From Minwuia thermotolerans (lineage in GTDB: Bacteria; Pseudomonadota; Alphaproteobacteria; Minwuiales; Minwuiaceae): a DNA stretch of 64,000 bases. How positions within the stretch are numbered: the first letter of the stretch is position 1; every line of letters begins with the position of its first letter. The notes beneath the pieces are model-generated. The model made no database searches and was not told the DNA's origin. It saw only the letters and a list, made by a program, of their open reading frames with translations. The position numbers were made by a program, and so were the translations under genes. The stretch spans positions 1 to 64,000 of the forward strand of contig NZ_PIGG01000004.1 in assembly GCF_002924445.1 (NCBI RefSeq), in the 5' to 3' direction. Below, piece after piece: positions 1-64,000 of the stretch.

Positions 1-80
1 CCCCCCTGGGCAAGGGGGGGGGGGGGAGGGCAGGGTGGGGGACCGGCGCGCTGGCGTCCCGCGTGTAGACGTCTTTCAGC
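1..80. other. Low-complexity G-rich window edge
   Basis: The first ~50 bases are C and G homopolymers, including a run of 13 G at 14-26. No gene is visible before the stop of the LysM protein at 81. Such a tract may be a genuine quadruplex-prone sequence or an assembly-end artefact; the sequence alone cannot tell. Confidence 0.5.
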
Positions 81-1424
81 CTAGGCCGGGCACTTGACGA
101 AGACGACGCCATCGGCGCCGAGGTCGAGCCCGCCGAAGCGGCTGTTGTCGCGCTCGGTCGGGATCACGGCGAGTTCGCCCTCGCCGCGGCTCTCGATCTC
201 GAAGCGGCCGCCGCCCTGGTCGAAGACGAAGGATGCGTCGTCGTAAAGCGCCACATCGCCGGTGCGCGCGCGCCCGTCGACGCTGGTTTCCACGGCCAGG
301 CCGCCGCCGGGATAGCGGGTGACGTCGAAGTCGGGGCGGGAGCAGTCGCTGCCCTTCGCGGTCCACGGGCCGGTCACGAACGCGCGGTCCAGCAGGCCGG
401 CGTCCCGGTTGCCGTCATCGTCCCGCGGCGGCGCGATCTCGTCGATTGCGGTGACCTCCAGGGTCCCGACGCCCTGCTGGCAGAAGGACATGCCGGCGCG
501 GCGGCCCTTCACCTCGACATATTCGCCGGCGGTGAAGTTCGCGTCTGCGCCGGTCAGCGACCAGACATCGCCATCGGGAGTCCGCAGCACCGGACACTCG
601 ACGCCGTCGCGCACCCGGCCTCTCAGAGTCATGCGGTCGCGCTCGTTCTCGTCCTCGGCGCGGACCACGCGGAAGTCGCCGGACTTCAAGGTCACGCCGC
701 GGTCGGTATCGACGACGAAGGTCAGCACGTCGCCCGGATCGGCCCAGTCAGGCACCGCGACGGAGGTGCGCAGCCGGCCGGTGGACGAGGTCCGGGCCTG
801 GTCGAGGGCCTCCCATTCCGAGGACGCAGGACCGACGCCGACGGTCACCCAGTCATCGGGGCGGAGATTGTGAGCGCGCACGGCCACATCGGCGCCCGCG
901 GGACCCCTGTGCGGTTCGATGGAAAAGCCGGCGGAGCGGTCGCCGGTCGGGACTTCGAGCACCTCCCCGGCCGCGAGGGCGAGGGGGTTGATGTCTTCAT
1001 TGGCGTTCAGCAGTTCCATCAGCGAGATTCCGAGCCGCCGGGCGATGCCATAGGCGGTGTCGCCGCTCTCGACGCGGTAGGAGCCCCGCGCATCGGGGGC
1101 CGGAGCGGGATTGAGATTGTCGCCGTCCGGGGCCTGGCGGCCGTCGTCGCCACCGTCTTCATCGCGGCCGGCCTGGCTGTGGACATGGCCCTCGGCCTTG
1201 AGGCGGACCGACTGCCCGATGGACAGGGCGCGCGGATCGATCGCCGGGTTCAGCTCCATGACGCGGCTGAGGCCGATGCGGCATTTCTGCGTCACCTCGT
1301 AGAGCGTGTCGCCGGACTGGATCTCATAGGACCCGCCACACTGGCCGCTGTGCGCCGTCGCCGCGCCGGCGAGCATCGCGCCGGCGCCCAGCGAGGCGAG
1401 AAAGAGAAACGGACGATGAGTCAT
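81..1424 (-). CDS. Secreted LysM-domain protein with a DUF5818-like C-terminal region
   Basis: Encodes 447 residues beginning with a Sec signal peptide (MTHRPFLFLASLGAGAML, cleavage near residue 25). Two LysM repeats follow, at about residues 29-75 and 116-161, each with the YxVxSGDT-type opening (YEIQSGDTLYEV and YRVESGDTAYGI), joined by an acidic Asp/Gly-rich linker. LysM domains bind peptidoglycan, so a periplasmic or wall-associated place is inferred. The C-terminal half shows an Ig-like segment and a beta-rich stretch (RGRVRDGVECPVLRTPDGD) resembling small DUF5818-type domains; no catalytic motif is seen. The start is set by AAGGAG 7 nt upstream of this ATG; an upstream in-frame ATG would precede the signal peptide with unlikely sequence. 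Divergent from the acyl-CoA dehydrogenase at 1594. Function beyond wall binding is unknown. Confidence 0.8.
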   Translation of the reverse strand: MTHRPFLFLASLGAGAMLAGAATAHSGQCGGSYEIQSGDTLYEVTQKCRIGLSRVMELNPAIDPRALSIGQSVRLKAEGHVHSQAGRDEDGGDDGRQAPDGDNLNPAPAPDARGSYRVESGDTAYGIARRLGISLMELLNANEDINPLALAAGEVLEVPTGDRSAGFSIEPHRGPAGADVAVRAHNLRPDDWVTVGVGPASSEWEALDQARTSSTGRLRTSVAVPDWADPGDVLTFVVDTDRGVTLKSGDFRVVRAEDENERDRMTLRGRVRDGVECPVLRTPDGDVWSLTGADANFTAGEYVEVKGRRAGMSFCQQGVGTLEVTAIDEIAPPRDDDGNRDAGLLDRAFVTGPWTAKGSDCSRPDFDVTRYPGGGLAVETSVDGRARTGDVALYDDASFVFDQGGGRFEIESRGEGELAVIPTERDNSRFGGLDLGADGVVFVKCPA

Positions 1425-1593
1425 GGGATGCTCCTTGTTCTTTTCGTGGTCCGATGACATCGCGACACACCTGCGCATGCCATTGCGCCCTTTCAACAAA
1501 CGCCGCGGTTCGGCCATTCACGCGTCGCAGGTGACGCCTGCCCGGCGGACTTGCTAGGCTGCCGGCGCCGCAGCGACAGGGGAGGAAAGCGAC

Positions 1594-2886
1594 ATGGCGT
1601 GGGATTTCGAGACCGATCCGGAGTTTCAGGATGCGCTCGACTGGATGGACGACTTCGTCCGCCGCGAGGTGGAGCCGCTGGACCACGTGCTGGGCAGCCC
1701 CTACGACATCACCAACCCGCGGAACATAGCGCTGGTGCGGCCCCTGCAGCAGCAGGTGAAGGACCGCGGACTGTGGGCCTGTCACCTGGGACCGGAACTC
1801 GGCGGCCAGGGTTTCGGCCAGGTCAAACTGGCGCTGATGAACGAGATCCTGGGCCGCACCCGCTTCGGCCCGGTGGTCTTCGGCTGCCAGGCGCCGGACA
1901 CCGGCAATGCCGAGATCCTCGCCCATTTCGGCACGCCGGCGCAGAAGAAGACCTTTCTCGAGCCGCTGCTGGCCAACGAGATCGTCTCCTGCTTTTCCAT
2001 GACCGAGCCCCAGGGCGGCGCGGACCCGGGCGTCTTCACCACGAAGGCCGAACTACAGGGCGACGAATGGGTGATCAACGGCGAGAAGTGGTTCAGCTCC
2101 AACGCGCGCTGGGCCAGCTTCCTGATCGTCATGGCCGTGACCGACCCGGACCGGCCCACGGTGGACCGCATGTCCATGTTCATCGTGCCGAAGGACACGC
2201 CGGGCGTGGAGATCGTCCGCAATGTCGGCTTCGCCACCGAGAAGGAAGGCAGCCACGCCTATGTCCGCTACACCGACGTCCGCGTGCCGAAGGACCACCT
2301 GCTGGGCAGGCGCGGCGAGGCCTTCAAGGTGGCTCAGGTCCGCCTCGGCGGCGGGCGCATCCACCACGCCATGCGCACGCTGGGCCGGGTGAAGATGCTG
2401 TTCGACATGATGTGCGAACGCGCCGTCTCCCGCGAGACCAAGGGCGAGAAGCTGGGCGACAAGCAGATGGTGCAGGAGAAGATCGCCGACGCCTGGATCC
2501 AGATGGAGCAGTTCCGCCTGTTCGTGCTGCGCACCGCCTGGCGGATCGACCGCTACAAGGATTACATGCAGGTCCGCAAGGACATCGCCGCGGTGAAGGC
2601 GGAGATGCCGAAGGTGCTGCACGACATCGCCACCCGGGCGCTCTACATCCACGGCTCGCTTGGTATTTCGTCGGAGATGCCCTTCGCCGACCAGGTGCTG
2701 CAGAGCTTCCACATGGGGCTCGCCGACGGGCCGTCGGAGGTCCACAAGGTCACCGTGGCGCGGCAGCTGCTGCGCGGCTACAGCCCGTCGAACACGCTCT
2801 TCCCCAGCTATCACGTGCCGAAGCTGCAGGCCGAGGCTGAGGCGAAGTTCGCCGAGGCGCTGGAGCACATCGACGACGTCATCTGA
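1594..2886 (+). CDS. Acyl-CoA dehydrogenase family protein
   Basis: A 430-residue flavoprotein with the three-part acyl-CoA dehydrogenase layout: an alpha-helical N-domain, a beta middle domain containing the FAD-contact segment CFSMTEPQGGADPG (around residues 133-146) and NGEKWFSSNA, and a helical C-domain with GSLGISSEMPFADQ near residue 355. Length is somewhat above the usual 380-400. It would oxidise an acyl-CoA to a 2-enoyl-CoA in the cytoplasm, passing electrons to ETF; the acyl specificity cannot be read. An AGGGGAGG ribosome-binding site lies just upstream. The sua5 gene follows 34 bp later on the same strand, so the two may be co-transcribed without an obvious functional link. Confidence 0.9.
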   Translation: MAWDFETDPEFQDALDWMDDFVRREVEPLDHVLGSPYDITNPRNIALVRPLQQQVKDRGLWACHLGPELGGQGFGQVKLALMNEILGRTRFGPVVFGCQAPDTGNAEILAHFGTPAQKKTFLEPLLANEIVSCFSMTEPQGGADPGVFTTKAELQGDEWVINGEKWFSSNARWASFLIVMAVTDPDRPTVDRMSMFIVPKDTPGVEIVRNVGFATEKEGSHAYVRYTDVRVPKDHLLGRRGEAFKVAQVRLGGGRIHHAMRTLGRVKMLFDMMCERAVSRETKGEKLGDKQMVQEKIADAWIQMEQFRLFVLRTAWRIDRYKDYMQVRKDIAAVKAEMPKVLHDIATRALYIHGSLGISSEMPFADQVLQSFHMGLADGPSEVHKVTVARQLLRGYSPSNTLFPSYHVPKLQAEAEAKFAEALEHIDDVI

Positions 2887-2920
2887 CGCCGCGCTTGACC
2901 CGGCGGCGCGGCGGCGGCAC

Positions 2921-3871
2921 ATGGCGGCGATGCTGCTGGAGCCCACGCCGGAGAATCTGGAGACCTGCGCCCGCGCCCTGCGCGAGGGCCGGCTGGTCGC
3001 GTTCCCGACCGAGACCGTCTACGGCCTGGGCGCGGATGCCACCGACGACCGCGCCGTCGCCGCGATCTTCGAGGCCAAGGGCCGGCCGAGCTTCAACCCG
3101 CTGATCGTCCACGTCCCCGATCTGGCCGCCGCCGAAGCGCTGGTGGAGTTCGGCGATCTCGCGCGCCGGCTGGCGCAGGCGTTCTGGCCCGGCGCGCTGA
3201 CCCTCGTCCTGCCCCGGCGGCCGGACTGCCCGGTCTCGCTGCTCTGCTCGGCTGGGCTGGAGACGCTGGCGGTCCGCGTGCCCGCCCACGGGCTGGCCCG
3301 CGCCCTGCTCCGCGCCGCCAGCGTGCCGGTCGCCGCGCCCTCGGCCAATCCTTCCGGCCGGCTCAGCCCGACCGAAGCGCGCCACGTCGCCGAGGGGCTG
3401 GGGGAGAAGGTCGCGTACATCCTCAACGGCGGGCCCTGCGCAGTGGGCCTGGAATCCACCGTCGTCGGCGTTTTCGATGGCCGCGCCGTGCTGCTCCGGC
3501 CAGGCGGCGTGGCGGCGGAAGAGATCGAGGAAGTGGCGGGTCCGCTTGCCCTGCCGGAGAGCGATCCGGCGGCGCCCCGGAGCCCCGGCATGCTGGCCAG
3601 CCACTACGCGCCGAAGCGCCCCATCCGGCTGAATGCAGCGGAGGCGCGCGACGGCGAGATCCTGCTGGGCTTCGGCGCGGACGCGCCGCCCGGCCCCAAT
3701 CTCAGCCCCTCGGGCGACCTGGGCGAGGCGGCGGCGAACCTGTTCCGCATGCTGCACGAACTGGATGGCGACGACGGCCGGACGCTGGCGGTGATGCCGG
3801 TACCCGAAACCGGGCTCGGCCGCGCGATCAACGACCGGCTGCGCCGGGCGGCGGCGGACCGAGACGGGTGA
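2921..3871 (+). CDS. L-threonylcarbamoyladenylate synthase (Sua5/YrdC family)
   Basis: Makes threonylcarbamoyl-AMP from threonine, bicarbonate and ATP, the first step of t6A37 modification of ANN-decoding tRNAs. The YrdC domain covers about residues 10-195 with the family motif FPTETVYGLGADA and KGRPSFNPLIVHV; the C-terminal Sua5 extension (about 230-310) makes this the long Sua5 form rather than short TsaC. Start is uncertain between ATG 2921 and ATG 2930, neither with a strong Shine-Dalgarno. The 3' end overlaps the convergent MFS gene by 44 bp. Confidence 0.9.
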   Translation: MAAMLLEPTPENLETCARALREGRLVAFPTETVYGLGADATDDRAVAAIFEAKGRPSFNPLIVHVPDLAAAEALVEFGDLARRLAQAFWPGALTLVLPRRPDCPVSLLCSAGLETLAVRVPAHGLARALLRAASVPVAAPSANPSGRLSPTEARHVAEGLGEKVAYILNGGPCAVGLESTVVGVFDGRAVLLRPGGVAAEEIEEVAGPLALPESDPAAPRSPGMLASHYAPKRPIRLNAAEARDGEILLGFGADAPPGPNLSPSGDLGEAAANLFRMLHELDGDDGRTLAVMPVPETGLGRAINDRLRRAAADRDG

Positions 3872-5051
3872 TCACCACGATCGCCACGCCCAGCAGAGCC
3901 ACCATGTACCAGAGCGAGGCGCCGTAGCCGCCCATCGCGTCGTGCAGCAGGCCCACCGAGCCCGGCCCCAGTCCCTCGAAGAAATAGGCGAAGACCGCCA
4001 GCAGACCGTAGCTCTTGCCATAGCCCGTCGGCCCGAACCAGCGGCGGACCAGCAAGGGCGGCAGGATCACCAGGCAGCCGACGACGAAGCCGGAGACGGC
4101 ACAGGCGGCGTAGATCGCCACCGGCCCCTCGGCCAGCGCCAGGATGGCGATGCCGAGCGCCTGCAGTGCGTAGGAGATGACGGCGACCAGGCGCAGGTCG
4201 AAGCGTTCGGCCAGGAAGCCGACGCCGAAGCGGCCGACGATCCCCGCGGCGGCGGTCACGGCGACGGCGTCCGCAGCGTCGGTCCGGGTCAGCCGCTCCT
4301 CCAGGATCGGTATCTGGTGGGCCAGGAAGCCGACCTGCGCCATCAGGCTGATGCAGCTCGCCGCCGTGATGGTCCAGAACAGGCGGCTGCGTGCCGTCGC
4401 CCCGATATGGGCCAGCGCCGTGATACCGCCGGCGGCGGGCGGGGCCGTGGCCGGGCGGGTCATGAAGATCAGCGTCAGCGGCACGACGATGGCGATGGTC
4501 AGCCCGCCCATCACGGTCGCCGCGTGGGTGAAGCCGTCCGACGCGGTCATCCTGGCCATCAGCGGCACCACCACCATGGCGCCGACGCTGGCGCCGGTCA
4601 GCGCGAAGGACATGGCGACCGGCAGGCGGCGCTCGAACCAGCCCGAGAGCGTCGCGCTGATGCCCAGCGCGCCTACCGCCGGGTAGCCCAGAGCCATCAC
4701 CGCGAAACACAGATAGACGTGCCAGAGCTCGCTGACCTGGCCCAGCCCGATGACGCTGGCGCCCACGAACGCCGACCCGGCGGTGGTCACCAGCCGCGGG
4801 CCGAAACGGTCGATCAGCGCGCCGACGGTGAGCGTCATCGGCGTGCCGACGACCCAGAAGAAGGTGATGGCGCCGGAGATCTGCGCCGTGCTCCAGCCGT
4901 GCTCGGCCTTCAGCGCCGAGAGGTAGAGGCCGTGGCCGTAGAACACCGTGCCCCAGCCGAAGATGGCCATCAGGAAACAGCACGCGGTCACCACCCAGCC
5001 GCGGCGCGACCCGGCGGAATGGCCCTGCAGAGGTGGGGCGGCGTCGCTCAT
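3828..5051 (-). CDS. MFS transporter
   Basis: A 407-residue polytopic inner-membrane protein with about twelve hydrophobic segments and the glycine- and alanine-rich helices typical of the major facilitator superfamily. The loop after helix 2 carries a motif-A-like sequence (GALIDRFGPR, about residues 80-90), with a second copy-like segment GRFGVGFLAERFD in the second half. The overall look is like monocarboxylate/oxalate-formate type MFS carriers, but the substrate cannot be inferred. It converges on and overlaps the 3' end of sua5 by 44 bp. The next minus-strand gene upstream starts at 5565, so an operon with it is possible. Confidence 0.85.
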   Translation of the reverse strand: MSDAAPPLQGHSAGSRRGWVVTACCFLMAIFGWGTVFYGHGLYLSALKAEHGWSTAQISGAITFFWVVGTPMTLTVGALIDRFGPRLVTTAGSAFVGASVIGLGQVSELWHVYLCFAVMALGYPAVGALGISATLSGWFERRLPVAMSFALTGASVGAMVVVPLMARMTASDGFTHAATVMGGLTIAIVVPLTLIFMTRPATAPPAAGGITALAHIGATARSRLFWTITAASCISLMAQVGFLAHQIPILEERLTRTDAADAVAVTAAAGIVGRFGVGFLAERFDLRLVAVISYALQALGIAILALAEGPVAIYAACAVSGFVVGCLVILPPLLVRRWFGPTGYGKSYGLLAVFAYFFEGLGPGSVGLLHDAMGGYGASLWYMVALLGVAIVVITRLGPPPPGAAGR

Positions 5052-5091
5052 GGGGCCGGATCATGGTGCGGCGGACGCCCGCCGTCACCTC

Positions 5092-5565
5092 TCAAGCGCG
5101 CATGGCCGCAATTCGCCGCCACAGGCCGCGGGGCGTGGCGAAGGGATGGCAGGGAACCCCGATCAGATGGGCGACGACCTGCACGCAGGTGAACAGCCCG
5201 CGCGGCTGCATGCGCGCCGGCTCCCGCGCCGTGACGGCGACGCAGCGGGCGCGGCCCTGCCGCACCAGGCGGCGCAGCACTCTCAGCGTCTCGTGGGACG
5301 GCGCGACGCCGAGACCCAGCGCCCGCGCGCCGGGATTGCAGACCAGCCAGCCGCGCCCCGGATCGCCCGCGCCGACGACCGGAGAGATGGCCAGCACGTG
5401 GCGGAAGCCGGGACGAAGCAGGCGCAGCGCCCGCGCCAGCAGGCGGTTCGGCAGGGGATCGTCCGGCCCCGGCTCCGGCGGGTCGAGGAAGACCACGAGC
5501 CACAGGCCCGGTCCCGCCGGCGCGGCGAAGGGGACCAGCGGCGCGGAGCACGGTTTCACGAACAT
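5092..5565 (-). CDS. Conserved-looking hypothetical protein, 157 aa
   Basis: Not assigned to a named family. The protein has no signal peptide or membrane helix. Its C-terminal segment FTCVQVVAHLIGVP followed by ATPRGLWRRI resembles the tail of short alphaproteobacterial and phage-associated proteins that end in a Cys-Val-x-x-Val-(K/A)-x-x-LG element followed by a TPRxLYRxL-like stretch; this resemblance is from memory and not checked. A competing overlapping frame (5048-5575) is composed of low-complexity Arg/Ala/Gly and was judged a shadow. It sits between the MFS gene and the acyl-CoA ligase, all on the same strand. Confidence 0.6.
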   Translation of the reverse strand: MFVKPCSAPLVPFAAPAGPGLWLVVFLDPPEPGPDDPLPNRLLARALRLLRPGFRHVLAISPVVGAGDPGRGWLVCNPGARALGLGVAPSHETLRVLRRLVRQGRARCVAVTAREPARMQPRGLFTCVQVVAHLIGVPCHPFATPRGLWRRIAAMRA

Positions 5566-5649
5566 GGGGGCGCAACCTCAGACGGACGGCGATCCGCCGA
5601 TTGTCGCCGCCCGGGCCTTAAGCGTTTCCCCCCATCCCCGGGTCGCCTC

Positions 5650-7197
5650 TCAGACGATGCGGCTTTCCTTGTTGCCCCAGTAGCGGTCCTTGAGCAGGCG
5701 CTTGTAGAGCTTGCCGTTGGGGTGCCGGGGCAGTTCGTCCATGAAGTCGATGGATTTCGGCGTCTTGATGGCGCTGAGTTCCTGGCGGCACCACCGGATC
5801 AGCTTGTCGGCCATCTCATCGGAGGCGTGGCCCGGCTCCCTGAGCTGCACCACGCCCTTCACCGCCTCGCCGAATTCCGGGTCGGGCACGCCGACCACGG
5901 CCGCGTCCATGACGTCGGGGTGCAGGATCAGCCGGTCCTCGATCTCCTGGGGGTAGATGTTCACCCCGCCGGAGATGATCATGAAGGCCTTGCGGTCGGT
6001 GAGGTAGAGGAAGCCGTCTTCGTCCAGGTAGCCGATGTCGCCCAGCGTCGACCAGCCTTTCGCGTTGCGGCTCTCGGCGGTCTTCTTCGGATCGTTGTGA
6101 TAGCTGAAGGCCGGGCCGTTGGCGAAGTAGATCTGGCCGATCTCGCCTTGTGGCAGTTCGATCTCGGGATTGTCCTGATCGACGATCCTGATCTCGCCGA
6201 CGATGGGGCGGCCGACCGTGCCCGGATGGGCCAGCCATTCCTGCGGGTCGGCGGCGACATAGCCCGAACCCTCGGTGCCGGCATAGTATTCGTAGATCAC
6301 CGGCCCCCACCATTTCATCATCGCCTGCTTGACCTCGACGGGACAGGGCGCGGCGGCGTGGATGGCGACCTTCATGGAGGAGACGTCGTATTTCGCCCGC
6401 ACCGCCTCAGGCAGCTTCATGAAGCGCACGAACATGGTCGGCACCCACTGGCTGTGGGTGCATTTGTACTTCTCGATGAGCTGCAGCGCGCGTTCGGGAT
6501 CGAAGCGCTCCATGATGATGGAGGTCGCGCCGATGCGGGTCATCAGCATGTTGTAGCGCAGCGGCGCGGCGTGATAGAGCGGCGCCGGCGAGAGATAGGT
6601 CGTCTCCGGCCCGACGCCGTAGAGCGCCATGATCGCCTGCATGGACGGGCGCACCTCGCCCAGCTTGCGGTCCTCCATGTCGATCTTGATGCCCTTCGGC
6701 CGGCCCGTCGTGCCGGACGAGTAGAGCATGTCGTGGCCTTCCCACTCGTCGGCGATCGGCGTCTCGGGCATGCCGGCGATGGCCTCGTCCCAGCTCCGGA
6801 ACCCTTCGATCGGCTCGCCCACCATCATGCAGGTCTTCACCGCCGGGGTCAGCGCGGGCACGTCCTTCGCCACGTCCGCCTTGTAGGCCGACGACAGGAA
6901 CAGCTGCGCGCCGCAGTCGTTGACGATGTAGGCCACCTCCGGCGCGGTCAGATAGCTCGACGTGCAGGCGTAGTAGAGCCCGGCGCGGTGCGCGGCCCAG
7001 CAGATCTCCAGGAAGTGGCGGTTGTTCTCCATGCAGATGGCGATGGCGTCGCCATGGTTCAGGCCGATGGAGCGGAAGAAGTGCGCGCCCTGATTCGAGC
7101 GCCGGTTCAGCATGTCGTAGGTCACTTCCTCGCCGGTCGAGGCCATGATGAAGGCCGGCTTGTCGGGCCTTTCCGCCGCCTGGACGCCTGGATGCAT
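5650..7197 (-). CDS. Acyl-CoA synthetase (AMP-forming, ANL superfamily)
   Basis: A 515-residue acid:CoA ligase. Visible ANL motifs are the P-loop LYSSGTTGRPKGIK (about residues 160-175), the adenine-contact YEYYAGTEGSGY (about 290-300), the hinge aspartate in YLTDRKAFMIISGGVNIYPQEIE (about 400) and the C-terminal catalytic lysine region RHPNGKLYKR near residue 500. It activates a carboxylate through an acyl-AMP to an acyl-CoA; the acid is not predictable, though FadD-like fatty or aromatic acids are plausible beside acyl-CoA dehydrogenases. ATG 7197 is chosen because GGGGGAGG precedes it at normal distance. Divergent from the isomerase gene at 7271 across a 73-bp shared upstream region. Confidence 0.88.
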   Translation of the reverse strand: MHPGVQAAERPDKPAFIMASTGEEVTYDMLNRRSNQGAHFFRSIGLNHGDAIAICMENNRHFLEICWAAHRAGLYYACTSSYLTAPEVAYIVNDCGAQLFLSSAYKADVAKDVPALTPAVKTCMMVGEPIEGFRSWDEAIAGMPETPIADEWEGHDMLYSSGTTGRPKGIKIDMEDRKLGEVRPSMQAIMALYGVGPETTYLSPAPLYHAAPLRYNMLMTRIGATSIIMERFDPERALQLIEKYKCTHSQWVPTMFVRFMKLPEAVRAKYDVSSMKVAIHAAAPCPVEVKQAMMKWWGPVIYEYYAGTEGSGYVAADPQEWLAHPGTVGRPIVGEIRIVDQDNPEIELPQGEIGQIYFANGPAFSYHNDPKKTAESRNAKGWSTLGDIGYLDEDGFLYLTDRKAFMIISGGVNIYPQEIEDRLILHPDVMDAAVVGVPDPEFGEAVKGVVQLREPGHASDEMADKLIRWCRQELSAIKTPKSIDFMDELPRHPNGKLYKRLLKDRYWGNKESRIV

Positions 7198-7270
7198 GTT
7201 CGCTTTCCTCCCCCTGGAACAGGCCGCTAGAATAGCGGCACATGCGCGGCGAAAAAGGGGGAGGATCGCC

Positions 7271-7870
7271 ATGGCTCGACTCGAGGTCTATTTCGACTGC
7301 TCGTCACCCTGGACCTATCTCTGCATCGCGAAGGTGGGCGATATCGCCCGCGCGCGGGGCGCGGAGCTGATCTGGCGGCCGATCCTGGTCGGCGGGGTCT
7401 TCAACCAGGTCAACCAGCAGGTCTACGAGAACCGGGCCAACCCGGAACACCCGAAATACCGCTACATGCGCAAGGACCTGATGGACTGGGCGCGCTATCA
7501 CGGCGTCGCCATCAACTGGCCGACGATCTTCCCGGTCAACGCGGTGAAGCCCATGCGCGCCTGCATCGCCGCGCTGGACGACGGCCAGGTGGAGCCCTTC
7601 GCGCTGGAAATCTGCGACGCCTACTGGGGCCGCGACCTGGACATCAGCCAGGACGAGGTCATCGCCGGCTGCGCGAAGACCGTGGGGCTCGACGCGGATT
7701 CCATCGTCGCCCGCACCGGGGATCAGGGCATCAAGGACCGGCTGAAACAGTACACCCAGGAAGTGGTCGACCGCGGCGGCTTCGGCTCGCCCACCATGTT
7801 CGTCGACGGCGACGACATGTATTTCGGCCAGGACCGCCTGCCGCTGCTCGACGCGCGGCTGAAGGGATAG
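7271..7870 (+). CDS. 2-hydroxychromene-2-carboxylate isomerase family protein (DsbA-like fold)
   Basis: A 199-residue kappa-class GST/DsbA-fold protein. The N-terminus VYFDCSSPWTYLC places Ser-Pro where thiol oxidoreductases have CxxC, which is typical of NahD-like glutathione-dependent isomerases. The cis-Pro element GGFGSPTMFVDGDDMYFGQDR near the C-terminus is characteristic of this family. Known members isomerise 2-hydroxychromene-2-carboxylate in naphthalene breakdown, but many homologues beside acyl-CoA genes have no proven aromatic substrate. The ATG follows GGGGGAGG. Divergently paired with the acyl-CoA synthetase, suggesting joint regulation. Confidence 0.82.
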   Translation: MARLEVYFDCSSPWTYLCIAKVGDIARARGAELIWRPILVGGVFNQVNQQVYENRANPEHPKYRYMRKDLMDWARYHGVAINWPTIFPVNAVKPMRACIAALDDGQVEPFALEICDAYWGRDLDISQDEVIAGCAKTVGLDADSIVARTGDQGIKDRLKQYTQEVVDRGGFGSPTMFVDGDDMYFGQDRLPLLDARLKG

Positions 7871-7925
7871 TCACGTCCTGGGGCCGGCGTAGCCCCCGGA
7901 ACGTGGTCCGGGGCAGGCTCCGCCC

Positions 7926-7989
7926 GGGATCCATGCCTGCGCATTGCCGCCCGGCGCCACGCCGCCGGAAAGACCCAGGCATGGATCCC
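7926..7989. repeat. Long perfect inverted repeat in intergenic region
   Basis: Two 14-bp arms, GGGATCCATGCCTG at 7926-7939 and its exact reverse complement at 7976-7989, enclose a 36-nt G+C-rich loop. The element lies in the 213-bp gap between two convergent genes. There is no T-run, so intrinsic termination is not obvious; it looks like a REP/MITE-type intergenic palindrome. Confidence 0.6.
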
Positions 7990-8083
7990 GCGCCGCCGCT
8001 TTCGCAGCGCGCAGGAGTCGTTCAGATGCACCGTAGACATTGTGACGCCCTCGGGCAGACCCGGGCGGGCCGGCGCGGGTCCC

Positions 8084-9196
<1,113 letters not shown>

Positions 9197-9287
9197 GGCT
9201 CCGCTCCTCCTGTCGACCCGGTCTGAGGCGATGCTATTGTCGCCGGGTATTCCTGTCCATGGGGGCAGACAAGGGGGGACGCCGGGA

Positions 9288-10388
9288 ATGGAATTCGGAC
9301 TGTCGGAAGACCAGCGCCTGCTGCAGGAGAGCGTGGGCCGCTTTCTGGACGGGGCGTCGGCGCTGGAGCGCGTGCGGCTGGCCGCCGACGGCGACGCTTC
9401 GGTGCGCGCGGAGATCGCCGCGGGCCTGAATGAGCTCGGCCTGGCCGGGATCATGGTCCCCGAAGCCCAGGGCGGCGCCGGGCTCGGCCTGCTGGAGGCG
9501 GCGCTGGTGCAGGAGCAACTGGGCCGTCACACCGCGCCCGCCGGGTTCATGGCGCAGGCCGCGCTGGCCTCGATCGCGCTGCAGAACGCCGGGAGCGAGG
9601 CGCAGCAGGCCGAGTGGCTGCCGAAGCTGGTGTCGGGCGAGGCGCGGTTCGGCATCGCAGTCTCGGAAGCCGCCGGCGCGCGGGAGAAGGCCGGCGTCAC
9701 CGCCGGGCCGGACGGGCTTGCCGGCAAGGCGCTCTTCGCCCTGGAGCCCGACAGAGCGACCCACTTCATCGCCGCCGACCGGGACCGCGGCCTGCATCTC
9801 GTCGCCCGCGATGCGGCCGGGCTTGCGGTCAGGCCCATGCCCACCATCGACCGCACGCGCCCCGTCGCCGAGCTGGTCTTCGACGGCGTCCGGGCGGAAG
9901 CCCTCACGGGCGGCAACGACGCCTCGGCGACCGTGCAGCGGATGATCGCCGCCGGCCGCGTGCTGCTGGCCGCCGACAGTTTCGGCGCGGCGGAGCGGAT
10001 GATCGAAAAGGCGGTGGACTACGCGAAGGAGCGCGAGCAGTTCGGCCGCACGATCGGCTCCTTCCAGGCGGTCAAGCACATGTGCGCGGAGATGGCGGCC
10101 CGGCTGGAGCCCTGCCGCTCGCTGATCTGGTACGCCGCCCACGCCGATACGGCCGAGCCCGGGGAATTTCCGCTGATGGCGGCGCTCGCCAAGTCGCACA
10201 TGGCCGAGGTCGGGACCTTCGTCGCCCGCACCGCGACCGAAGTGCATGGCGGCATGGGCTTCACCGACCTGATGGGCCTGCACTACTGGTTCAAGCGCAT
10301 CGGGCTGAACCGCCAGCTGCTGGGCGGCCCCGAGGCCGTGCGCGCCGACGCCGCGCGCCTGCAGGGCTTCGACCGCGCGGCGGGCTAG
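9288..10388 (+). CDS. Acyl-CoA dehydrogenase family protein
   Basis: A 366-residue acyl-CoA dehydrogenase with the start [20 protein letters not shown] typical of the PimD/FadE-type small subunits. The N-domain helix pair, [15 protein letters not shown] near residue 55 and the C-domain [20 protein letters not shown] segment (about 245-264), which contacts FAD, are clear. The middle domain is short and the usual T-E-P FAD segment is replaced by [12 protein letters not shown], which suggests it may act as one subunit of a heteromeric dehydrogenase or on unusual acyl-CoAs; the partner would not be adjacent. Its stop shares the palindrome CTAG with the stop of the next gene on the opposite strand. 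Confidence 0.87.
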
Positions 10389-11368
10389 CCCAGCGTCGAG
10401 CGGTAGCAGCGCACGCCGCCGGCGTCCTCGGCCAGCCAGACGGCGCGGGCCACGGCCCGGGCGAGGCAGTCGGCGGCGGCCTGGCCGATGCGGGCGATAT
10501 CCGCCGGCCCGGCGACCGGGCGCTGGCCCACCGACAGCGCAAAGACCGTGTCGCCGTCGAAGGGCGTGTGCACCGGGCGAATGGCGCGGGCCAGCCCGTC
10601 CTGCGCCATGATCGCCATGCGCTGCGCCTGGCCCTGGTTCAGCTTCGCGTCGGTCGCCACCACGGCGATGGTGGTGTTCGCCCCCGCAGCCGAAGTCACC
10701 GCGCCCGGATCGTCCGCTGCGCCGCGCTGGGGCGGGAGGTTGCCGCCGAACTCGCCGTCGCGCTCCAGCGCCCAGGCCCAGAAGGTCCGCCCGTCGGCCA
10801 TGACCGTGTGGCCCGTCGGGTTGGCCGCGACCAGCGCGCCCACCGCGATCCCGTCGTCGAGGACCAGCGAGGCGCTGCCCAGCCCGCCCTTCAGCGGCCC
10901 GGCGGTGGCCCCCATGCCGGCGCCGGCATTGCCCAGCGCGAAACCGGCGCCGGCGTTCTCGACCGCCTGCTTGCCCAGCTCGCGGTAGGGGGGGTCCTCC
11001 CCCCAGTTCTTGTCGCCGAGCGGCAGGTCGAACAGGATCGCCGCCGGCACGATGGGGACCACGTGGCCGGCCACGGGGAAGCCGACGCCACGGCTGGCCA
11101 GCCGCGCCATGACCCCGCCGGCAGCGTCGAGGCCGAAGGCGGAACCGCCCGAGAGGCAGATGGCGTGGACCACGTCGACCAGGTTCGCCGGGTCCATGAC
11201 CTGGATCTCCCGCGTGCCGGGGCCGCCGCCGCGCACGTCGGCCGCGGCCACCGCCGGCCGCTCCGGCAGCACCACGGTGACGCCCGTCAGCGCCCGGGCG
11301 TCCCCGGCATTGCCCACCGTCAGTCCCGGCACGTCGGTGATCAGGTTCCGCTCCCCCGGTTTCGCCAT
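10385..11368 (-). CDS. P1-family peptidase (DmpA/beta-aminopeptidase type Ntn-like hydrolase)
   Basis: A 327-residue member of the S58 (P1) family, whose enzymes self-cleave into two chains and hydrolyse N-terminal D- or beta-amino acids from peptides. Family landmarks are NLITDVPGLTVGNAGDA at the N-terminus, CLSGGSAFGLDAAGGVMARL, VGALVAANPTG, and NTTIAVVATDA near residue 230, where the new N-terminal Ser/Thr nucleophile is expected (here threonine). No signal peptide is seen. Physiological substrate is unknown. Convergent with the acyl-CoA dehydrogenase, with the two stop codons overlapping. Confidence 0.88.
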   Translation of the reverse strand: MAKPGERNLITDVPGLTVGNAGDARALTGVTVVLPERPAVAAADVRGGGPGTREIQVMDPANLVDVVHAICLSGGSAFGLDAAGGVMARLASRGVGFPVAGHVVPIVPAAILFDLPLGDKNWGEDPPYRELGKQAVENAGAGFALGNAGAGMGATAGPLKGGLGSASLVLDDGIAVGALVAANPTGHTVMADGRTFWAWALERDGEFGGNLPPQRGAADDPGAVTSAAGANTTIAVVATDAKLNQGQAQRMAIMAQDGLARAIRPVHTPFDGDTVFALSVGQRPVAGPADIARIGQAAADCLARAVARAVWLAEDAGGVRCYRSTLG

Positions 11369-11448
11369 GTTCCGCTCCCGCTTCTCTGCCGATGCATGAT
11401 GGATAGGAGAGAACTAGGATGGAGAGACCAACACAAGGGAGGACCGCC

Positions 11449-12225
11449 ATGGGCCGCCAGATCGTCGACATTTCCATGCCGCTGGAGAACGACGTCGTCT
11501 CCGACCCGCAGCCCTTCGGGCCGAAGATCACCTATGTCGACCACCAGATGTCGCTGGCCCAGATGCTGCCCTTCTTCCCCGGCCTGAAGCCGGAAGACCT
11601 GCCCGACGGCGAGGCCTGGGCGGTGGAGCGGGTGGAACTGATCACCCACAACGGCACCCACCTGGACGCGCCCTATCACTTCGCCTCGACCATGAACCGC
11701 GGCGAGCGCGCCATCACCATCGACGAGGTGCCGCTGAACTGGTGCATGCAGCCCGGAGTGAAGCTGGACTTTCGTCATTTCGGCGACGGCTATGTCGTCA
11801 CCGCCGCCGACGTCGAGGCCGAGCTCGAACGCATCGGCCACAAACTGCAGCCTCTCGATATCGTCGTGGTCAATACCGCCGCCGGCGGCGCCTACGGCTC
11901 CGACCGCTATGTCGAGACCGGCTGCGGCATGGGCTACGAGGCGACCATGTACCTGCTGGAGCGGGGCGTGCGCGTCACCGGTACCGATGCCTGGTCGTGG
12001 GACGCGCCCTTCGTCTATACGGCGGAGAAGTACGCCGCCGAGAACGACCCGTCGGTGATCTGGGAGGGCCACAAGGCGGGGCGCGACATCGGCTACTGCC
12101 ACCTGGAGAAGCTGCACAACCTCGAGGCGCTGCCCGGGAAGGGCTTCACGATCTGCTGCTTCCCGGTGAAGATCAAGGCGGCCTCGGCCGGCTGGACGCG
12201 CGCGGTCGCCATCCTCGACGGCTGA
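11449..12225 (+). CDS. Cyclase family protein (kynurenine formamidase-like metal hydrolase)
   Basis: A 258-residue protein with the metal-binding signature HxGTHxDxPxH (H67, H71, D73, H77 in HNGTHLDAPYH) of the cyclase/KynB superfamily. Relatives include bacterial kynurenine formamidase and isatin hydrolase. It is longer than typical KynB (~210 aa), and there are no other tryptophan-degradation genes nearby, so the substrate is open. The ATG follows AAGGGAGG; an upstream in-frame ATG at 11419 is less well placed. Divergent from the P1 peptidase with an 80-bp gap. Confidence 0.85.
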   Translation: MGRQIVDISMPLENDVVSDPQPFGPKITYVDHQMSLAQMLPFFPGLKPEDLPDGEAWAVERVELITHNGTHLDAPYHFASTMNRGERAITIDEVPLNWCMQPGVKLDFRHFGDGYVVTAADVEAELERIGHKLQPLDIVVVNTAAGGAYGSDRYVETGCGMGYEATMYLLERGVRVTGTDAWSWDAPFVYTAEKYAAENDPSVIWEGHKAGRDIGYCHLEKLHNLEALPGKGFTICCFPVKIKAASAGWTRAVAILDG

Positions 12226-12228
12226 AGC

Positions 12229-12256
12229 TTGACATAAGTGTATTTTTACCGATAAT
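12229..12256 (+). promoter_or_regulatory. Near-consensus sigma-70 promoter
   Basis: TTGACA at 12229-12234 and GATAAT at 12251-12256 are separated by 16 bp (17 if ATAATA is used), in an AT-rich patch unusual for this genome. It lies about 30 bp before the start of the small gene at 12286 and should drive it. Confidence 0.65.
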
Positions 12257-12285
12257 ACCGCCTGCATCTCACGTGGAGGCGGAGT

Positions 12286-12549
12286 ATGGATCTTGCCGAC
12301 CTGCTGGAGGAGCGCGCGCGGCTCTCGGCCCAGCGCATGGCCATCCTGGAGGCCATGGCCCCGCCTGTCGCCGCATCCGATCTGGACGCCGATGGCCGCG
12401 AGGAACTGCGCATCGCCGTGGAGCAGGCCCTGGACGACGCCTTCTTCCCCCTCGCCGACCCGATCGAGGCGGAGATCGAGGAACGCCGCGCGTCGCGTGC
12501 AGTGCGGAATCTGCGCGCCGACCTGATCGATCTCGCGGCGCGGCGCTGA
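12286..12549 (+). CDS. Small acidic hypothetical protein, 87 aa
   Basis: Unrecognised. The protein is rich in Ala, Glu, Arg and Leu and is predicted nearly all helical, with heptad-like hydrophobics (LADLLEERARLSAQRMAILEAM), so a coiled-coil or helical-bundle protein is plausible. A good GGAGGCGGAG ribosome-binding site and a strong promoter support real expression. One base separates its stop from the ATG of the next small gene, indicating translational coupling. No signal peptide or membrane segment. Confidence 0.6.
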   Translation: MDLADLLEERARLSAQRMAILEAMAPPVAASDLDADGREELRIAVEQALDDAFFPLADPIEAEIEERRASRAVRNLRADLIDLAARR

Positions 12550-12550
12550 G

Positions 12551-12751
12551 ATGGCGGACGCGCTGATGCTGGAGCTCTTCGCCCGTATCGAGGACGAGGA
12601 GCGCGCCCTGTCGGTCATCCTCTCCGACGACCAGGTCACGCTGGAACCCGAGGACGGCTCACGCGTCTGGTTCAGCCGCGCCGCCTTCGACCGGCTGGCC
12701 GATCTGATCCGGCGCTATGACGCCGCGTTCGCCGCGGCCGGCGGCGGCTGA
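12551..12751 (+). CDS. Small hypothetical protein, 66 aa
   Basis: Unrecognised partner of the 87-aa gene; TGA-G-ATG spacing implies coupled translation. The sequence has a helical N-terminus (MLELFARIEDEERALSVI), a short beta-looking centre (QVTLEPEDGSRVWFSR) and a C-terminal helix. The arrangement superficially resembles two-gene toxin-antitoxin loci, but no known toxin or antitoxin motif is seen. Confidence 0.5.
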   Translation: MADALMLELFARIEDEERALSVILSDDQVTLEPEDGSRVWFSRAAFDRLADLIRRYDAAFAAAGGG

Positions 12752-12816
12752 TCTTTACCCCGGCCAGGCGGACCCCATCTGAAACCGCAGCACCGTTGCG
12801 CCCTGGAGGTCCGGCC

Positions 12817-13488
12817 ATGCGTCTCATCCCGACCGTCATCCTGCTCGCCCTACTGGCCGCGCCGGCGCTGGCGCAGGAACGGCGCGCCGCGTTCGCGCTC
12901 GGGGGCCAGGGCTACGCCATCGACGCCGGACCGGGCTTCTGCCGCGCCGAAGCCGAGGAGCTCGAGCGCTGGGCGCTCTGGCCCCGGATGATGGCCGGCA
13001 CGGAGCGGCGCTTCGAGCCCAGGGCGGTCTTCCTCGACTGCGTCGCGCTCAACGCCATCCGCGCCGGCGCCCAGCCCGGGGACTTCGCCATGCGTCTCGC
13101 CGGAACGCTGCTGGGCGGCGGCGAGCCCCTGCCCGCCCGGCAGTCGGCGCGGGTCCAGTTCGACATGTTCCGCGGCATGTTCCGCATGATGCAGGACCGC
13201 CCCGGGTCGGTGACCGGCGTGCCCGTGGAGGAGATCGTCCAGGGCGCCGCCGAGGAGCGCGGGCTGATCGTGGAATGCGTCCATCCGCGCGCCAGCGCCG
13301 GCTCCGTCGGCCTCGACATCTGTCTCGCCGAACCCGACGGGACCGACCCCATGCGGGGCGGTCTGGCCGTGCGGCCGGTGGGCGAACGGTTCCTCGCCGT
13401 CGCCGCCCTCGCCCGGCCCGGCCCGGCCGACGGTCCGGGCTTCGAGGAAGCCGAGACGATGCTGAAGGGGCTGGTCAGGGAAGACTGA
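12817..13488 (+). CDS. Secreted hypothetical protein, 223 aa
   Basis: Starts with a clear Sec signal peptide (MRLIPTVILLALLAAPALAQ, cleavage after ALA at about residue 19) preceded by CTGGAGGT. The mature part contains several cysteines (in GFCRAEAEE, LDCVALNA, VECVHPRA, DICLAEPDG) that could form disulfides in the periplasm. No family recognised and no catalytic motif seen. It is followed by a convergent LysR gene. Confidence 0.6.
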   Translation: MRLIPTVILLALLAAPALAQERRAAFALGGQGYAIDAGPGFCRAEAEELERWALWPRMMAGTERRFEPRAVFLDCVALNAIRAGAQPGDFAMRLAGTLLGGGEPLPARQSARVQFDMFRGMFRMMQDRPGSVTGVPVEEIVQGAAEERGLIVECVHPRASAGSVGLDICLAEPDGTDPMRGGLAVRPVGERFLAVAALARPGPADGPGFEEAETMLKGLVRED

Positions 13489-13514
13489 CCGGCGGGTCCG
13501 TCCCCTTCCGCCGC

Positions 13515-14408
13515 TCAGGGACGCCGCGCGCCGCGGGCCTCCTCCAGCAGCCAGTCGCGCACCGCCCTGACCCGCGGCTCCTCCGCCCGGGCGGCCGGCG
13601 AGACCAGCCGCATGGAGCGCCGCGCTCGCCGCGGCGGCCCCGGCAGGCGGACAAGGCGGCCCGCGCGGATATCCTCCTCTACCAGCGCGCCGATGGCGAT
13701 GACCGCTCCCAGCCCCTCGATCGCCGCCTGGATCGCCAGGTTGAGGCTCTCGAACCGCAAGCCGCCCGACGCGTCGACGCTGCCGATGCCCGCGCCGGCG
13801 AGCCAGCGCGGCCAGTCCTCGGGCCGCGGCGCGCCATGCAGCAGCGTGACCTTCCGCAGATCAGGGGGCTCCGCGACGGCCGCCGCGACCTCCGGCGCGG
13901 CCACGGGAAACAGCGTCACCGGCAGCAGTTCCTCGGCCACATGTCCCTCACCCACTTCCCCGGGGCCGGCCACGCGGATGGCGATGTCGAAGGCCTCGCG
14001 GCGGAACTCCGCCGGGTCGAGCGAGGTGGTGAGCTGCAGGTCGATCTCGGGATGCCGGTTGTAGAAGCGTCCCCAACGCGGAATGAACCAGCGGATGGCG
14101 AAGGTCGGGTAGGCGACCACAGCGACCGAGTCCCGCTGCGGACGCCGGCGCATGCGCCGGGTCGCCGCCTCCAGCGCCTCCAGCGGTCCGCGCACCGCAT
14201 CCAGATAGGCGCGCCCGTCCGGCGTCAGCGCCACTTGCCGGTGACCGCGTTCGAACAGCGTCCGGCCGAGTTGTTCCTCCAGCGCGCGGATCTGCCGGCT
14301 GACCGCGCCGGGGGTCACGTTCAGCGCCTCCGCGGCATGCTGAAAACTCAAGCTTCGGGCCGCAGCGACAAAGGCCGAAAGCGCCATACTTGAGGGAAGT
14401 CGTGACAT
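13515..14408 (-). CDS. LysR-family transcriptional regulator (GcvA-like)
   Basis: A 297-residue LTTR. The N-terminal winged helix-turn-helix occupies about residues 8-66 (SFQHAAEALNVTPGAVSRQ is the recognition region), followed by an effector-binding periplasmic-binding-protein-like domain (about 92-290). It is divergent from the large acyl-CoA dehydrogenase at 14534; LTTRs commonly control the divergent gene, so that dehydrogenase is the likely target. The intergenic region includes ATTGAGTATTACTCAAT (14425-14441), an inverted repeat of the LTTR operator kind. Confidence 0.9.
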   Translation of the reverse strand: MSRLPSSMALSAFVAAARSLSFQHAAEALNVTPGAVSRQIRALEEQLGRTLFERGHRQVALTPDGRAYLDAVRGPLEALEAATRRMRRRPQRDSVAVVAYPTFAIRWFIPRWGRFYNRHPEIDLQLTTSLDPAEFRREAFDIAIRVAGPGEVGEGHVAEELLPVTLFPVAAPEVAAAVAEPPDLRKVTLLHGAPRPEDWPRWLAGAGIGSVDASGGLRFESLNLAIQAAIEGLGAVIAIGALVEEDIRAGRLVRLPGPPRRARRSMRLVSPAARAEEPRVRAVRDWLLEEARGARRP

Positions 14409-14424
14409 TACAGGGTCCGGACGA

Positions 14425-14441
14425 TTGAGTATTACTCAATC
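14425..14441. promoter_or_regulatory. Palindromic operator candidate for the LysR regulator
   Basis: ATTGAGTATTACTCAAT is a 17-bp interrupted palindrome (ATTGAGT-ATT-ACTCAAT), AT-rich against the local background, placed just upstream of the lysR start and about 95 bp upstream of the divergent dehydrogenase. It has the T-N11-A size class of LTTR sites. Binding is inferred from form and position only. Confidence 0.6.
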
Positions 14442-14533
14442 ATGACTTTCCGGAAACTCGTTTGCCGCGTCAATGCCGCCGGCCCAGGCTGGAAGCAAGG
14501 AGACAGCCGCCAGAACCGGAGGAGAGGCCGCAC

Positions 14534-16315
14534 ATGACCCGCATGGACCCCATCGACCGCCCGGTGCCAAAGAGCGCATCGGACTGGATCGCCCCCGACT
14601 GCCACGGGCTGAACTTCTTCGAGATCGACGCCGGACTGCGCAGCCTGCTGCCGCTCTATCTGGACGGCGAACTGCTGGCGCACATGACGCCGCATTACCG
14701 CCGCCTGGGCGAGATCGCCGGCGGCCGGCTGGACGGACTCTCGCGCCTCGCCGACCGCCACAAGCCAGTGCTGCACGCCCGCGACGCGTTCGGGCGCGAC
14801 GAGGATTTCATCGAGTTCCATCCCGCCTATCGCGAGATGGAGCGCATCGCGCTCGCCGAGTTCGGTATCCACTGCATGTCGCGCCGGCCCGGCGTGCTCG
14901 GCTGGAAGGACAGGGTTCCGCCGGTGGCGAAATACGCCTTCCAGTACCTGTTCGTGCAGTCGGAGTTCGGTCTGATGTGCCCGATCTCGGCGACCGAGAC
15001 CTCCGCCCTGCTGATCGAACGGCACGGAGACGAGGCGCTGAAGCGCCGTTTCCTGCCGCGCATGCTGAGCCAGGACATGGACGAGATCCTGATGGGGGCG
15101 CAGTTCATGACCGAGCGCACCGGTGGCTCCGACGTCGGCAATGTGGAGCTGACCGCGCGCTTCGAGGACGGCCAGTGGCGGCTCTGGGGCGACAAGTGGT
15201 TCTGTTCCTGCGCCGACGGCGACGTCGCCATGCTGCTGGCGCGGCCCGAGGGCGCGCCGGAAGGCACGAAGGGCCTGGGGCTGTTCGTCCTGCCCCGGCA
15301 TCTCGACGACGGCAGCCGCAACGCCTACCGGACCGTGCGCCTGAAGGACAAGCTGGGCACCCGTTCCATGGCCTCGGGCGAGATCGTCTTCGAGGGCGCG
15401 GTGGCCTACCCGGTCGGCGAGATCGGCGCGCACGCCAATCCCGGCCTGAAGCAGATGATGGATCAGGTGAACATGTCGCGGCTCAGCCACGGCGTCCGCG
15501 CCGCCGCGATGATGCGGCGCTGCCTGAACGAGGCGCTTGTCGCCGCGCGCGGCCGCCGCGCCTTCGGCGGGCGGATCATCGACAAGCCGCTGCTGCGCCG
15601 CCAGCTGATGAAGCTCATGCTGCCGACCGAGGCGGCGCTGTCGGTCTCGCTTTTCGCCGCCGACAACCTGGCGCGCGGCGAGGCCGGCCAGCAGCGCGCG
15701 GCGCAGGTCACCCGCATCCTGACGCCGCTGCTGAAATACCGCTCGGCGCGTGACAACATCCAGGTCGCGACCGGTGCGATGGAGGTGCGCGGCGGCAACG
15801 GCTACATTGAGGACTGGGTAAATCCGCGCCTGGTGCGCGACGCCCATCTGGGCGTGCTGTGGGAGGGCACGTCCAACATCAACGCCCTGGACGTGGTCAC
15901 GCGCGCCATCGCGAAGTCCGGCGCGCACGAGGATCTGGGCCAGGCCCTGCAGCGGGAGCTGGACAACGCCACGCCCCTGCCGGGGCAGTTCCGCGGCGAG
16001 ATCGACGCCCTGGTCGGCCGCGCCGTGGCCTTCGCCGACAGGGTCGCCCGCGACGGCGACGAGCCACTGATGCGGCAGGCGTCGAACGCCCTCTACTACG
16101 CCGCGGCGGCCACGCTGATGGCGACCGAAGGCGCCTGGATCGGCGCCGAGCAGGGCGACGCCCGCCGCCTGCTTCTGGCGCGCATGGCCGTCGATCACCG
16201 GCTGCGGCCGCAGGATCCGCTGGAGGGCGCGCGCTCGGAGGACGCCATCGCCGACGCCCTGCTGTCGGACGAGCCGGTCAGTCCGGAGAATGCGGCGGCA
16301 CTGATTCAGATGTGA
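14534..16315 (+). CDS. Large acyl-CoA dehydrogenase (AidB/long-form family)
   Basis: A 593-residue acyl-CoA dehydrogenase with an N-terminal extension of about 100 residues and a C-terminal helical extension of about 130, as in AidB-like and long bacterial FadE forms. The FAD segment is MTERTGGSDVG (near residue 195), the substrate-pocket segment LWGDKWFCS follows, and MEVRGGNGYIEDWVNPRLVRDAHLGVLWEGTSN-type C-domain sequence (residues ~415-450, quoted here only by its landmarks GGNGYIED and WEGTSNI) is the best conserved block. Start chosen for GGAGGAGAGG upstream. Probably regulated by the divergent LysR protein. Acyl substrate unknown. Confidence 0.87.
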   Translation: MTRMDPIDRPVPKSASDWIAPDCHGLNFFEIDAGLRSLLPLYLDGELLAHMTPHYRRLGEIAGGRLDGLSRLADRHKPVLHARDAFGRDEDFIEFHPAYREMERIALAEFGIHCMSRRPGVLGWKDRVPPVAKYAFQYLFVQSEFGLMCPISATETSALLIERHGDEALKRRFLPRMLSQDMDEILMGAQFMTERTGGSDVGNVELTARFEDGQWRLWGDKWFCSCADGDVAMLLARPEGAPEGTKGLGLFVLPRHLDDGSRNAYRTVRLKDKLGTRSMASGEIVFEGAVAYPVGEIGAHANPGLKQMMDQVNMSRLSHGVRAAAMMRRCLNEALVAARGRRAFGGRIIDKPLLRRQLMKLMLPTEAALSVSLFAADNLARGEAGQQRAAQVTRILTPLLKYRSARDNIQVATGAMEVRGGNGYIEDWVNPRLVRDAHLGVLWEGTSNINALDVVTRAIAKSGAHEDLGQALQRELDNATPLPGQFRGEIDALVGRAVAFADRVARDGDEPLMRQASNALYYAAAATLMATEGAWIGAEQGDARRLLLARMAVDHRLRPQDPLEGARSEDAIADALLSDEPVSPENAAALIQM

Positions 16316-16321
16316 TGTAGA

Positions 16322-16350
16322 CGCCCGCGCCGCCGGCGGCGGTGCGGGCG
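16322..16350. terminator. G+C-rich hairpin between convergent genes
   Basis: CGCCCGC (16322-16328) pairs with GCGGGCG (16344-16350), with an inner self-complementary GCCGCCGGCGGC. It occupies the 43-bp gap between the dehydrogenase and the convergent M23 gene. No U-tract follows on either strand, so termination efficiency is doubtful. Confidence 0.35.
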
Positions 16351-16358
16351 GGCCGCCT

Positions 16359-17831
16359 TCAGTCCGCCGCGGCGGCGGTGCGGACCCTGCCCGCGTCCAT
16401 CTCCGCGACCTCCTGGTCGAGGAACGGCAAAGCGGCGATCTCCGCATCGAGCTCCGCCCGGAAGGCCTGGAAGGCGTCCAGCCGCGCCCCGGCCAGCTTG
16501 ACGCCCGTGGGCAGCTTGATCGAGCGCGGGTTCACCTGACTGCCGTTCTTCAGCACTTCATAGTGCAGGTGCGGCCCCGTCGAGCGGCCCGAGGTGCCGA
16601 CATAGCCGATGATCTGGCCCTGCTTGACGCGGCTGCCGTTCTTCAGGCCGCTGCGGAAGCCCTTCATGTGGGCATAGGCGGTCGAGTAGGTGCCGTTGTG
16701 GCGGATCTGGATGTAGCGGCCATAGCCGCCGTTCCAGCCGATGCGGGCGATGGTGCCGTCGCCGGCGGCCATGATCGGCGTGCCGGCGCGGGCGGCGAAG
16801 TCCGTGCCCTTGTGCATCTTGGTGTAGCCCAGGATGGGATGGCGGCGCTTGCCGAAGCCCGAAGAGATGCGCGCGCCGTCGATCGGCGTCTGCATCAGGG
16901 TCTTGCGCGCGCTCTGGCCGCGGGCGTCGAAATAATCCGGTCCCGGCTCGCCTTCCGGCTGGTAGCGGAAATAGGTCAGCGGCGAACCCTTGCGGACCAG
17001 CGTCGCCTTCAGGATGTTGCCGGTCTTCATCACCTCGCCGGCCCGGTTGACGAAGCGCTCGTAGGTCAGTTCGAAACCGTCGCCCGGGTGGATGCCGCGC
17101 TGGAAGTCGACATCGAAGCTGAACATGCGGATCAGTTCGGCCAGCACCTCGTGCTCCACGCCCGCGCGCTGACCGGCGAGGAACAGCGAGTCCTCGATCG
17201 TGCCGCGGGCGCGGACCAGCTGCCGTTCGAAGGTCAGCCGCTCCTCTTCGCCCAGGAAGCCGCCATCCGGCGTCGCCCGGGCGTAGACCACGCGCTCCAC
17301 GCTCTCCTGCAGGCGGACCTCAGTCAGCTTGTCGGTGGCGTGATCGAACATCAGGGTCAGTTCCTGGCCCGGCTTCAGACGCCTGAGGTCCGTCAGCTTG
17401 CCCAGCGCCGTCACCGCCTGGTGGACGATGCCGTTGTCGGCGCCCGCCGACGACAGCGCCCTGGCCAGCGTATCGCCGGGACGAATCACCGTGTCCATCC
17501 GCCGGCCCGCCAGCGCTTCGCCTGTCAGGGCGGCCTGCCGGTCCAGATCGGCGACGCCGTCCTCGACCATGCGGGCAAAGACCCGTTCGACGAAGGCGTC
17601 GATGTCGCGTTCGCGCTGGCTCATCAGCAGGCGCGGCGAATCGCCGGCCCCGAGTCCGACGGCGGCGTTCGCCCGGCCCTTGGTTTCGGGATCCTGAATG
17701 CCGAAGAGCAGCCCGGCCAGGCCGCCAATCACGGCGAGCGCGCACGCGGCGACCGTAATCCGCTTGCCACGGCGTCCACCGCGGTAGCTCGGTTCCTGCA
17801 CAATCATCGGTTCGGTTTCGGTCCCGCTCAT
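16359..17831 (-). CDS. M23-family peptidoglycan endopeptidase
   Basis: A 490-residue cell-wall hydrolase anchored by one N-terminal membrane helix (about residues 24-44, VAACALAVIGGLAGLLFGI). After an OapA/LysM-like segment with RPGDTLARALSSAG (about 115-130), the C-terminal LytM domain holds the zinc motif HKGTDFAA (HxxxD) and HLHYE near residues 340-425, along with GTSGRSTGPHLHYE. All metal ligands are present, so it should be an active D,D-endopeptidase in the periplasm. No regulator such as an EnvC-type coiled coil is adjacent. It is divergent from the lipoprotein/ChvI/ChvG operon. Confidence 0.92.
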   Translation of the reverse strand: MSGTETEPMIVQEPSYRGGRRGKRITVAACALAVIGGLAGLLFGIQDPETKGRANAAVGLGAGDSPRLLMSQRERDIDAFVERVFARMVEDGVADLDRQAALTGEALAGRRMDTVIRPGDTLARALSSAGADNGIVHQAVTALGKLTDLRRLKPGQELTLMFDHATDKLTEVRLQESVERVVYARATPDGGFLGEEERLTFERQLVRARGTIEDSLFLAGQRAGVEHEVLAELIRMFSFDVDFQRGIHPGDGFELTYERFVNRAGEVMKTGNILKATLVRKGSPLTYFRYQPEGEPGPDYFDARGQSARKTLMQTPIDGARISSGFGKRRHPILGYTKMHKGTDFAARAGTPIMAAGDGTIARIGWNGGYGRYIQIRHNGTYSTAYAHMKGFRSGLKNGSRVKQGQIIGYVGTSGRSTGPHLHYEVLKNGSQVNPRSIKLPTGVKLAGARLDAFQAFRAELDAEIAALPFLDQEVAEMDAGRVRTAAAAD

Positions 17832-18036
17832 CCCTCGGAAGCGCGCAAAATGATCAGATCGCCGCAGAGTGTCAACAATCGCGCTGATTCGCGAAGGTGT
17901 TATTCCACCCTAATCGCTTGAAATGCTCAACCGGCGCCGACACTTCATGCCAAGAGCGGCCTTGCGGGCGGACGTCCAGGCCGTAGACTGATCCCGGTGC
18001 GGTACGCGCCAGGGGGAACGGAGGGCTCGCGCAGAC

Positions 18037-18564
18037 ATGCGGATTTCCGGCTTGTGCGGGGCCGTCATCGCGGCGGCGTGGCTGGCCGCCTGCACACAGC
18101 AGGCGCCGCCGGCGGGTTCGGGCGCCGCCACGGCGTCGCCCGCGCCGGACACGCGCGTCATTCCGCCCCGCCCGGGCAGCGAGGAAGCCGCCGGCGCGCC
18201 GGACGCGGCCTCGCCGCCGCCGCCCACACCCCGGCCCGAAGGCCTGGCGCGTGCCCCCGCCGCCTCCCGCCCATCCGCCGGCGGCACCGCCGAGCCCCGT
18301 GAACGCCGGCCGGCGCCGGAGCTGATCGGGATGTCGGAAGCGGAACTGCGTGACGCCATGGGCCAGCCCGACCATATCCGCAACGAGCCACCGGCCAGCG
18401 TCTGGCGCTATAATCTGACCGGCTGCGCCATCGACCTGTTCCTGTTCGAGGATGTCGCCAGCGGCCGCACCAAGGCGCTGAGCTACGAGATCGTCATCAA
18501 CGAGGGCGGCGGCGAGACGCCCGACAAGTTCTGCGTGGAGGGCAAGAGACTGGCCGATGGCTGA
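18037..18564 (+). CDS. Putative lipoprotein upstream of the response regulator
   Basis: A 175-residue protein with a lipobox-type leader (IAAAWLAACTQQ, lipidated Cys near residue 20), then a long Ala/Pro-rich low-complexity linker (residues ~22-90) and a compact C-terminal domain (LIGMSEAELRDAMGQPDHIR ... WRYNLTGCAIDLFLFED) whose GxPDxxRxE-xxxWxY layout recalls SmpA/BamE-like small beta folds. The stop overlaps the ATG of the response regulator by 8 bp, so the gene is in the same operon. A sensing or accessory role for the two-component system is only an inference. Confidence 0.65.
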   Translation: MRISGLCGAVIAAAWLAACTQQAPPAGSGAATASPAPDTRVIPPRPGSEEAAGAPDAASPPPPTPRPEGLARAPAASRPSAGGTAEPRERRPAPELIGMSEAELRDAMGQPDHIRNEPPASVWRYNLTGCAIDLFLFEDVASGRTKALSYEIVINEGGGETPDKFCVEGKRLADG

Positions 18565-19282
18565 GAACGCGCTGATCTACGTCGTCGACGACGACGATCT
18601 GTTTCGTGAGTCCGTGGCGCAGAACCTGGCCGACGCCGGCTTCGAGGTCGCCGTCTTCCCCGACGGCCCGGAGGCCCTCGAAGGCCTGGAGAGCGAGCCC
18701 CTGCCGCAGCTCATCCTTCTGGACTGGAAGATGCCGAAGATGAACGGCATCGAGGTGCTGAAACAGTACCGCGCCCGGGGCGGCGACATCCCGGTGATCT
18801 TCCTGACGGTGCTGAGCGACCAGATCTACGAGGAGGCGGCGCTGATCGGCGGCGCCGTCGACTTCATCGAGAAATCGCGCAGCTTCTCGATCCTGCGCCG
18901 GCGCATCGACCTGATCGTGGACGGCCGCCGCGGCGGCGCGGAGGAGGCGGCGCCGGAGGACCAGCCGCAGCGGATCGGCGAGCTGACGCTGGATCCGGAA
19001 TCCGCGCGCGCCGCCTGGCGCGGCCGGCGCGTCGACCTGACCATCGCCGAGTTCGCCATCGTCAGCCATCTGGCGTCCCGGGCGGGGCGCGACTGCCGCT
19101 ATCGCGAGATCTATGATCTGGTGCGCGGCGAGGGCTTCCACGCCGGCGCCGGCGAGGACGGCTATCGCACCAATGTCCGCTCGATGATCAAGCGCATCCG
19201 GCGCAAGTTCGAATCGATCGACCCCGATTTCGAGGAGATCGAGAACTATCCGGGATTCGGCTATCGCTGGCGAAGGGACTAG
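18557..19282 (+). CDS. chvI: OmpR/PhoB-family response regulator (ChvI-like)
   Basis: A 241-residue regulator. The receiver domain has the acidic cluster VVDDDD (residues 9-14), the phospho-acceptor D56 in LLDWKMP and the Thr/Lys switch positions in IFLTVLSD and FIEKSRS. A winged-helix DNA-binding domain covers about 140-240 and ends with YPGFGYRWRRD. ChvI-type regulators control envelope stress, acid response and exopolysaccharide genes in Alphaproteobacteria. The gene lies between a lipoprotein gene (8-bp overlap) and its sensor kinase (5 bp later), as in chvI-chvG operons. Confidence 0.88.
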   Translation: MAENALIYVVDDDDLFRESVAQNLADAGFEVAVFPDGPEALEGLESEPLPQLILLDWKMPKMNGIEVLKQYRARGGDIPVIFLTVLSDQIYEEAALIGGAVDFIEKSRSFSILRRRIDLIVDGRRGGAEEAAPEDQPQRIGELTLDPESARAAWRGRRVDLTIAEFAIVSHLASRAGRDCRYREIYDLVRGEGFHAGAGEDGYRTNVRSMIKRIRRKFESIDPDFEEIENYPGFGYRWRRD

Positions 19283-19286
19283 GGTC

Positions 19287-20750
19287 GTGGGCGGCCGCAT
19301 CTGGCGCTCCATGTGGATGCGCCTCGCCGCCATCGCCCTGGTTCTCGCCGTCGCCCCGGTCATCATCTACCTGCAGCTCCGCGCCGCCGACGCCGAGCAG
19401 AGCGCGCTGCTGCGCCAGTCCGTCGCCGCCCAGGGGCGCATGATCGCGCGCGGCGTCGAGACCGCGCTGGACCCGGCCAAGCTGCCGGAACTGGGCAAGC
19501 ACCTCGCCCGCTTCGACACGCCGCGCAACGAGGTTCGGGTGCTGTTCCGTCCCAGCGATGACGCGGACCGGGCGTTCTATTTCGTCGGCGCCTCGCCGGC
19601 GCTGCCCGACGCCGACCTGGAACAGGAGCGCGAGCGCCTGCTGGCCACCGGCGCGGTCGCCGATATCGGTCCCGGCTGCGGGCCGGGCGGTCCGGCGGGA
19701 CAGGTCTATGACACGGTCGCCGGCGACCGCCGCATCATCGCCTCGGTGGTGCCGCTGGCGAAGCCCGAGGGCTGCTGGGTCGTGATCCTGACCCGGGAGC
19801 AGTTCGCCGGCTTCGGCCCCGACGGCGCGCAACCCTACTGGCAATCGCCGGAGATGATCGCCAGCGGCGTGATCTACGTGATCATGGTCGGCCTTGTGCT
19901 GCTGGTCTTCCTGAGTTTCCGCCGCGACCTGCGCGGCTTCGCCGACGCGGCGCGGCGCACCGCCCGCGGCGAAGGCGGCACGCGCTTCCTGGACCAGAAC
20001 CGGGTGCCGGAACTGGACGGCGTCGCCCGGGCTTTCGACCAGATGGTCAGCCATCTCCGGCGTTCGGCTGAAAGCCTGCTCAGGCTGTCGGAGGAGAATG
20101 CCCACGCCCTGAAGACGCCCGTGGGGGTCATCGCCCAGGCCGTGGAGCCGCTCCGGGCCATGGCGGCCGAGGATCCCCGGCGGCGGCGCTCGGTCGAGCT
20201 GATCGAAAAGGCGATCGAGCGCCTGGACCATCTGATCACCGTGATCCGGCGCAGCGAGGAGACGGCCGCCGCCCTGGTCGCGCCGCGCCTGACCCCGGTA
20301 GACGCCGGCGGCCTGCTGCGCCCTGTCGCCGACGACTACCGGCCCATCGCCGAGGACCGGGGCATCGAGGTCACGGTCCGCTCGCCGGGGCGCGTCATGG
20401 CGCTCGGCAACGAGGAGCTGCTGCGCACCGCGATCGAGAATCCGGTCGAGAACGCCCTGGATCTGACCCCGGCCGGCGGGCGGGTCGAGCTTTCGCTGAT
20501 GACCGAGGAATCGACCGGCATGATCGAGATCCGCGTCACCGACACCGGCCCGGGCGTCGCCGACAGTCAGCTGGAGCAGATATTCGACCGCCGCTTCAGC
20601 CACCGCGAGCCGGGCGACGGCGGCCATGACGGGCTGGGTCTGTGGATCGTGCGCCGCAACATGGAGGCGATGGGCGGCGCAGCCCATGCCGAAGCCGGCG
20701 ACGAGGGCGGCCTGGCCGTCGTGCTCCGCCTGCCCGCTGCAAGGCCCTGA
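19287..20750 (+). CDS. chvG: Sensor histidine kinase (ChvG-like)
   Basis: A 487-residue membrane kinase starting at GTG, with TM1 at about residues 11-29, a periplasmic sensor region of about 160 residues, TM2 at about 193-213, a HAMP-like linker, a HisKA dimerisation helix with the phospho-His in ENAHALKTP (about residue 273) and an HATPase domain with N box ENPVENALDL and G boxes DTGPGVAD and GLGLWIVRRN. It should phosphorylate the ChvI-like regulator encoded 4 bp upstream. In relatives ChvG is held in check by a periplasmic ExoR protein; none is seen here. The lipoprotein gene at the head of the operon may act instead. Confidence 0.87.
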   Translation: MGGRIWRSMWMRLAAIALVLAVAPVIIYLQLRAADAEQSALLRQSVAAQGRMIARGVETALDPAKLPELGKHLARFDTPRNEVRVLFRPSDDADRAFYFVGASPALPDADLEQERERLLATGAVADIGPGCGPGGPAGQVYDTVAGDRRIIASVVPLAKPEGCWVVILTREQFAGFGPDGAQPYWQSPEMIASGVIYVIMVGLVLLVFLSFRRDLRGFADAARRTARGEGGTRFLDQNRVPELDGVARAFDQMVSHLRRSAESLLRLSEENAHALKTPVGVIAQAVEPLRAMAAEDPRRRRSVELIEKAIERLDHLITVIRRSEETAAALVAPRLTPVDAGGLLRPVADDYRPIAEDRGIEVTVRSPGRVMALGNEELLRTAIENPVENALDLTPAGGRVELSLMTEESTGMIEIRVTDTGPGVADSQLEQIFDRRFSHREPGDGGHDGLGLWIVRRNMEAMGGAAHAEAGDEGGLAVVLRLPAARP

Positions 20751-20870
20751 TACGTAACGCGACCGGCCGCCACAGCTTTGCCACAGCCTCGCCGCTGACC
20801 CGCCACCGGCCTTGCCCGATATTCGATGGTGCAAGCAGCGGAATTTCCCGCCCGTCAGTTCGAGGCCGCA

Positions 20871-21668
20871 ATGTACCAGACCATCATCGAGCAACAGGCA
20901 TACGCCACCGCCCGCTCCGGTATCGGCGGGGACGTCTTCGCACCCAGGGACACGCGCCAGTGTCTGCGGCGGCTGTCCTATGACCCGTACGCGGCGGGCA
21001 ATGGCCGCCAGATGGTGCCCCGGACCTTCGTCGAGCGGCTGCCGCGCGACATGGCCGACATCGCCAGCCTGGCGGAGCGCCAGAAAACCTTCATCACGCT
21101 GATGCTGCCCATCGTGCTGCGCGCCAACGAGATCATGAGCCTGCAGCGCAGCATGATCCGCGCGGAGAGCGATCCGCTGATGCTGGAGCAGGCGATGCGC
21201 CAATATGACGCCTGCGACCTGGAGCAGCTCGACCGCCGCTTCGACGTGGTGCCGCCCTCGCTGCTGCTGGCCATCGCCGCGGCGGCGACGGACTGGGGCC
21301 GGGAGCGGACGGCGCACGATCTGATGGCGCTGGCTCCCGATTCGCTGGCCAGCCCGGCGAATCTGCCGCCGTCGGCGGTTCAGGCCCTGGGCGGCGCCCG
21401 GCGCAGCCACTACCGGGATCTGCTGAGCCCGATGCTTGACGTCATTCACGGCATCAACACCTACAGGGACGGCGCGGCGCTCAGGCGCGAACGCAGCCGC
21501 CAGCGGCGCAGCCGCCGATTCGACGGCTACCGTCTTGCACTCCTGCTGGATGGTGGCCACCTCAAACGCAGCCCATTCGTCCGCCGCGTGCTGTACGCGA
21601 TGGAAGGTGGGGCGTTGACCAGACTGGACCATGCCAAGCTGGAGGCCCCGGTCGCGGTCGTACACTGA
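20871..21668 (+). CDS. Bax-like glucosaminidase-fold protein lacking the catalytic glutamate
   Basis: A 265-residue protein with the order of motifs seen in Bax/glucosaminidase proteins: FVERLPRDMADIASLAERQKTF leading to MLPIVLRANEIM (about residues 53-89), then VPPSLLLAIAAAATDWGRER (128-147) and a C-terminal FDGYRLALLLDGGHLKRSPFV-like region. In active members the central segment reads LAQAAxESGWG. Here Gln, Glu, Ser and Gly are replaced by I135, A139, T140 and D141, so the general-acid glutamate is gone. No signal peptide is visible from either possible start (ATG 20826 or 20871; the latter has GAGG upstream). It is probably a non-catalytic paralogue. The family assignment is by motif memory and moderate in certainty. 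Confidence 0.6.
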   Translation: MYQTIIEQQAYATARSGIGGDVFAPRDTRQCLRRLSYDPYAAGNGRQMVPRTFVERLPRDMADIASLAERQKTFITLMLPIVLRANEIMSLQRSMIRAESDPLMLEQAMRQYDACDLEQLDRRFDVVPPSLLLAIAAAATDWGRERTAHDLMALAPDSLASPANLPPSAVQALGGARRSHYRDLLSPMLDVIHGINTYRDGAALRRERSRQRRSRRFDGYRLALLLDGGHLKRSPFVRRVLYAMEGGALTRLDHAKLEAPVAVVH

Positions 21669-21707
21669 GTTCCAGCCAAGAAAGTTCAGAAAAGTGGAGC
21701 TAATCCG

Positions 21708-21941
21708 ATGATCCGCAAGATTGGAGCCATCAGCGTTATCGGCCTCATGCTGGGTCTTGGCGCGTGCGAAGGCATGAACGAAACCCAGCAGCGGACCCTT
21801 TCCGGCGGCGCAGCGGGCGCGGCCGGTGGCGCGGCGCTCGGCGCGATCACCGGCGGCAGCGCCGCGACAGGCGCCCTGCTGGGTGGCGCGCTCGGCGCGG
21901 GCGCGGGCTACATCACCTCCGACGACGACGCCTTCGAATAA
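21708..21941 (+). CDS. Small glycine-zipper lipoprotein
   Basis: A 77-residue lipoprotein: the leader IGLMLGLGACEG has a lipobox Cys at residue 20. The rest is a Gly/Ala-rich glycine zipper (GGAAGAAGGAALGAITGG with several GxxxG steps) forming a predicted hydrophobic hairpin, and an acidic tail. It resembles small OsmB/YMGG-type outer-membrane lipoproteins. A weak GTGGAG site precedes the start. Confidence 0.75.
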   Translation: MIRKIGAISVIGLMLGLGACEGMNETQQRTLSGGAAGAAGGAALGAITGGSAATGALLGGALGAGAGYITSDDDAFE

Positions 21942-22069
21942 GCAGGCGTCGGCCCGCAAGGCCGGATACCGGCGCGCGGCGGGGTCCGCAGGGACCCGGC
22001 CGGCGCGTCTGCCGCACCACGGGGGCCGCTCCGTTCCCTCCTTTCCCTCACGGCGGCTCCCGCGACGGA

Positions 22070-22101
22070 GAAGCCCGTGCCGGCCCCCCGGCGCGGGCTT
22101 C
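22070..22101 (+). terminator. Rho-independent terminator-like hairpin
   Basis: A 14-bp stem (GAAGCCCGTGCCGG pairing with CCGGCGCGGGCTTC, one G-U pair) around a CCCC loop, followed by TTC. It lies downstream of the glycine-zipper gene and upstream of murJ. The short T-run makes it a moderate candidate. Confidence 0.5.
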
Positions 22102-22170
22102 TTCACGTCCACCGTCCCGTTCCTCGCGAGAGGGCTTACTTCCGCCCGGATCCCGATCTAAGACTTCGCA

Positions 22171-23733
22171 ATGGCAGATTCGGGATCAGGCCGGCTGATG
22201 CGCGCGGCCGCCACGGTGGGCGGCTTCACCATGATCAGCCGCATCACCGGCTTCGCACGCGACATCCTGATCGCCGCGATCGTCGGCGCAGGCCCCATCG
22301 GCGACGCCTTCTTCGTCGCCTTCAAGCTGCCCAACTTCTTCCGCCGCCTGTTCGCCGAGGGCGCGTTCAACGCCGCCTTCGTGCCGCTGTTCTCGGGCCG
22401 GCTGGCGCGGAAGGGGCGGGAGGCGGCGCGGCTGTTCGCCGAAGACACCGCGGCGGTGCTGCTGACGGTGCTGTTCCTGCTGGTGGCTGCGCTGCAGATG
22501 GCGATGCCGGTGGCCATGATCGCCCTGGCGCCCGGCTTCACCGACGATCCGGCGACCTTCGGCCTGGCGGTCGAGCTGACCCGGATCACCTTTCCCTATC
22601 TGCTGTTCATCAGCCTGGTCTCGCTCTTCCAGGGCGTGCTGAACAGCACCGGCCGCTTCGCCGCCGCCGCCGCGACGCCGATCCTGCTCAATCTCTGCCT
22701 GATCGCGGCGCTGCTTCTGCTGGTGGAACACGTGCCGACGGCGGGTCACGCGCTCGCCATCGGCGTCTTCGTGGCCGGCGCAGTGCAGTTCCTCTGGCTG
22801 CTCCACGCGCTGCACCGGGCCGGCCTGGCGCTGCGGCTGCCCCGGCCCCGGCTGACGCCGGGCGTGAAGCGGGTCGTCGCCCTGATGGCGCCCGCGGCGC
22901 TGGGCGCGGGCGTGGTGCAGATCAACCTGGTGATCGACATCATCCTCGCCTCGACCCTGCCCGAGGGCTCGATCTCGTACCTGTTCTACGCCGACCGCAT
23001 CAGCCAGTTGCCGATCGGGGTGGTCGGCGTCGCCGTGGGTACGGCGCTGCTGCCGCTGCTCTCGCGCCAGGCGGCTTCGGGACAGCTGGACGACGCCCGG
23101 CTCAGCCTCAACCGCGCCATCGAGTTCGCCCTGCTGCTCTCGATTCCCGCCGCCGCCGCCTGCCTTGTAATCCCGTCGGTGCTGGTGGGCGCGCTGTTCG
23201 AGCGCGGCGCCTTCACCCCCGCCGACACCGCGGCCACGGCCTGGGCGCTCGCGGCCTATGCCTGGGGCCTGCCGGCCTATGTCATGGTCAAGGTGCTGGG
23301 CCCGGCCTTCTTCGCCCGCGAGGACACGTCGACGCCGGTGAAGATCGCGGTCGCCGCGGTCGCCGTGAACGTGGTGCTGAACCTGATCCTGATGGGGCCG
23401 ATGCTGCACGCCGGCCTGGCGCTGGCCACCGCCATCGCCTCCTGGCTCAACACCGCGCTGCTGGCCTATTTCGCCTGGCGGCGCGGCTGGCTGAAACCCG
23501 ACCGGCGGCTGTTGTGGGCGCTCCCGAAGATGTTCGCCGCGGCGCTGATCATGGCGGCGGCGCTGCTGTTCGGCGCCATCGCGCTGGACCTCCGCCTGCC
23601 CGGCGGCGAGCTCTGGCGGGCGCTGTCGCTGGCGATCCTGGTGGCCGGCGCGGTGGCGGTCTATTTCGGCCTCGGCTGGATCCTCCGCCTCGCCCGGCCT
23701 TCCGATCTCAGAGGTCTGGCGCGCGGGCGGTGA
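22171..23733 (+). CDS. murJ: Lipid II flippase MurJ
   Basis: A 520-residue polytopic protein of the MOP superfamily with about 14 membrane helices, the usual length for MurJ. Diagnostic sequences are TMISRITGFARDILIAA near the N-terminus, DAFFVAFKLPNFFRRLFAEG (residues ~47-66, including the conserved Arg/Lys face) and PEGSISYLFYADRISQLPIG. MurJ flips undecaprenyl-PP-linked peptidoglycan precursor across the inner membrane. It stands alone between the glycine-zipper gene and the convergent gdhA; in many alphaproteobacteria it is near glnD or trpS, neither seen here. Confidence 0.95.
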   Translation: MADSGSGRLMRAAATVGGFTMISRITGFARDILIAAIVGAGPIGDAFFVAFKLPNFFRRLFAEGAFNAAFVPLFSGRLARKGREAARLFAEDTAAVLLTVLFLLVAALQMAMPVAMIALAPGFTDDPATFGLAVELTRITFPYLLFISLVSLFQGVLNSTGRFAAAAATPILLNLCLIAALLLLVEHVPTAGHALAIGVFVAGAVQFLWLLHALHRAGLALRLPRPRLTPGVKRVVALMAPAALGAGVVQINLVIDIILASTLPEGSISYLFYADRISQLPIGVVGVAVGTALLPLLSRQAASGQLDDARLSLNRAIEFALLLSIPAAAACLVIPSVLVGALFERGAFTPADTAATAWALAAYAWGLPAYVMVKVLGPAFFAREDTSTPVKIAVAAVAVNVVLNLILMGPMLHAGLALATAIASWLNTALLAYFAWRRGWLKPDRRLLWALPKMFAAALIMAAALLFGAIALDLRLPGGELWRALSLAILVAGAVAVYFGLGWILRLARPSDLRGLARGR

Positions 23734-23756
23734 TCAGCCGTCGCTGAAAAAGGAAA

Positions 23757-23786
23757 CGCCCGGCCTTCCTCGCGGAAGACCGGGCG
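23757..23786 (-). terminator. Rho-independent terminator of gdhA
   Basis: A strong hairpin with arms CGCCCGGTCTTCC and GGAAGGCCGGGCG on the minus strand is followed by TTTCCTTTTTC, giving a U-rich tail for transcripts from gdhA. It also lies 24 bp past the murJ stop and may serve both genes. Confidence 0.75.
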
Positions 23787-23813
23787 CACCCGATCGGTGT
23801 CTTGCGGCTGCGG

Positions 23814-25172
<1,359 letters not shown>

Positions 25173-25432
25173 GATCGTCCCCCCTCCTTCGAGTCCTGCC
25201 CTGATTTCCATAGGGATTGCACCCGGCGGCAGCGGGTATCGAACCGCCCCCATTCCCCCACATGGCGCAAGCCTTCGCCGGGGAGTGTTGTCCCGCTGCG
25301 ACAATCGGTCAACCTCCATCACGTGTGTCCCTGCCGGTTTTGCAGGCACGGAGGCGAAGAAAGCTGCAATGTTTCGCCCCTGTGCGGTCCGTGCCACAAT
25401 CGCGGCCGCCAGTCAGCGAGCGGAGGGACGCC

Positions 25433-28400
25433 ATGGACGCCAGGACCGACGCGCAGGATGAACTGCTGCAGGCCGTCACCGAACGCTGTCGCGATCGCCT
25501 GGCGGCCGAGGAGGCGGCGGCCCTCACCGATTTCGCCGCGCAGGTGCTTCACCGCGCGATCCACGAGGCGGTGGAGGAGCGCAGCGCCGAGGATATCTAC
25601 GGTGCGCTGCTGTCGCTGTGGAAATTCGCGGCCCAGCGCAAGCCCGGCTCCGGCAAGGTCCGGGCCTACAATCCGAAGCTGGACGAGCACGGCTGGTCCT
25701 CGCCCCACACCATCATCGAGACCGTGAACGACAACATGCCGTTCCTGGTCGATTCGATCGTCTCCGCCCTGGGCCAGTTCGACGGCCAGATCCACGAGCT
25801 GATCCATCCGGTGGTGCATGTCGTCCGCGACGCCGAGGGCCGGCTGCAGGGCTGCGTCGACCGCGGCGCCGAGGGCGCGATCGCCGAATCGGTGATCCAG
25901 ATCGAGTTCTCGACCCATTCCGACCCGGCGGATCTCGCGGCCATCGAGAAGGCGCTCGGCGAGACGCTGGACGATGTGCGCCTGGCGGTCGAGGACTGGC
26001 GGCCGATGCTGCGGCAGGCCGAAATCATGGTCGAGGATCTGCGCGAGAACCCGCCGCCGCTGGACGCCGAGGACGTCGAGGAAGGACGGGCGCTGCTGGA
26101 GTGGATGATCGACGACCACTTCACCTTTCTCGGCTACCGCGAATACGACTACCTGGCCAGCCGGGAGACCGAGAGCCTGGAGATCGTGCCGGGCTCCGGC
26201 CTCGGCCTGCTGCGCGACCCCGCCCGGCGCGTGATGGAGCGCGCCAGCGGCGAGCCCGCGCTGTCGCCGGAGGTGCGCGAGTTCCTGCAGCGGCCGGAAC
26301 TGATCATTGTCACCAAGACCAACAAGCGCTCGACCATCCACCGCCCGGTCCACCTGGACTATGTCGGCATCAAGCGCTTCGACGGCGACGGCCAGATCGT
26401 CGGCGAGCGCCGCTTCGTCGGCCTGTTCACCTCCGCCGCCTACAACCGCACGCCGAAGGAGATCCCCTATCTGAGGCGCAAGACCGCGCGGGTTCTGGAG
26501 CGCGCCGGCTACGACCCGCGCGGTCACGCGGGCAAGGCGCTGGCCAACGTGCTCGACACCTTCCCCCGCGACGAGCTGTTCCAGATCCCGGAAGACGAGC
26601 TCTACCAGACCGCCATGGGCATTCTGGGGCTGCAGGACCGACCGCGGATCAAGCTGTTCCTGCGCCGCGACCGTTTCGAACGGTTCTTCTCCTGCCTGGT
26701 CTACGTGCCGCGGGAAAACTACGATTCCGAACTCCGCCGCAAGTTCGAGAAGATCCTGGCCGAGCAGCTCGGCGGGCGCATCTCCGCCTTCTACACCCAG
26801 ATCGGCGATTCCGCGCTGGCCCGGCTGCACGTCATCGTCGGCGGCGGCCCGACCGCGAGCGAGGTCGACCGGGAGGCGCTGGAAGCGCGGCTGATCGAGG
26901 CCGCGCGGTCCTGGGACGACGCGCTGAAGGATGCGCTGGTCGAAGCCTGGGGCGAGGAGCGCGCCAATGTGCTGCACCGGCGCTACGCCCACGCCTTCTC
27001 CGCCGCCTACCGCGAGGTGTTCAGCGCCGAGATGGCCTGCATCGACATCCAGCACATGGAGGAGACGGCGCAGGACGCGATGGGCCTCAACCTCTACCGG
27101 CTGCTGGAAGACGACGACCGCACGCTGCGCCTGAAGCTGTTCCAGCGCGGCGAGGCGCTGGCGCTCTCGGACGTGCTGCCGATGCTGGAGCACATGGGGC
27201 TGTGGGTGCTGTCCGAGCAGAGCCACCCGGTCGGCGATCCCGTCGATCCGTTCTGCTGGATCCACGACTTCGAGATGAGCACGACCGACGGCGCGGAGCC
27301 GAAGCTGGGCGAGTTCAAGCCGGCCTTCGAGGAGGGCTTCGCCAAGATCTTCTCCGGCGAGATGGAGAATGACGGCTTCAACCGCCTGATCGTCGCCGAA
27401 GGCATCGCGCCGCGCGACGTGGTGCTGCTGCGCGCCTACTGCAAGTTCCTGCGCCAGGCTGGCATCGCCTTCAGCCAGGATTACATGGAGGACACGCTGG
27501 CGACCAATGGCGCCGTCACCAGCCTGATCGTGGAACTGTTCTACTGTCTGCTGGACCCGGCTTCGCCGGGCGACCGGGAGGAGACGGCGCAGACCATCGG
27601 GGAATCCATCGAGCTGCTGCTGGACAAGGTGCCCAGCCTGGACGAAGACCGCATCCTGCGCCGCTTCCTCAACGCCGTGCAGTCGACGCTCAGAACCAAC
27701 TTCTTCCAGCGGCGCACGGACGTCGACGGCAACCCCTATGTGTCGCTGAAGTTCGACAGCCAGGCGCTGGACGACCTTCCCCTGCCGCGGCCGTTCCGGG
27801 AGATCTTCGTCTACAGCCCGCGCTTCGAGGGCGTGCACCTGCGCGGCGGGCTGGTGGCGCGCGGGGGCCTGCGCTGGTCGGACCGGCGCGAGGACTTCCG
27901 CACCGAGGTGCTGGGCCTGGTCAAGGCGCAGATGGTCAAGAACGCCGTCATCGTGCCGGTCGGCTCCAAGGGCGGCTTCGTGCCCAAGCGCCCGCCCCAG
28001 GGCGGCGACCGGGAGGCCCAGATCGCCGAGGGCGTGGCCTGCTACCGCGGCTTCATCTCCGGCCTGCTGGACGTCACCGACAACATCGTCGACGGATCGA
28101 TCGTCCCGCCCGAGAGCGTCGTCCGCCGCGACGGCGACGACCCCTATCTGGTGGTCGCCGCCGACAAGGGCACCGCGACCTTTTCCGACTACGCCAATCA
28201 GGTGGCGATCGACTACGGCTTCTGGCTGGGCGACGCCTTCGCCTCGGGCGGCGCGGCCGGCTACGACCACAAGAAGATGGGCATCACCGCGCGCGGCGCG
28301 TGGGAATGCGTGAAACGCCACTTCCGGGAGATCGGCGCCGACATCCAGACCGAGCCCTTCAGCGTCGTCGGCGTCGGCGACATGTCCGGCGACGTCTTCG

Positions 28401-30238
28401 GCAACGGCATGCTGCTGTCGCAGCAGATCCGCCTGCTGGCGGCCTTCGACCACCGCCACATCTTCATCGATCCCGATCCGGACCCGGCCGTCAGCTTCGC
28501 CGAGCGGCAACGGGTCTTCGAGCTCGGCCGCTCGAGCTGGGACGACTACGACCGCAGCAAGCTGTCAAAGGGCGCGATGATCGTGCCGCGGACCGAGAAG
28601 AAGGTGAAGCTGACGCCGGAGGCGGCGGCGGCGATCGGCGTAGAGCCGGCCGAGATGACGCCCTTCCAGGTGATGCAGGCGATCCTGCGCGCGCCGGCCG
28701 ACCTGCTCTGGTTCGGCGGCATCGGCACCTATGTGAAGTCGGAGGACGAGAGCCACGGCGACGCCGGCGACCGGGCCAACGACGCCATCCGGGTCGATGC
28801 GCGGGAACTGCGGGTCAAGGTGATCGGCGAAGGCGCGAACCTGGGCATCACCCAGCTCGGCCGCATCGAGTACGCAACCGGCGGCGGGCGCATCAACACC
28901 GACTTCATCGACAATTCGGCCGGCGTCGACTGTTCCGATCACGAGGTCAACATCAAGATCCTGCTGGGCGCCGTCGAGGCCGCCGGCGACATGACCCGCA
29001 AGCAGCGCAACACCCTGCTGGAGGAGATGACCGAGGCTGTCGCCGGCCTGGTGCTGGAGGACAACTACGTCCAGGGCCAGGCGGTCACCGTCGCCCAGGC
29101 GCGCGGACGGTCGGGCAACGGCCCCTGGGGGCGGCTGATGCGCTCCTACGCCCGGGAGGGGCTGCTCAACCGGGACATCGAGTACCTGCCCGACGACGAA
29201 GAGCTGTCGGAACGCCGCGGCGGCCTGACCCGGCCGGAACTCTGCGTCATCCTTTCCTACGCCAAGATGACGCTGAAGACGGAGCTGCTCGACAGCGCCC
29301 TGCCCGACGAGGACGGGCTGGAGGACGTGCTGTTCGGCTATTTCCCGGAAGCCGTCCAGAAACGCTACCCCGACGCCATCGAGGGCCATCGTCTGCGCCG
29401 GGAGATCATCGCCACCCGCATCGCCAATTTCATGGTCAACCGCGCCGGGCCGGCCTTTCCGCGGCTGGCGCAGGACGACCTGGGCGTGGATGCGGCGGAT
29501 GTCGGCCGGGTGGCGATGGCCACGCGCCAGGTCTTCCGGCTCGACCCGATCTGGGAGGCCATCGACGCCCTCGACAACAAGGTGCCGGCCGAAGTGCAGA
29601 CGCGCATGCTGCTGATGGTGCAGGACGCGATGGTGCGCGCCGGCCTGTGGTTCCTGCGCAACGCCGCCCAGCCGATCGGCCGGGTCCGCATTGCCGAACG
29701 CTTCCGCCCCGCCATCCAGGACCTGCGCGGACGGCTGGACGAGCAGCTGGGCGAGATGGAGCTGGCCGCCTTTCGCCAGCGCGCCGCCGATCTCGCGGCC
29801 GCGGGCGTGGACGAGAAGCTGGCGGCAGACGTCGCCGCCCTGCAGCCGCTGGCGACAACGCTGGACGTGGTCGACGCCGCCGAGACCGCGGCCCGCGACA
29901 TCGGGCTGGTGGCCGAGACCTATTTCGCCATCGGCGCGCGGCTGGGACTGGACTGGCTGCGCGCCCAGGCGGCCAATCTGATGCTGGAAAGCGCCTGGGA
30001 CCGCCAGGCCGTGAACATGCTGGTCGAGGACACCTACGCTCAGCAGCGCCAGCTCGCGGTCAACGCCTTCGCCGGCGACGCCGAAACGGTGAAGGGCGCG
30101 ATGGAGACCTTCGAGGCGCAGTACGGCCGCGATCTCGGCCGCATCGACCAGACCATGCACGAGATCCGCGCCGCCGGCGCCGTCGACATCGGCCGCCTCG
30201 TCCTCGCCAACCGTCAGATCGGCCGCCTGCTGGGATAG
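25433..30238 (+). CDS. gdhZ: NAD-dependent glutamate dehydrogenase, ~180-kDa class
   Basis: A 1601-residue catabolic glutamate dehydrogenase of the large L-GDH class found in Caulobacter (GdhZ), Pseudomonas and Streptomyces. An N-terminal ACT-containing region (about residues 1-690) precedes the catalytic domain: [21 protein letters not shown] is split across residues 812-832, with the catalytic lysine region [13 protein letters not shown] at 840-852 and the nucleotide-binding [15 protein letters not shown] at about 1132. The C-terminal extension is helical. It deaminates glutamate to 2-oxoglutarate with NAD. GGAGGGACGCC precedes ATG 25433. In Caulobacter the orthologue also restrains FtsZ assembly in a metabolite-dependent way; whether that applies here is unknown. 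Confidence 0.93.
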   Translation: [1601 protein letters not shown]

Positions 30239-30243
30239 ACCCT

Positions 30244-30430
30244 TCCGCTGTCTGATTGGACCGCCGCTCACTCGGCGTGTCACCCCCGCCTCTGTGCGGG
30301 GGTCCGGAGCGGCTTTGCCGCAATTCGATGATCCAGGCCGGATGCCCGCACAAGCCTGCCCCTGACCCCGTTCGGGGGGCGGGCATGACACCGAAGCTCT
30401 ACTGGCGATTCAATCCAACCGAGGATTGAT
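30244..30430 (-). repeat. Dispersed intergenic repeat, copy 1 (inverted relative to copy 2)
   Basis: The reverse complement of this stretch matches 58171-58334 over nearly its whole length (shared blocks TTGAATCGCCAGT, AGCTTCGGTGTCATGCCCGCC, GCGGGCATCCGG, CCGCTCCGGACCCCCGCACAG), with about 25 extra bases here. It contains the hairpin ACCCCCGC/GCGGGGGT at 30282-30303, which may terminate gdhZ. It begins 6 bp after the gdhZ stop. The rest of the 350-bp gap up to ccrM (30431-30588) holds a second hairpin (CCCCGGA/TCCGGGG, 30460-30480) and no gene. Confidence 0.75.
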
Positions 30431-30588
30431 CTGTCGAAGTCCTCGGGCTTGACGAGCCTGCCCCGGACCCCGTTCCGGGGAGTAGCGGTGTCGTGGCGCG
30501 GACGGGTGCACAGGCAATTCTGCCGTTTCTCTGATTCAGAAGGCGCGCGAGCCGGCCATGCCAACCCTCGCGCGCCAACCGGGATTGC

Positions 30589-31803
<1,215 letters not shown>

Positions 31804-31808
31804 GTTGT

Positions 31809-32414
31809 TCAAGTGAACATGTCACGAACGGGGCGGAATGACCGGCGATGGGCGGGCGTGGGGCCCAGCTGCTGTACCGCCTGACGGTGCTGTTCGGTGG
31901 CGTAGCCGGCATGGGTTTCCAGGCCGTAGCCGGGATAGAGCGCGCCCAGATCCCGCATCATCCGGTCGCGTTCGGTCTTGGCGATGATGGAGGCCGCGGC
32001 GATGGCGAGTTCCGTGCCGTCGCCGCCGATCACCGGCAGGCCGGGACAGGGCAGCCGCTCGGGCAGGCGGTTGCCGTCCACCAGCACCCCGGCGGGCCGC
32101 ATGGGCAGGGCCTCGATCGCGCGCTGCATGGCCAGCATGGCGGCGTGCAGGATGTTGAGCGTGTCGATCTCCTCGACAGAGGCCTGGCCGACGGCGACCA
32201 CCGCGACCGCGCGGATCGCGAGCGCCAGCGCCTCCCGCGCCGCCGGCGCGATCAGCTTGGAATCGTTGACGCCCTCCAGCATGAAGTCTTCGGGCAGGAT
32301 GACGGCGGCGGCCACGACCGGGCCGGCGATGGGGCCGCGCCCGGCCTCGTCGACGCCGGCCACCGGGCCCTGCCAGATACGGCTGCGTTCAGTTTCCAGC
32401 ATTCGGTCGGGCAT
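31809..32414 (-). CDS. rnhB: Ribonuclease HII
   Basis: A 201-residue RNase HII, which nicks RNA-DNA hybrids and removes single ribonucleotides from DNA. The family motif GVDEAGRGPIAGPVVAAAV lies at residues 19-37, with acidic residues (D-E and the later GDGTELAIAAASIIAKTERD aspartates/glutamates) forming the metal site. The start codon is inside the 3' end of the upstream antiporter gene (26-bp overlap), so the two are translationally linked. Lies upstream of ccrM, a common alphaproteobacterial arrangement. Confidence 0.93.
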   Translation of the reverse strand: MPDRMLETERSRIWQGPVAGVDEAGRGPIAGPVVAAAVILPEDFMLEGVNDSKLIAPAAREALALAIRAVAVVAVGQASVEEIDTLNILHAAMLAMQRAIEALPMRPAGVLVDGNRLPERLPCPGLPVIGGDGTELAIAAASIIAKTERDRMMRDLGALYPGYGLETHAGYATEQHRQAVQQLGPTPAHRRSFRPVRDMFT

Positions 32415-33813
32415 CGCCCCTTTCTCCCCCTCGCGCTCCCCCTGCCGCTCCGCCGCCGGAGCCGTCTTCCCCGTCCCCGGCCGCGCCCCCGCGCTTCGGC
32501 CGGACACGCCGCATCAGCCGGTCCACCTCGCCCCGGCTGTAGTCGCCCAGCGTCATCGACACCCGCCCCGGCCGCGGCGCGGCCGCCGCCGGCGCCCGCC
32601 GCCCCCGGCCGCGGAAATAGACCGCGCCCAGGAAATCCTCGAAGGTCCTGACGCGCCGCCACTTCACCCGCGCCATCCGCCGGGCGGAGAACAGCACGAA
32701 GGGGCTGGAGATCAGGCTGAGGACGATGACCGAGGTCATCAGATCCCGGCTGTAGCCGTCGACCACCCCCGCCGCCGCGCCGGCGGCCACCAGGATGAAG
32801 GAGAACTCGCCGACCTGGCCGATCACCGTGCCGGCCAGCCAGGCCCGGGGCCAGGGCTCGCCCAGCATGCGGAAGATGCCGATATTCGCCGCCGTCTTGG
32901 TCAGGGTCACCAGCAGCAGCAGCCCCAGCACGACAGCGAGGTTCTCATAGATGAATCCGAGGTCGAGCAGCAAGCCGATCGAGAGGAAGAACACCATCAG
33001 CAGCACCGACTGGATCGGCTGCACCGCGCTGATCATCTTGCCGCGTTCGATGGTGTTGCCGACCACCAGCCCGCCGACGAAGGCGCCATAGGCCGGCGAC
33101 AGGCCGAGCACGCCGCTGACCGCCGCGCCGGCGAAACAGATCGCGAGGCCGCCCATGGCGGCGAGATCGGCGTTGTCGGTGATCCAGTGGGCGAAGGGCA
33201 GGTGCTCGCGCTTGCGCCGGCTGAGCAGGAAGACGACGCCGACGAGGATGGCCACGGCGACGATCACCGGCAGGGCCGCGTCGGCGGGTCCGGCGCCCTC
33301 CCGCCCCATCTCGGAGACGATGATCAGCATCGGCACCACGGCCAGATCCTGCGCCACGAGCACGCCGACGGCCAGGCGGCCGACGTCGGAGCGGAGCTCG
33401 CCGATGTCCTCCAGGATCTTGATGGCGACGGCGGTCGACGACAGGCTGAGGCCGAAGCCGACGATCAGCGCCACCTGCGGGGTCCAGCCCGACGCCGCGC
33501 CGATCAGCCAGGCCGTGCCCACGCCCAGCAGCACCTGCAGGCCGGCGACGGTGACGGCGAGGCGCCAGACGCGGCGGAAACTGCGCAGCGACAGCTCCAT
33601 GCCGATCAGGAACAGCAGCATCAGCACGCCCAGCTCGGCGATGAACTCGACCTCGTCGCGGTCGCCGATCACGCCCAGCAGCGACGGCCCCAGGACGATG
33701 CCGGCGGCGATGTAGCCGACCACGACGGGCTGGCGCATCCGGCTGAACGCCAGGCCGCAGGCGAGCGCGGCCACGGCCACGATCGCGAGATTGATCAGCT
33801 CCTGTTCGTGCAT
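32389..33813 (-). CDS. Cation:proton antiporter, CPA2 family
   Basis: A 474-residue inner-membrane antiporter with 12-13 hydrophobic segments in the first 390 residues, including the characteristic broken-helix regions (LLFLIGMELSLRSF; GFGLSLSSTAVAIKIL). The C-terminal ~80 residues are hydrophilic and rich in Arg, Gly and Pro with no RCK/TrkA-N domain, unlike KefB/KefC. It probably exchanges K+ or Na+ for H+. Its 3' end overlaps rnhB by 26 bp, and the low-complexity C-terminal tail is encoded partly in the overlap. Confidence 0.87.
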   Translation of the reverse strand: MHEQELINLAIVAVAALACGLAFSRMRQPVVVGYIAAGIVLGPSLLGVIGDRDEVEFIAELGVLMLLFLIGMELSLRSFRRVWRLAVTVAGLQVLLGVGTAWLIGAASGWTPQVALIVGFGLSLSSTAVAIKILEDIGELRSDVGRLAVGVLVAQDLAVVPMLIIVSEMGREGAGPADAALPVIVAVAILVGVVFLLSRRKREHLPFAHWITDNADLAAMGGLAICFAGAAVSGVLGLSPAYGAFVGGLVVGNTIERGKMISAVQPIQSVLLMVFFLSIGLLLDLGFIYENLAVVLGLLLLVTLTKTAANIGIFRMLGEPWPRAWLAGTVIGQVGEFSFILVAAGAAAGVVDGYSRDLMTSVIVLSLISSPFVLFSARRMARVKWRRVRTFEDFLGAVYFRGRGRRAPAAAAPRPGRVSMTLGDYSRGEVDRLMRRVRPKRGGAAGDGEDGSGGGAAGGARGGERGDARPNAGN

Positions 33814-33939
33814 CGCCCCAATCTAGAGCAATTCGGGCGGAATTGGCACTGACGACGCACACCCGGCGATGCGGCGGCGGCATGCGCGCCGCAGCCATCT
33901 GCCTTCATTACCATCCCCGAGGGGGGCCTGCGCCGCTCG

Positions 33940-35073
33940 TCAGAGCAGCGAGAGCTGATCCCCCGGCGCCGGCGGTCTCTGGAAACGCGAGGTATCGAGC
34001 CGCAGCTTCGCCTCGTTCAGGCCCAGCCGCCGGGCAGCGATGCGGAAGCGGCGCGCCATCATTTCGGCATAGGGTCCGGCGCCGGACATGCGCCGCCCCC
34101 AGGCGGCGTCGTAGTCCCGGCCGCCGCGCATGTCCCGGATCAGTTTCATGATGCGTCCGGCCCGGTTCGGGGTCTCGCTCTCCAGCCATTCGCGGAACAG
34201 GTCGGCGATCTCCAGCGGCAGGCGCAGCAGGATGTAGCCGGCCTCCCGGGCGCCGGCCTCGGCCGCCCGCTCCAGGATCGCCTCCATCTCCGGCTCGTTC
34301 AGCGAGGGGATCATCGGCGCGGCCATGACGGCGGTGCGCACCCCGGCCCGGGAGAGCTCCCGGATCGCCGCCAGCCGGTTCTCCGGCGTGGACGCCCGGG
34401 GCTCCATGGAGCGCGCCAGCCGCCTGTCCAGCGTGGTCACCGACAGCGCCACCTTGACCAGACCCTTCTCCGCCATGGGCGCCAGAATGTCGAGGTCGCG
34501 GGTCACCAGCGCCGACTTGGTGACGATGCCGACCGGATGCTCGAAGCGGGCCAGCACCTCCAGGATCTGGCGGGTGACCTGACGCCGGCGCTCGATCGGC
34601 TGATAGGGGTCGGTATTGGTGCCAATGGCGATGACGCGGCACTGGTAGCCCGGCGCGCGCAGTTCCTTTTCCAGCAGCCGCGCGGCCTCGGGCTTGTAGA
34701 GCAGCTTCGTCTCGAAATCGATGCCGGGAGACAGGCCAAGATACGCGTGGGTCGGCCGCGCGAAGCAGTAGATGCAGCCGTGCTCGCAGCCGCGATAGGG
34801 GTTGATCGAGCGGTCGAAGGAGATGTCGGGCGAGCTGTTGCGGGCGATGATGGTGCGCGTGGCGTCCGCGGTCTCGGTCGTCCGGACGCCCGCTCCGTCC
34901 TCCAGCCACTCCTCGGGCGGGGTCCAGCCATCGTCGATCCAGACGCGCTCCTCGGCCTCGAAGCGACCCGAGCGGTTGGACCGCGCGCCCCGGCCCCTGG
35001 CCTGGGCCGGTCCGGCCGCCGCGGACATGTCGAAGCCATGACCGCCATAGGTTATGTTCTTTTTTTGTTCCAT
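33940..35073 (-). CDS. PA0069-family radical SAM protein (SplB-like)
   Basis: About 377 residues. The radical SAM cluster motif CEHGCIYC (CxxxCxxC) is within NPYRGCEHGCIYCFARPTHAY, followed by GIDFETKLLYKPEAA and a TIM-barrel region; these are hallmarks of the PA0069/SplB-like family related to spore photoproduct lyase. Substrate unknown in non-sporulating bacteria; DNA repair has been suggested for relatives only. Start is uncertain: ATG 35073 gives a Lys-rich N-terminus (MEQKKNITYGG), while ATG 35028 would start at MSAAAGPAQARGRG; neither has a strong ribosome-binding site. Confidence 0.85.
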   Translation of the reverse strand: MEQKKNITYGGHGFDMSAAAGPAQARGRGARSNRSGRFEAEERVWIDDGWTPPEEWLEDGAGVRTTETADATRTIIARNSSPDISFDRSINPYRGCEHGCIYCFARPTHAYLGLSPGIDFETKLLYKPEAARLLEKELRAPGYQCRVIAIGTNTDPYQPIERRRQVTRQILEVLARFEHPVGIVTKSALVTRDLDILAPMAEKGLVKVALSVTTLDRRLARSMEPRASTPENRLAAIRELSRAGVRTAVMAAPMIPSLNEPEMEAILERAAEAGAREAGYILLRLPLEIADLFREWLESETPNRAGRIMKLIRDMRGGRDYDAAWGRRMSGAGPYAEMMARRFRIAARRLGLNEAKLRLDTSRFQRPPAPGDQLSLL

Positions 35074-35124
35074 GCCCGGATGGAACCATTGCAGGGCCAC
35101 GCGGTCAAGCGGCAATGGCCGGGA

Positions 35125-36288
35125 TCAGTTGCGGCTGACGTTCAGGCCGTCGCCCTGGCCCTGCAGGACGATCTCGACGCGGCGGTTGCGCGGCTCGTAG
35201 ACGCCGTCGGCGGTCGGCACCAGGGGCTGTGTCTCGCCATGCGCCTCGATGTCCATCACCGCCTCCACGCCATGGCTGCGGATCTCGGCGGCGGTGTTGC
35301 GCGCGCGCCGTTCGGACAGGGCGCGGTTGTAGGCGGCGTCGCCGGAACGGTCGGTGTGACCCGCCAGTTCGATCACGGCCGTACCGTCCTGGCGGGCGCG
35401 GTCGCTCGCCTCGGCGACGGTCTGGCGCGCCTCGTCACCCAGCTCGGCGCTGTCCAGGGCGAAGAAGACGACATAGGAGCGGCGCAGGCTGGCCGCGGCC
35501 CGGGCCTGGGCGTTGGGCAGCGGCTCGGCCTGCGGCCTGGGCGGCTCGGCGGCGCGCGCCGGCGCGAGACGCCGGGGCGCCGTGGTTTCCTTCGGTCCCC
35601 TGGCGGCGGGCAGGGCGGAGGCTGCGGCGTCGCGCACGCTCGTCGCGGCGCGGGCGGCCCTGGGCGGCTCGCCGAAGCGGTAGCGCAGGCCCAGTACCGC
35701 GGTGTGGGCCGCATAGCTGGCGTCGATGGTGGCGCCGGTCGAATCGCGGAATTCGGCCTCGCCGGTGCGGAAATAGCGGTACTCGGCGATCAGCGAGAGA
35801 TTCGGATCCAGCGCGAAGGCGACGCCGGCCAGGCCCTGCATGGCGAGCTCCGTGGCGCCGTCGTCCAGGGTCCGGCCGCCGCCGAAATTGAAATCGTTGG
35901 CCTGGACCTGGGCGATGCCGATGCCGCCGCCGACATAGGGATAGACGCCGGTGTCGTTGTCGTATTCCCAGACCAGATTGACGAGGCCGCCGAGAACGCC
36001 GAAGGAGCCGCCAACATTCGCGCCGTTGAAGCTGTCGGCCCGGTTGTGGCGGTAGCTCAGCTCCGTCTCCAGACGGATCCCGGTGCGGAACTGGTAGCCG
36101 AAGGCCGCGAGGCCGCCCGCGCCGATGGCCACTTCCAGGTCGCCCGCCACGCCGCCGGAAAGTTCGCGGTCGCCGACATGCTGGCCCAGGACGCCGCCGG
36201 CCAGGTACGGCCCGTCGATCTCCGCCAGTGCCGCCGCCGGAAGCAGCGCCAGCGCCGCGGCCGCAACCGCCGTCAGACGTCGTTTCAT
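35125..36288 (-). CDS. OmpA-family outer-membrane protein (beta-barrel plus OmpA C-domain)
   Basis: About 387 residues: a Sec signal peptide (MKRRLTAVAAAALALLPAAALA), an eight-stranded barrel-like region (residues ~23-215, alternating hydrophobics, ending in HTAVLGLRYRFGE), an Ala/Pro-rich linker (~220-265) and an OmpA peptidoglycan-binding domain (~270-385) with IELAGHTDRSGDAAYNRALS and RRARNTAAEI. It should tether the outer membrane to peptidoglycan. The next Met/Val upstream (GTG 36303) is an alternative start. Not obviously in an operon, although moaB and slt follow the same strand upstream. Confidence 0.88.
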   Translation of the reverse strand: MKRRLTAVAAAALALLPAAALAEIDGPYLAGGVLGQHVGDRELSGGVAGDLEVAIGAGGLAAFGYQFRTGIRLETELSYRHNRADSFNGANVGGSFGVLGGLVNLVWEYDNDTGVYPYVGGGIGIAQVQANDFNFGGGRTLDDGATELAMQGLAGVAFALDPNLSLIAEYRYFRTGEAEFRDSTGATIDASYAAHTAVLGLRYRFGEPPRAARAATSVRDAAASALPAARGPKETTAPRRLAPARAAEPPRPQAEPLPNAQARAAASLRRSYVVFFALDSAELGDEARQTVAEASDRARQDGTAVIELAGHTDRSGDAAYNRALSERRARNTAAEIRSHGVEAVMDIEAHGETQPLVPTADGVYEPRNRRVEIVLQGQGDGLNVSRN

Positions 36289-36375
36289 CGTCAAATTACC
36301 CACTCATGCGCCCCCCGGCCGCGCAGAATTGCGCGGGGCCGCGCCCCTGCACAACCCCTTTGTGTCCGGAAAGGT

Positions 36376-36903
36376 TCAGCTTTCCCTGAGCCGTGGCAGC
36401 AATTCAACGAAGTTGCAGGGACGGAAGCGGATGTCGAGCTGGGTGGCCAGGATCATGTCCCAGCCATCGCGGCAGGCCCCCGGCGACCCCGGCAGGGCAA
36501 AGATGTAGGTGCCGCGGGCGACGCCGGCGGCGCAGCGCGACTGGATCGTCGAGGTGCCGATCTTCTCGTAGGAGAGCATGCGGAACAGCTCGCCGAAGCC
36601 GGCGATCTCCTTTTCGCAGACGTCGGACAGAGCCTCCGGCGTGACGTCGCGGCCCGTCACCCCGGTGCCGCCGGTGGCGATGACCACGTCGACGCCCTCA
36701 TCGTCGGCCCAGGCCCGCAGCCGTTCGGCGATCGCGGCCCGCTCGTCAACAACGATCAACCGCGCCGCCAGCCGGTGGCCGGCCGCCTCCAGCCGCTCCA
36801 CCAGCACGTCGCCGGACCTGTCGGTTTCCGGCGTGCGGGTATCCGAGACGGTCAGCACGGCGATGTTCACGGGCACGAAGTCCCGGCTCTCGTCAATCGG
36901 CAC
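36376..36903 (-). CDS. moaB: MoaB/MogA-family molybdenum cofactor protein
   Basis: A 175-residue MoCF-biosynthesis-fold protein. Motifs are [16 protein letters not shown] near residue 18 and [19 protein letters not shown] near 80, as in MoaB, which adenylylates molybdopterin or plays a related role in molybdenum cofactor assembly. A GTG start at 36903 with GGGGAGG 7-8 nt upstream is preferred; it overlaps the 3' end of the lytic transglycosylase gene by 11 bp. No other moa/mob genes are in the window. Confidence 0.88.
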
Positions 36904-38668
36904 CGATGCCTCCCCTTCCGATGAGGACCGGCGCCGCGGCGCGCGGCGGCGGACTGTAGAAGGGCCAGCGCCCTTCGGCCAGTTCGCCCAGCGTCGGCGT
37001 CTCCCACCCAAGCCGGTCGCGGTAGATCCAGTAGGCCGCCAGCACGTCGCGCACGAACAGGCGCGTCTGCAGCGACCCCATGAGCTCCAGGAACAGCAGC
37101 GGATCGTCGCGGTCGCCGAAGCGGCGCTGCCATTCGCGCACATTGCCCGGCCCCGCATTGTAGGCCGCCAGCACGTGCAGCAGGCTGCCGTCGGGCTCCA
37201 CCGCCGTCATCAGATAGGCGAGATAGGACTGGCCCAGTTCCAGGCTGACCTCGGCATCGAACAGCGCCGCCCGACCCGGCGGCGGCCGCCCGGACTTGCG
37301 CGCGATGTAGTCGGCGGTACGCGGCATCAGCTGCATCAGGCCGCTGGCGCCGCGGCCGCTGCGCGCGCGGGTGTCGAAACCCGATTCGCGGCGCGCCACC
37401 GCCAGCAGCAGGGCGCGGCCGATCGGCTGACCCTCGTCGATCTGCCAGTCCGGCAGCGGGAACAGTGCCGGATCGTGGCGCTCGCCGAAGCTGTTCAGGC
37501 GGATGCGGGCGATGCGGTAGGCCGTGGCCGGGGCGTCGAGCGCCGCAGACAACGCCATCAGCAGCGCCGAGCCGCGGGCGTCCGCGCGGCGCGACAGGCG
37601 GCGCAGCTCCAGATCGGCGCGGGCGATCTGACCGGCCTCGGTCAGGGCGATGGCGCGCCGGATCGCCGGATTGGCGGCCATCAGCGCCTCGACCGCCGCA
37701 GCCGTCAGCCCGGGCGGCGACCATTCGAAGTCGCCGCGGTCGGCGAGCTGGCGCGCGGCCAGCAGCCCGTACATGTCCCGGCTGTAGCTGGCCGCCCGGC
37801 GCAGATAGGGCACCACGGCGGCGTAGCGGCCGGCCGCCAGCGCCGCCCGCGCCGCCCAGAAGTCGGCGGCCCCGCCCATGTGGCCAATATGATCCGGCGC
37901 CGTGTCGGCGGCGGCGGCGAAGCGGTAGTGGGATTCGGCATGCCGGCCCATGGCCCAGAGCGCCAGCCCTGCATAGAACGAACCGGCGCGCATGCCGCCG
38001 CCCGGCCCCTGGCGGGCCAGGTCGCCCTGTTTCAGCGCACGCTCGAAACGGGCCTTGGACAGGTGGCCCCGGGCCAGCGTGGCCCGTGCCTCCGCCATCG
38101 CCGCCGGCGACATCGCCTGCCCCCTCGGACCGTCCAGCATGTTCTCGGTAACCGTCATGCGGTCGCGCAGCACATTGCGCCGGACCTGAGCCAGCACCGC
38201 CCTGTCATGACCGGTGCGGCCGCTCTCCGCGGCCTCCGCGCGCGTGGCCGGGCGCGCGGCCGGCAGCTCCACCCCCGCCGGCAGCTCCAGACGCGCGACC
38301 CACGGCCCGGGCAGCGGCTTCCAGCCGGCGATGCGCCGCTTCTGCGCCAGGGCGTGCAGCCGCTCGGCCATGGGGTGGTCGCCATGGGCCTTCATCCAGC
38401 GGTGCAGCTCGGCATAGGCGGAGCGATAGGCGGTCGGGTGCATGTAGCGCTGGAACTGAACATGGCCAAGCAGCAAGCGGTCCTGCAGCCCGCCGATCAG
38501 CCGGTCCGCGGTACGCCAGTCGCCATGGCGCTGAGCCTCGAAGATGCGCGCATATCGCCCGGCGTCGGCGTCCGAAAGCACGCGCGGCAGCGGCTCCGCC
38601 AGTGCCGCCGACGCCCCCGCCGCCAGCAGCGCGAGACTTGCGAGCCACATTCCCAACCTGCCAAACAT
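36893..38668 (-). CDS. Soluble lytic murein transglycosylase (Slt70-like)
   Basis: A 591-residue periplasmic enzyme with a signal peptide ([21 protein letters not shown]), a long alpha-superhelical region (about 30-430) and a C-terminal lysozyme-like SLT domain. The catalytic glutamate is in [20 protein letters not shown] (about residue 447), followed by [14 protein letters not shown] and the AYNAGPGNV motif. It cleaves the MurNAc-GlcNAc bond with 1,6-anhydro product formation. Overlaps moaB, which is unrelated functionally. Confidence 0.92.
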
Positions 38669-38763
38669 GCCGCAATGAAACCCGAAGCGCCGCCGACCGC
38701 AAGCTTGTCGGCGGCCGGCGGCTCGGGAAAGATGTCGCGACCGCCAGCCCGGAAAGGATTTTC

Positions 38764-39684
38764 ATGTCGTTGCCTCCCGAGATCGCCGAGCGGCTGAAAC
38801 TGCCGCTGATCGCCGCGCCCATGTTCCTGGTCTCCGGGCCCGACCTGGTGATCGCCGCCTGCCGCGCGGGGGTCATCGGATCGTTCCCCACGGCCAACTG
38901 CCGCACCGTGGACGAACTGGACCAGTGGCTGGAACGCATGGGCCGGGAGACGGGCGAGGACAGCGCGCCGATCGCGCCCAACCTGATCGTCCACCGCACC
39001 AATACCCGCCTGCCGCAGGATCTGGAGGTGCTGGCGAAGCACCGTCCGCCGCTGGTCATCGCCAGCGTCGGCAGCCCCGAGAAGATCGTCGACGCGGTGC
39101 ATGGCTGGGGCGGGCTGGTGCTGGCCGACATCGCCTCGATGCGCCACGCCGAGAAGGCGATCGCCGCCGGCGCGGACGGCTTGATCCTGCTGACCGGCGG
39201 GGCGGGCGGCCAGACCGGCTGGGCCAACCCCTTCGCCTTCGTGCGCGGCGTGCGGCGCATCTTCGACGGGCCGGTGGTGCTGGCCGGCGGGGTCGGCGAC
39301 GGGCGGGGCCTGCGCGCGGCCGAGGTGCTGGGCTGCGACCTCGCCTACATGGGCACGCGCTTCATCGCCACTGCCGAAAGCATGGCCGCCGACCGCTACA
39401 AGCAGATGCTGGTGGAATCGGGCCTCGACGACATCAAGCTCACCAACGCCATCACCGGCCTGGACACCAGCATCCTGAAGCCCAGCCTGCTGGCCGCCGG
39501 CCTGGACCCGGACAACCTGCCCGAACGCGGCGCCATCGAGATCTCAAAGGACATCAACCCGGACGCGCCGCGGCGCTGGAAGGACATCTGGTCGGCCGGC
39601 CATTCGGTCGAGCTGGTCGACGGGATCGCCGAAGTGGCCGACGTTGTGGCAGGGATCGCACGCGAGTACCACGAAAGCGCATAA
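38764..39684 (+). CDS. NAD(P)H-dependent flavin oxidoreductase / nitronate monooxygenase-like
   Basis: A 306-residue TIM-barrel FMN protein. Typical features are LIAAPMFLVSGPDLVIAACR at the N-terminus, the glycine-rich ILLTGGAGGQTGWANPFAF, VLAGGVGDGRGLRAAEVLGCD and YMGTRFIATAES that line the FMN phosphate site. Relatives oxidise alkyl nitronates such as propionate-3-nitronate or reduce enoyl-like substrates; the real substrate cannot be told. An AAAGGA site precedes the start. A MarR regulator gene follows 83 bp downstream on the same strand. Confidence 0.85.
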   Translation: MSLPPEIAERLKLPLIAAPMFLVSGPDLVIAACRAGVIGSFPTANCRTVDELDQWLERMGRETGEDSAPIAPNLIVHRTNTRLPQDLEVLAKHRPPLVIASVGSPEKIVDAVHGWGGLVLADIASMRHAEKAIAAGADGLILLTGGAGGQTGWANPFAFVRGVRRIFDGPVVLAGGVGDGRGLRAAEVLGCDLAYMGTRFIATAESMAADRYKQMLVESGLDDIKLTNAITGLDTSILKPSLLAAGLDPDNLPERGAIEISKDINPDAPRRWKDIWSAGHSVELVDGIAEVADVVAGIAREYHESA

Positions 39685-39767
39685 GATACCTAGACAACCG
39701 CCCCGGCGCCGGTAATGCTGCCCTGTGCTTGCTCCGGCAAGCAAGCGCCCGGCACCGGAGATCGGCG

Positions 39768-40280
39768 ATGGCAGATGACAGGATGCGCCCCCCGGCGGGC
39801 GCGGCCGAACACGGCGCCGACGATGCGTTGAACCATCAGATCGTCGCGTTGAGCAACAAGCTGTCGCTGACCGTCGCCCGCCGCGCCCTGGCGCAGGACG
39901 GTCTGACCCTGCGCGAATGGCGCATCATGCTGGCGCTGTTCATCTACGGCCCCAGCATCGCGCGGCGCGTATCCGAACTGGCGCTGCTCGATCCCGCCCA
40001 TGTCAGCCGCACCGTGCGGCAGCTGGAACAGCGCGGCCTGGTCGCCTTCCGGCCGAACGAGCGGGACCGCCGCCAGATCATCATCGTGCTGAGCGCCGCG
40101 GGGGAGAAGCTGGCGCGGCAGGTGCTGCCCAGGGCCATGGCCGTCGGCAGCGCCTTCCGCGAAATCTATTCCGACGCGGAGTACGCGACCCTGATCGGCC
40201 TGCTGTCGCGCGCTAACGCCTTCGCCGACCGACTGCTGCAGTCGGACGAGACACCGCCGCCGGAGGCCGGGCAGGGCTGA
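39768..40280 (+). CDS. MarR-family transcriptional regulator
   Basis: A 170-residue winged-helix regulator. The recognition helix lies in SELALLDPAHVSRTVRQLEQ (residues ~65-84), followed by the wing FRPNERDRRQIIIVLSAAG typical of MarR proteins. An inverted repeat lies just upstream of the start (CTTGCTCCGG and GCAAGC, 39728-39744), which might be its operator. It may regulate the preceding oxidoreductase or itself. Convergent with uup. Confidence 0.85.
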   Translation: MADDRMRPPAGAAEHGADDALNHQIVALSNKLSLTVARRALAQDGLTLREWRIMLALFIYGPSIARRVSELALLDPAHVSRTVRQLEQRGLVAFRPNERDRRQIIIVLSAAGEKLARQVLPRAMAVGSAFREIYSDAEYATLIGLLSRANAFADRLLQSDETPPPEAGQG

Positions 40281-40285
40281 TCGCC

Positions 40286-42103
40286 TCAGCCGCCCTCGAT
40301 CTCCTCGCGCAGCATCTCCAGTTCCAGCCATTCGCTCTCGGCGGCGGCGTGCTCCGCCGCGGCGGCCTCCAGGCGTTTCGTCGCCGCCCGGAAGCGTTCC
40401 GGATCCTGCGTGAACAGTCTCCGGTCGGCGAGCTCCGCCTCCAGCCGCTGCATCTCCCCTTCCAGCTCCGCGATGCGGTCCGGCAGGGTCTCGAGGGCGT
40501 ATTTCTGCTTGTATGAGAGCTTCCGGACCGCCGGTTTGCGCGACTTCTGCGCAGGCTTCGTCTTCCCCGCCCCGTCCGGCTTCCGGGCCGCTGCCTCCGC
40601 CGCCGCTTCCTTCGCCGCCCCGGCGCGTTGCCGCATCATGTCGCTGTAGCCGCCGGCATAGACCGTCCAGCGGCCGTCGCCCTCGAAGGCGACGGTGGCG
40701 GTGACGCAACGGTCGAGGAAATCGCGGTCGTGGCTGACCAGCAGGATGGTGCCGCCATAGTCGGCCAGCAGTTCCTGCAGCAGGTCCAGGGTTTCGATGT
40801 CGAGGTCGTTGGTCGGCTCGTCGAGCACCAGCAGGTTGGACGGCCGGGCCAGCGCCCGGGCCAGCATCAGCCGCCCGCGCTCGCCGCCCGACAAGGCCGA
40901 GATCGCCGTCGGCCGCTGCTTCGGGTCGAACAGGAAGTCCTTCATGTAGCCGATGACATGGCGCTGCTCGCCGCCCACGGCGACCATGTCGCCGCCGCCG
41001 CCGGTCAGCGCGTCGCCCAGCGACATCTTCGGGTCCAGGCTCTCGCGCCGCTGGTCCAGGGTCGCGATCTCCAGGTTGGTGCCGCGCGCGATCCGGCCCT
41101 CGTCTGGCTCCAGGTCGCCCAGCAGCAGCTTGAGCAGCGTCGTCTTGCCGGCGCCGTTGGGCCCGACAATGCCGATCCGGTCGCCGCGCAGGATGCGGAG
41201 GCTGAAATCCCGGATCACCGTCCTGTCCCCGAAGCTCTTCGAGACGTGTTCGGCCTCGATCACGCGCTTGCCGGACTTCGCCGCCTCGGACGCGGCCATC
41301 TCCACCCGGCCCTGGGCCTTGTCGTAGTTGCGGCGCTCCGAGCGGAGGTCGTGCAGCGCGCGGAGCCGGCCCATGTTGCGCTTGCGCCGGGCGGTGACCC
41401 CCTTGTGCAGCCACTCGGTCTCCGAGGCGATCTTGCGGTCCAGCTTGTGCAGCCGCTCCTCCTCGGCGGCGATCTCGGCGTCGCGCCATTCCTCGAAATG
41501 GGCGAAGCCGCGCTCCAGCCGCCGCGTCGCCCCGCGGTCCAGCCAGACCGTCGCCGCCGTCAGGTTCTGCAGGAAGCGCCGGTCATGGCTTATCAGCACG
41601 ATCGCCGATGCCGAGCCCGCCAGTTCCGCCTCCAGCCATTCGATCGCCGGCAGGTCGAGATGGTTGGTCGGCTCGTCCAGCAGCAGGATATCCGGTGCCG
41701 GGGCCAGCGCCCGGGCCAGCGCCGCGCGGCGCGCCTCGCCGCCCGACAGCGTCGCCGGATCCTCGTCGCCCGTGAGGCCGAGGTTCTCGACCAGGTAGCG
41801 GGCGCGATGCTCGTCGTCGCCCGGCGCGAGGCCGGCCATGACGAAACTGCTGACCCGCGCGTGGCCGGTCAGATCGGGCTCCTGCGGCAGATAGCGGATG
41901 GTGGCGCCCGGCTGGCGGAAGATCTCGCCATCGTCGGGGTCGACCACGCCGGCGGCGATCTTCAGCAGCGTCGACTTGCCGGAGCCGTTGCGCCCGACCA
42001 GCGCGATCCGCTCGCCCGGACTGACGGCGAGTTCCGCCCCGTCCAGCGTGGGCTTGCCGCCGAAGGTCAGATGAATGTCGCGCAGATGCAGGACGGGGGG
42101 CAT
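40286..42103 (-). CDS. uup: ABC-F ATPase, Uup type
   Basis: A 605-residue soluble tandem ABC protein with Walker A motifs GRNGSGKST (residues ~38-46) and GPNGAGKTT (~323), signature motifs LSGGEARR and LSGGERGR, and a C-terminal coiled-coil domain (~530-600) that marks the Uup branch. Uup acts on ribosomes and/or branched DNA. The first 110 bp (codons 1 to ~37) are duplicated at 43116-43225 with four mismatches; the copy in this gene carries an AT-rich upstream region unlike the rest of the genome. The gene now uses a new leader, with AAAGAG and a palindrome GAGTATACTC (42105-42114) directly before the ATG. The reading frame is intact. Confidence 0.92.
   Translation of the reverse strand: MPPVLHLRDIHLTFGGKPTLDGAELAVSPGERIALVGRNGSGKSTLLKIAAGVVDPDDGEIFRQPGATIRYLPQEPDLTGHARVSSFVMAGLAPGDDEHRARYLVENLGLTGDEDPATLSGGEARRAALARALAPAPDILLLDEPTNHLDLPAIEWLEAELAGSASAIVLISHDRRFLQNLTAATVWLDRGATRRLERGFAHFEEWRDAEIAAEEERLHKLDRKIASETEWLHKGVTARRKRNMGRLRALHDLRSERRNYDKAQGRVEMAASEAAKSGKRVIEAEHVSKSFGDRTVIRDFSLRILRGDRIGIVGPNGAGKTTLLKLLLGDLEPDEGRIARGTNLEIATLDQRRESLDPKMSLGDALTGGGGDMVAVGGEQRHVIGYMKDFLFDPKQRPTAISALSGGERGRLMLARALARPSNLLVLDEPTNDLDIETLDLLQELLADYGGTILLVSHDRDFLDRCVTATVAFEGDGRWTVYAGGYSDMMRQRAGAAKEAAAEAAARKPDGAGKTKPAQKSRKPAVRKLSYKQKYALETLPDRIAELEGEMQRLEAELADRRLFTQDPERFRAATKRLEAAAAEHAAAESEWLELEMLREEIEGG
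41994..42103 (-). repeat. Direct repeat, copy at the intact uup 5' end
   Basis: 110 bp covering the uup start codon to the first base pairs of the Walker A codons; 106 of 110 positions equal those in 43116-43225, same orientation. The four differences change codons 19 (Thr/Ala), 24, 25 and 26 (the last three synonymous). They bound the AT-rich insert, as a regenerated target gene end would. Confidence 0.9.
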
Positions 42104-43115
42104 GGAGTATACTCTTTATCGTTGCTAACGGCTTGGAATTGGGTTCGCCGCGTAACGATGTGTAGCAACTTGCGCGTAACGGGAAGTCCTTGAATAGGTC
42201 TGCCCTCCAGATATGGTTGTCCAATGACCTAAAGCCAGTAGGATAGCGAAAATCCCAATCTTGTGTTGACAAGACAGACTCAAGGCATTCGGATTCCCAA
42301 TTATGATCAAAGACGGTTCACATGCATCTGACACTACTTTAGCCCGTTGTAAATGTTCAATACGGCACAAAATGGAATATTGATGTGGCAGACGCGGAAT
42401 TCTCAATATCTGGTCAAGTCTCGGTTTTGGAAAGATACTATAGCTCTAGACTTGGAATATCAAGTGCAACTGTCTCAATAACCGCAGCGACTAATCTTTA
42501 TATCCAAGAACTATGCGCCAAGGCTGGGTGGAAATTGGAAATAAAAAATTCAACACGGGCACTTATTTCGAATACAGAAGAGAGCGTGAATTTAATATGG
42601 GAGCTCTACAGGGAGAGGATAACATTTACAATTAACGGCCATGAACAACTTGGCTCCAGTTTAACTATTGAGATTGAAAATTCGATAAAAAATCCGGAAC
42701 AATTGCCGAAAATTAATACAAAAAGTAAGGAAAAATTAGAGCCATCAGGCACTAAACACAATTTTCTTTTTGTTCCTCAGGTTATTGCCTATGCAGTATG
42801 GGCAGTAGTTGGACTACTAATATGGATTCCAATACTAATTCGATCGAATATCATTGCCAGCAGTGCACTAATGTTATCTGCATTTTCCGAAATAGATAAG
42901 AAATGGATATATCGTATGCTGAATTACTCAAATACATTCTATATTGCTGGATTTAGGAGTATACTATATGCTGCTGATGGAAATGTCGCCAGTGAAATAA
43001 AATCAGAATCACTGGAAAAAGCTTTATTGAAATTTTGTCTCGAATGCGGATTTGCGATAGTGTTCTATTCCGTGACAATCAAGATTATATTTTGAAATTC
43101 ACTGCTCCGACAACG
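42104..43115. mobile_element. AT-rich ~1-kb insert at the 5' end of uup
   Basis: G+C drops to about one third in the coding part, against nearly 70% around it. The insert lies between two direct copies of the uup 5' end and holds one gene (42385-43095, plus strand). The 281 bp before that gene contain an interrupted palindrome GTTGCTA (42121-42127)/TAGCAAC (42163-42169), the uup-proximal palindrome GAGTATACTC and a TTGACA at 42266-42271 without a matching -10. No transposase, integrase, terminal inverted repeats or tRNA was found. Horizontal origin is inferred from composition and the duplication. Confidence 0.7.
42385..43095 (+). CDS. Unrecognised AT-rich membrane protein, 236 aa
   Basis: No family recognised. 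Residues 1-120 look like a soluble mixed alpha/beta domain (AEFSISGQVSVLERYYSSRL; LTIEIENSIKN). A strong hydrophobic segment, one or two helices, spans about 127-168 (FLFVPQVIAYAVWAVVGLL then SNIIASSALMLSAF), and the C-terminus (220-236, ECGFAIVFYSVTIKIIF) is again hydrophobic. Codon use is AT-biased and unlike every other gene in the window. The start is a GTG with a weak GGA upstream; the frame is open back to 42343, so the N-terminus could be truncated or differ. As sole cargo of a foreign insert it could be a defence, immunity or addiction protein, but nothing in the sequence proves a role. Confidence 0.65.
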   Translation: MADAEFSISGQVSVLERYYSSRLGISSATVSITAATNLYIQELCAKAGWKLEIKNSTRALISNTEESVNLIWELYRERITFTINGHEQLGSSLTIEIENSIKNPEQLPKINTKSKEKLEPSGTKHNFLFVPQVIAYAVWAVVGLLIWIPILIRSNIIASSALMLSAFSEIDKKWIYRMLNYSNTFYIAGFRSILYAADGNVASEIKSESLEKALLKFCLECGFAIVFYSVTIKIIF

Positions 43116-43225
43116 CCGACCAGCGCGATCCGCTCGCCCGGACTGACAGCCAGCTCCGCCCCGTCCAGCGCGGGCTTGCCGCCGAAGGTCAGATGAATGT
43201 CGCGCAGATGCAGGACGGGGGGCAT
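43085..43225 (-). pseudogene. Displaced 5' remnant of uup
   Basis: Reads MPPVLHLRDIHLTFGGKPAL and on to ERIALVG, identical to Uup residues 1-37 except Ala for Thr at position 19, then runs into insert sequence and stops after 46 codons, before Walker A is complete. A GAAAGG ribosome-binding site precedes its ATG. It cannot encode a functional ATPase and is best read as the original start of uup, cut off by the insertion. Its 3' end overlaps the last bases of the insert gene on the other strand. Confidence 0.88.
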
Positions 43226-43317
43226 CGGGTACCTTTCGTGTCATGCCAGCCCGGGGCGGGCATCCGGCAATCTGATCGGCCTGCGGCGACGGGCGAGATG
43301 TGCGGCCCCGCGTCAAG

Positions 43318-43423
43318 AGGTCCCGGCTCTCCGCTGCGCTTCGGCGGGGATGACACCGTGGGAGGTCCGCCCCTCGATGTCATCCCGGCCAAGCCGAGCA
43401 GAGCGAGGCGCGAGCCGGGACCT
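43318..43423. repeat. Large interrupted palindrome
   Basis: Outer arms AGGTCCCGGCTC (43318-43329) and GAGCCGGGACCT (43412-43423) and inner arms GGGATGACA (43347-43355) and TGTCATCCC (43378-43386) are perfect inverted matches. The 259-bp gap between the uup remnant and ettA otherwise holds no gene; its first part (TGTCATGCCAGCC...GCGGGCATCCGG, 43239-43267) resembles the core of the dispersed repeats at 30.3 and 58.2 kb. Confidence 0.65.
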
Positions 43424-43484
43424 GCCGTGTCGGAAGTCAACAGGCGCGCGGGCCAGCCAGGCCATCCCCCGCGCGCCTGCCGGT

Positions 43485-45164
<1,680 letters not shown>

Positions 45165-45253
45165 TCGCGCTCTCGTCGTCCTTCGTCGGAAGTTCTCGGG
45201 AATTCGGAAGGCCGCGTTTTAACGGAAGGGCCGGGGCGGGGCAATCGGCGCGC

Positions 45254-45754
45254 TCAGCGCCGGCCGAAATCGCTGACCACCATGATCATGTCGACCGTCT
45301 CGCCGTCCGAGGACAGCGGCATGTCCAGGTTCTCGGAGCGCAGATAGCTGCGGTCGCCGGCGGGGGCGACGCCGAGGGTGCGCACCGGTCCGCGCGTCCG
45401 CATCGCGGCGGCGGGGCCGGTCGCCAGGATATCGGCGATCTCCGGCGGGTAGAGTTCGTCCCAGTACCGCCCGGTCGAGTCGCGGCCCATCATCTCGGTG
45501 ACATGGGTGCCGATCAGCCGCCAGCGCAGACGAAGCCGCGGCGCATGCTCCACGTCGATCAGCAGCAGGTGCCGCAACAGGAACCCCGGCATCGCCGTGG
45601 GGTCCAGATCGCGGCGCGCCGGCATCTCGCGTTCCCCGCGGGCGTTGCGCCAGGCGGCCAGACCCGCCCGGAGCGCGTCGCTGCGGATATCGTCGACAGG
45701 CGCGAGCTCCATCCGGAACCAGTTCGGGAAATGGCGGTCTGGAGCGGGAGTCAT
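45254..45754 (-). CDS. PAS_5-family protein, third of three tandem paralogues
   Basis: A 166-residue single-domain PAS protein. Family landmarks are MPARRDLDPTAMPGFLLRHL (residues ~48-67), LRLRWRLIGTHVTEMMGRDS and DMPLSSDGETVDMIMVVSDF. No output domain is attached, so it may be a sensor module or partner. It starts 10 bp after the second paralogue. Ligand unknown. ATG 45754 is used because it aligns with the other two copies. Confidence 0.82.
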   Translation of the reverse strand: MTPAPDRHFPNWFRMELAPVDDIRSDALRAGLAAWRNARGEREMPARRDLDPTAMPGFLLRHLLLIDVEHAPRLRLRWRLIGTHVTEMMGRDSTGRYWDELYPPEIADILATGPAAAMRTRGPVRTLGVAPAGDRSYLRSENLDMPLSSDGETVDMIMVVSDFGRR

Positions 45755-45764
45755 CGGGTCCTCG

Positions 45765-46277
45765 TCACAACCTGATGGACCGGAGGTCGGTGGCGACCAG
45801 AATCTTGTCGACGCGCCGGCCGTCGTCGGAAAGCGGCATGTGGAGGTTTTCCGAGCGCAGATAGCTGCGTTCGTCAACCGGCGCCTGGCCCACGGTGCGT
45901 ACGGGGCGGCGGTTGGCCAGCACCCAGCGCGGGCCGGTGGTGATGGATGTCAGCGTCCCCGCGTCGTAGATCTCGTCGAACCAGCGCCCGGTCATGTCGC
46001 GGCCCAGCATGGTCGTCACATGGGTGCCGATCAGCCGCCAGCGGAAACGCGGCTCCGCCCCCGCCCCGGCGTCGACGTCGATCAGCAGGATGTGGGGCAG
46101 CAGGGCGCGCGGCGTCTCCGCCGGGTCGAAGTCGCGGCGCGCCGGCATCTGCCGCGGGCCGCGCAGCGCCTCCCAGAGCCGCAGGGCCTCGGCCAGGACC
46201 GGGCTCACGACCGCCAACTCCGGGTCCAGTTCCACCCGGAAGACCGCCGGCAGCGGCATCGGTTCGGGGCCGCTCAT
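45765..46277 (-). CDS. PAS_5-family protein, second of three tandem paralogues
   Basis: A 170-residue single-domain PAS protein with MPARRDFDPAETPRALLPHI, RFRWRLIGTHVTTMLGRDMT and HMPLSDDGRRVDKILVATDL. The start ATG overlaps the stop of the first paralogue (ATGA). It is clearly related to both neighbours, implying tandem duplication followed by divergence, with translational coupling preserved. Confidence 0.84.
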   Translation of the reverse strand: MSGPEPMPLPAVFRVELDPELAVVSPVLAEALRLWEALRGPRQMPARRDFDPAETPRALLPHILLIDVDAGAGAEPRFRWRLIGTHVTTMLGRDMTGRWFDEIYDAGTLTSITTGPRWVLANRRPVRTVGQAPVDERSYLRSENLHMPLSDDGRRVDKILVATDLRSIRL

Positions 46278-46798
46278 GACTGCTGCCCGTCGGGTGCGGG
46301 GCTGTAGAAATGGCAGGCGCCCAGGATCATGTCGACGCGCTCGCCGTCCGACGACAGCGGCATGTCGACCGCCTCCACCAGCAGGAAGGAGCGTTCCTCG
46401 CTGGGCGCGCGGGCGCGCGTGAAACAGGGCCGGCGCGTCTCGATCGCGGTCCGCATGCCGCCGACGACCAGTTCCATCTCGCGTTCGTGGTAGATCTCGT
46501 CGAACCAGCGCCCGCTCGAATCCCGGCCCATGGCCGTGGTGACATGGGTGCCGAGCAGCCGCCAGCGGAAACGCGGCGACGGCGTCTGGCCGTAGGCGAC
46601 GTCGACCAGCATCATGTGCGGCAGCAGCCGCCGCGGGGCCTCCACGGGATCGAAGTCCCGCCGGGACGGCATCGGCCGGTCGCCGCGCAGGCGGTCCCAA
46701 AGGGCGCGCGCCTCCAGCAGCAGCGGACTCTCGACTTCGGACTCCTCGACCGCCACGATCCGGAACGCACCGGTGCGGCTATCGATGAAACTGTTCAT
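46274..46798 (-). CDS. PAS_5-family protein, first of three tandem paralogues
   Basis: A 174-residue single-domain PAS protein heading the three-gene cluster. Shared motifs are MPSRRDFDPVEAPRRLLPHM, RFRWRLLGTHVTTAMGRDSS and DMPLSSDGERVDMILGACHF. The C-terminal half differs most among the three, in the region after GRWFDEIY, where a ligand pocket or partner surface may lie. A GGGGGTAG site precedes the start. No adjacent kinase or cyclase. Confidence 0.84.
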   Translation of the reverse strand: MNSFIDSRTGAFRIVAVEESEVESPLLLEARALWDRLRGDRPMPSRRDFDPVEAPRRLLPHMMLVDVAYGQTPSPRFRWRLLGTHVTTAMGRDSSGRWFDEIYHEREMELVVGGMRTAIETRRPCFTRARAPSEERSFLLVEAVDMPLSSDGERVDMILGACHFYSPAPDGQQS

Positions 46799-46898
46799 GC
46801 TACCCCCGGAAGGCAGACGGCCCCCTGTTCCATGAATCCGCCAAAGCGACCTCGCCGTCAATGGCGGCACGGTGGGCGGTTCCCGGGGTCGGCGGAAC

Positions 46899-47507
46899 TC
46901 AGCTTTCCAGGTCCAGCCTGGCGCTGTTGGCGATGCGCTTCACCGCAGGCGCATGCAGGTCGAAGAAGTGCAGTCTGGGAGCCTGGTAAAGCACCATGTA
47001 GAGACGCTCGCCGATCATCGCGCCGATGACGAGGCCACGGACCTCCAGTTGCTCGACGGTAACCATTTCGACCTCGAAGCCGAAGCCACGCCGGTCGAGA
47101 AAGGTCTCCGGACGAAGACCGGTCGCGCGGATGCGCGGCGCCTGGGTAACCTTCGCCAGCGTGCTCTCGACCAGTTCCATCACGCCGCTCTCGGTCATGC
47201 CGGCGCGGTAGAGCGGCAGATCATCGTCCACGTTCTCCTTGCCGGTCTTCAGAATTGGCGTCTGCGGCTGGATCCCGTCGAAGAACAGGAGCTGATTGAC
47301 GCTCAGACCGTCGGCCGTCCAGCGGGCCGACGCCCCGTTCAGCGGCACGGCATAGGAGGACACCGCAGCCCAGTCGCCGACCACCTGGACCGTCATGTTG
47401 TCGCCGACGTCGGCGCGACGGTTCTTGTCGATGGACTGGTAGGTGCCGCATGCGGCCAGCAGGGCGAGAGCGGCGGCCGCGAGGGCCAGCCGGATGGATC
47501 CTGTCAT
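46899..47507 (-). CDS. Putative lipoprotein, 202 aa
   Basis: Lipobox leader LAAAALALLAACGTYQ (lipidated Cys at residue 20). The mature protein looks mixed alpha/beta with no recognised domain. It is the last gene of a three-gene operon; its start overlaps the stop of the M48 peptidase gene by 4 bp. Likely a periplasm-facing membrane-anchored partner of that peptidase, by position only. Confidence 0.7.
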   Translation of the reverse strand: MTGSIRLALAAAALALLAACGTYQSIDKNRRADVGDNMTVQVVGDWAAVSSYAVPLNGASARWTADGLSVNQLLFFDGIQPQTPILKTGKENVDDDLPLYRAGMTESGVMELVESTLAKVTQAPRIRATGLRPETFLDRRGFGFEVEMVTVEQLEVRGLVIGAMIGERLYMVLYQAPRLHFFDLHAPAVKRIANSARLDLES

Positions 47508-48703
47508 GTCTGGGCTCCGAGATAGGAACGTATCATCAGGTTGTCTTCCGCCGCCGGGGCCAGTTCGAGATAGCGCCGGAAGGCGTCGGCGGCGCTGCCG
47601 TGGCGGCCGGCACGCCGGTGCAGGATGCCAAGTCCCCGCCAGGCGCGGGCATGCCCCGGATCGAAGCCGAGGGCGCGGCCATAGGCGTTCGTGGCCAGGA
47701 ACTCATCCCGCGGGCCGTTGCGCCGGCGGTAGACTTCGGCCTCGTAGTAGTGGACGTCCGGATCGTTGGGGAAGACACGCTTCATCCGGTCGACAATGAC
47801 CAGCGTGCGGTCGAACTGGTGAAGGCGCAGTTCGCTCTGCATCAGCCGGTCGCGGATAACGGCGAGCGCCATGTGATAGTCGGCCTCGCCATAGCGCTGG
47901 CCGTCGACCAGGTGCTGCCGGGCCTTGACCGCGAGTGCGCGGATCCGGCTGTCCGGCGTCGGATGGGAAGCGGTCCAGACCGCCTTCTTCTCGCGCCACT
48001 CCTCCCGCTCGTCTTCATCCAGGCCGGCGTCCAGCTCTTCCACCAGCCCCTGCCAGACACTGGCGGCCGCGAAGGGCGCGTAACCGGCCCGGGTCATCAG
48101 CTCCAGGCCAAGTTCGTCCGCCTCCGCCTCCTGTTCACGGCTGAAGCTGGAAATGTTGGCCTGGGCAATGAGATAGGGCAGGCGCGCAGCCTCGCCGCCG
48201 CCGGCGCCGGCGATCAGCACGGCGGCAAAGGCCGCGAACGCCGCCTGGTTGGTCCTGTTCTCCATCTGCTGCAGCGAATGGCGGCGGATATAGTGACCCA
48301 GTTCGTGGCCGATCACCGCCGCCAGCTCGGCCTCGCTCTGGCAGCGGAGCAGCAACCCGGACCAGATCTGCATCATGCCGTTCGGCGCCATCGAGGCGTT
48401 GAAGTAAGGCGTTTCCACCAGGTAGACGCGGATATCCGGGCAGAGGTCGCCTGCCAGACGGCAGGCGATACGCTGGACGTAGTCGTTCAGCCGGGCATCG
48501 CGGATTCGAAGCGGCGAATGCCGGGTGCTCGCCTCGATGTCCTCCATTTCCTTCCAGATCCCGCCTTCCAGCGAGTTCGCCTGCGGCTGATGGCCGGCGG
48601 TGACGTCCCGCCGCGCCTGGCTTGTCACGCATCCGCCCAGCGCGATGGCCCCGCAGCCGCACAGTCCGTGCAGAACCTGCCGGCGGGTCAGCGCCGCGGA
48701 CAT
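47504..48703 (-). CDS. M48-family zinc metalloprotease with C-terminal TPR-like region
   Basis: A 399-residue lipoprotein: a leader with RRQVLHGLCGCGAIALGGC, an arginine pair of Tat type and a lipobox Cys near residue 25. The zinc motif HELGH is at residues 133-137, with the third ligand in EAEADELGLELM near 195, as in BepA/LoiP-type M48 peptidases of the periplasm. The C-terminal ~110 residues (about 285-390, with YGRALGFDPGHARAWRGLG) form TPR-like helical pairs, as in BepA. It likely helps outer-membrane protein quality control. Both neighbours in the operon are lipoproteins, linked by TGATG and 4-bp overlaps. Confidence 0.88.
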   Translation of the reverse strand: MSAALTRRQVLHGLCGCGAIALGGCVTSQARRDVTAGHQPQANSLEGGIWKEMEDIEASTRHSPLRIRDARLNDYVQRIACRLAGDLCPDIRVYLVETPYFNASMAPNGMMQIWSGLLLRCQSEAELAAVIGHELGHYIRRHSLQQMENRTNQAAFAAFAAVLIAGAGGGEAARLPYLIAQANISSFSREQEAEADELGLELMTRAGYAPFAAASVWQGLVEELDAGLDEDEREEWREKKAVWTASHPTPDSRIRALAVKARQHLVDGQRYGEADYHMALAVIRDRLMQSELRLHQFDRTLVIVDRMKRVFPNDPDVHYYEAEVYRRRNGPRDEFLATNAYGRALGFDPGHARAWRGLGILHRRAGRHGSAADAFRRYLELAPAAEDNLMIRSYLGAQT

Positions 48704-49413
48704 CAGCTTTCCGGCAGGCCAGCGAAGAGCTGGTCTACGGCGGCCTGAGCGGCTTCCGGGCTGCGCAGGTCGCCGGTACCGCGCAGCAGGGTCCCGAACC
48801 AGACGATCTGGCCGGTTTCAAGATCCACAAGAGACGCGTAGCCGAGCTGCTGGCCGCCATTGGCGCTGATGCCGAACAGGACGCTGGTCAGCAGATTGAG
48901 GGCCACCCGTCCGGCGGAGGAGTAGCTGTCCCGCATGGTCACGAACAGCCCGTAGCGTGCACCCGTAAGCTGGCCCACGGCGTTGGCGTGCGGTCCGATG
49001 GACCAGTCGAACGGGCCTTCCTTGGTCGGCGGCCGCAGTTCCGGAATGCGGCGCTGGACCAGTATCTCGTTGCCGACCAGCGAATGCAGCTTGACCACCT
49101 GAGTCATGGTCTGCTGCTGCCCGGACGGCAGGCTCTCGACATTGAACGCGACCAGCTCGAGCTTCCGCGACGCCTTCACGTTCTCGATCGCGTCGCGGAC
49201 GTGGCCTTCCGCGGCCTCGGTCCAGTCTGCCCGGGGCTCCAGCACACCGCCGGCCGTGAGCAGATAGAGATTGATGTCCAGCGGCATCAGCGCGATGCGG
49301 GTCTGGCCCGGCCGGAAATCGACGCCCTGTTCGCTGACCTGACTTGTGGAAGCGCAGGCCGCCACCACGAAAAGCAGCGCCGCCACGACGCCCAAACGAA
49401 TACTGCGCTTCAC
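48703..49413 (-). CDS. Putative lipoprotein, 236 aa
   Basis: GTG start at 49413 with GGAGGGG 5 nt upstream; leader LGVVAALLFVVAACAST with a lipobox Cys near residue 20. The mature part has alternating strand-like segments and a closing LGYASLVDLETGQIVWFGTL motif, reminiscent of CsgG/GNA1162-type periplasmic lipoproteins. First gene of the operon with the M48 peptidase. Function unknown. Confidence 0.7.
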   Translation of the reverse strand: MKRSIRLGVVAALLFVVAACASTSQVSEQGVDFRPGQTRIALMPLDINLYLLTAGGVLEPRADWTEAAEGHVRDAIENVKASRKLELVAFNVESLPSGQQQTMTQVVKLHSLVGNEILVQRRIPELRPPTKEGPFDWSIGPHANAVGQLTGARYGLFVTMRDSYSSAGRVALNLLTSVLFGISANGGQQLGYASLVDLETGQIVWFGTLLRGTGDLRSPEAAQAAVDQLFAGLPES

Positions 49414-49569
49414 GAACCCCTCCGAAGCGATCACCGGCCCCCCGACCGACTTCAGGGTACCAGCGGCGCCGACTTTCGCAACCTGCAATGAGTAGCGCGT
49501 GGCCGGCCCATGGCGGCAGGGCGCAGGAACGGGTACCTTCCCGCTGCGCACGGACCAGGGAGAGACGTC

Positions 49570-50586
49570 ATGGATCGCGACAATCTCGAGCGGCTCAGGG
49601 CGAAATACGCCGACGCCAGGGGCGGCGACATCTTCGATCCGGAACTGAGGCGGGCGGCGGAGATCGTCTTCGCCGATCCGCAGCGGCGCAAGCCGCCCTA
49701 TGCGGGCATCCCCACCCTGCTGGACGCGCCGATCGCCGGCAGCCTGGACGGCCTCGACATCGCCCTGATCGGCGTGCCCATGGATCTCGGCGTCACCAAC
49801 CGGCCCGGCGCCCGCTTCGGCCCGCGGGCGGTGCGCGACATCGAACGCATCGGCCCCTATCACCACGTGCTGCGCCGCGCACCCTTCGCCGAGGCGAAGG
49901 TGGCCGACACCGGCGATGTCGACTTCCGCAGCCGCTTCAGCCTGGAGATGTGCATCGAGGACATCGAGGCGCATTACCGCAAGGTCCGCGACGCCGGCGT
50001 GCGGCCGCTCTCGGTCGGCGGGGACCACTCCATTACCTACCCGATCATGAAGGCGCTGGGCGACGGCCGGCCGCTGGGCATGGTCCATATCGACGCCCAT
50101 TGCGACACCGGCGGCGAGTACGACTATTCGAAGTTCCACCATGGCGGGCCCTTCCGCCAGGCGGTGCTGGCGGGCGTGCTGGACCCCGAGCGCACGATCC
50201 AGATCGGCATCCGCGGCTCCTCGGAGATCATCTGGGAGTTCTCGTACGACGCCGGCATGACCGTGCTGCACATCGAGGACGTGACCGCGATGGGCCCGGA
50301 AGCCGTGGCGGCGAAGGCGCGCGAGGTGGTGGGCGGCGGCCCGGTCTATGTCAGCTTCGACGTCGACGGGCTCGATCCCGTCTACGCGCCGGGCACCGGC
50401 ACGCCGGAGGTCGGCGGCCTGACCCCGCGCGAGGCCCAGGCGATCCTGCGCGGCCTGGACGGGCTCGACATCGTCGGCGGCGACGTGGTCGAGATCGCGC
50501 CGCAATATGACCCATCCACCAACACCGCGCTGACGGGCGGGCAGATGCTGTTCGAGATCCTCACCCTGATGGCGCGGCCCGCCTGA
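49570..50586 (+). CDS. Ureohydrolase, agmatinase family
   Basis: A 338-residue arginase-superfamily enzyme with the two-manganese signature: GGDHSITYP, HIDAHCDTGG and SFDVDGLDPVYAPGTGTPE. It removes urea from agmatine or a related guanidino compound (guanidinobutyrate, guanidinopropionate). The N-terminal ~70 residues are longer than in E. coli SpeB, as in guanidino-acid hydrolases. GGGAGAGACGTC precedes the ATG. No transporter or regulator dedicated to it is seen nearby. Confidence 0.88.
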   Translation: MDRDNLERLRAKYADARGGDIFDPELRRAAEIVFADPQRRKPPYAGIPTLLDAPIAGSLDGLDIALIGVPMDLGVTNRPGARFGPRAVRDIERIGPYHHVLRRAPFAEAKVADTGDVDFRSRFSLEMCIEDIEAHYRKVRDAGVRPLSVGGDHSITYPIMKALGDGRPLGMVHIDAHCDTGGEYDYSKFHHGGPFRQAVLAGVLDPERTIQIGIRGSSEIIWEFSYDAGMTVLHIEDVTAMGPEAVAAKAREVVGGGPVYVSFDVDGLDPVYAPGTGTPEVGGLTPREAQAILRGLDGLDIVGGDVVEIAPQYDPSTNTALTGGQMLFEILTLMARPA

Positions 50587-50712
50587 GCGCCGACACGCCG
50601 GGTGCCGAGGTGCGCCATTGTGCGCCAGAGTCCGGCGATCCGGATTGGGCGACACTCCGTAGCGGGGTCACGCGAGGGGCGGCGGCCCGCGCCACCGACC
50701 GGGAGGGAATTC

Positions 50713-51000
50713 ATGTCGAGCGAGAACCTGCACGCGCCGCGCGAGCGGCTGTCGAAAGAGACCCTGCACATGCACCACGCCATCGTCTCCCTGATGGAGG
50801 AGATGGAGGCGGTCGACTGGTACCGCCAGCGCGCCGACGACTGCGACGACGAGCAGCTGAAGGAAATCCTGCTCCACAACATGCGCGAGGAGATGGAGCA
50901 CGCCGCCATGGTCCTCGAGTGGATCCGCCGCAACTCCAAGGACTTCGACGCCAATCTGCGCGAGTTCCTGTTCAAGGACGGCGAGATTTCGGACCACTGA
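50713..51000 (+). CDS. Encapsulated-ferritin-like (EncFtn) protein without targeting peptide
   Basis: A 95-residue two-helix ferritin of the EncFtn type. Iron-site and entry residues match Rhodospirillum rubrum EncFtn with an offset of two: E29, E30, E32, W36, Y37 (in MEEMEAVDWY) and E60, H63 (in MREEMEHAAM). In characterised systems the protein oxidises iron inside an encapsulin nanocompartment and ends in a targeting peptide (SLGIGSL-like). Here the chain ends at LFKDGEISDH with no such tail, and the next gene is an MFS permease, not encapsulin. Strong GGGAGG site. Likely oxidises or buffers Fe(II) in the cytoplasm; forms annular oligomers in the family. Confidence 0.88.
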   Translation: MSSENLHAPRERLSKETLHMHHAIVSLMEEMEAVDWYRQRADDCDDEQLKEILLHNMREEMEHAAMVLEWIRRNSKDFDANLREFLFKDGEISDH

Positions 51001-51007
51001 TCCCGCC

Positions 51008-52321
51008 ATGGCCGAGACCGCCGTCCAGCGCGCCTACGCTGTCCTGACGTCGGAAGACGAGGGCCGGGTCTGCCGCGACATCCCCGAAAGCGCCTGCAAC
51101 GCGCAGCCCGAGAACTTCATGCGCCACGTCATCAGTCTGGCGGCGACCAAGCTGGGCGACGGGCTGATCGACCCCAAGCTGGTGCTGGCCTGGCTGATGG
51201 GCGCGCTGGGCGCGCCGGTCTATCTGATCGGCTTCCTGGTGCCGATCCGGGAGGCGGGCGCCCTGCTGCCGCAGCTTTTCATCGCCGCGCGCATCCGCTC
51301 CCTGCCGCAGCGCAAGTGGGTCTGGGCCGGCGGCTCGCTGGTCCAGGGCGCAGCAGTGACCGGGATCGGCCTGGCGGCGCTGACGCTGGAGGGCGCAGCC
51401 GCCGGCTGGGCCATCGTCGGCCTGCTCGCGGTCTTCGCCCTGGCCCGCAGCGCCTGCTCGGTGAGCTACAAGGACGTGCTGGGCAAGACGGTTTCCAAGT
51501 CGACGCGCGGCACCGCGACCGGCACGGCCGGCAGCCTCGCCTCAGCGGGCGTGCTGGCCTTCGGGCTGCTGCTGGGTGCCGGAATACTGCCCAAGAACGT
51601 CGAGGTCATCGCCGTGGTGCTGTTCGTCGCCGGCGGGCTCTGGATCGCCGCCGCCGGCGTCTTCACGACCCTGAAGGAAGAGCCCGGGGCGACCGAGGGC
51701 GGCGGCAATCCCTTCCGGGTGGCGATCGCGCAGTTCGGCCTGCTGCGCACGGACGGGCAGCTGGTGCGGTTCATCGTCGTCCGCGCGCTGCTGATCGCCA
51801 CGGCGCTGGCGCCGCCCTATCTGCTGGCGCTGGCCGGCGCGGCGGAGGAGTCCGGCGGCCTGGGCGGCCTCGGCCTGTTCCTGATCGCCTCCTCGGCGGC
51901 AGCGATCCTGGGCGGCTATGTCTGGGGCCGCGCCTCGGACCGCTCCAGCCGCAAGGTGCTGATCGCCGCCGGACTGCTGGCGGCGCTGGCCTTCGTGCTC
52001 GCGGTGCTCCTCGACCGCACCGGCGGGGAGATCGACAAGGCCGGCTGGGTGCTGCCGGCGCTGCTGTTCTTGCTGCAGCTCGCCTATCAGGGCGTGCGGC
52101 TGGCGCGGGCGACGCATCTGACCGACATGGCCGGCCGCGACAGCCGCGCGGCCTACACGGCCCTCTCCAACACCATCATCGGCGTGTTATTGCTGGCGGG
52201 CGCGGGCGTCGGCTTCCTCGCCTCGGCCTTCGGCGAGGCGGCGGTGCTGGCCCTGTTCGCGGCAATGTGCGTCGCGGCCTCGGTGGTCGCGCTTGGCCTT
52301 GAGGAGGTGCAGAAGGAATGA
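51008..52321 (+). CDS. MFS-type permease in the EncFtn cluster
   Basis: A 437-residue polytopic protein with about 11-12 membrane helices and MFS-like cytoplasmic loops (GRASDRSSRKVLIA near residue 315, a motif-A analogue). A ~60-residue hydrophilic N-terminus with two cysteines (RVCRDIPESACNAQ) precedes the first helix; such extensions could bind metal, though this is speculation. It starts 7 bp after the EncFtn stop and ends in a 4-bp overlap (ATGA) with the DUF3012 gene. Substrate unknown; a role in moving iron, haem or a chelate is inferred from neighbours. Confidence 0.8.
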   Translation: MAETAVQRAYAVLTSEDEGRVCRDIPESACNAQPENFMRHVISLAATKLGDGLIDPKLVLAWLMGALGAPVYLIGFLVPIREAGALLPQLFIAARIRSLPQRKWVWAGGSLVQGAAVTGIGLAALTLEGAAAGWAIVGLLAVFALARSACSVSYKDVLGKTVSKSTRGTATGTAGSLASAGVLAFGLLLGAGILPKNVEVIAVVLFVAGGLWIAAAGVFTTLKEEPGATEGGGNPFRVAIAQFGLLRTDGQLVRFIVVRALLIATALAPPYLLALAGAAEESGGLGGLGLFLIASSAAAILGGYVWGRASDRSSRKVLIAAGLLAALAFVLAVLLDRTGGEIDKAGWVLPALLFLLQLAYQGVRLARATHLTDMAGRDSRAAYTALSNTIIGVLLLAGAGVGFLASAFGEAAVLALFAAMCVAASVVALGLEEVQKE

Positions 52322-52506
52322 GGGCGACTGGTCTGGCGAAATGGGGCGCCGCGGCGGCGCTTCTGGCGCTCGCGGCGGCCTGTGAGCCCGAAGTGGGCAG
52401 CGACGAATGGTGCGCCGGGATGGAGGAAAAGCCGAAGGGCGAATGGACGCTCAACGAGACCGCCGAGTTCACGAAGAACTGCATCATCAAGATGCCGAAG
52501 GAATGA
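52318..52506 (+). CDS. DUF3012-type small lipoprotein
   Basis: 62 residues: leader ending LLALAAACEPEVGSDEW with a lipobox Cys at residue 22, then the compact domain WCAGMEEKPKGEWTLNETAEF with two further cysteines and a closing NCIIKM. This matches my memory of DUF3012 proteins (W-C-x-x-M-x-x-K-P-K-G-x-W). Function of the family is not known. Overlaps the permease stop, so it is part of the same operon. Confidence 0.8.
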   Translation: MRATGLAKWGAAAALLALAAACEPEVGSDEWCAGMEEKPKGEWTLNETAEFTKNCIIKMPKE

Positions 52507-52585
52507 CGGCGGCGTCCGGCCAGAGCCATTGAACGAGGCTCGGGCGCGCCTTGGCGAATCCGCACGGGAACCCAATTGGAGTCCG

Positions 52586-53578
52586 ATGTCTTTTCTGTCA
52601 CGCATCGCCGCCCTTCTGACGGGCCTTCTGCTGCTCGCCGCCTGCGCCGAACAGGGCGCCGGCGACGGCCGCGGCGCCGGATCCGAAGCTGCGCTGCCGC
52701 CGCTGCTCAACGTGCAGGAGAGCGGCCGCCGCGCACACCCGCTGATCGGGCGCATCTGGATTCCCGGCGAAGGCCGGGAGGCCAGCGAGGCGGAGCTGGC
52801 GCGCCATATCGCCGGCACGCGCTTCGTCCTGATCGGTGAGAAGCACGACAATCCCGACCACCACCGCCTGCAGGCCGGCATACTGGCCGAGCTCGTGCGC
52901 GCCGACCGGCGGCCCGCCGTGGTCTGGGAGATGATCGACTTCGCCCGCGAAGATGCGCTGCAGGCCTATCTGGCCCGCCCCGGCGCCGACGCCGCCGGCC
53001 TTGGCGACGCCGTGGGCTGGGCCGAATCCGGCTGGCCCGAATGGGAAACCTACCGCCCCATCGCGGAGGTGGCGATGGCCGCCGGCCTGCCGCAGCACGC
53101 CGCCAACTTCGACCGCGCCACCGTGGGCCGGCTGATGCGCGACGGGCTGTCGGCCCTGACCGATCCCGTGACCGCACGGCTGCTGCGCGTCGCGCCCTGG
53201 AGCCAGCGCGAGGAAACAGCGCTCAACCTCGATCTGGTGGAGGGCCATTGCGGCGTCATGCCCGAACGCATGCTGGCGCCCATGAACCGCATCCAGCGCA
53301 GCCGCGACGCCGCCATGGCCGCCGCGCTGCTGCAGGCCGACGCCGGCGATGGCGCGGTGCTGATCGCCGGCAACGGCCATGTCCGCGCCGACCGGGGCGT
53401 GCCGATCTATCTCGGCACCAACCCGGACGCGGTGAGCATCGGCCTGATCGAGGCCGTTCCCGGCGAAACCGCGGCCGCCGCCTATGTCGACAATGCCCGC
53501 CAGTTCGACTTCGTGATCTTCACCGCCCTGACCCCCAGCCCCGACCGCTGCGCGGGCTTCAGCTTCGGCAGGGAATAG
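52586..53578 (+). CDS. ChaN-family lipoprotein (haem/iron-associated)
   Basis: A 330-residue protein with a lipobox (LTGLLLLAACAEQ, Cys near residue 21) and the ChaN/Tiki fold signature LIGEKHDNPDHHRLQ (residues ~88-102), WEMIDFAR and a late GNGHVRADRGVPIYL. ChaN of Campylobacter is an iron-regulated, haem-binding outer-membrane lipoprotein. It starts 79 bp after the DUF3012 gene, likely still in the EncFtn transcription unit. ATG 52586 with TTGGAG upstream begins the signal peptide exactly. Confidence 0.85.
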   Translation: MSFLSRIAALLTGLLLLAACAEQGAGDGRGAGSEAALPPLLNVQESGRRAHPLIGRIWIPGEGREASEAELARHIAGTRFVLIGEKHDNPDHHRLQAGILAELVRADRRPAVVWEMIDFAREDALQAYLARPGADAAGLGDAVGWAESGWPEWETYRPIAEVAMAAGLPQHAANFDRATVGRLMRDGLSALTDPVTARLLRVAPWSQREETALNLDLVEGHCGVMPERMLAPMNRIQRSRDAAMAAALLQADAGDGAVLIAGNGHVRADRGVPIYLGTNPDAVSIGLIEAVPGETAAAAYVDNARQFDFVIFTALTPSPDRCAGFSFGRE

Positions 53579-53591
53579 CGACGCGCCCGCA

Positions 53592-53618
53592 CCCTCCCCC
53601 TTCCGGGAAGAGGGAGGG
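53592..53618. terminator. Hairpin between convergent genes
   Basis: CCCTCCC (53592-53598) pairs with GGGAGGG (53612-53618), with inner CTTCC/GGAAG pairing. It sits 13 bp after the ChaN-family stop and 20 bp before the PhoD stop. No clear U-tract. Possibly a shared terminator. Confidence 0.4.
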
Positions 53619-53637
53619 CCGGGCAGTCGGTTCGGCG

Positions 53638-55191
53638 TCAGGCCCGCTGCGGATCCAGCGTGACCTTGTGGAGTTCGTTGTCCGCGCGGTCCATCAACCG
53701 CACGGTCAGCTGCTCGCTGATGCCGTCGATGTCGACCAGGCCGAAGAACTGCAGGCCCATGGACGGTGGCAGGTTGGCGCCCTGCTCTGCGGTCGGCGCC
53801 TTCTGGTACTTCACTTCCGGCCCGAACGTCATGTCGAGGTCGTTGGGACCGAAGGTGCCGGCATGCAGCGGGCCGGAGACGAACTCCCAGAACGGGTCGA
53901 AGTCCTGAAACCGCGCGCGGTCCGGATGGTATTCGTGCGCCGCCGTGTAATGGACGTCGGCCGTCAGCCACACCGTATTGCGGATGCCGCCGGCCTTGAT
54001 GAAGCGCAGCAGCTCCGCGATCTCCAGCTCCCGGCCCCTCGCGGCGCCGTTGTCGCCGTTGGCGACGGCCTCGACGCGCTTCTCGTCGCCGTGGCGGTCC
54101 CAGACCACCAGGCCGAGGGGCATGTCGGACGCGATCACCTTCCAGGTGGCCCGCGAATTCACCAGCTCCCGCTTCAGCCAGGCGAGCTGCGCCTCGCCCA
54201 GGATGCGGGCCTCGTCGGTCAGCGTCTTCTGCATGCCGGCGCTGTTCGGCCCGCGGTAGGAGCGCAGATCGATGAAGAAGACATCGAGCATCGGGCCGTA
54301 GGAGATCTTGCGGTATACCCGGCCCGGCTCCGCCGGGGTGTAGCGGATCGGCGTCATCTCGTGGAATGCGCGGCCGGCCCGTGCCGTCAGCAGCGCCACG
54401 TCCTTGACCGCGTAGCGGTCGTCGCCGGAAAGATCCTTGGCGGCCGACCAGTTGTTGACGACCTCATGGTCGTCCCACTGGAAGAAGGTCGGCACGTGCG
54501 CGTTCATGGCCCGGACGTGCTCGTCCAGCAGGTTGTACTTCCAGCGGCCGCGGAACTCGTCGAGGCTCTCGGCGACCTTTTCCACGCCCTCGGCGACCAG
54601 CGAATTCCAGGTGCCGCCGTCAGGCATCTTCTTCGCCGCCGCGATCGGGCCGTCGGCGTAGATGGTGTCGCCGGAATGGATGAAGAAATCCGGCTGGTGG
54701 CGGGCCATGGTGCTGTAGGTCGCCATGCCGCCGCGGCCGGTGTCGATGCCCCAACCCTGACCGGCGGTGTCCCCCGACCAGGCGAAACGGACATTGCGAC
54801 GCGCCGCCGGGGCGGTGCGGAAATGGCCGACGACCGGCTCCGACCGCGCGCGGCCGCCGGTCAGGTCCTCGAAGGCGATGCGGTAGAAGATGTCCTGCCC
54901 GGCCGGCAGGCCGTTCAGCAGGCGCTTCATGGCGAAGTCGCCCTCGGCGAGGACGTCCAGCGGCGCCAGTCGGCGGGCGTTGGCGAAACTGTCGGTGGTC
55001 GCCACTTCCACATAGGCCCGGGCCGGCCGGTCGGCGCGCGCCCAGATGACGCCCGACGCGGCGTCGACATCACCTGACTGCACGCCGTGGGTGACCACGG
55101 GACGGGCGCTGGCGTAGCTGATCGCCGGTGCGGCGATGACGAGTCCCGCAGCGGCGGAGCCCTTGACGAAGGTGCGGCGGCTGATGGTCAT
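53638..55191 (-). CDS. phoD: Alkaline phosphatase D family protein (PhoD), Tat-exported
   Basis: A 517-residue phosphodiesterase/phosphatase with a twin-arginine leader (SRRTFVKGSAAAGLVIAAPA). It has an N-terminal Ig-like domain (~35-140) and a metallophosphoesterase core with WSGDTAGQGWGIDTGRGGMA, FIHSGDTIYADGPI, FQWDDHEVVNNW and TADVHYTAAHEY, matching the Ca/Fe centre of PhoD. Exported folded with cofactors to the periplasm to release phosphate from esters. No visible Pho box, although not searched systematically. Confidence 0.92.
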   Translation of the reverse strand: MTISRRTFVKGSAAAGLVIAAPAISYASARPVVTHGVQSGDVDAASGVIWARADRPARAYVEVATTDSFANARRLAPLDVLAEGDFAMKRLLNGLPAGQDIFYRIAFEDLTGGRARSEPVVGHFRTAPAARRNVRFAWSGDTAGQGWGIDTGRGGMATYSTMARHQPDFFIHSGDTIYADGPIAAAKKMPDGGTWNSLVAEGVEKVAESLDEFRGRWKYNLLDEHVRAMNAHVPTFFQWDDHEVVNNWSAAKDLSGDDRYAVKDVALLTARAGRAFHEMTPIRYTPAEPGRVYRKISYGPMLDVFFIDLRSYRGPNSAGMQKTLTDEARILGEAQLAWLKRELVNSRATWKVIASDMPLGLVVWDRHGDEKRVEAVANGDNGAARGRELEIAELLRFIKAGGIRNTVWLTADVHYTAAHEYHPDRARFQDFDPFWEFVSGPLHAGTFGPNDLDMTFGPEVKYQKAPTAEQGANLPPSMGLQFFGLVDIDGISEQLTVRLMDRADNELHKVTLDPQRA

Positions 55192-55315
55192 TTTTGCAAT
55201 CCCCCTGGATGACCGGTTCCGGGGGGAGACTACGGCCGGTCCGTGACCCGGCGATGAAGCACCGATGACCGAGCGGTGAAGGATCGGTGACGCGGCGGTG
55301 AAGGGGGACGGCGGC

Positions 55316-56917
55316 CTACCCGATGGCTTCCCGCTTCACCTTGATGCCGGCCTTCTCGCGGTCCCAGGTGTCGGGGGTGATGCCGTCCTCCTTCAGCTTC
55401 ACCTTCTGCACCTTCTGGGTCGGCGTCTTGGGCAGGTCGTCGACGACGCGGATGAAGCGCGGCAGCATGAAGTGCGCCATGCGCGGCTCCAGGAAGCGGA
55501 ACAGTTCCTCCGCGTCGATGGTCTGGCCCGGCGACGGCGCGACCACGACCATCACCTCGTCCTCGTTGAACTCGCTGGGCACGGGGATCGCCGCGGCCTC
55601 GCGCACGGCGGCGAACTGCGTCACCTCCGATTCCACCTCGAAGGACGAGATGTTCTCGCCGCGGCGGCGGATCGCGTCCTTGATGCGGTCGACGAAGAAG
55701 AAGTTGCCCTGCTCGTCGTAGCGGAACGCGTCGCCGGTGTGGAACCAGCCGTTCCGCCAGGCCTTCGCCGTCGCCTCCGGGTTCTTGTAGCAGCCCGCGT
55801 TCATCGCCCAGGGCCGGTCCGTGCGCACGATCAGCTCGCCGACGACGCCGGGCGGGACCTCGCAGTCATTGTCGTCGACCACGCGCACCTCGACGCCCTC
55901 GCGGGACTTGCCGCAGGTGCCGAGCGCCGGCGGATTGGCCTCGGAGACGATGGGGGACGAGATCTCGGTCATGTTGAAGCCGGTGTACATGTCGACCCCA
56001 TAGCGCTTGCCCAGCGCCAGCGAGTCCTCGTTCCACGGGATCGTCACGATGGACCGCATCGGGTGATCGCGGTCGCGGTTCGATGGCGGCAGCTTGAGCA
56101 GGAATGGCGTCATGGCGCCCACCAGGCAGGTGGCTGTGACCTCGTGGCGGCGCACCGTCTCCCAGAAGCCGTCGGTGCGGAAACCTTCCTCGATCAGCAC
56201 CGAGCCGCCGTGATGGAGCATGACGTAGACGAAGATGGTGCCGCCGACATGGAACAGCGGCAGGTTGACCAGCACCCGGTCCTCGGCGTTCAGGAAATGA
56301 TAGCTCTCGCAGGACATGGCGTAGGCCTGCAGATAGGGCGAGAGCACGGCCTTGGACGGCCCCGTCGTGCCGGAGGTGAAGATGATGTACTGGCTCTCCC
56401 AGGGCGTCACCGGCTCCTCGGCCTCCGCCTCCTCCCCGGGCTGCAGGGCCTCGGCCGGATGCGCCGTCAGCCCCTCGATCGCCGCCGCTTCGCCGCCGAC
56501 GACGATGGCGTCCGTGAGCCGCGCCCGGTCGATGTCGGCGAGCCGGCCCATGAGCTGGCTGTGGACGACGATCAGCCTGGCGTCGGAGAGCGCCACGACA
56601 TGCTCCAGCAGGCCGCCGCGATAGCTGGTGTTCACCGGCACGTAGACCGCGCCCAGCATGTTGAGTCCGAACCAGGTGAGCAGCGCCTCCCGCCCGTTGG
56701 GCAGCCAGGAGAGCACATGATCGCCGCGTTCGACGCCCAGCGCCCGGAAGCCGGCGGCGGCGCGGCGCGCCCTGGACAGCATCTCGGCATAGGTCCACTC
56801 CTCGCCGTCCTCGAAGACCGCGTAGACCTTGCCGGGCTGGCGGGCCGCCTGCTTCTTCAGCATCTCCGGCACGACGCAGTCCTCGAAGGCCGGTATGCGT
56901 GGATCGTGCACCTGCAT
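55316..56917 (-). CDS. Acyl-CoA ligase (CaiC/crotonobetaine-CoA-ligase-like ANL enzyme)
   Basis: A 533-residue AMP-forming ligase. Motifs: IFTSGTTGPSKAVLSPY (about residue 180-196), YTGFNMTEISSP (~325), FVDRIKDAIRRRGENISSFE (~415) and the late catalytic lysine in PKTPTQKVQKVKLKE. The sequence order and LLTWFGLNMLGAVYVPVNTSYRG N-terminal region fit the carnitine/crotonobetaine-type clade, but no cai genes are nearby. ATG 56917 follows GGGGAGGGACGATCC. Substrate open. Confidence 0.87.
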   Translation of the reverse strand: MQVHDPRIPAFEDCVVPEMLKKQAARQPGKVYAVFEDGEEWTYAEMLSRARRAAAGFRALGVERGDHVLSWLPNGREALLTWFGLNMLGAVYVPVNTSYRGGLLEHVVALSDARLIVVHSQLMGRLADIDRARLTDAIVVGGEAAAIEGLTAHPAEALQPGEEAEAEEPVTPWESQYIIFTSGTTGPSKAVLSPYLQAYAMSCESYHFLNAEDRVLVNLPLFHVGGTIFVYVMLHHGGSVLIEEGFRTDGFWETVRRHEVTATCLVGAMTPFLLKLPPSNRDRDHPMRSIVTIPWNEDSLALGKRYGVDMYTGFNMTEISSPIVSEANPPALGTCGKSREGVEVRVVDDNDCEVPPGVVGELIVRTDRPWAMNAGCYKNPEATAKAWRNGWFHTGDAFRYDEQGNFFFVDRIKDAIRRRGENISSFEVESEVTQFAAVREAAAIPVPSEFNEDEVMVVVAPSPGQTIDAEELFRFLEPRMAHFMLPRFIRVVDDLPKTPTQKVQKVKLKEDGITPDTWDREKAGIKVKREAIG

Positions 56918-57127
56918 GGATCGTCCCTCCCCGGAGATCGTTGAAACCCGAGCGTTGCAGCTTTCGCCACGCTTGCCAATGGGGCGGCGATGACCGGCTG
57001 GCCCCGTCCGAATGACCGCTCTGTGATGTCCGCCACGTCCCATTGCTGTTGGCCTTCGTGGCCGCGTTGCGCTTCAATGCCGCCGGGGAAGGGTGATCCG
57101 CCACAGCCCGCGAGGGAGGACATCACG

Positions 57128-57565
57128 ATGCGGCTTCTGACGATCTGCCTGCTGGCCGGGGCGCTTGCCGCGCCCGCCGCCATGGCGGCCGACTACGTGG
57201 CGACGGTGAAGACCGTCGAGGGCAAGGTCGAGGTGGAGCGCGGCGGCGACCGCCTGCCGGCGGCCCCCGGCTTCCGCATTGCCGAGAAGGACGTCGTCCA
57301 TACCGGCCCGGAGGCCACGGCGGGTCTCACCTTCACCGACAATTCGCTGATCGCGCTGGGCCCGTCGAGCAGTTTCGCGGTCGCCGGCTACAGCTTCAAC
57401 CCCACCACCAACGAAGGCGCGTTCCGCAGCCGGCTGGAGCGCGGGTCGCTCTCGGCGCGGTCGGGCCGGCTGGCCAAGCGCGGCCGCGACCAGATGCTGG
57501 TGGAGACGCCGCACACGGTGCTGGCGGTGCGCGGCACGCGCTTCCTGATGCGCGTTGCGGACTGA
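57128..57565 (+). CDS. Secreted FecR-domain protein
   Basis: 145 residues: signal peptide (MRLLTICLLAGALAAPAAMA) then one FecR domain with VKTVEGKVEVERGGDRLPAA, ITGP-like turn and TPHTVLAVRGTRFLMRV. Unlike FecR sigma-regulators it has no membrane helix after the signal, so it is a periplasmic FecR-like module. Overlapping transcription unit with the OmpA-type lipoprotein 13 bp downstream. FecR-domain proteins paired with OmpA-like proteins often accompany CHASE2 cyclases; none is seen here. Confidence 0.82.
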   Translation: MRLLTICLLAGALAAPAAMAADYVATVKTVEGKVEVERGGDRLPAAPGFRIAEKDVVHTGPEATAGLTFTDNSLIALGPSSSFAVAGYSFNPTTNEGAFRSRLERGSLSARSGRLAKRGRDQMLVETPHTVLAVRGTRFLMRVAD

Positions 57566-57578
57566 GGCGGCGGAAGAC

Positions 57579-58169
57579 ATGACCATGCACAGAACAGTCA
57601 TCGCCTTGGCCGCGGCATTGCTGCTGGCCGCCTGCGCCACCGAGGACGAGATCGTCCTGCTGGCCGACGACGACGGCAGCGTCGGCCAGATCGCCGTCAA
57701 TCCCGGCAGCGAGGAGGTCGTCATCGCCGACGCCTTCCAGCGCGCCCGCGTCGCCAAGAGCGGACAGGCGACAGTGGACCGGACCGACGCCGCCGCGGTC
57801 GAACGCGACTACGGGGCCGCCATCGGCGCCATGCCCCGGGCGCCGAAGCAGTTCACGCTGCGCTACGAGTTCGGCTCCGACGTGCTGGACGCGGATTCGC
57901 TGGCGCTGATCCCCCGGATCGCCGCGGCCATCGAGGAACACGCGCCGGCCGACGTGGTGATCGTCGGCCACACCGACACGGCGGGCGAGGACGGCTACAA
58001 CGACGCGCTCTCGCTCCGCCGCGCCGAGGCGGTGCGCGAGCAGCTCGTCGCCGCCGGCCTGGAGGCCGGCCGCATCGAGATCTGGGGCCGCGGCGAGCGC
58101 GAGCCGCTGGAGCCGGGAGAGGACCGCCGCTCCGAACTCAACCGCCGCGCCGAGGTCATCGTCCGCTAG
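57579..58169 (+). CDS. OmpA-domain lipoprotein
   Basis: 196 residues: lipobox leader (IALAAALLLAACATED, Cys near residue 19), a short linker and a C-terminal OmpA domain with LRYEFGSDVLDADSLALIPR, VIVGHTDTAGEDGYNDALSL and LNRRAEVIV, the peptidoglycan-binding signature. It should anchor the outer membrane to peptidoglycan. Probably co-transcribed with the FecR-domain gene. Confidence 0.87.
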   Translation: MTMHRTVIALAAALLLAACATEDEIVLLADDDGSVGQIAVNPGSEEVVIADAFQRARVAKSGQATVDRTDAAAVERDYGAAIGAMPRAPKQFTLRYEFGSDVLDADSLALIPRIAAAIEEHAPADVVIVGHTDTAGEDGYNDALSLRRAEAVREQLVAAGLEAGRIEIWGRGEREPLEPGEDRRSELNRRAEVIVR

Positions 58170-58170
58170 A

Positions 58171-58334
58171 ACAATCCTCGGGGAAATTGAATCGCCAGTG
58201 GAGCTTCGGTGTCATGCCCGCCCCCGTGCGGGCATCCGGTCAGGACCGTCGACTTGCGGCGAAACCGCTCCGGACCCCCGCACAGCGGGGGGGGGTGACG
58301 CGCCGGGTGAGGGGCCGCTCGATCAAACAGCGGA
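58171..58334 (+). repeat. Dispersed intergenic repeat, copy 2
   Basis: Matches the reverse complement of 30244-30430, starting 2 bp after the OmpA-lipoprotein stop; copy 1 likewise starts 6 bp after a stop codon. Contains the hairpin-forming CCCCCGC acag CGGGGG and a G-run (58287-58295). The gap from here to the histidine kinase (58335-58417) holds no gene. Confidence 0.75.
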
Positions 58335-58389
58335 ACCACCCGGGAAACGAAATTGTCTTCACCGTTTCTTAGCGGGGCGCGGCCTATGG

Positions 58390-58399
58390 GATTCGACTC
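58390..58399. promoter_or_regulatory. Two abutting GANTC sites before the histidine kinase
   Basis: GATTCGACTC joins GATTC and GACTC end to end, 19-28 bp upstream of the GTG start. With ccrM in the same window, methylation-sensitive expression is possible but unproven. Confidence 0.35.
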
Positions 58400-58417
58400 C
58401 TGGACCCCGAGGCCGGC

Positions 58418-59838
58418 GTGATCGAACTGGATATCGGCACAATTCAGGTCGTTGCCTTCGCGACCAATCTGGCGACGGCCTACTTCCTGTGGATGCAGCG
58501 GCGGCCGCCCGTGCGGTCGGCGGCCGTCGCCGCGCGCCTGTGGTCCCTGGGCTTCGCATCGGTGGCCCTGGGCTCCCTGCTGGTGGCGCTGCGCGAGGTC
58601 ATTCCGGGCTTCATCTCGGTCGTCGTGAGCGACATGCTGATCGTGGGCGGTTTCGCCACCGCCATCCTCGGCACCCGCGCCTTCCTGTCGCGTCCGGTCA
58701 CGATCCGGCCGCTGCTGGCGGTCGTCGCCGCGGTTGGTCTCGGCGCCGGGTGGTTCTATCTGGGCGATCCGGACGCCCGCATGCGCCTGGCGGTCACCAT
58801 GTCCGCCGGCGCGGCCCTCTGCTTCTGGCTGGTCGTCTCGCTGCGGCCCTGGAAATCGCGGCGTCAGATCGGCAATGGCAGCCGCATTCCCGCCGCCGGC
58901 ATCTCCGGGGTCTTCGGGATCGTGCTGGCGGTGGTGACGGTGGAGGTCGTCAGCGGCCACCAGTTCGACGAGATACTCAATCTCTCCGGCCCGGTGGCGA
59001 CCACCGTCGCGGGTCTCGAAGTCGTCTCCCTGTTCTACGCCCTCTGGGCGCTGAGCCTGCTCACCGGGCGCATGTCGGTCACGCTCCGCGCCGAGGTGCG
59101 GCGCCGCGACCGCCTGATCTCGCTGCTGGCGCACGACCTGAAGACGCCCTTCAACAGCCTGGTCGGAGGCACCGAGGCGATGCGCCATCTGGCCCGCATG
59201 GGCCGGACCGAAAGCGCGCTCGAGATGGCCGACGACATCCACGTCGCCGCCCGCCAGGCCCATGACCTGGTCGACAGCCTGCTGGCCTGGACGCAGAGCC
59301 AGCCGCGCGACCTGGAGCGCGAGCCCGTCGACCTGAACGCCGCGGTCGCCGCCGGCCATGCGCCACTGGCCAGCGCCTTCGAGGCCAAGGGCGTGAACTT
59401 CGAGCCGCCCGGCGGCGGCGGCGACATCGTCGTGCTGGCCCATCCGCTGGGCGTCGAGACCATCGTCCGCAACCTGCTGGCCAATGCGCTGAAGTTCACC
59501 CGCCCCGGCGGCACGGTCGGCGTCGAGATCGGGCGCAGCGGCGGTCAGGCCCGGCTGGTGATCCGCGACGACGGCGTCGGCATGGCCGGGACCACGCTGG
59601 AGAAGGTCAACGCGCCGGAGATCCGCTATTCCAGCTCCGGCACCTCCGGCGAGAAGGGCACGGGACTCGGCCTCACCTTCTGCCGCGACCTGATCGCCTC
59701 CTACCGGGGGACCATGACCATCGAGAGCGCGCCCGGCGCGGGCACGTCGGTGACCGTCACCCTGCCGCTGGCCGATCAGCCGGCGCCGGCCGGGCAGAAG
59801 CCGGCGTCCGCCGGCGGCGTCGCGGCCGGGGCCGGCGG

Positions 59839-59857
<19 letters not shown>
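58418..59857 (+). CDS. Orphan membrane histidine kinase
   Basis: 479 residues, GTG start. Six or seven N-terminal hydrophobic helices (about residues 8-215), then HisKA with the phospho-His in [17 protein letters not shown] (about residue 245) and HATPase with N box [17 protein letters not shown]1 DDGVGMAG and G2 [14 protein letters not shown]. It looks intact. No response regulator gene is adjacent. Its 3' end overlaps the convergent acsA by 19 bp. Confidence 0.85.
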
Positions 59858-61782
<1,925 letters not shown>

Positions 61783-61878
61783 GGATCGGGCCTCCCTCGG
61801 ACTGTCTTGTCTGCTTGCGCCGGTTTTCCCGCCGCGCCTGCCACAATGTAAGGCGGCAAGGCGCCGCAAGGTCAATGC

Positions 61879-63330
61879 TCAGGTCCGCCAGAACCGCCGG
61901 GTGAACAGCACCAGCACCGTGAACAACTCCAGCCGGCCGAGCAGCATGCCCGCCGCCAGCATCCACTTCGCCGAATCGGGCAGCGGCTTGAACGTGCCCG
62001 CCGGGCCGATGATGTCGCCCAGACCGGGACCGACATTGGCGACCGCCGTCGCCGCGCCCGACAGCGCCGTGGTCATGTCCAGGCCGGTCAGGGTCAGCAG
62101 GAAGGCGAGCACGCCGAAGACCATGGCGAACAGGAAGAAGAAGCTCATCACCGCGTCGATGACGTGGGTCTCCAGGGCCCGGCCGTTGAAGCGCGGCACC
62201 ATCACCGCATTGGGCTGGACAAGCTGATGGATCTGCACCCGGGCGCTTTCGAACATCACCCGGAAACGGAAGATCTTGATGCCGCAGGAGGTCGAGCCGG
62301 CGCAGCCGCCGATGAAGGTGTAGAAGAAGAACAGCACGATCACCGCCCGGCCCCAGCCGCCATAGTCGCCGCTGGCATAGCCCGTGCCGGTAATGACGGA
62401 GATGGTGTTGAAGGCGCTCAGCCGAACCGCCTCGAGTTCCGTCCCGGCGAGGCCGCGGACGCCGGAGAGCAGCAGCACCAGCGCCGTCGCCCCGGCGATG
62501 GTGGCCAGGAACCAGCGCACCTGGGTGTCGCGCCAGAACGCGGCCGGCCGGCCGCGGACGACCTGCAGATAGAGGATGAACGGCATCGCGCTGAGCGTCA
62601 TGAAGACGATTATGATCCATTCGGCGGCGGCGTTGGCGAGCCCGCCGACCGAGCTGTCGGAGGTCGAGAAACCGCCCGTGGCGACCGTCGTCATGGCATG
62701 GGCGATGGCGTCGAAAGCGCTCAGCCCGGCGAACCACAACGCCGCGGTGCAGGCGATGCTCAGGATCACGTAGACGATAACCGTCGCGGCCGCGATCTGC
62801 GCCGCCCGCGGCAGATCCTTCTCGTGCTTCTCCGAGCTTTCGGTGCGGAAGAGCTGCATGCCGCCGACCCTGAGCACCGGCAGCACGGCGATGGCCGTGA
62901 CGATGATGCCGACGCCGCCCAGCCATTGCAGGATGGCGCGCCAGATCAGGATGCCCGGCGGCGCGCCGTCCAGGCCGACGATCACCGTCGAACCGGTGGT
63001 CGTCAGGCCCGACATCGCCTCGAAATAGGAGTCGGTGTAGGACATGCGGAGTTCGCAGAACAGGAAGGGCAGCGCCGCAAAGGCCGGCAGCACCACCCAG
63101 ACGCTGGTGGTCAGGATGAACGCCTGGCGCACGTTGAGCTGCAGGCCCCGGCTGAAGGTCGACGTCACCACCGCGCCGCCGGCGAAGACGGTCACCGCGG
63201 CCGAGGACAGGAACACCAGATAGTCCCTGTGACCGTAGGCGAGGTCCACCAGCATGGGCGCCAGCATGGCGAGGCCCAGCAGGACGACCAGCACGCCGTT
63301 GATCAGCAGGACCCCCCGCGCGCCCTCCAT
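61879..63330 (-). CDS. trkH: Potassium uptake protein TrkH
   Basis: A 483-residue K+-translocating subunit of the Trk system with about ten membrane helices. Selectivity-filter-type segments include SGLTTTGSTVIVGL, TTVATGGFSTSD, ITGTGYASGDYG and GGCAGSTSCGIKIFRFR. Its regulatory partner TrkA is not in the window. ApaG is encoded just upstream on the same strand. Confidence 0.92.
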   Translation of the reverse strand: MEGARGVLLINGVLVVLLGLAMLAPMLVDLAYGHRDYLVFLSSAAVTVFAGGAVVTSTFSRGLQLNVRQAFILTTSVWVVLPAFAALPFLFCELRMSYTDSYFEAMSGLTTTGSTVIVGLDGAPPGILIWRAILQWLGGVGIIVTAIAVLPVLRVGGMQLFRTESSEKHEKDLPRAAQIAAATVIVYVILSIACTAALWFAGLSAFDAIAHAMTTVATGGFSTSDSSVGGLANAAAEWIIIVFMTLSAMPFILYLQVVRGRPAAFWRDTQVRWFLATIAGATALVLLLSGVRGLAGTELEAVRLSAFNTISVITGTGYASGDYGGWGRAVIVLFFFYTFIGGCAGSTSCGIKIFRFRVMFESARVQIHQLVQPNAVMVPRFNGRALETHVIDAVMSFFFLFAMVFGVLAFLLTLTGLDMTTALSGAATAVANVGPGLGDIIGPAGTFKPLPDSAKWMLAAGMLLGRLELFTVLVLFTRRFWRT

Positions 63331-63338
63331 GATCGGCC

Positions 63339-63764
63339 CTAGTTCACGGCCCGGTCGCCGCCCGGCAGATCCAGGGAGAAGGCCGGTATCTCGACCAGGA
63401 AGCGTTCGCCCTTCTCGTTCACCATCTCGTAGTGGCCGACCATGATTCCGCTCGGCGTCGGCAGGGGACAGCCGCTGGCATAGGTGTGGCGCTGACCGGG
63501 CTGCAGGACCGGCTGCTCGCCCACGACGCCGGGGCCGTCCACGATCTCGACGCGGCCGTGTCCGTCGGTGATGCGCCAGTGGCGGTTGAGAAGCTGCACG
63601 GTCTCGCTGCCGCCGTTCTCGATCGTGACCTCGTAGGCCCAGACGTGCCGGCCGCTCTCGGGGTCGGACTGGCGCGGCAGATAGGCCGGCTTGACGCGCA
63701 CGGTCACGCCGCGGGTCACGGCGACGTAGCGCCCCTGGCTGTCGAATGTCGGGTCACTGGCCAT
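63339..63764 (-). CDS. apaG: ApaG-domain protein
   Basis: A 141-residue single-domain ApaG protein with WAYEVTIENGGSETVQLLNRHWRITDGHG and the GYPLPTPSG-type turn (here GCPLPTPSG) followed by GIMVGHYEM. In enterobacteria ApaG affects Co/Mg resistance; biochemical role unknown. Ends 8 bp upstream of the trkH start, so they are likely co-transcribed. Confidence 0.9.
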   Translation of the reverse strand: MASDPTFDSQGRYVAVTRGVTVRVKPAYLPRQSDPESGRHVWAYEVTIENGGSETVQLLNRHWRITDGHGRVEIVDGPGVVGEQPVLQPGQRHTYASGCPLPTPSGIMVGHYEMVNEKGERFLVEIPAFSLDLPGGDRAVN

Positions 63765-63827
63765 GTCCGCTATTGAGCATGATTCCGGGGGAACTTGCCA
63801 GCCCGTGACCGCCCCGCCGTTTTCCGC

Positions 63828-64000
63828 TCAGGCCCGGGAGCAGGAACCGCCGCCCAGCACGCAGAACCTGGCGCAGTGCGGGTGGTTCAGCTTCACTTCG
63901 GCGCGGGCCTCGGCCAGGGTCCGGCCCATCTCCAGGCCGGTCTCGTAGGGCAGCAGGGTGCAAGGCGCCACGGTCGCCGAGGGCGCGCCCTTGCGGTGGA
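63828..64000 (-). CDS. Partial gene: C-terminal 57 residues of a cysteine-containing protein
   Basis: Only the end of the gene is in the window. The visible tail reads HRKGAPSATVAPCTLLPYET then GLEMGRTLAEARAEVKLNHP and HCARFCVLGGGSCSRA, with four cysteines in the final two thirds, suggesting a metal site (Cys-x10+-Cys-x3-Cys-x6-Cys). Not recognised; a radical SAM C-terminal (SPASM-like) cluster is one option. Confidence 0.6.
   Translation of the reverse strand, partial: HRKGAPSATVAPCTLLPYETGLEMGRTLAEARAEVKLNHPHCARFCVLGGGSCSRA

What the first reader, a model, noticed from the sequence alone, without database searches (positions are those of the whole stretch)
50713..53578. Shell-less encapsulated ferritin in an operon with an MFS permease, DUF3012 and ChaN lipoproteins
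The EncFtn protein keeps every known iron-site residue (E29, E30, E32, W36, Y37, E60, H63) but ends at residue 95 with no targeting peptide, and no encapsulin shell gene is adjacent. Instead it is followed by a permease (7-bp gap), a DUF3012 lipoprotein (ATGA overlap) and a ChaN-family haem/iron lipoprotein. This suggests an undescribed iron-handling module in which the ferritin ring works without its nanocompartment, possibly linked to metal transport by the permease and outer-membrane uptake by ChaN.
Basis: partly seen in the sequence, partly recalled or inferred. Interest (0 to 1): 0.8.

Follow-up and report, generated by a model that had tools for sequence, protein, structure and literature searches.

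The report
Shell-free EncFtn ferroxidase–transporter operon
A bacterium of the genus Minwuia carries, besides an ordinary ferritin-in-a-shell cassette elsewhere in its genome, a second shortened copy of that ferritin with no shell tag, placed in an operon with an uncharacterised membrane transporter; this short ferritin is widespread in bacteria that have no shell gene at all, so it probably oxidises iron on its own.

Summary
In detail: a 95-aa EncFtn-family protein (50713-51000) with all ferroxidase residues and no targeting peptide is followed by an MFS permease, a DUF3012 lipoprotein and a ChaN-family lipoprotein. The interpretation needs four corrections. (1) The genome is not shell-less: another contig has a canonical encapsulin with its own tagged EncFtn. 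(2) The short form is already known (s-FLP; N. europaea NE0167, PDB 3k6c, also 95 aa). (3) DUF3012 is not core: other Minwuia have a TPR gene in that slot. (4) EncFtn-MFS-x-ChaN is conserved in Minwuia in two genomic settings; EncFtn-MFS alone recurs in one unrelated family. New evidence bears on an open question, whether s-FLPs are encapsulated. Of 32 alphaproteobacterial genomes with the short form, 31 have no encapsulin of either Pfam type; all 18 EncFtns beside an encapsulin have long tagged tails, none of 99 short ones has a tag. The MFS subfamily co-occurs with s-FLPs (12 of 32 genomes against 0 of 10 with only tagged EncFtn). Best reading: a free cytoplasmic Fe(II) oxidase for iron and oxidative stress, with an associated transporter of unknown substrate. 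A new variant of a known kind.

The parts
50713..51000 (+). short EncFtn-family ferritin-like protein (s-FLP), 95 aa, complete ferroxidase site, no encapsulin targeting peptide
   Evidence: PF22277 4.5e-38; closest solved relatives H. ochraceum 5n5f, R. rubrum 5da5 and N. europaea 3k6c; site residues conserved
51008..52321 (+). MFS permease of an unnamed subfamily with N-terminal motif CRDIPxxAC..QP.NF; 7 bp after the s-FLP
   Evidence: PF07690 2.1e-12; no NCBIfam equivalog above cut-off; AF2 model pLDDT 87 with generic MFS fold, best PDB matches MdfA and AmpG; 18-member alignment
52318..52506 (+). DUF3012 small lipoprotein, ATGA overlap with MFS; a replaceable slot
   Evidence: PF11216 5.8e-16; found only in the window genome and sister G291; a TPR gene occupies the slot in four other Minwuia genomes
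52586..53578 (+). ChaN/Tiki-superfamily (Cofac_haem_bdg) lipoprotein
   Evidence: PF04187 2.6e-44; syntenic ChaN (44-45% identity) third gene after the s-FLP in the other Minwuia contigs that reach that far

Best explanation
The gene encodes an s-FLP: a two-helix EncFtn subunit expected to form a decameric ring with a di-iron ferroxidase centre at its dimer interface, working free in the cytoplasm as an Fe(II) oxidase for iron and oxidative-stress defence rather than as encapsulin cargo. It has no cavity to store mineral; oxidised iron is presumably passed to chelators, to bacterioferritin (one Ferritin-family gene is present) or out of the cell. In Minwuia it is probably co-transcribed with an MFS permease of a subfamily that tends to accompany s-FLPs, and with a ChaN-type envelope protein. 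The MFS most likely exports a small molecule tied to iron or redox stress (for example a ferric chelate, or citrate as IceT does). Shown: sequence, site residues, lack of a tag, lack of encapsulin in nearly all s-FLP genomes, conserved synteny, co-occurrence. Inferred: ring formation, activity, co-transcription, physiological role. Substrate and direction of the MFS and the role of ChaN are conjecture.
For: Site residues conserved across short and tagged EncFtns. 42 of 289 genomes have a strong EncFtn, 11 have an encapsulin, and 31 of 32 s-FLP genomes have none; family-2 encapsulins are absent from all of them. 18/18 distinct encapsulin-adjacent EncFtns carry a tagged tail, 0/99 others do. s-FLP and MFS are adjacent in all seven Minwuia genomes with an s-FLP, in two different genomic contexts. 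A second adjacency in family f29, whose MFS lies in a separate clade. Co-occurrence in 12/32 s-FLP genomes against 0/10 tagged-only; family-level p=2.6e-4. Stress-gene neighbours of other s-FLPs: MsrP in 7 genomes, thioredoxin reductase in 7, Dps in 3. EncFtn without its shell is a ferroxidase that stores no mineral, and the 3k6c s-FLP forms decamers in the crystal (PMC5012862, PMC11202242).
Against: No promoter, iron box or other regulatory evidence was found (one weak palindrome only). Most s-FLPs do not sit next to the MFS. A generic MFS fold gives no substrate. EncFtn without its shell is slower and makes precipitates in vitro (PMC5012862), which questions its use without a store. This genome does own an encapsulin.
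Confidence: 0.6

Rival explanations
1. The s-FLP co-assembles with the tagged EncFtn of the same genome into mixed rings and is carried into the encapsulin as untagged co-cargo, tuning loading or activity.
For: Both are present in the window genome and its sister G291; 62% identity and shared site residues; the 2024 review leaves encapsulation of s-FLPs open.
Against: Five other Minwuia and 31 of 32 s-FLP genomes have no encapsulin; the two genes are on different contigs in different operons; the s-FLP lies far from the tagged protein in the tree.
Confidence: 0.12
2. The s-FLP is a redox or iron sensor, chaperone or iron donor rather than a bulk ferroxidase, delivering iron to partner proteins or regulating the transporter.
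For: No storage cavity; operon with a transporter; neighbours in other genomes are redox-repair genes (MsrP, TrxB).
Against: Complete ferroxidase site conserved in 27 homologues; tagged relatives are active ferroxidases (PMC5012862).
Confidence: 0.15
3. The neighbourhood is only a genus-level accident: s-FLP, MFS, DUF3012/TPR and ChaN have no shared function.
For: Most s-FLP neighbours are lineage-specific; the middle gene is replaced within the genus; ChaN is linked only in Minwuia.
Against: The block sits in two different contexts (SpeB/PhoD against SDR/permease) with conserved order and tight or overlapping starts; genome co-occurrence of MFS and s-FLP; a second adjacency with MsrP downstream.
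Confidence: 0.25

Closest known systems
s-FLP / 'Non-EncFtn' (Nitrosomonas europaea NE0167, PDB 3k6c)
   Same: 95 aa, EncFtn family by sequence, no C-terminal targeting peptide; phmmer E=5e-26 over residues 2-92 (PMC11202242, PMC5012862)
   Different: No operon partners or function are described for NE0167 in the papers read and its encapsulation is left open; here MFS and ChaN follow and encapsulin-free genomes are documented
Encapsulated ferritin (R. rubrum EncFtn 5da5, H. ochraceum 5n5f)
   Same: Same family and site residues
   Different: Tagged C-terminus and encapsulin partner; the window gene has no tag and no adjacent shell gene (the genome has a separate tagged copy at C53)
IceT, Salmonella MFS iron-citrate exporter
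   Same: MFS; the only MFS reported to export iron in the review read (PMC7762939)
   Different: No homology test was made here; offered only as a functional analogy
MbfA membrane-bound ferritin exporter of alphaproteobacteria
   Same: Links a non-cage ferritin-like domain to membrane iron export (PMC7762939)
   Different: One fused protein with a different transport domain; here a separate soluble protein and an MFS

Membership tests
EncFtn-like / s-FLP | Match to the EncFtn profile over its whole length | tested here: met
   PF22277 residues 6-89 to profile 2-85 of 85, 129 bits against cut-off 27
EncFtn-like / s-FLP | Ferroxidase ligands E30, E60, H63 plus Y37, W36 and entry-site E29/E32 | tested here: met
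   numbering offset of 2 from R. rubrum E32/E62/H65
EncFtn-like / s-FLP | Decameric ring with ferroxidase activity | not testable with these tools
   known for relatives only (PMC5012862, PMC11202242)
Encapsulin cargo (TIGR04535, FLP-TP) | C-terminal targeting peptide | tested here: not met
   ends ...KDGEISDH at residue 95; tagged relatives end in GSLK-like motifs
Encapsulin cargo (TIGR04535, FLP-TP) | Encapsulin gene adjacent | tested here: not met
   none at this locus; encapsulin on C53 has its own tagged EncFtn
Encapsulin cargo (TIGR04535, FLP-TP) | Score above the NCBIfam curated cut-off | tested here: not met
   107.8 against 125 bits
Iron-exporting MFS (IceT-like) | Homology to IceT or a known iron MFS | not tested
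   IceT sequence not fetched; no solved MFS matched by sequence, generic MFS fold only
ChaN haem-binding lipoprotein | Cofac_haem_bdg domain and lipobox | tested here: met
   PF04187 2.6e-44, LLAAC; another Minwuia copy (L115) lacks an evident lipobox
ChaN haem-binding lipoprotein | Haem binding | not testable with these tools
   no experiment

The most novel reading that the evidence does not exclude
Short EncFtn rings and this unnamed MFS subfamily (N-terminal CRDIP..AC motif) form a shell-free iron detoxification module: the ring oxidises Fe(II) and the permease exports the ferric product or its chelator, an oxidise-and-export alternative to oxidise-and-store.
Probability: 0.2. Interest if true: 0.65.

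Novelty: new variant of a known kind. Interest (0 to 1): 0.45.

Why it matters
The 2024 review of encapsulated ferritins leaves open whether short, untagged EncFtns are encapsulated. The genome survey here argues that almost all of them, in the class sampled, live in cells with no encapsulin, so they should be studied as free enzymes. It also names a candidate partner (an uncharacterised MFS subfamily) and clean test organisms (Minwuia without encapsulin).

Tried and rejected
Hidden targeting peptide or frameshift: rejected, since length and end are conserved across Minwuia. DUF3012 as core: rejected by a motif scan of all loci held, although a divergent copy could be missed. ChaN as a general s-FLP partner: not found outside Minwuia at E<=1e-3. 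Regulation: no sigma-70 match and no Irr/ICE-type box upstream of the s-FLP; the upstream alignment of seven Minwuia loci shows no convincing shared operator. Structure of the MFS: generic fold, no substrate clue. Literature: no paper found joining encapsulin, ferritin-like, MFS transporter and ChaN; NE0167 is named in only one held paper, the review; no functional paper on DUF3012 among the two that name it (judged from titles and abstracts).

Full report
Observation. The four genes are present at the stated coordinates: s-FLP 50713-51000 (95 aa), MFS 51008-52321, DUF3012 52318-52506 with an ATGA overlap, ChaN 52586-53578. Pfam assigns EncFtn-like, MFS_1, DUF3012 and Cofac_haem_bdg.

The genome is not shell-less. 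A family-1 encapsulin lies at G000:C53:35146-35904 (E=1e-83). Directly upstream of it is a second EncFtn (C53:36030-36281) that ends ...GDLGIRSLKA, a targeting-peptide-like tail. So the organism has a canonical cassette plus the separate short copy. It also has one Ferritin-family gene at C64:180029.

The organism is a Minwuia species or very close to that genus, judged from named relatives whose contigs match its genus mates by length and position.

The short form is a known class. It matches NE0167 of Nitrosomonas europaea (PDB 3k6c, 95 aa) over its length. He et al. 2016 included related proteins lacking the encapsulin sequence as 'Non-EncFtn' (PMC5012862). [quoted passage not shown]

New survey evidence on that question. 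In 289 genomes of the same class, 42 have a strong EncFtn match. Eleven have a PF04454 encapsulin, and each of those eleven has a tagged EncFtn directly beside one. The other 31 have no PF04454 hit. PF19307 (family 2) hits do not fall in any of these EncFtn genomes. With the window genome this makes 32 s-FLP genomes, of which 31 lack an encapsulin. Among the 117 distinct EncFtn proteins collected from all loci, the 18 next to an encapsulin are 122-148 aa long with a tag, and none of the 99 others carries one. A tree on 92 columns is poorly resolved, but its well-supported branches force at least 3 changes between the two states, and it puts the window s-FLP far from the tagged copy of its own genome. 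Caveats: some draft genomes are incomplete, and some named MAGs with odd taxonomy may be mis-binned.

Neighbourhood in the genus. s-FLP followed by the MFS holds in all seven Minwuia genomes with an s-FLP: G000, G291, G082, G197, G292, G293 and G294 (several were met a second time as named contigs L111, L114, L115, L119, L122). Only G000 and G291 have an encapsulin; the other five have none. ChaN is third after the s-FLP in the six genomes whose contigs reach that far. The slot between MFS and ChaN holds DUF3012 in G000 and G291, and a 183-aa TPR protein with overlapping start and stop codons in G082, G197, G292 and G294. The flanks differ: arginase-family and PhoD genes in the window, SDR and a permease in the others. 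The block is therefore kept while its surroundings change.

Neighbourhood outside the genus. Rhodospirillaceae ECT2AJA-110-B (L137, G028) has s-FLP-MFS-MsrP with Dps upstream, and a Kiloniellaceae MAG (L123) has the MFS about 1.4 kb away on the other strand. The MFS of G028 belongs to a separate clade of the subfamily, so its adjacency is either independent or very old. The MFS subfamily is in 20 of 289 genomes: 12 of the 32 s-FLP genomes, 0 of the 10 tagged-only genomes and 8 of the rest. Fisher p=3e-8 by genome, not corrected for kinship; by family, 8 of 13 against 20 of 145, p=2.6e-4 (the family total of 158 is taken from the labels). Across other s-FLP loci no neighbour is universal, but stress genes recur: MsrP in 7 genomes, thioredoxin reductase in 7, Dps in 3. 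The MFS also sits beside an MsrP-like gene in G236, where no s-FLP is adjacent.

Mechanism. From relatives, the ring oxidises Fe(II) with O2 and does not store mineral without a shell (PMC5012862). Free in the cytoplasm it would lower the Fe(II) pool that drives Fenton chemistry and pass Fe(III) on. The stress-gene neighbours fit this. The permease is the best-supported partner, but its substrate is unknown: sequence search found no solved relative and the predicted model shows only a general MFS fold, nearest MdfA and AmpG. IceT is the only reported iron-exporting MFS in the review read (PMC7762939), and I offer it as analogy, not kinship. ChaN's role is not testable here.

Verdict. Real, partly known, corrected in four respects. 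The worthwhile part is the evidence that short EncFtns act outside encapsulins, together with a candidate transporter partner.

Noticed in passing
window 45254-46795 (-): Three consecutive PAS_5-domain genes of about 150-175 aa, apparently tandem paralogues.
   Followed up: partly
window 42426-42442 and 42952-42968 (+): Two matches with 3 mismatches to an Irr/ICE-like palindrome, more than shuffles give (mean 0.02), but not near the s-FLP; both lie in or near the ORF 42385-43095 and may only reflect a locally AT-rich stretch.
   Followed up: no
MFS homologues, e.g. L105 (G236) and L137 (G028): The MFS subfamily lies next to a methionine-sulfoxide reductase MsrP-type gene with or without an s-FLP beside it.
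   Followed up: partly
window MFS residues 22-38 and homologues: The MFS subfamily has a conserved N-terminal segment before the first helix with two cysteines (CRDIP..AC..QP.NF), lost in some members; function unknown.
   Followed up: no
L189 (Rhizobium sp. Q54 MAG): A 111-aa EncFtn without a tag falls inside a clade of tagged EncFtns; may be a recent loss of the tag or a broken gene.
   Followed up: no
window 47504-48703 (-): M48 peptidase with C-terminal TPRs (BepA-like arrangement).
   Followed up: no
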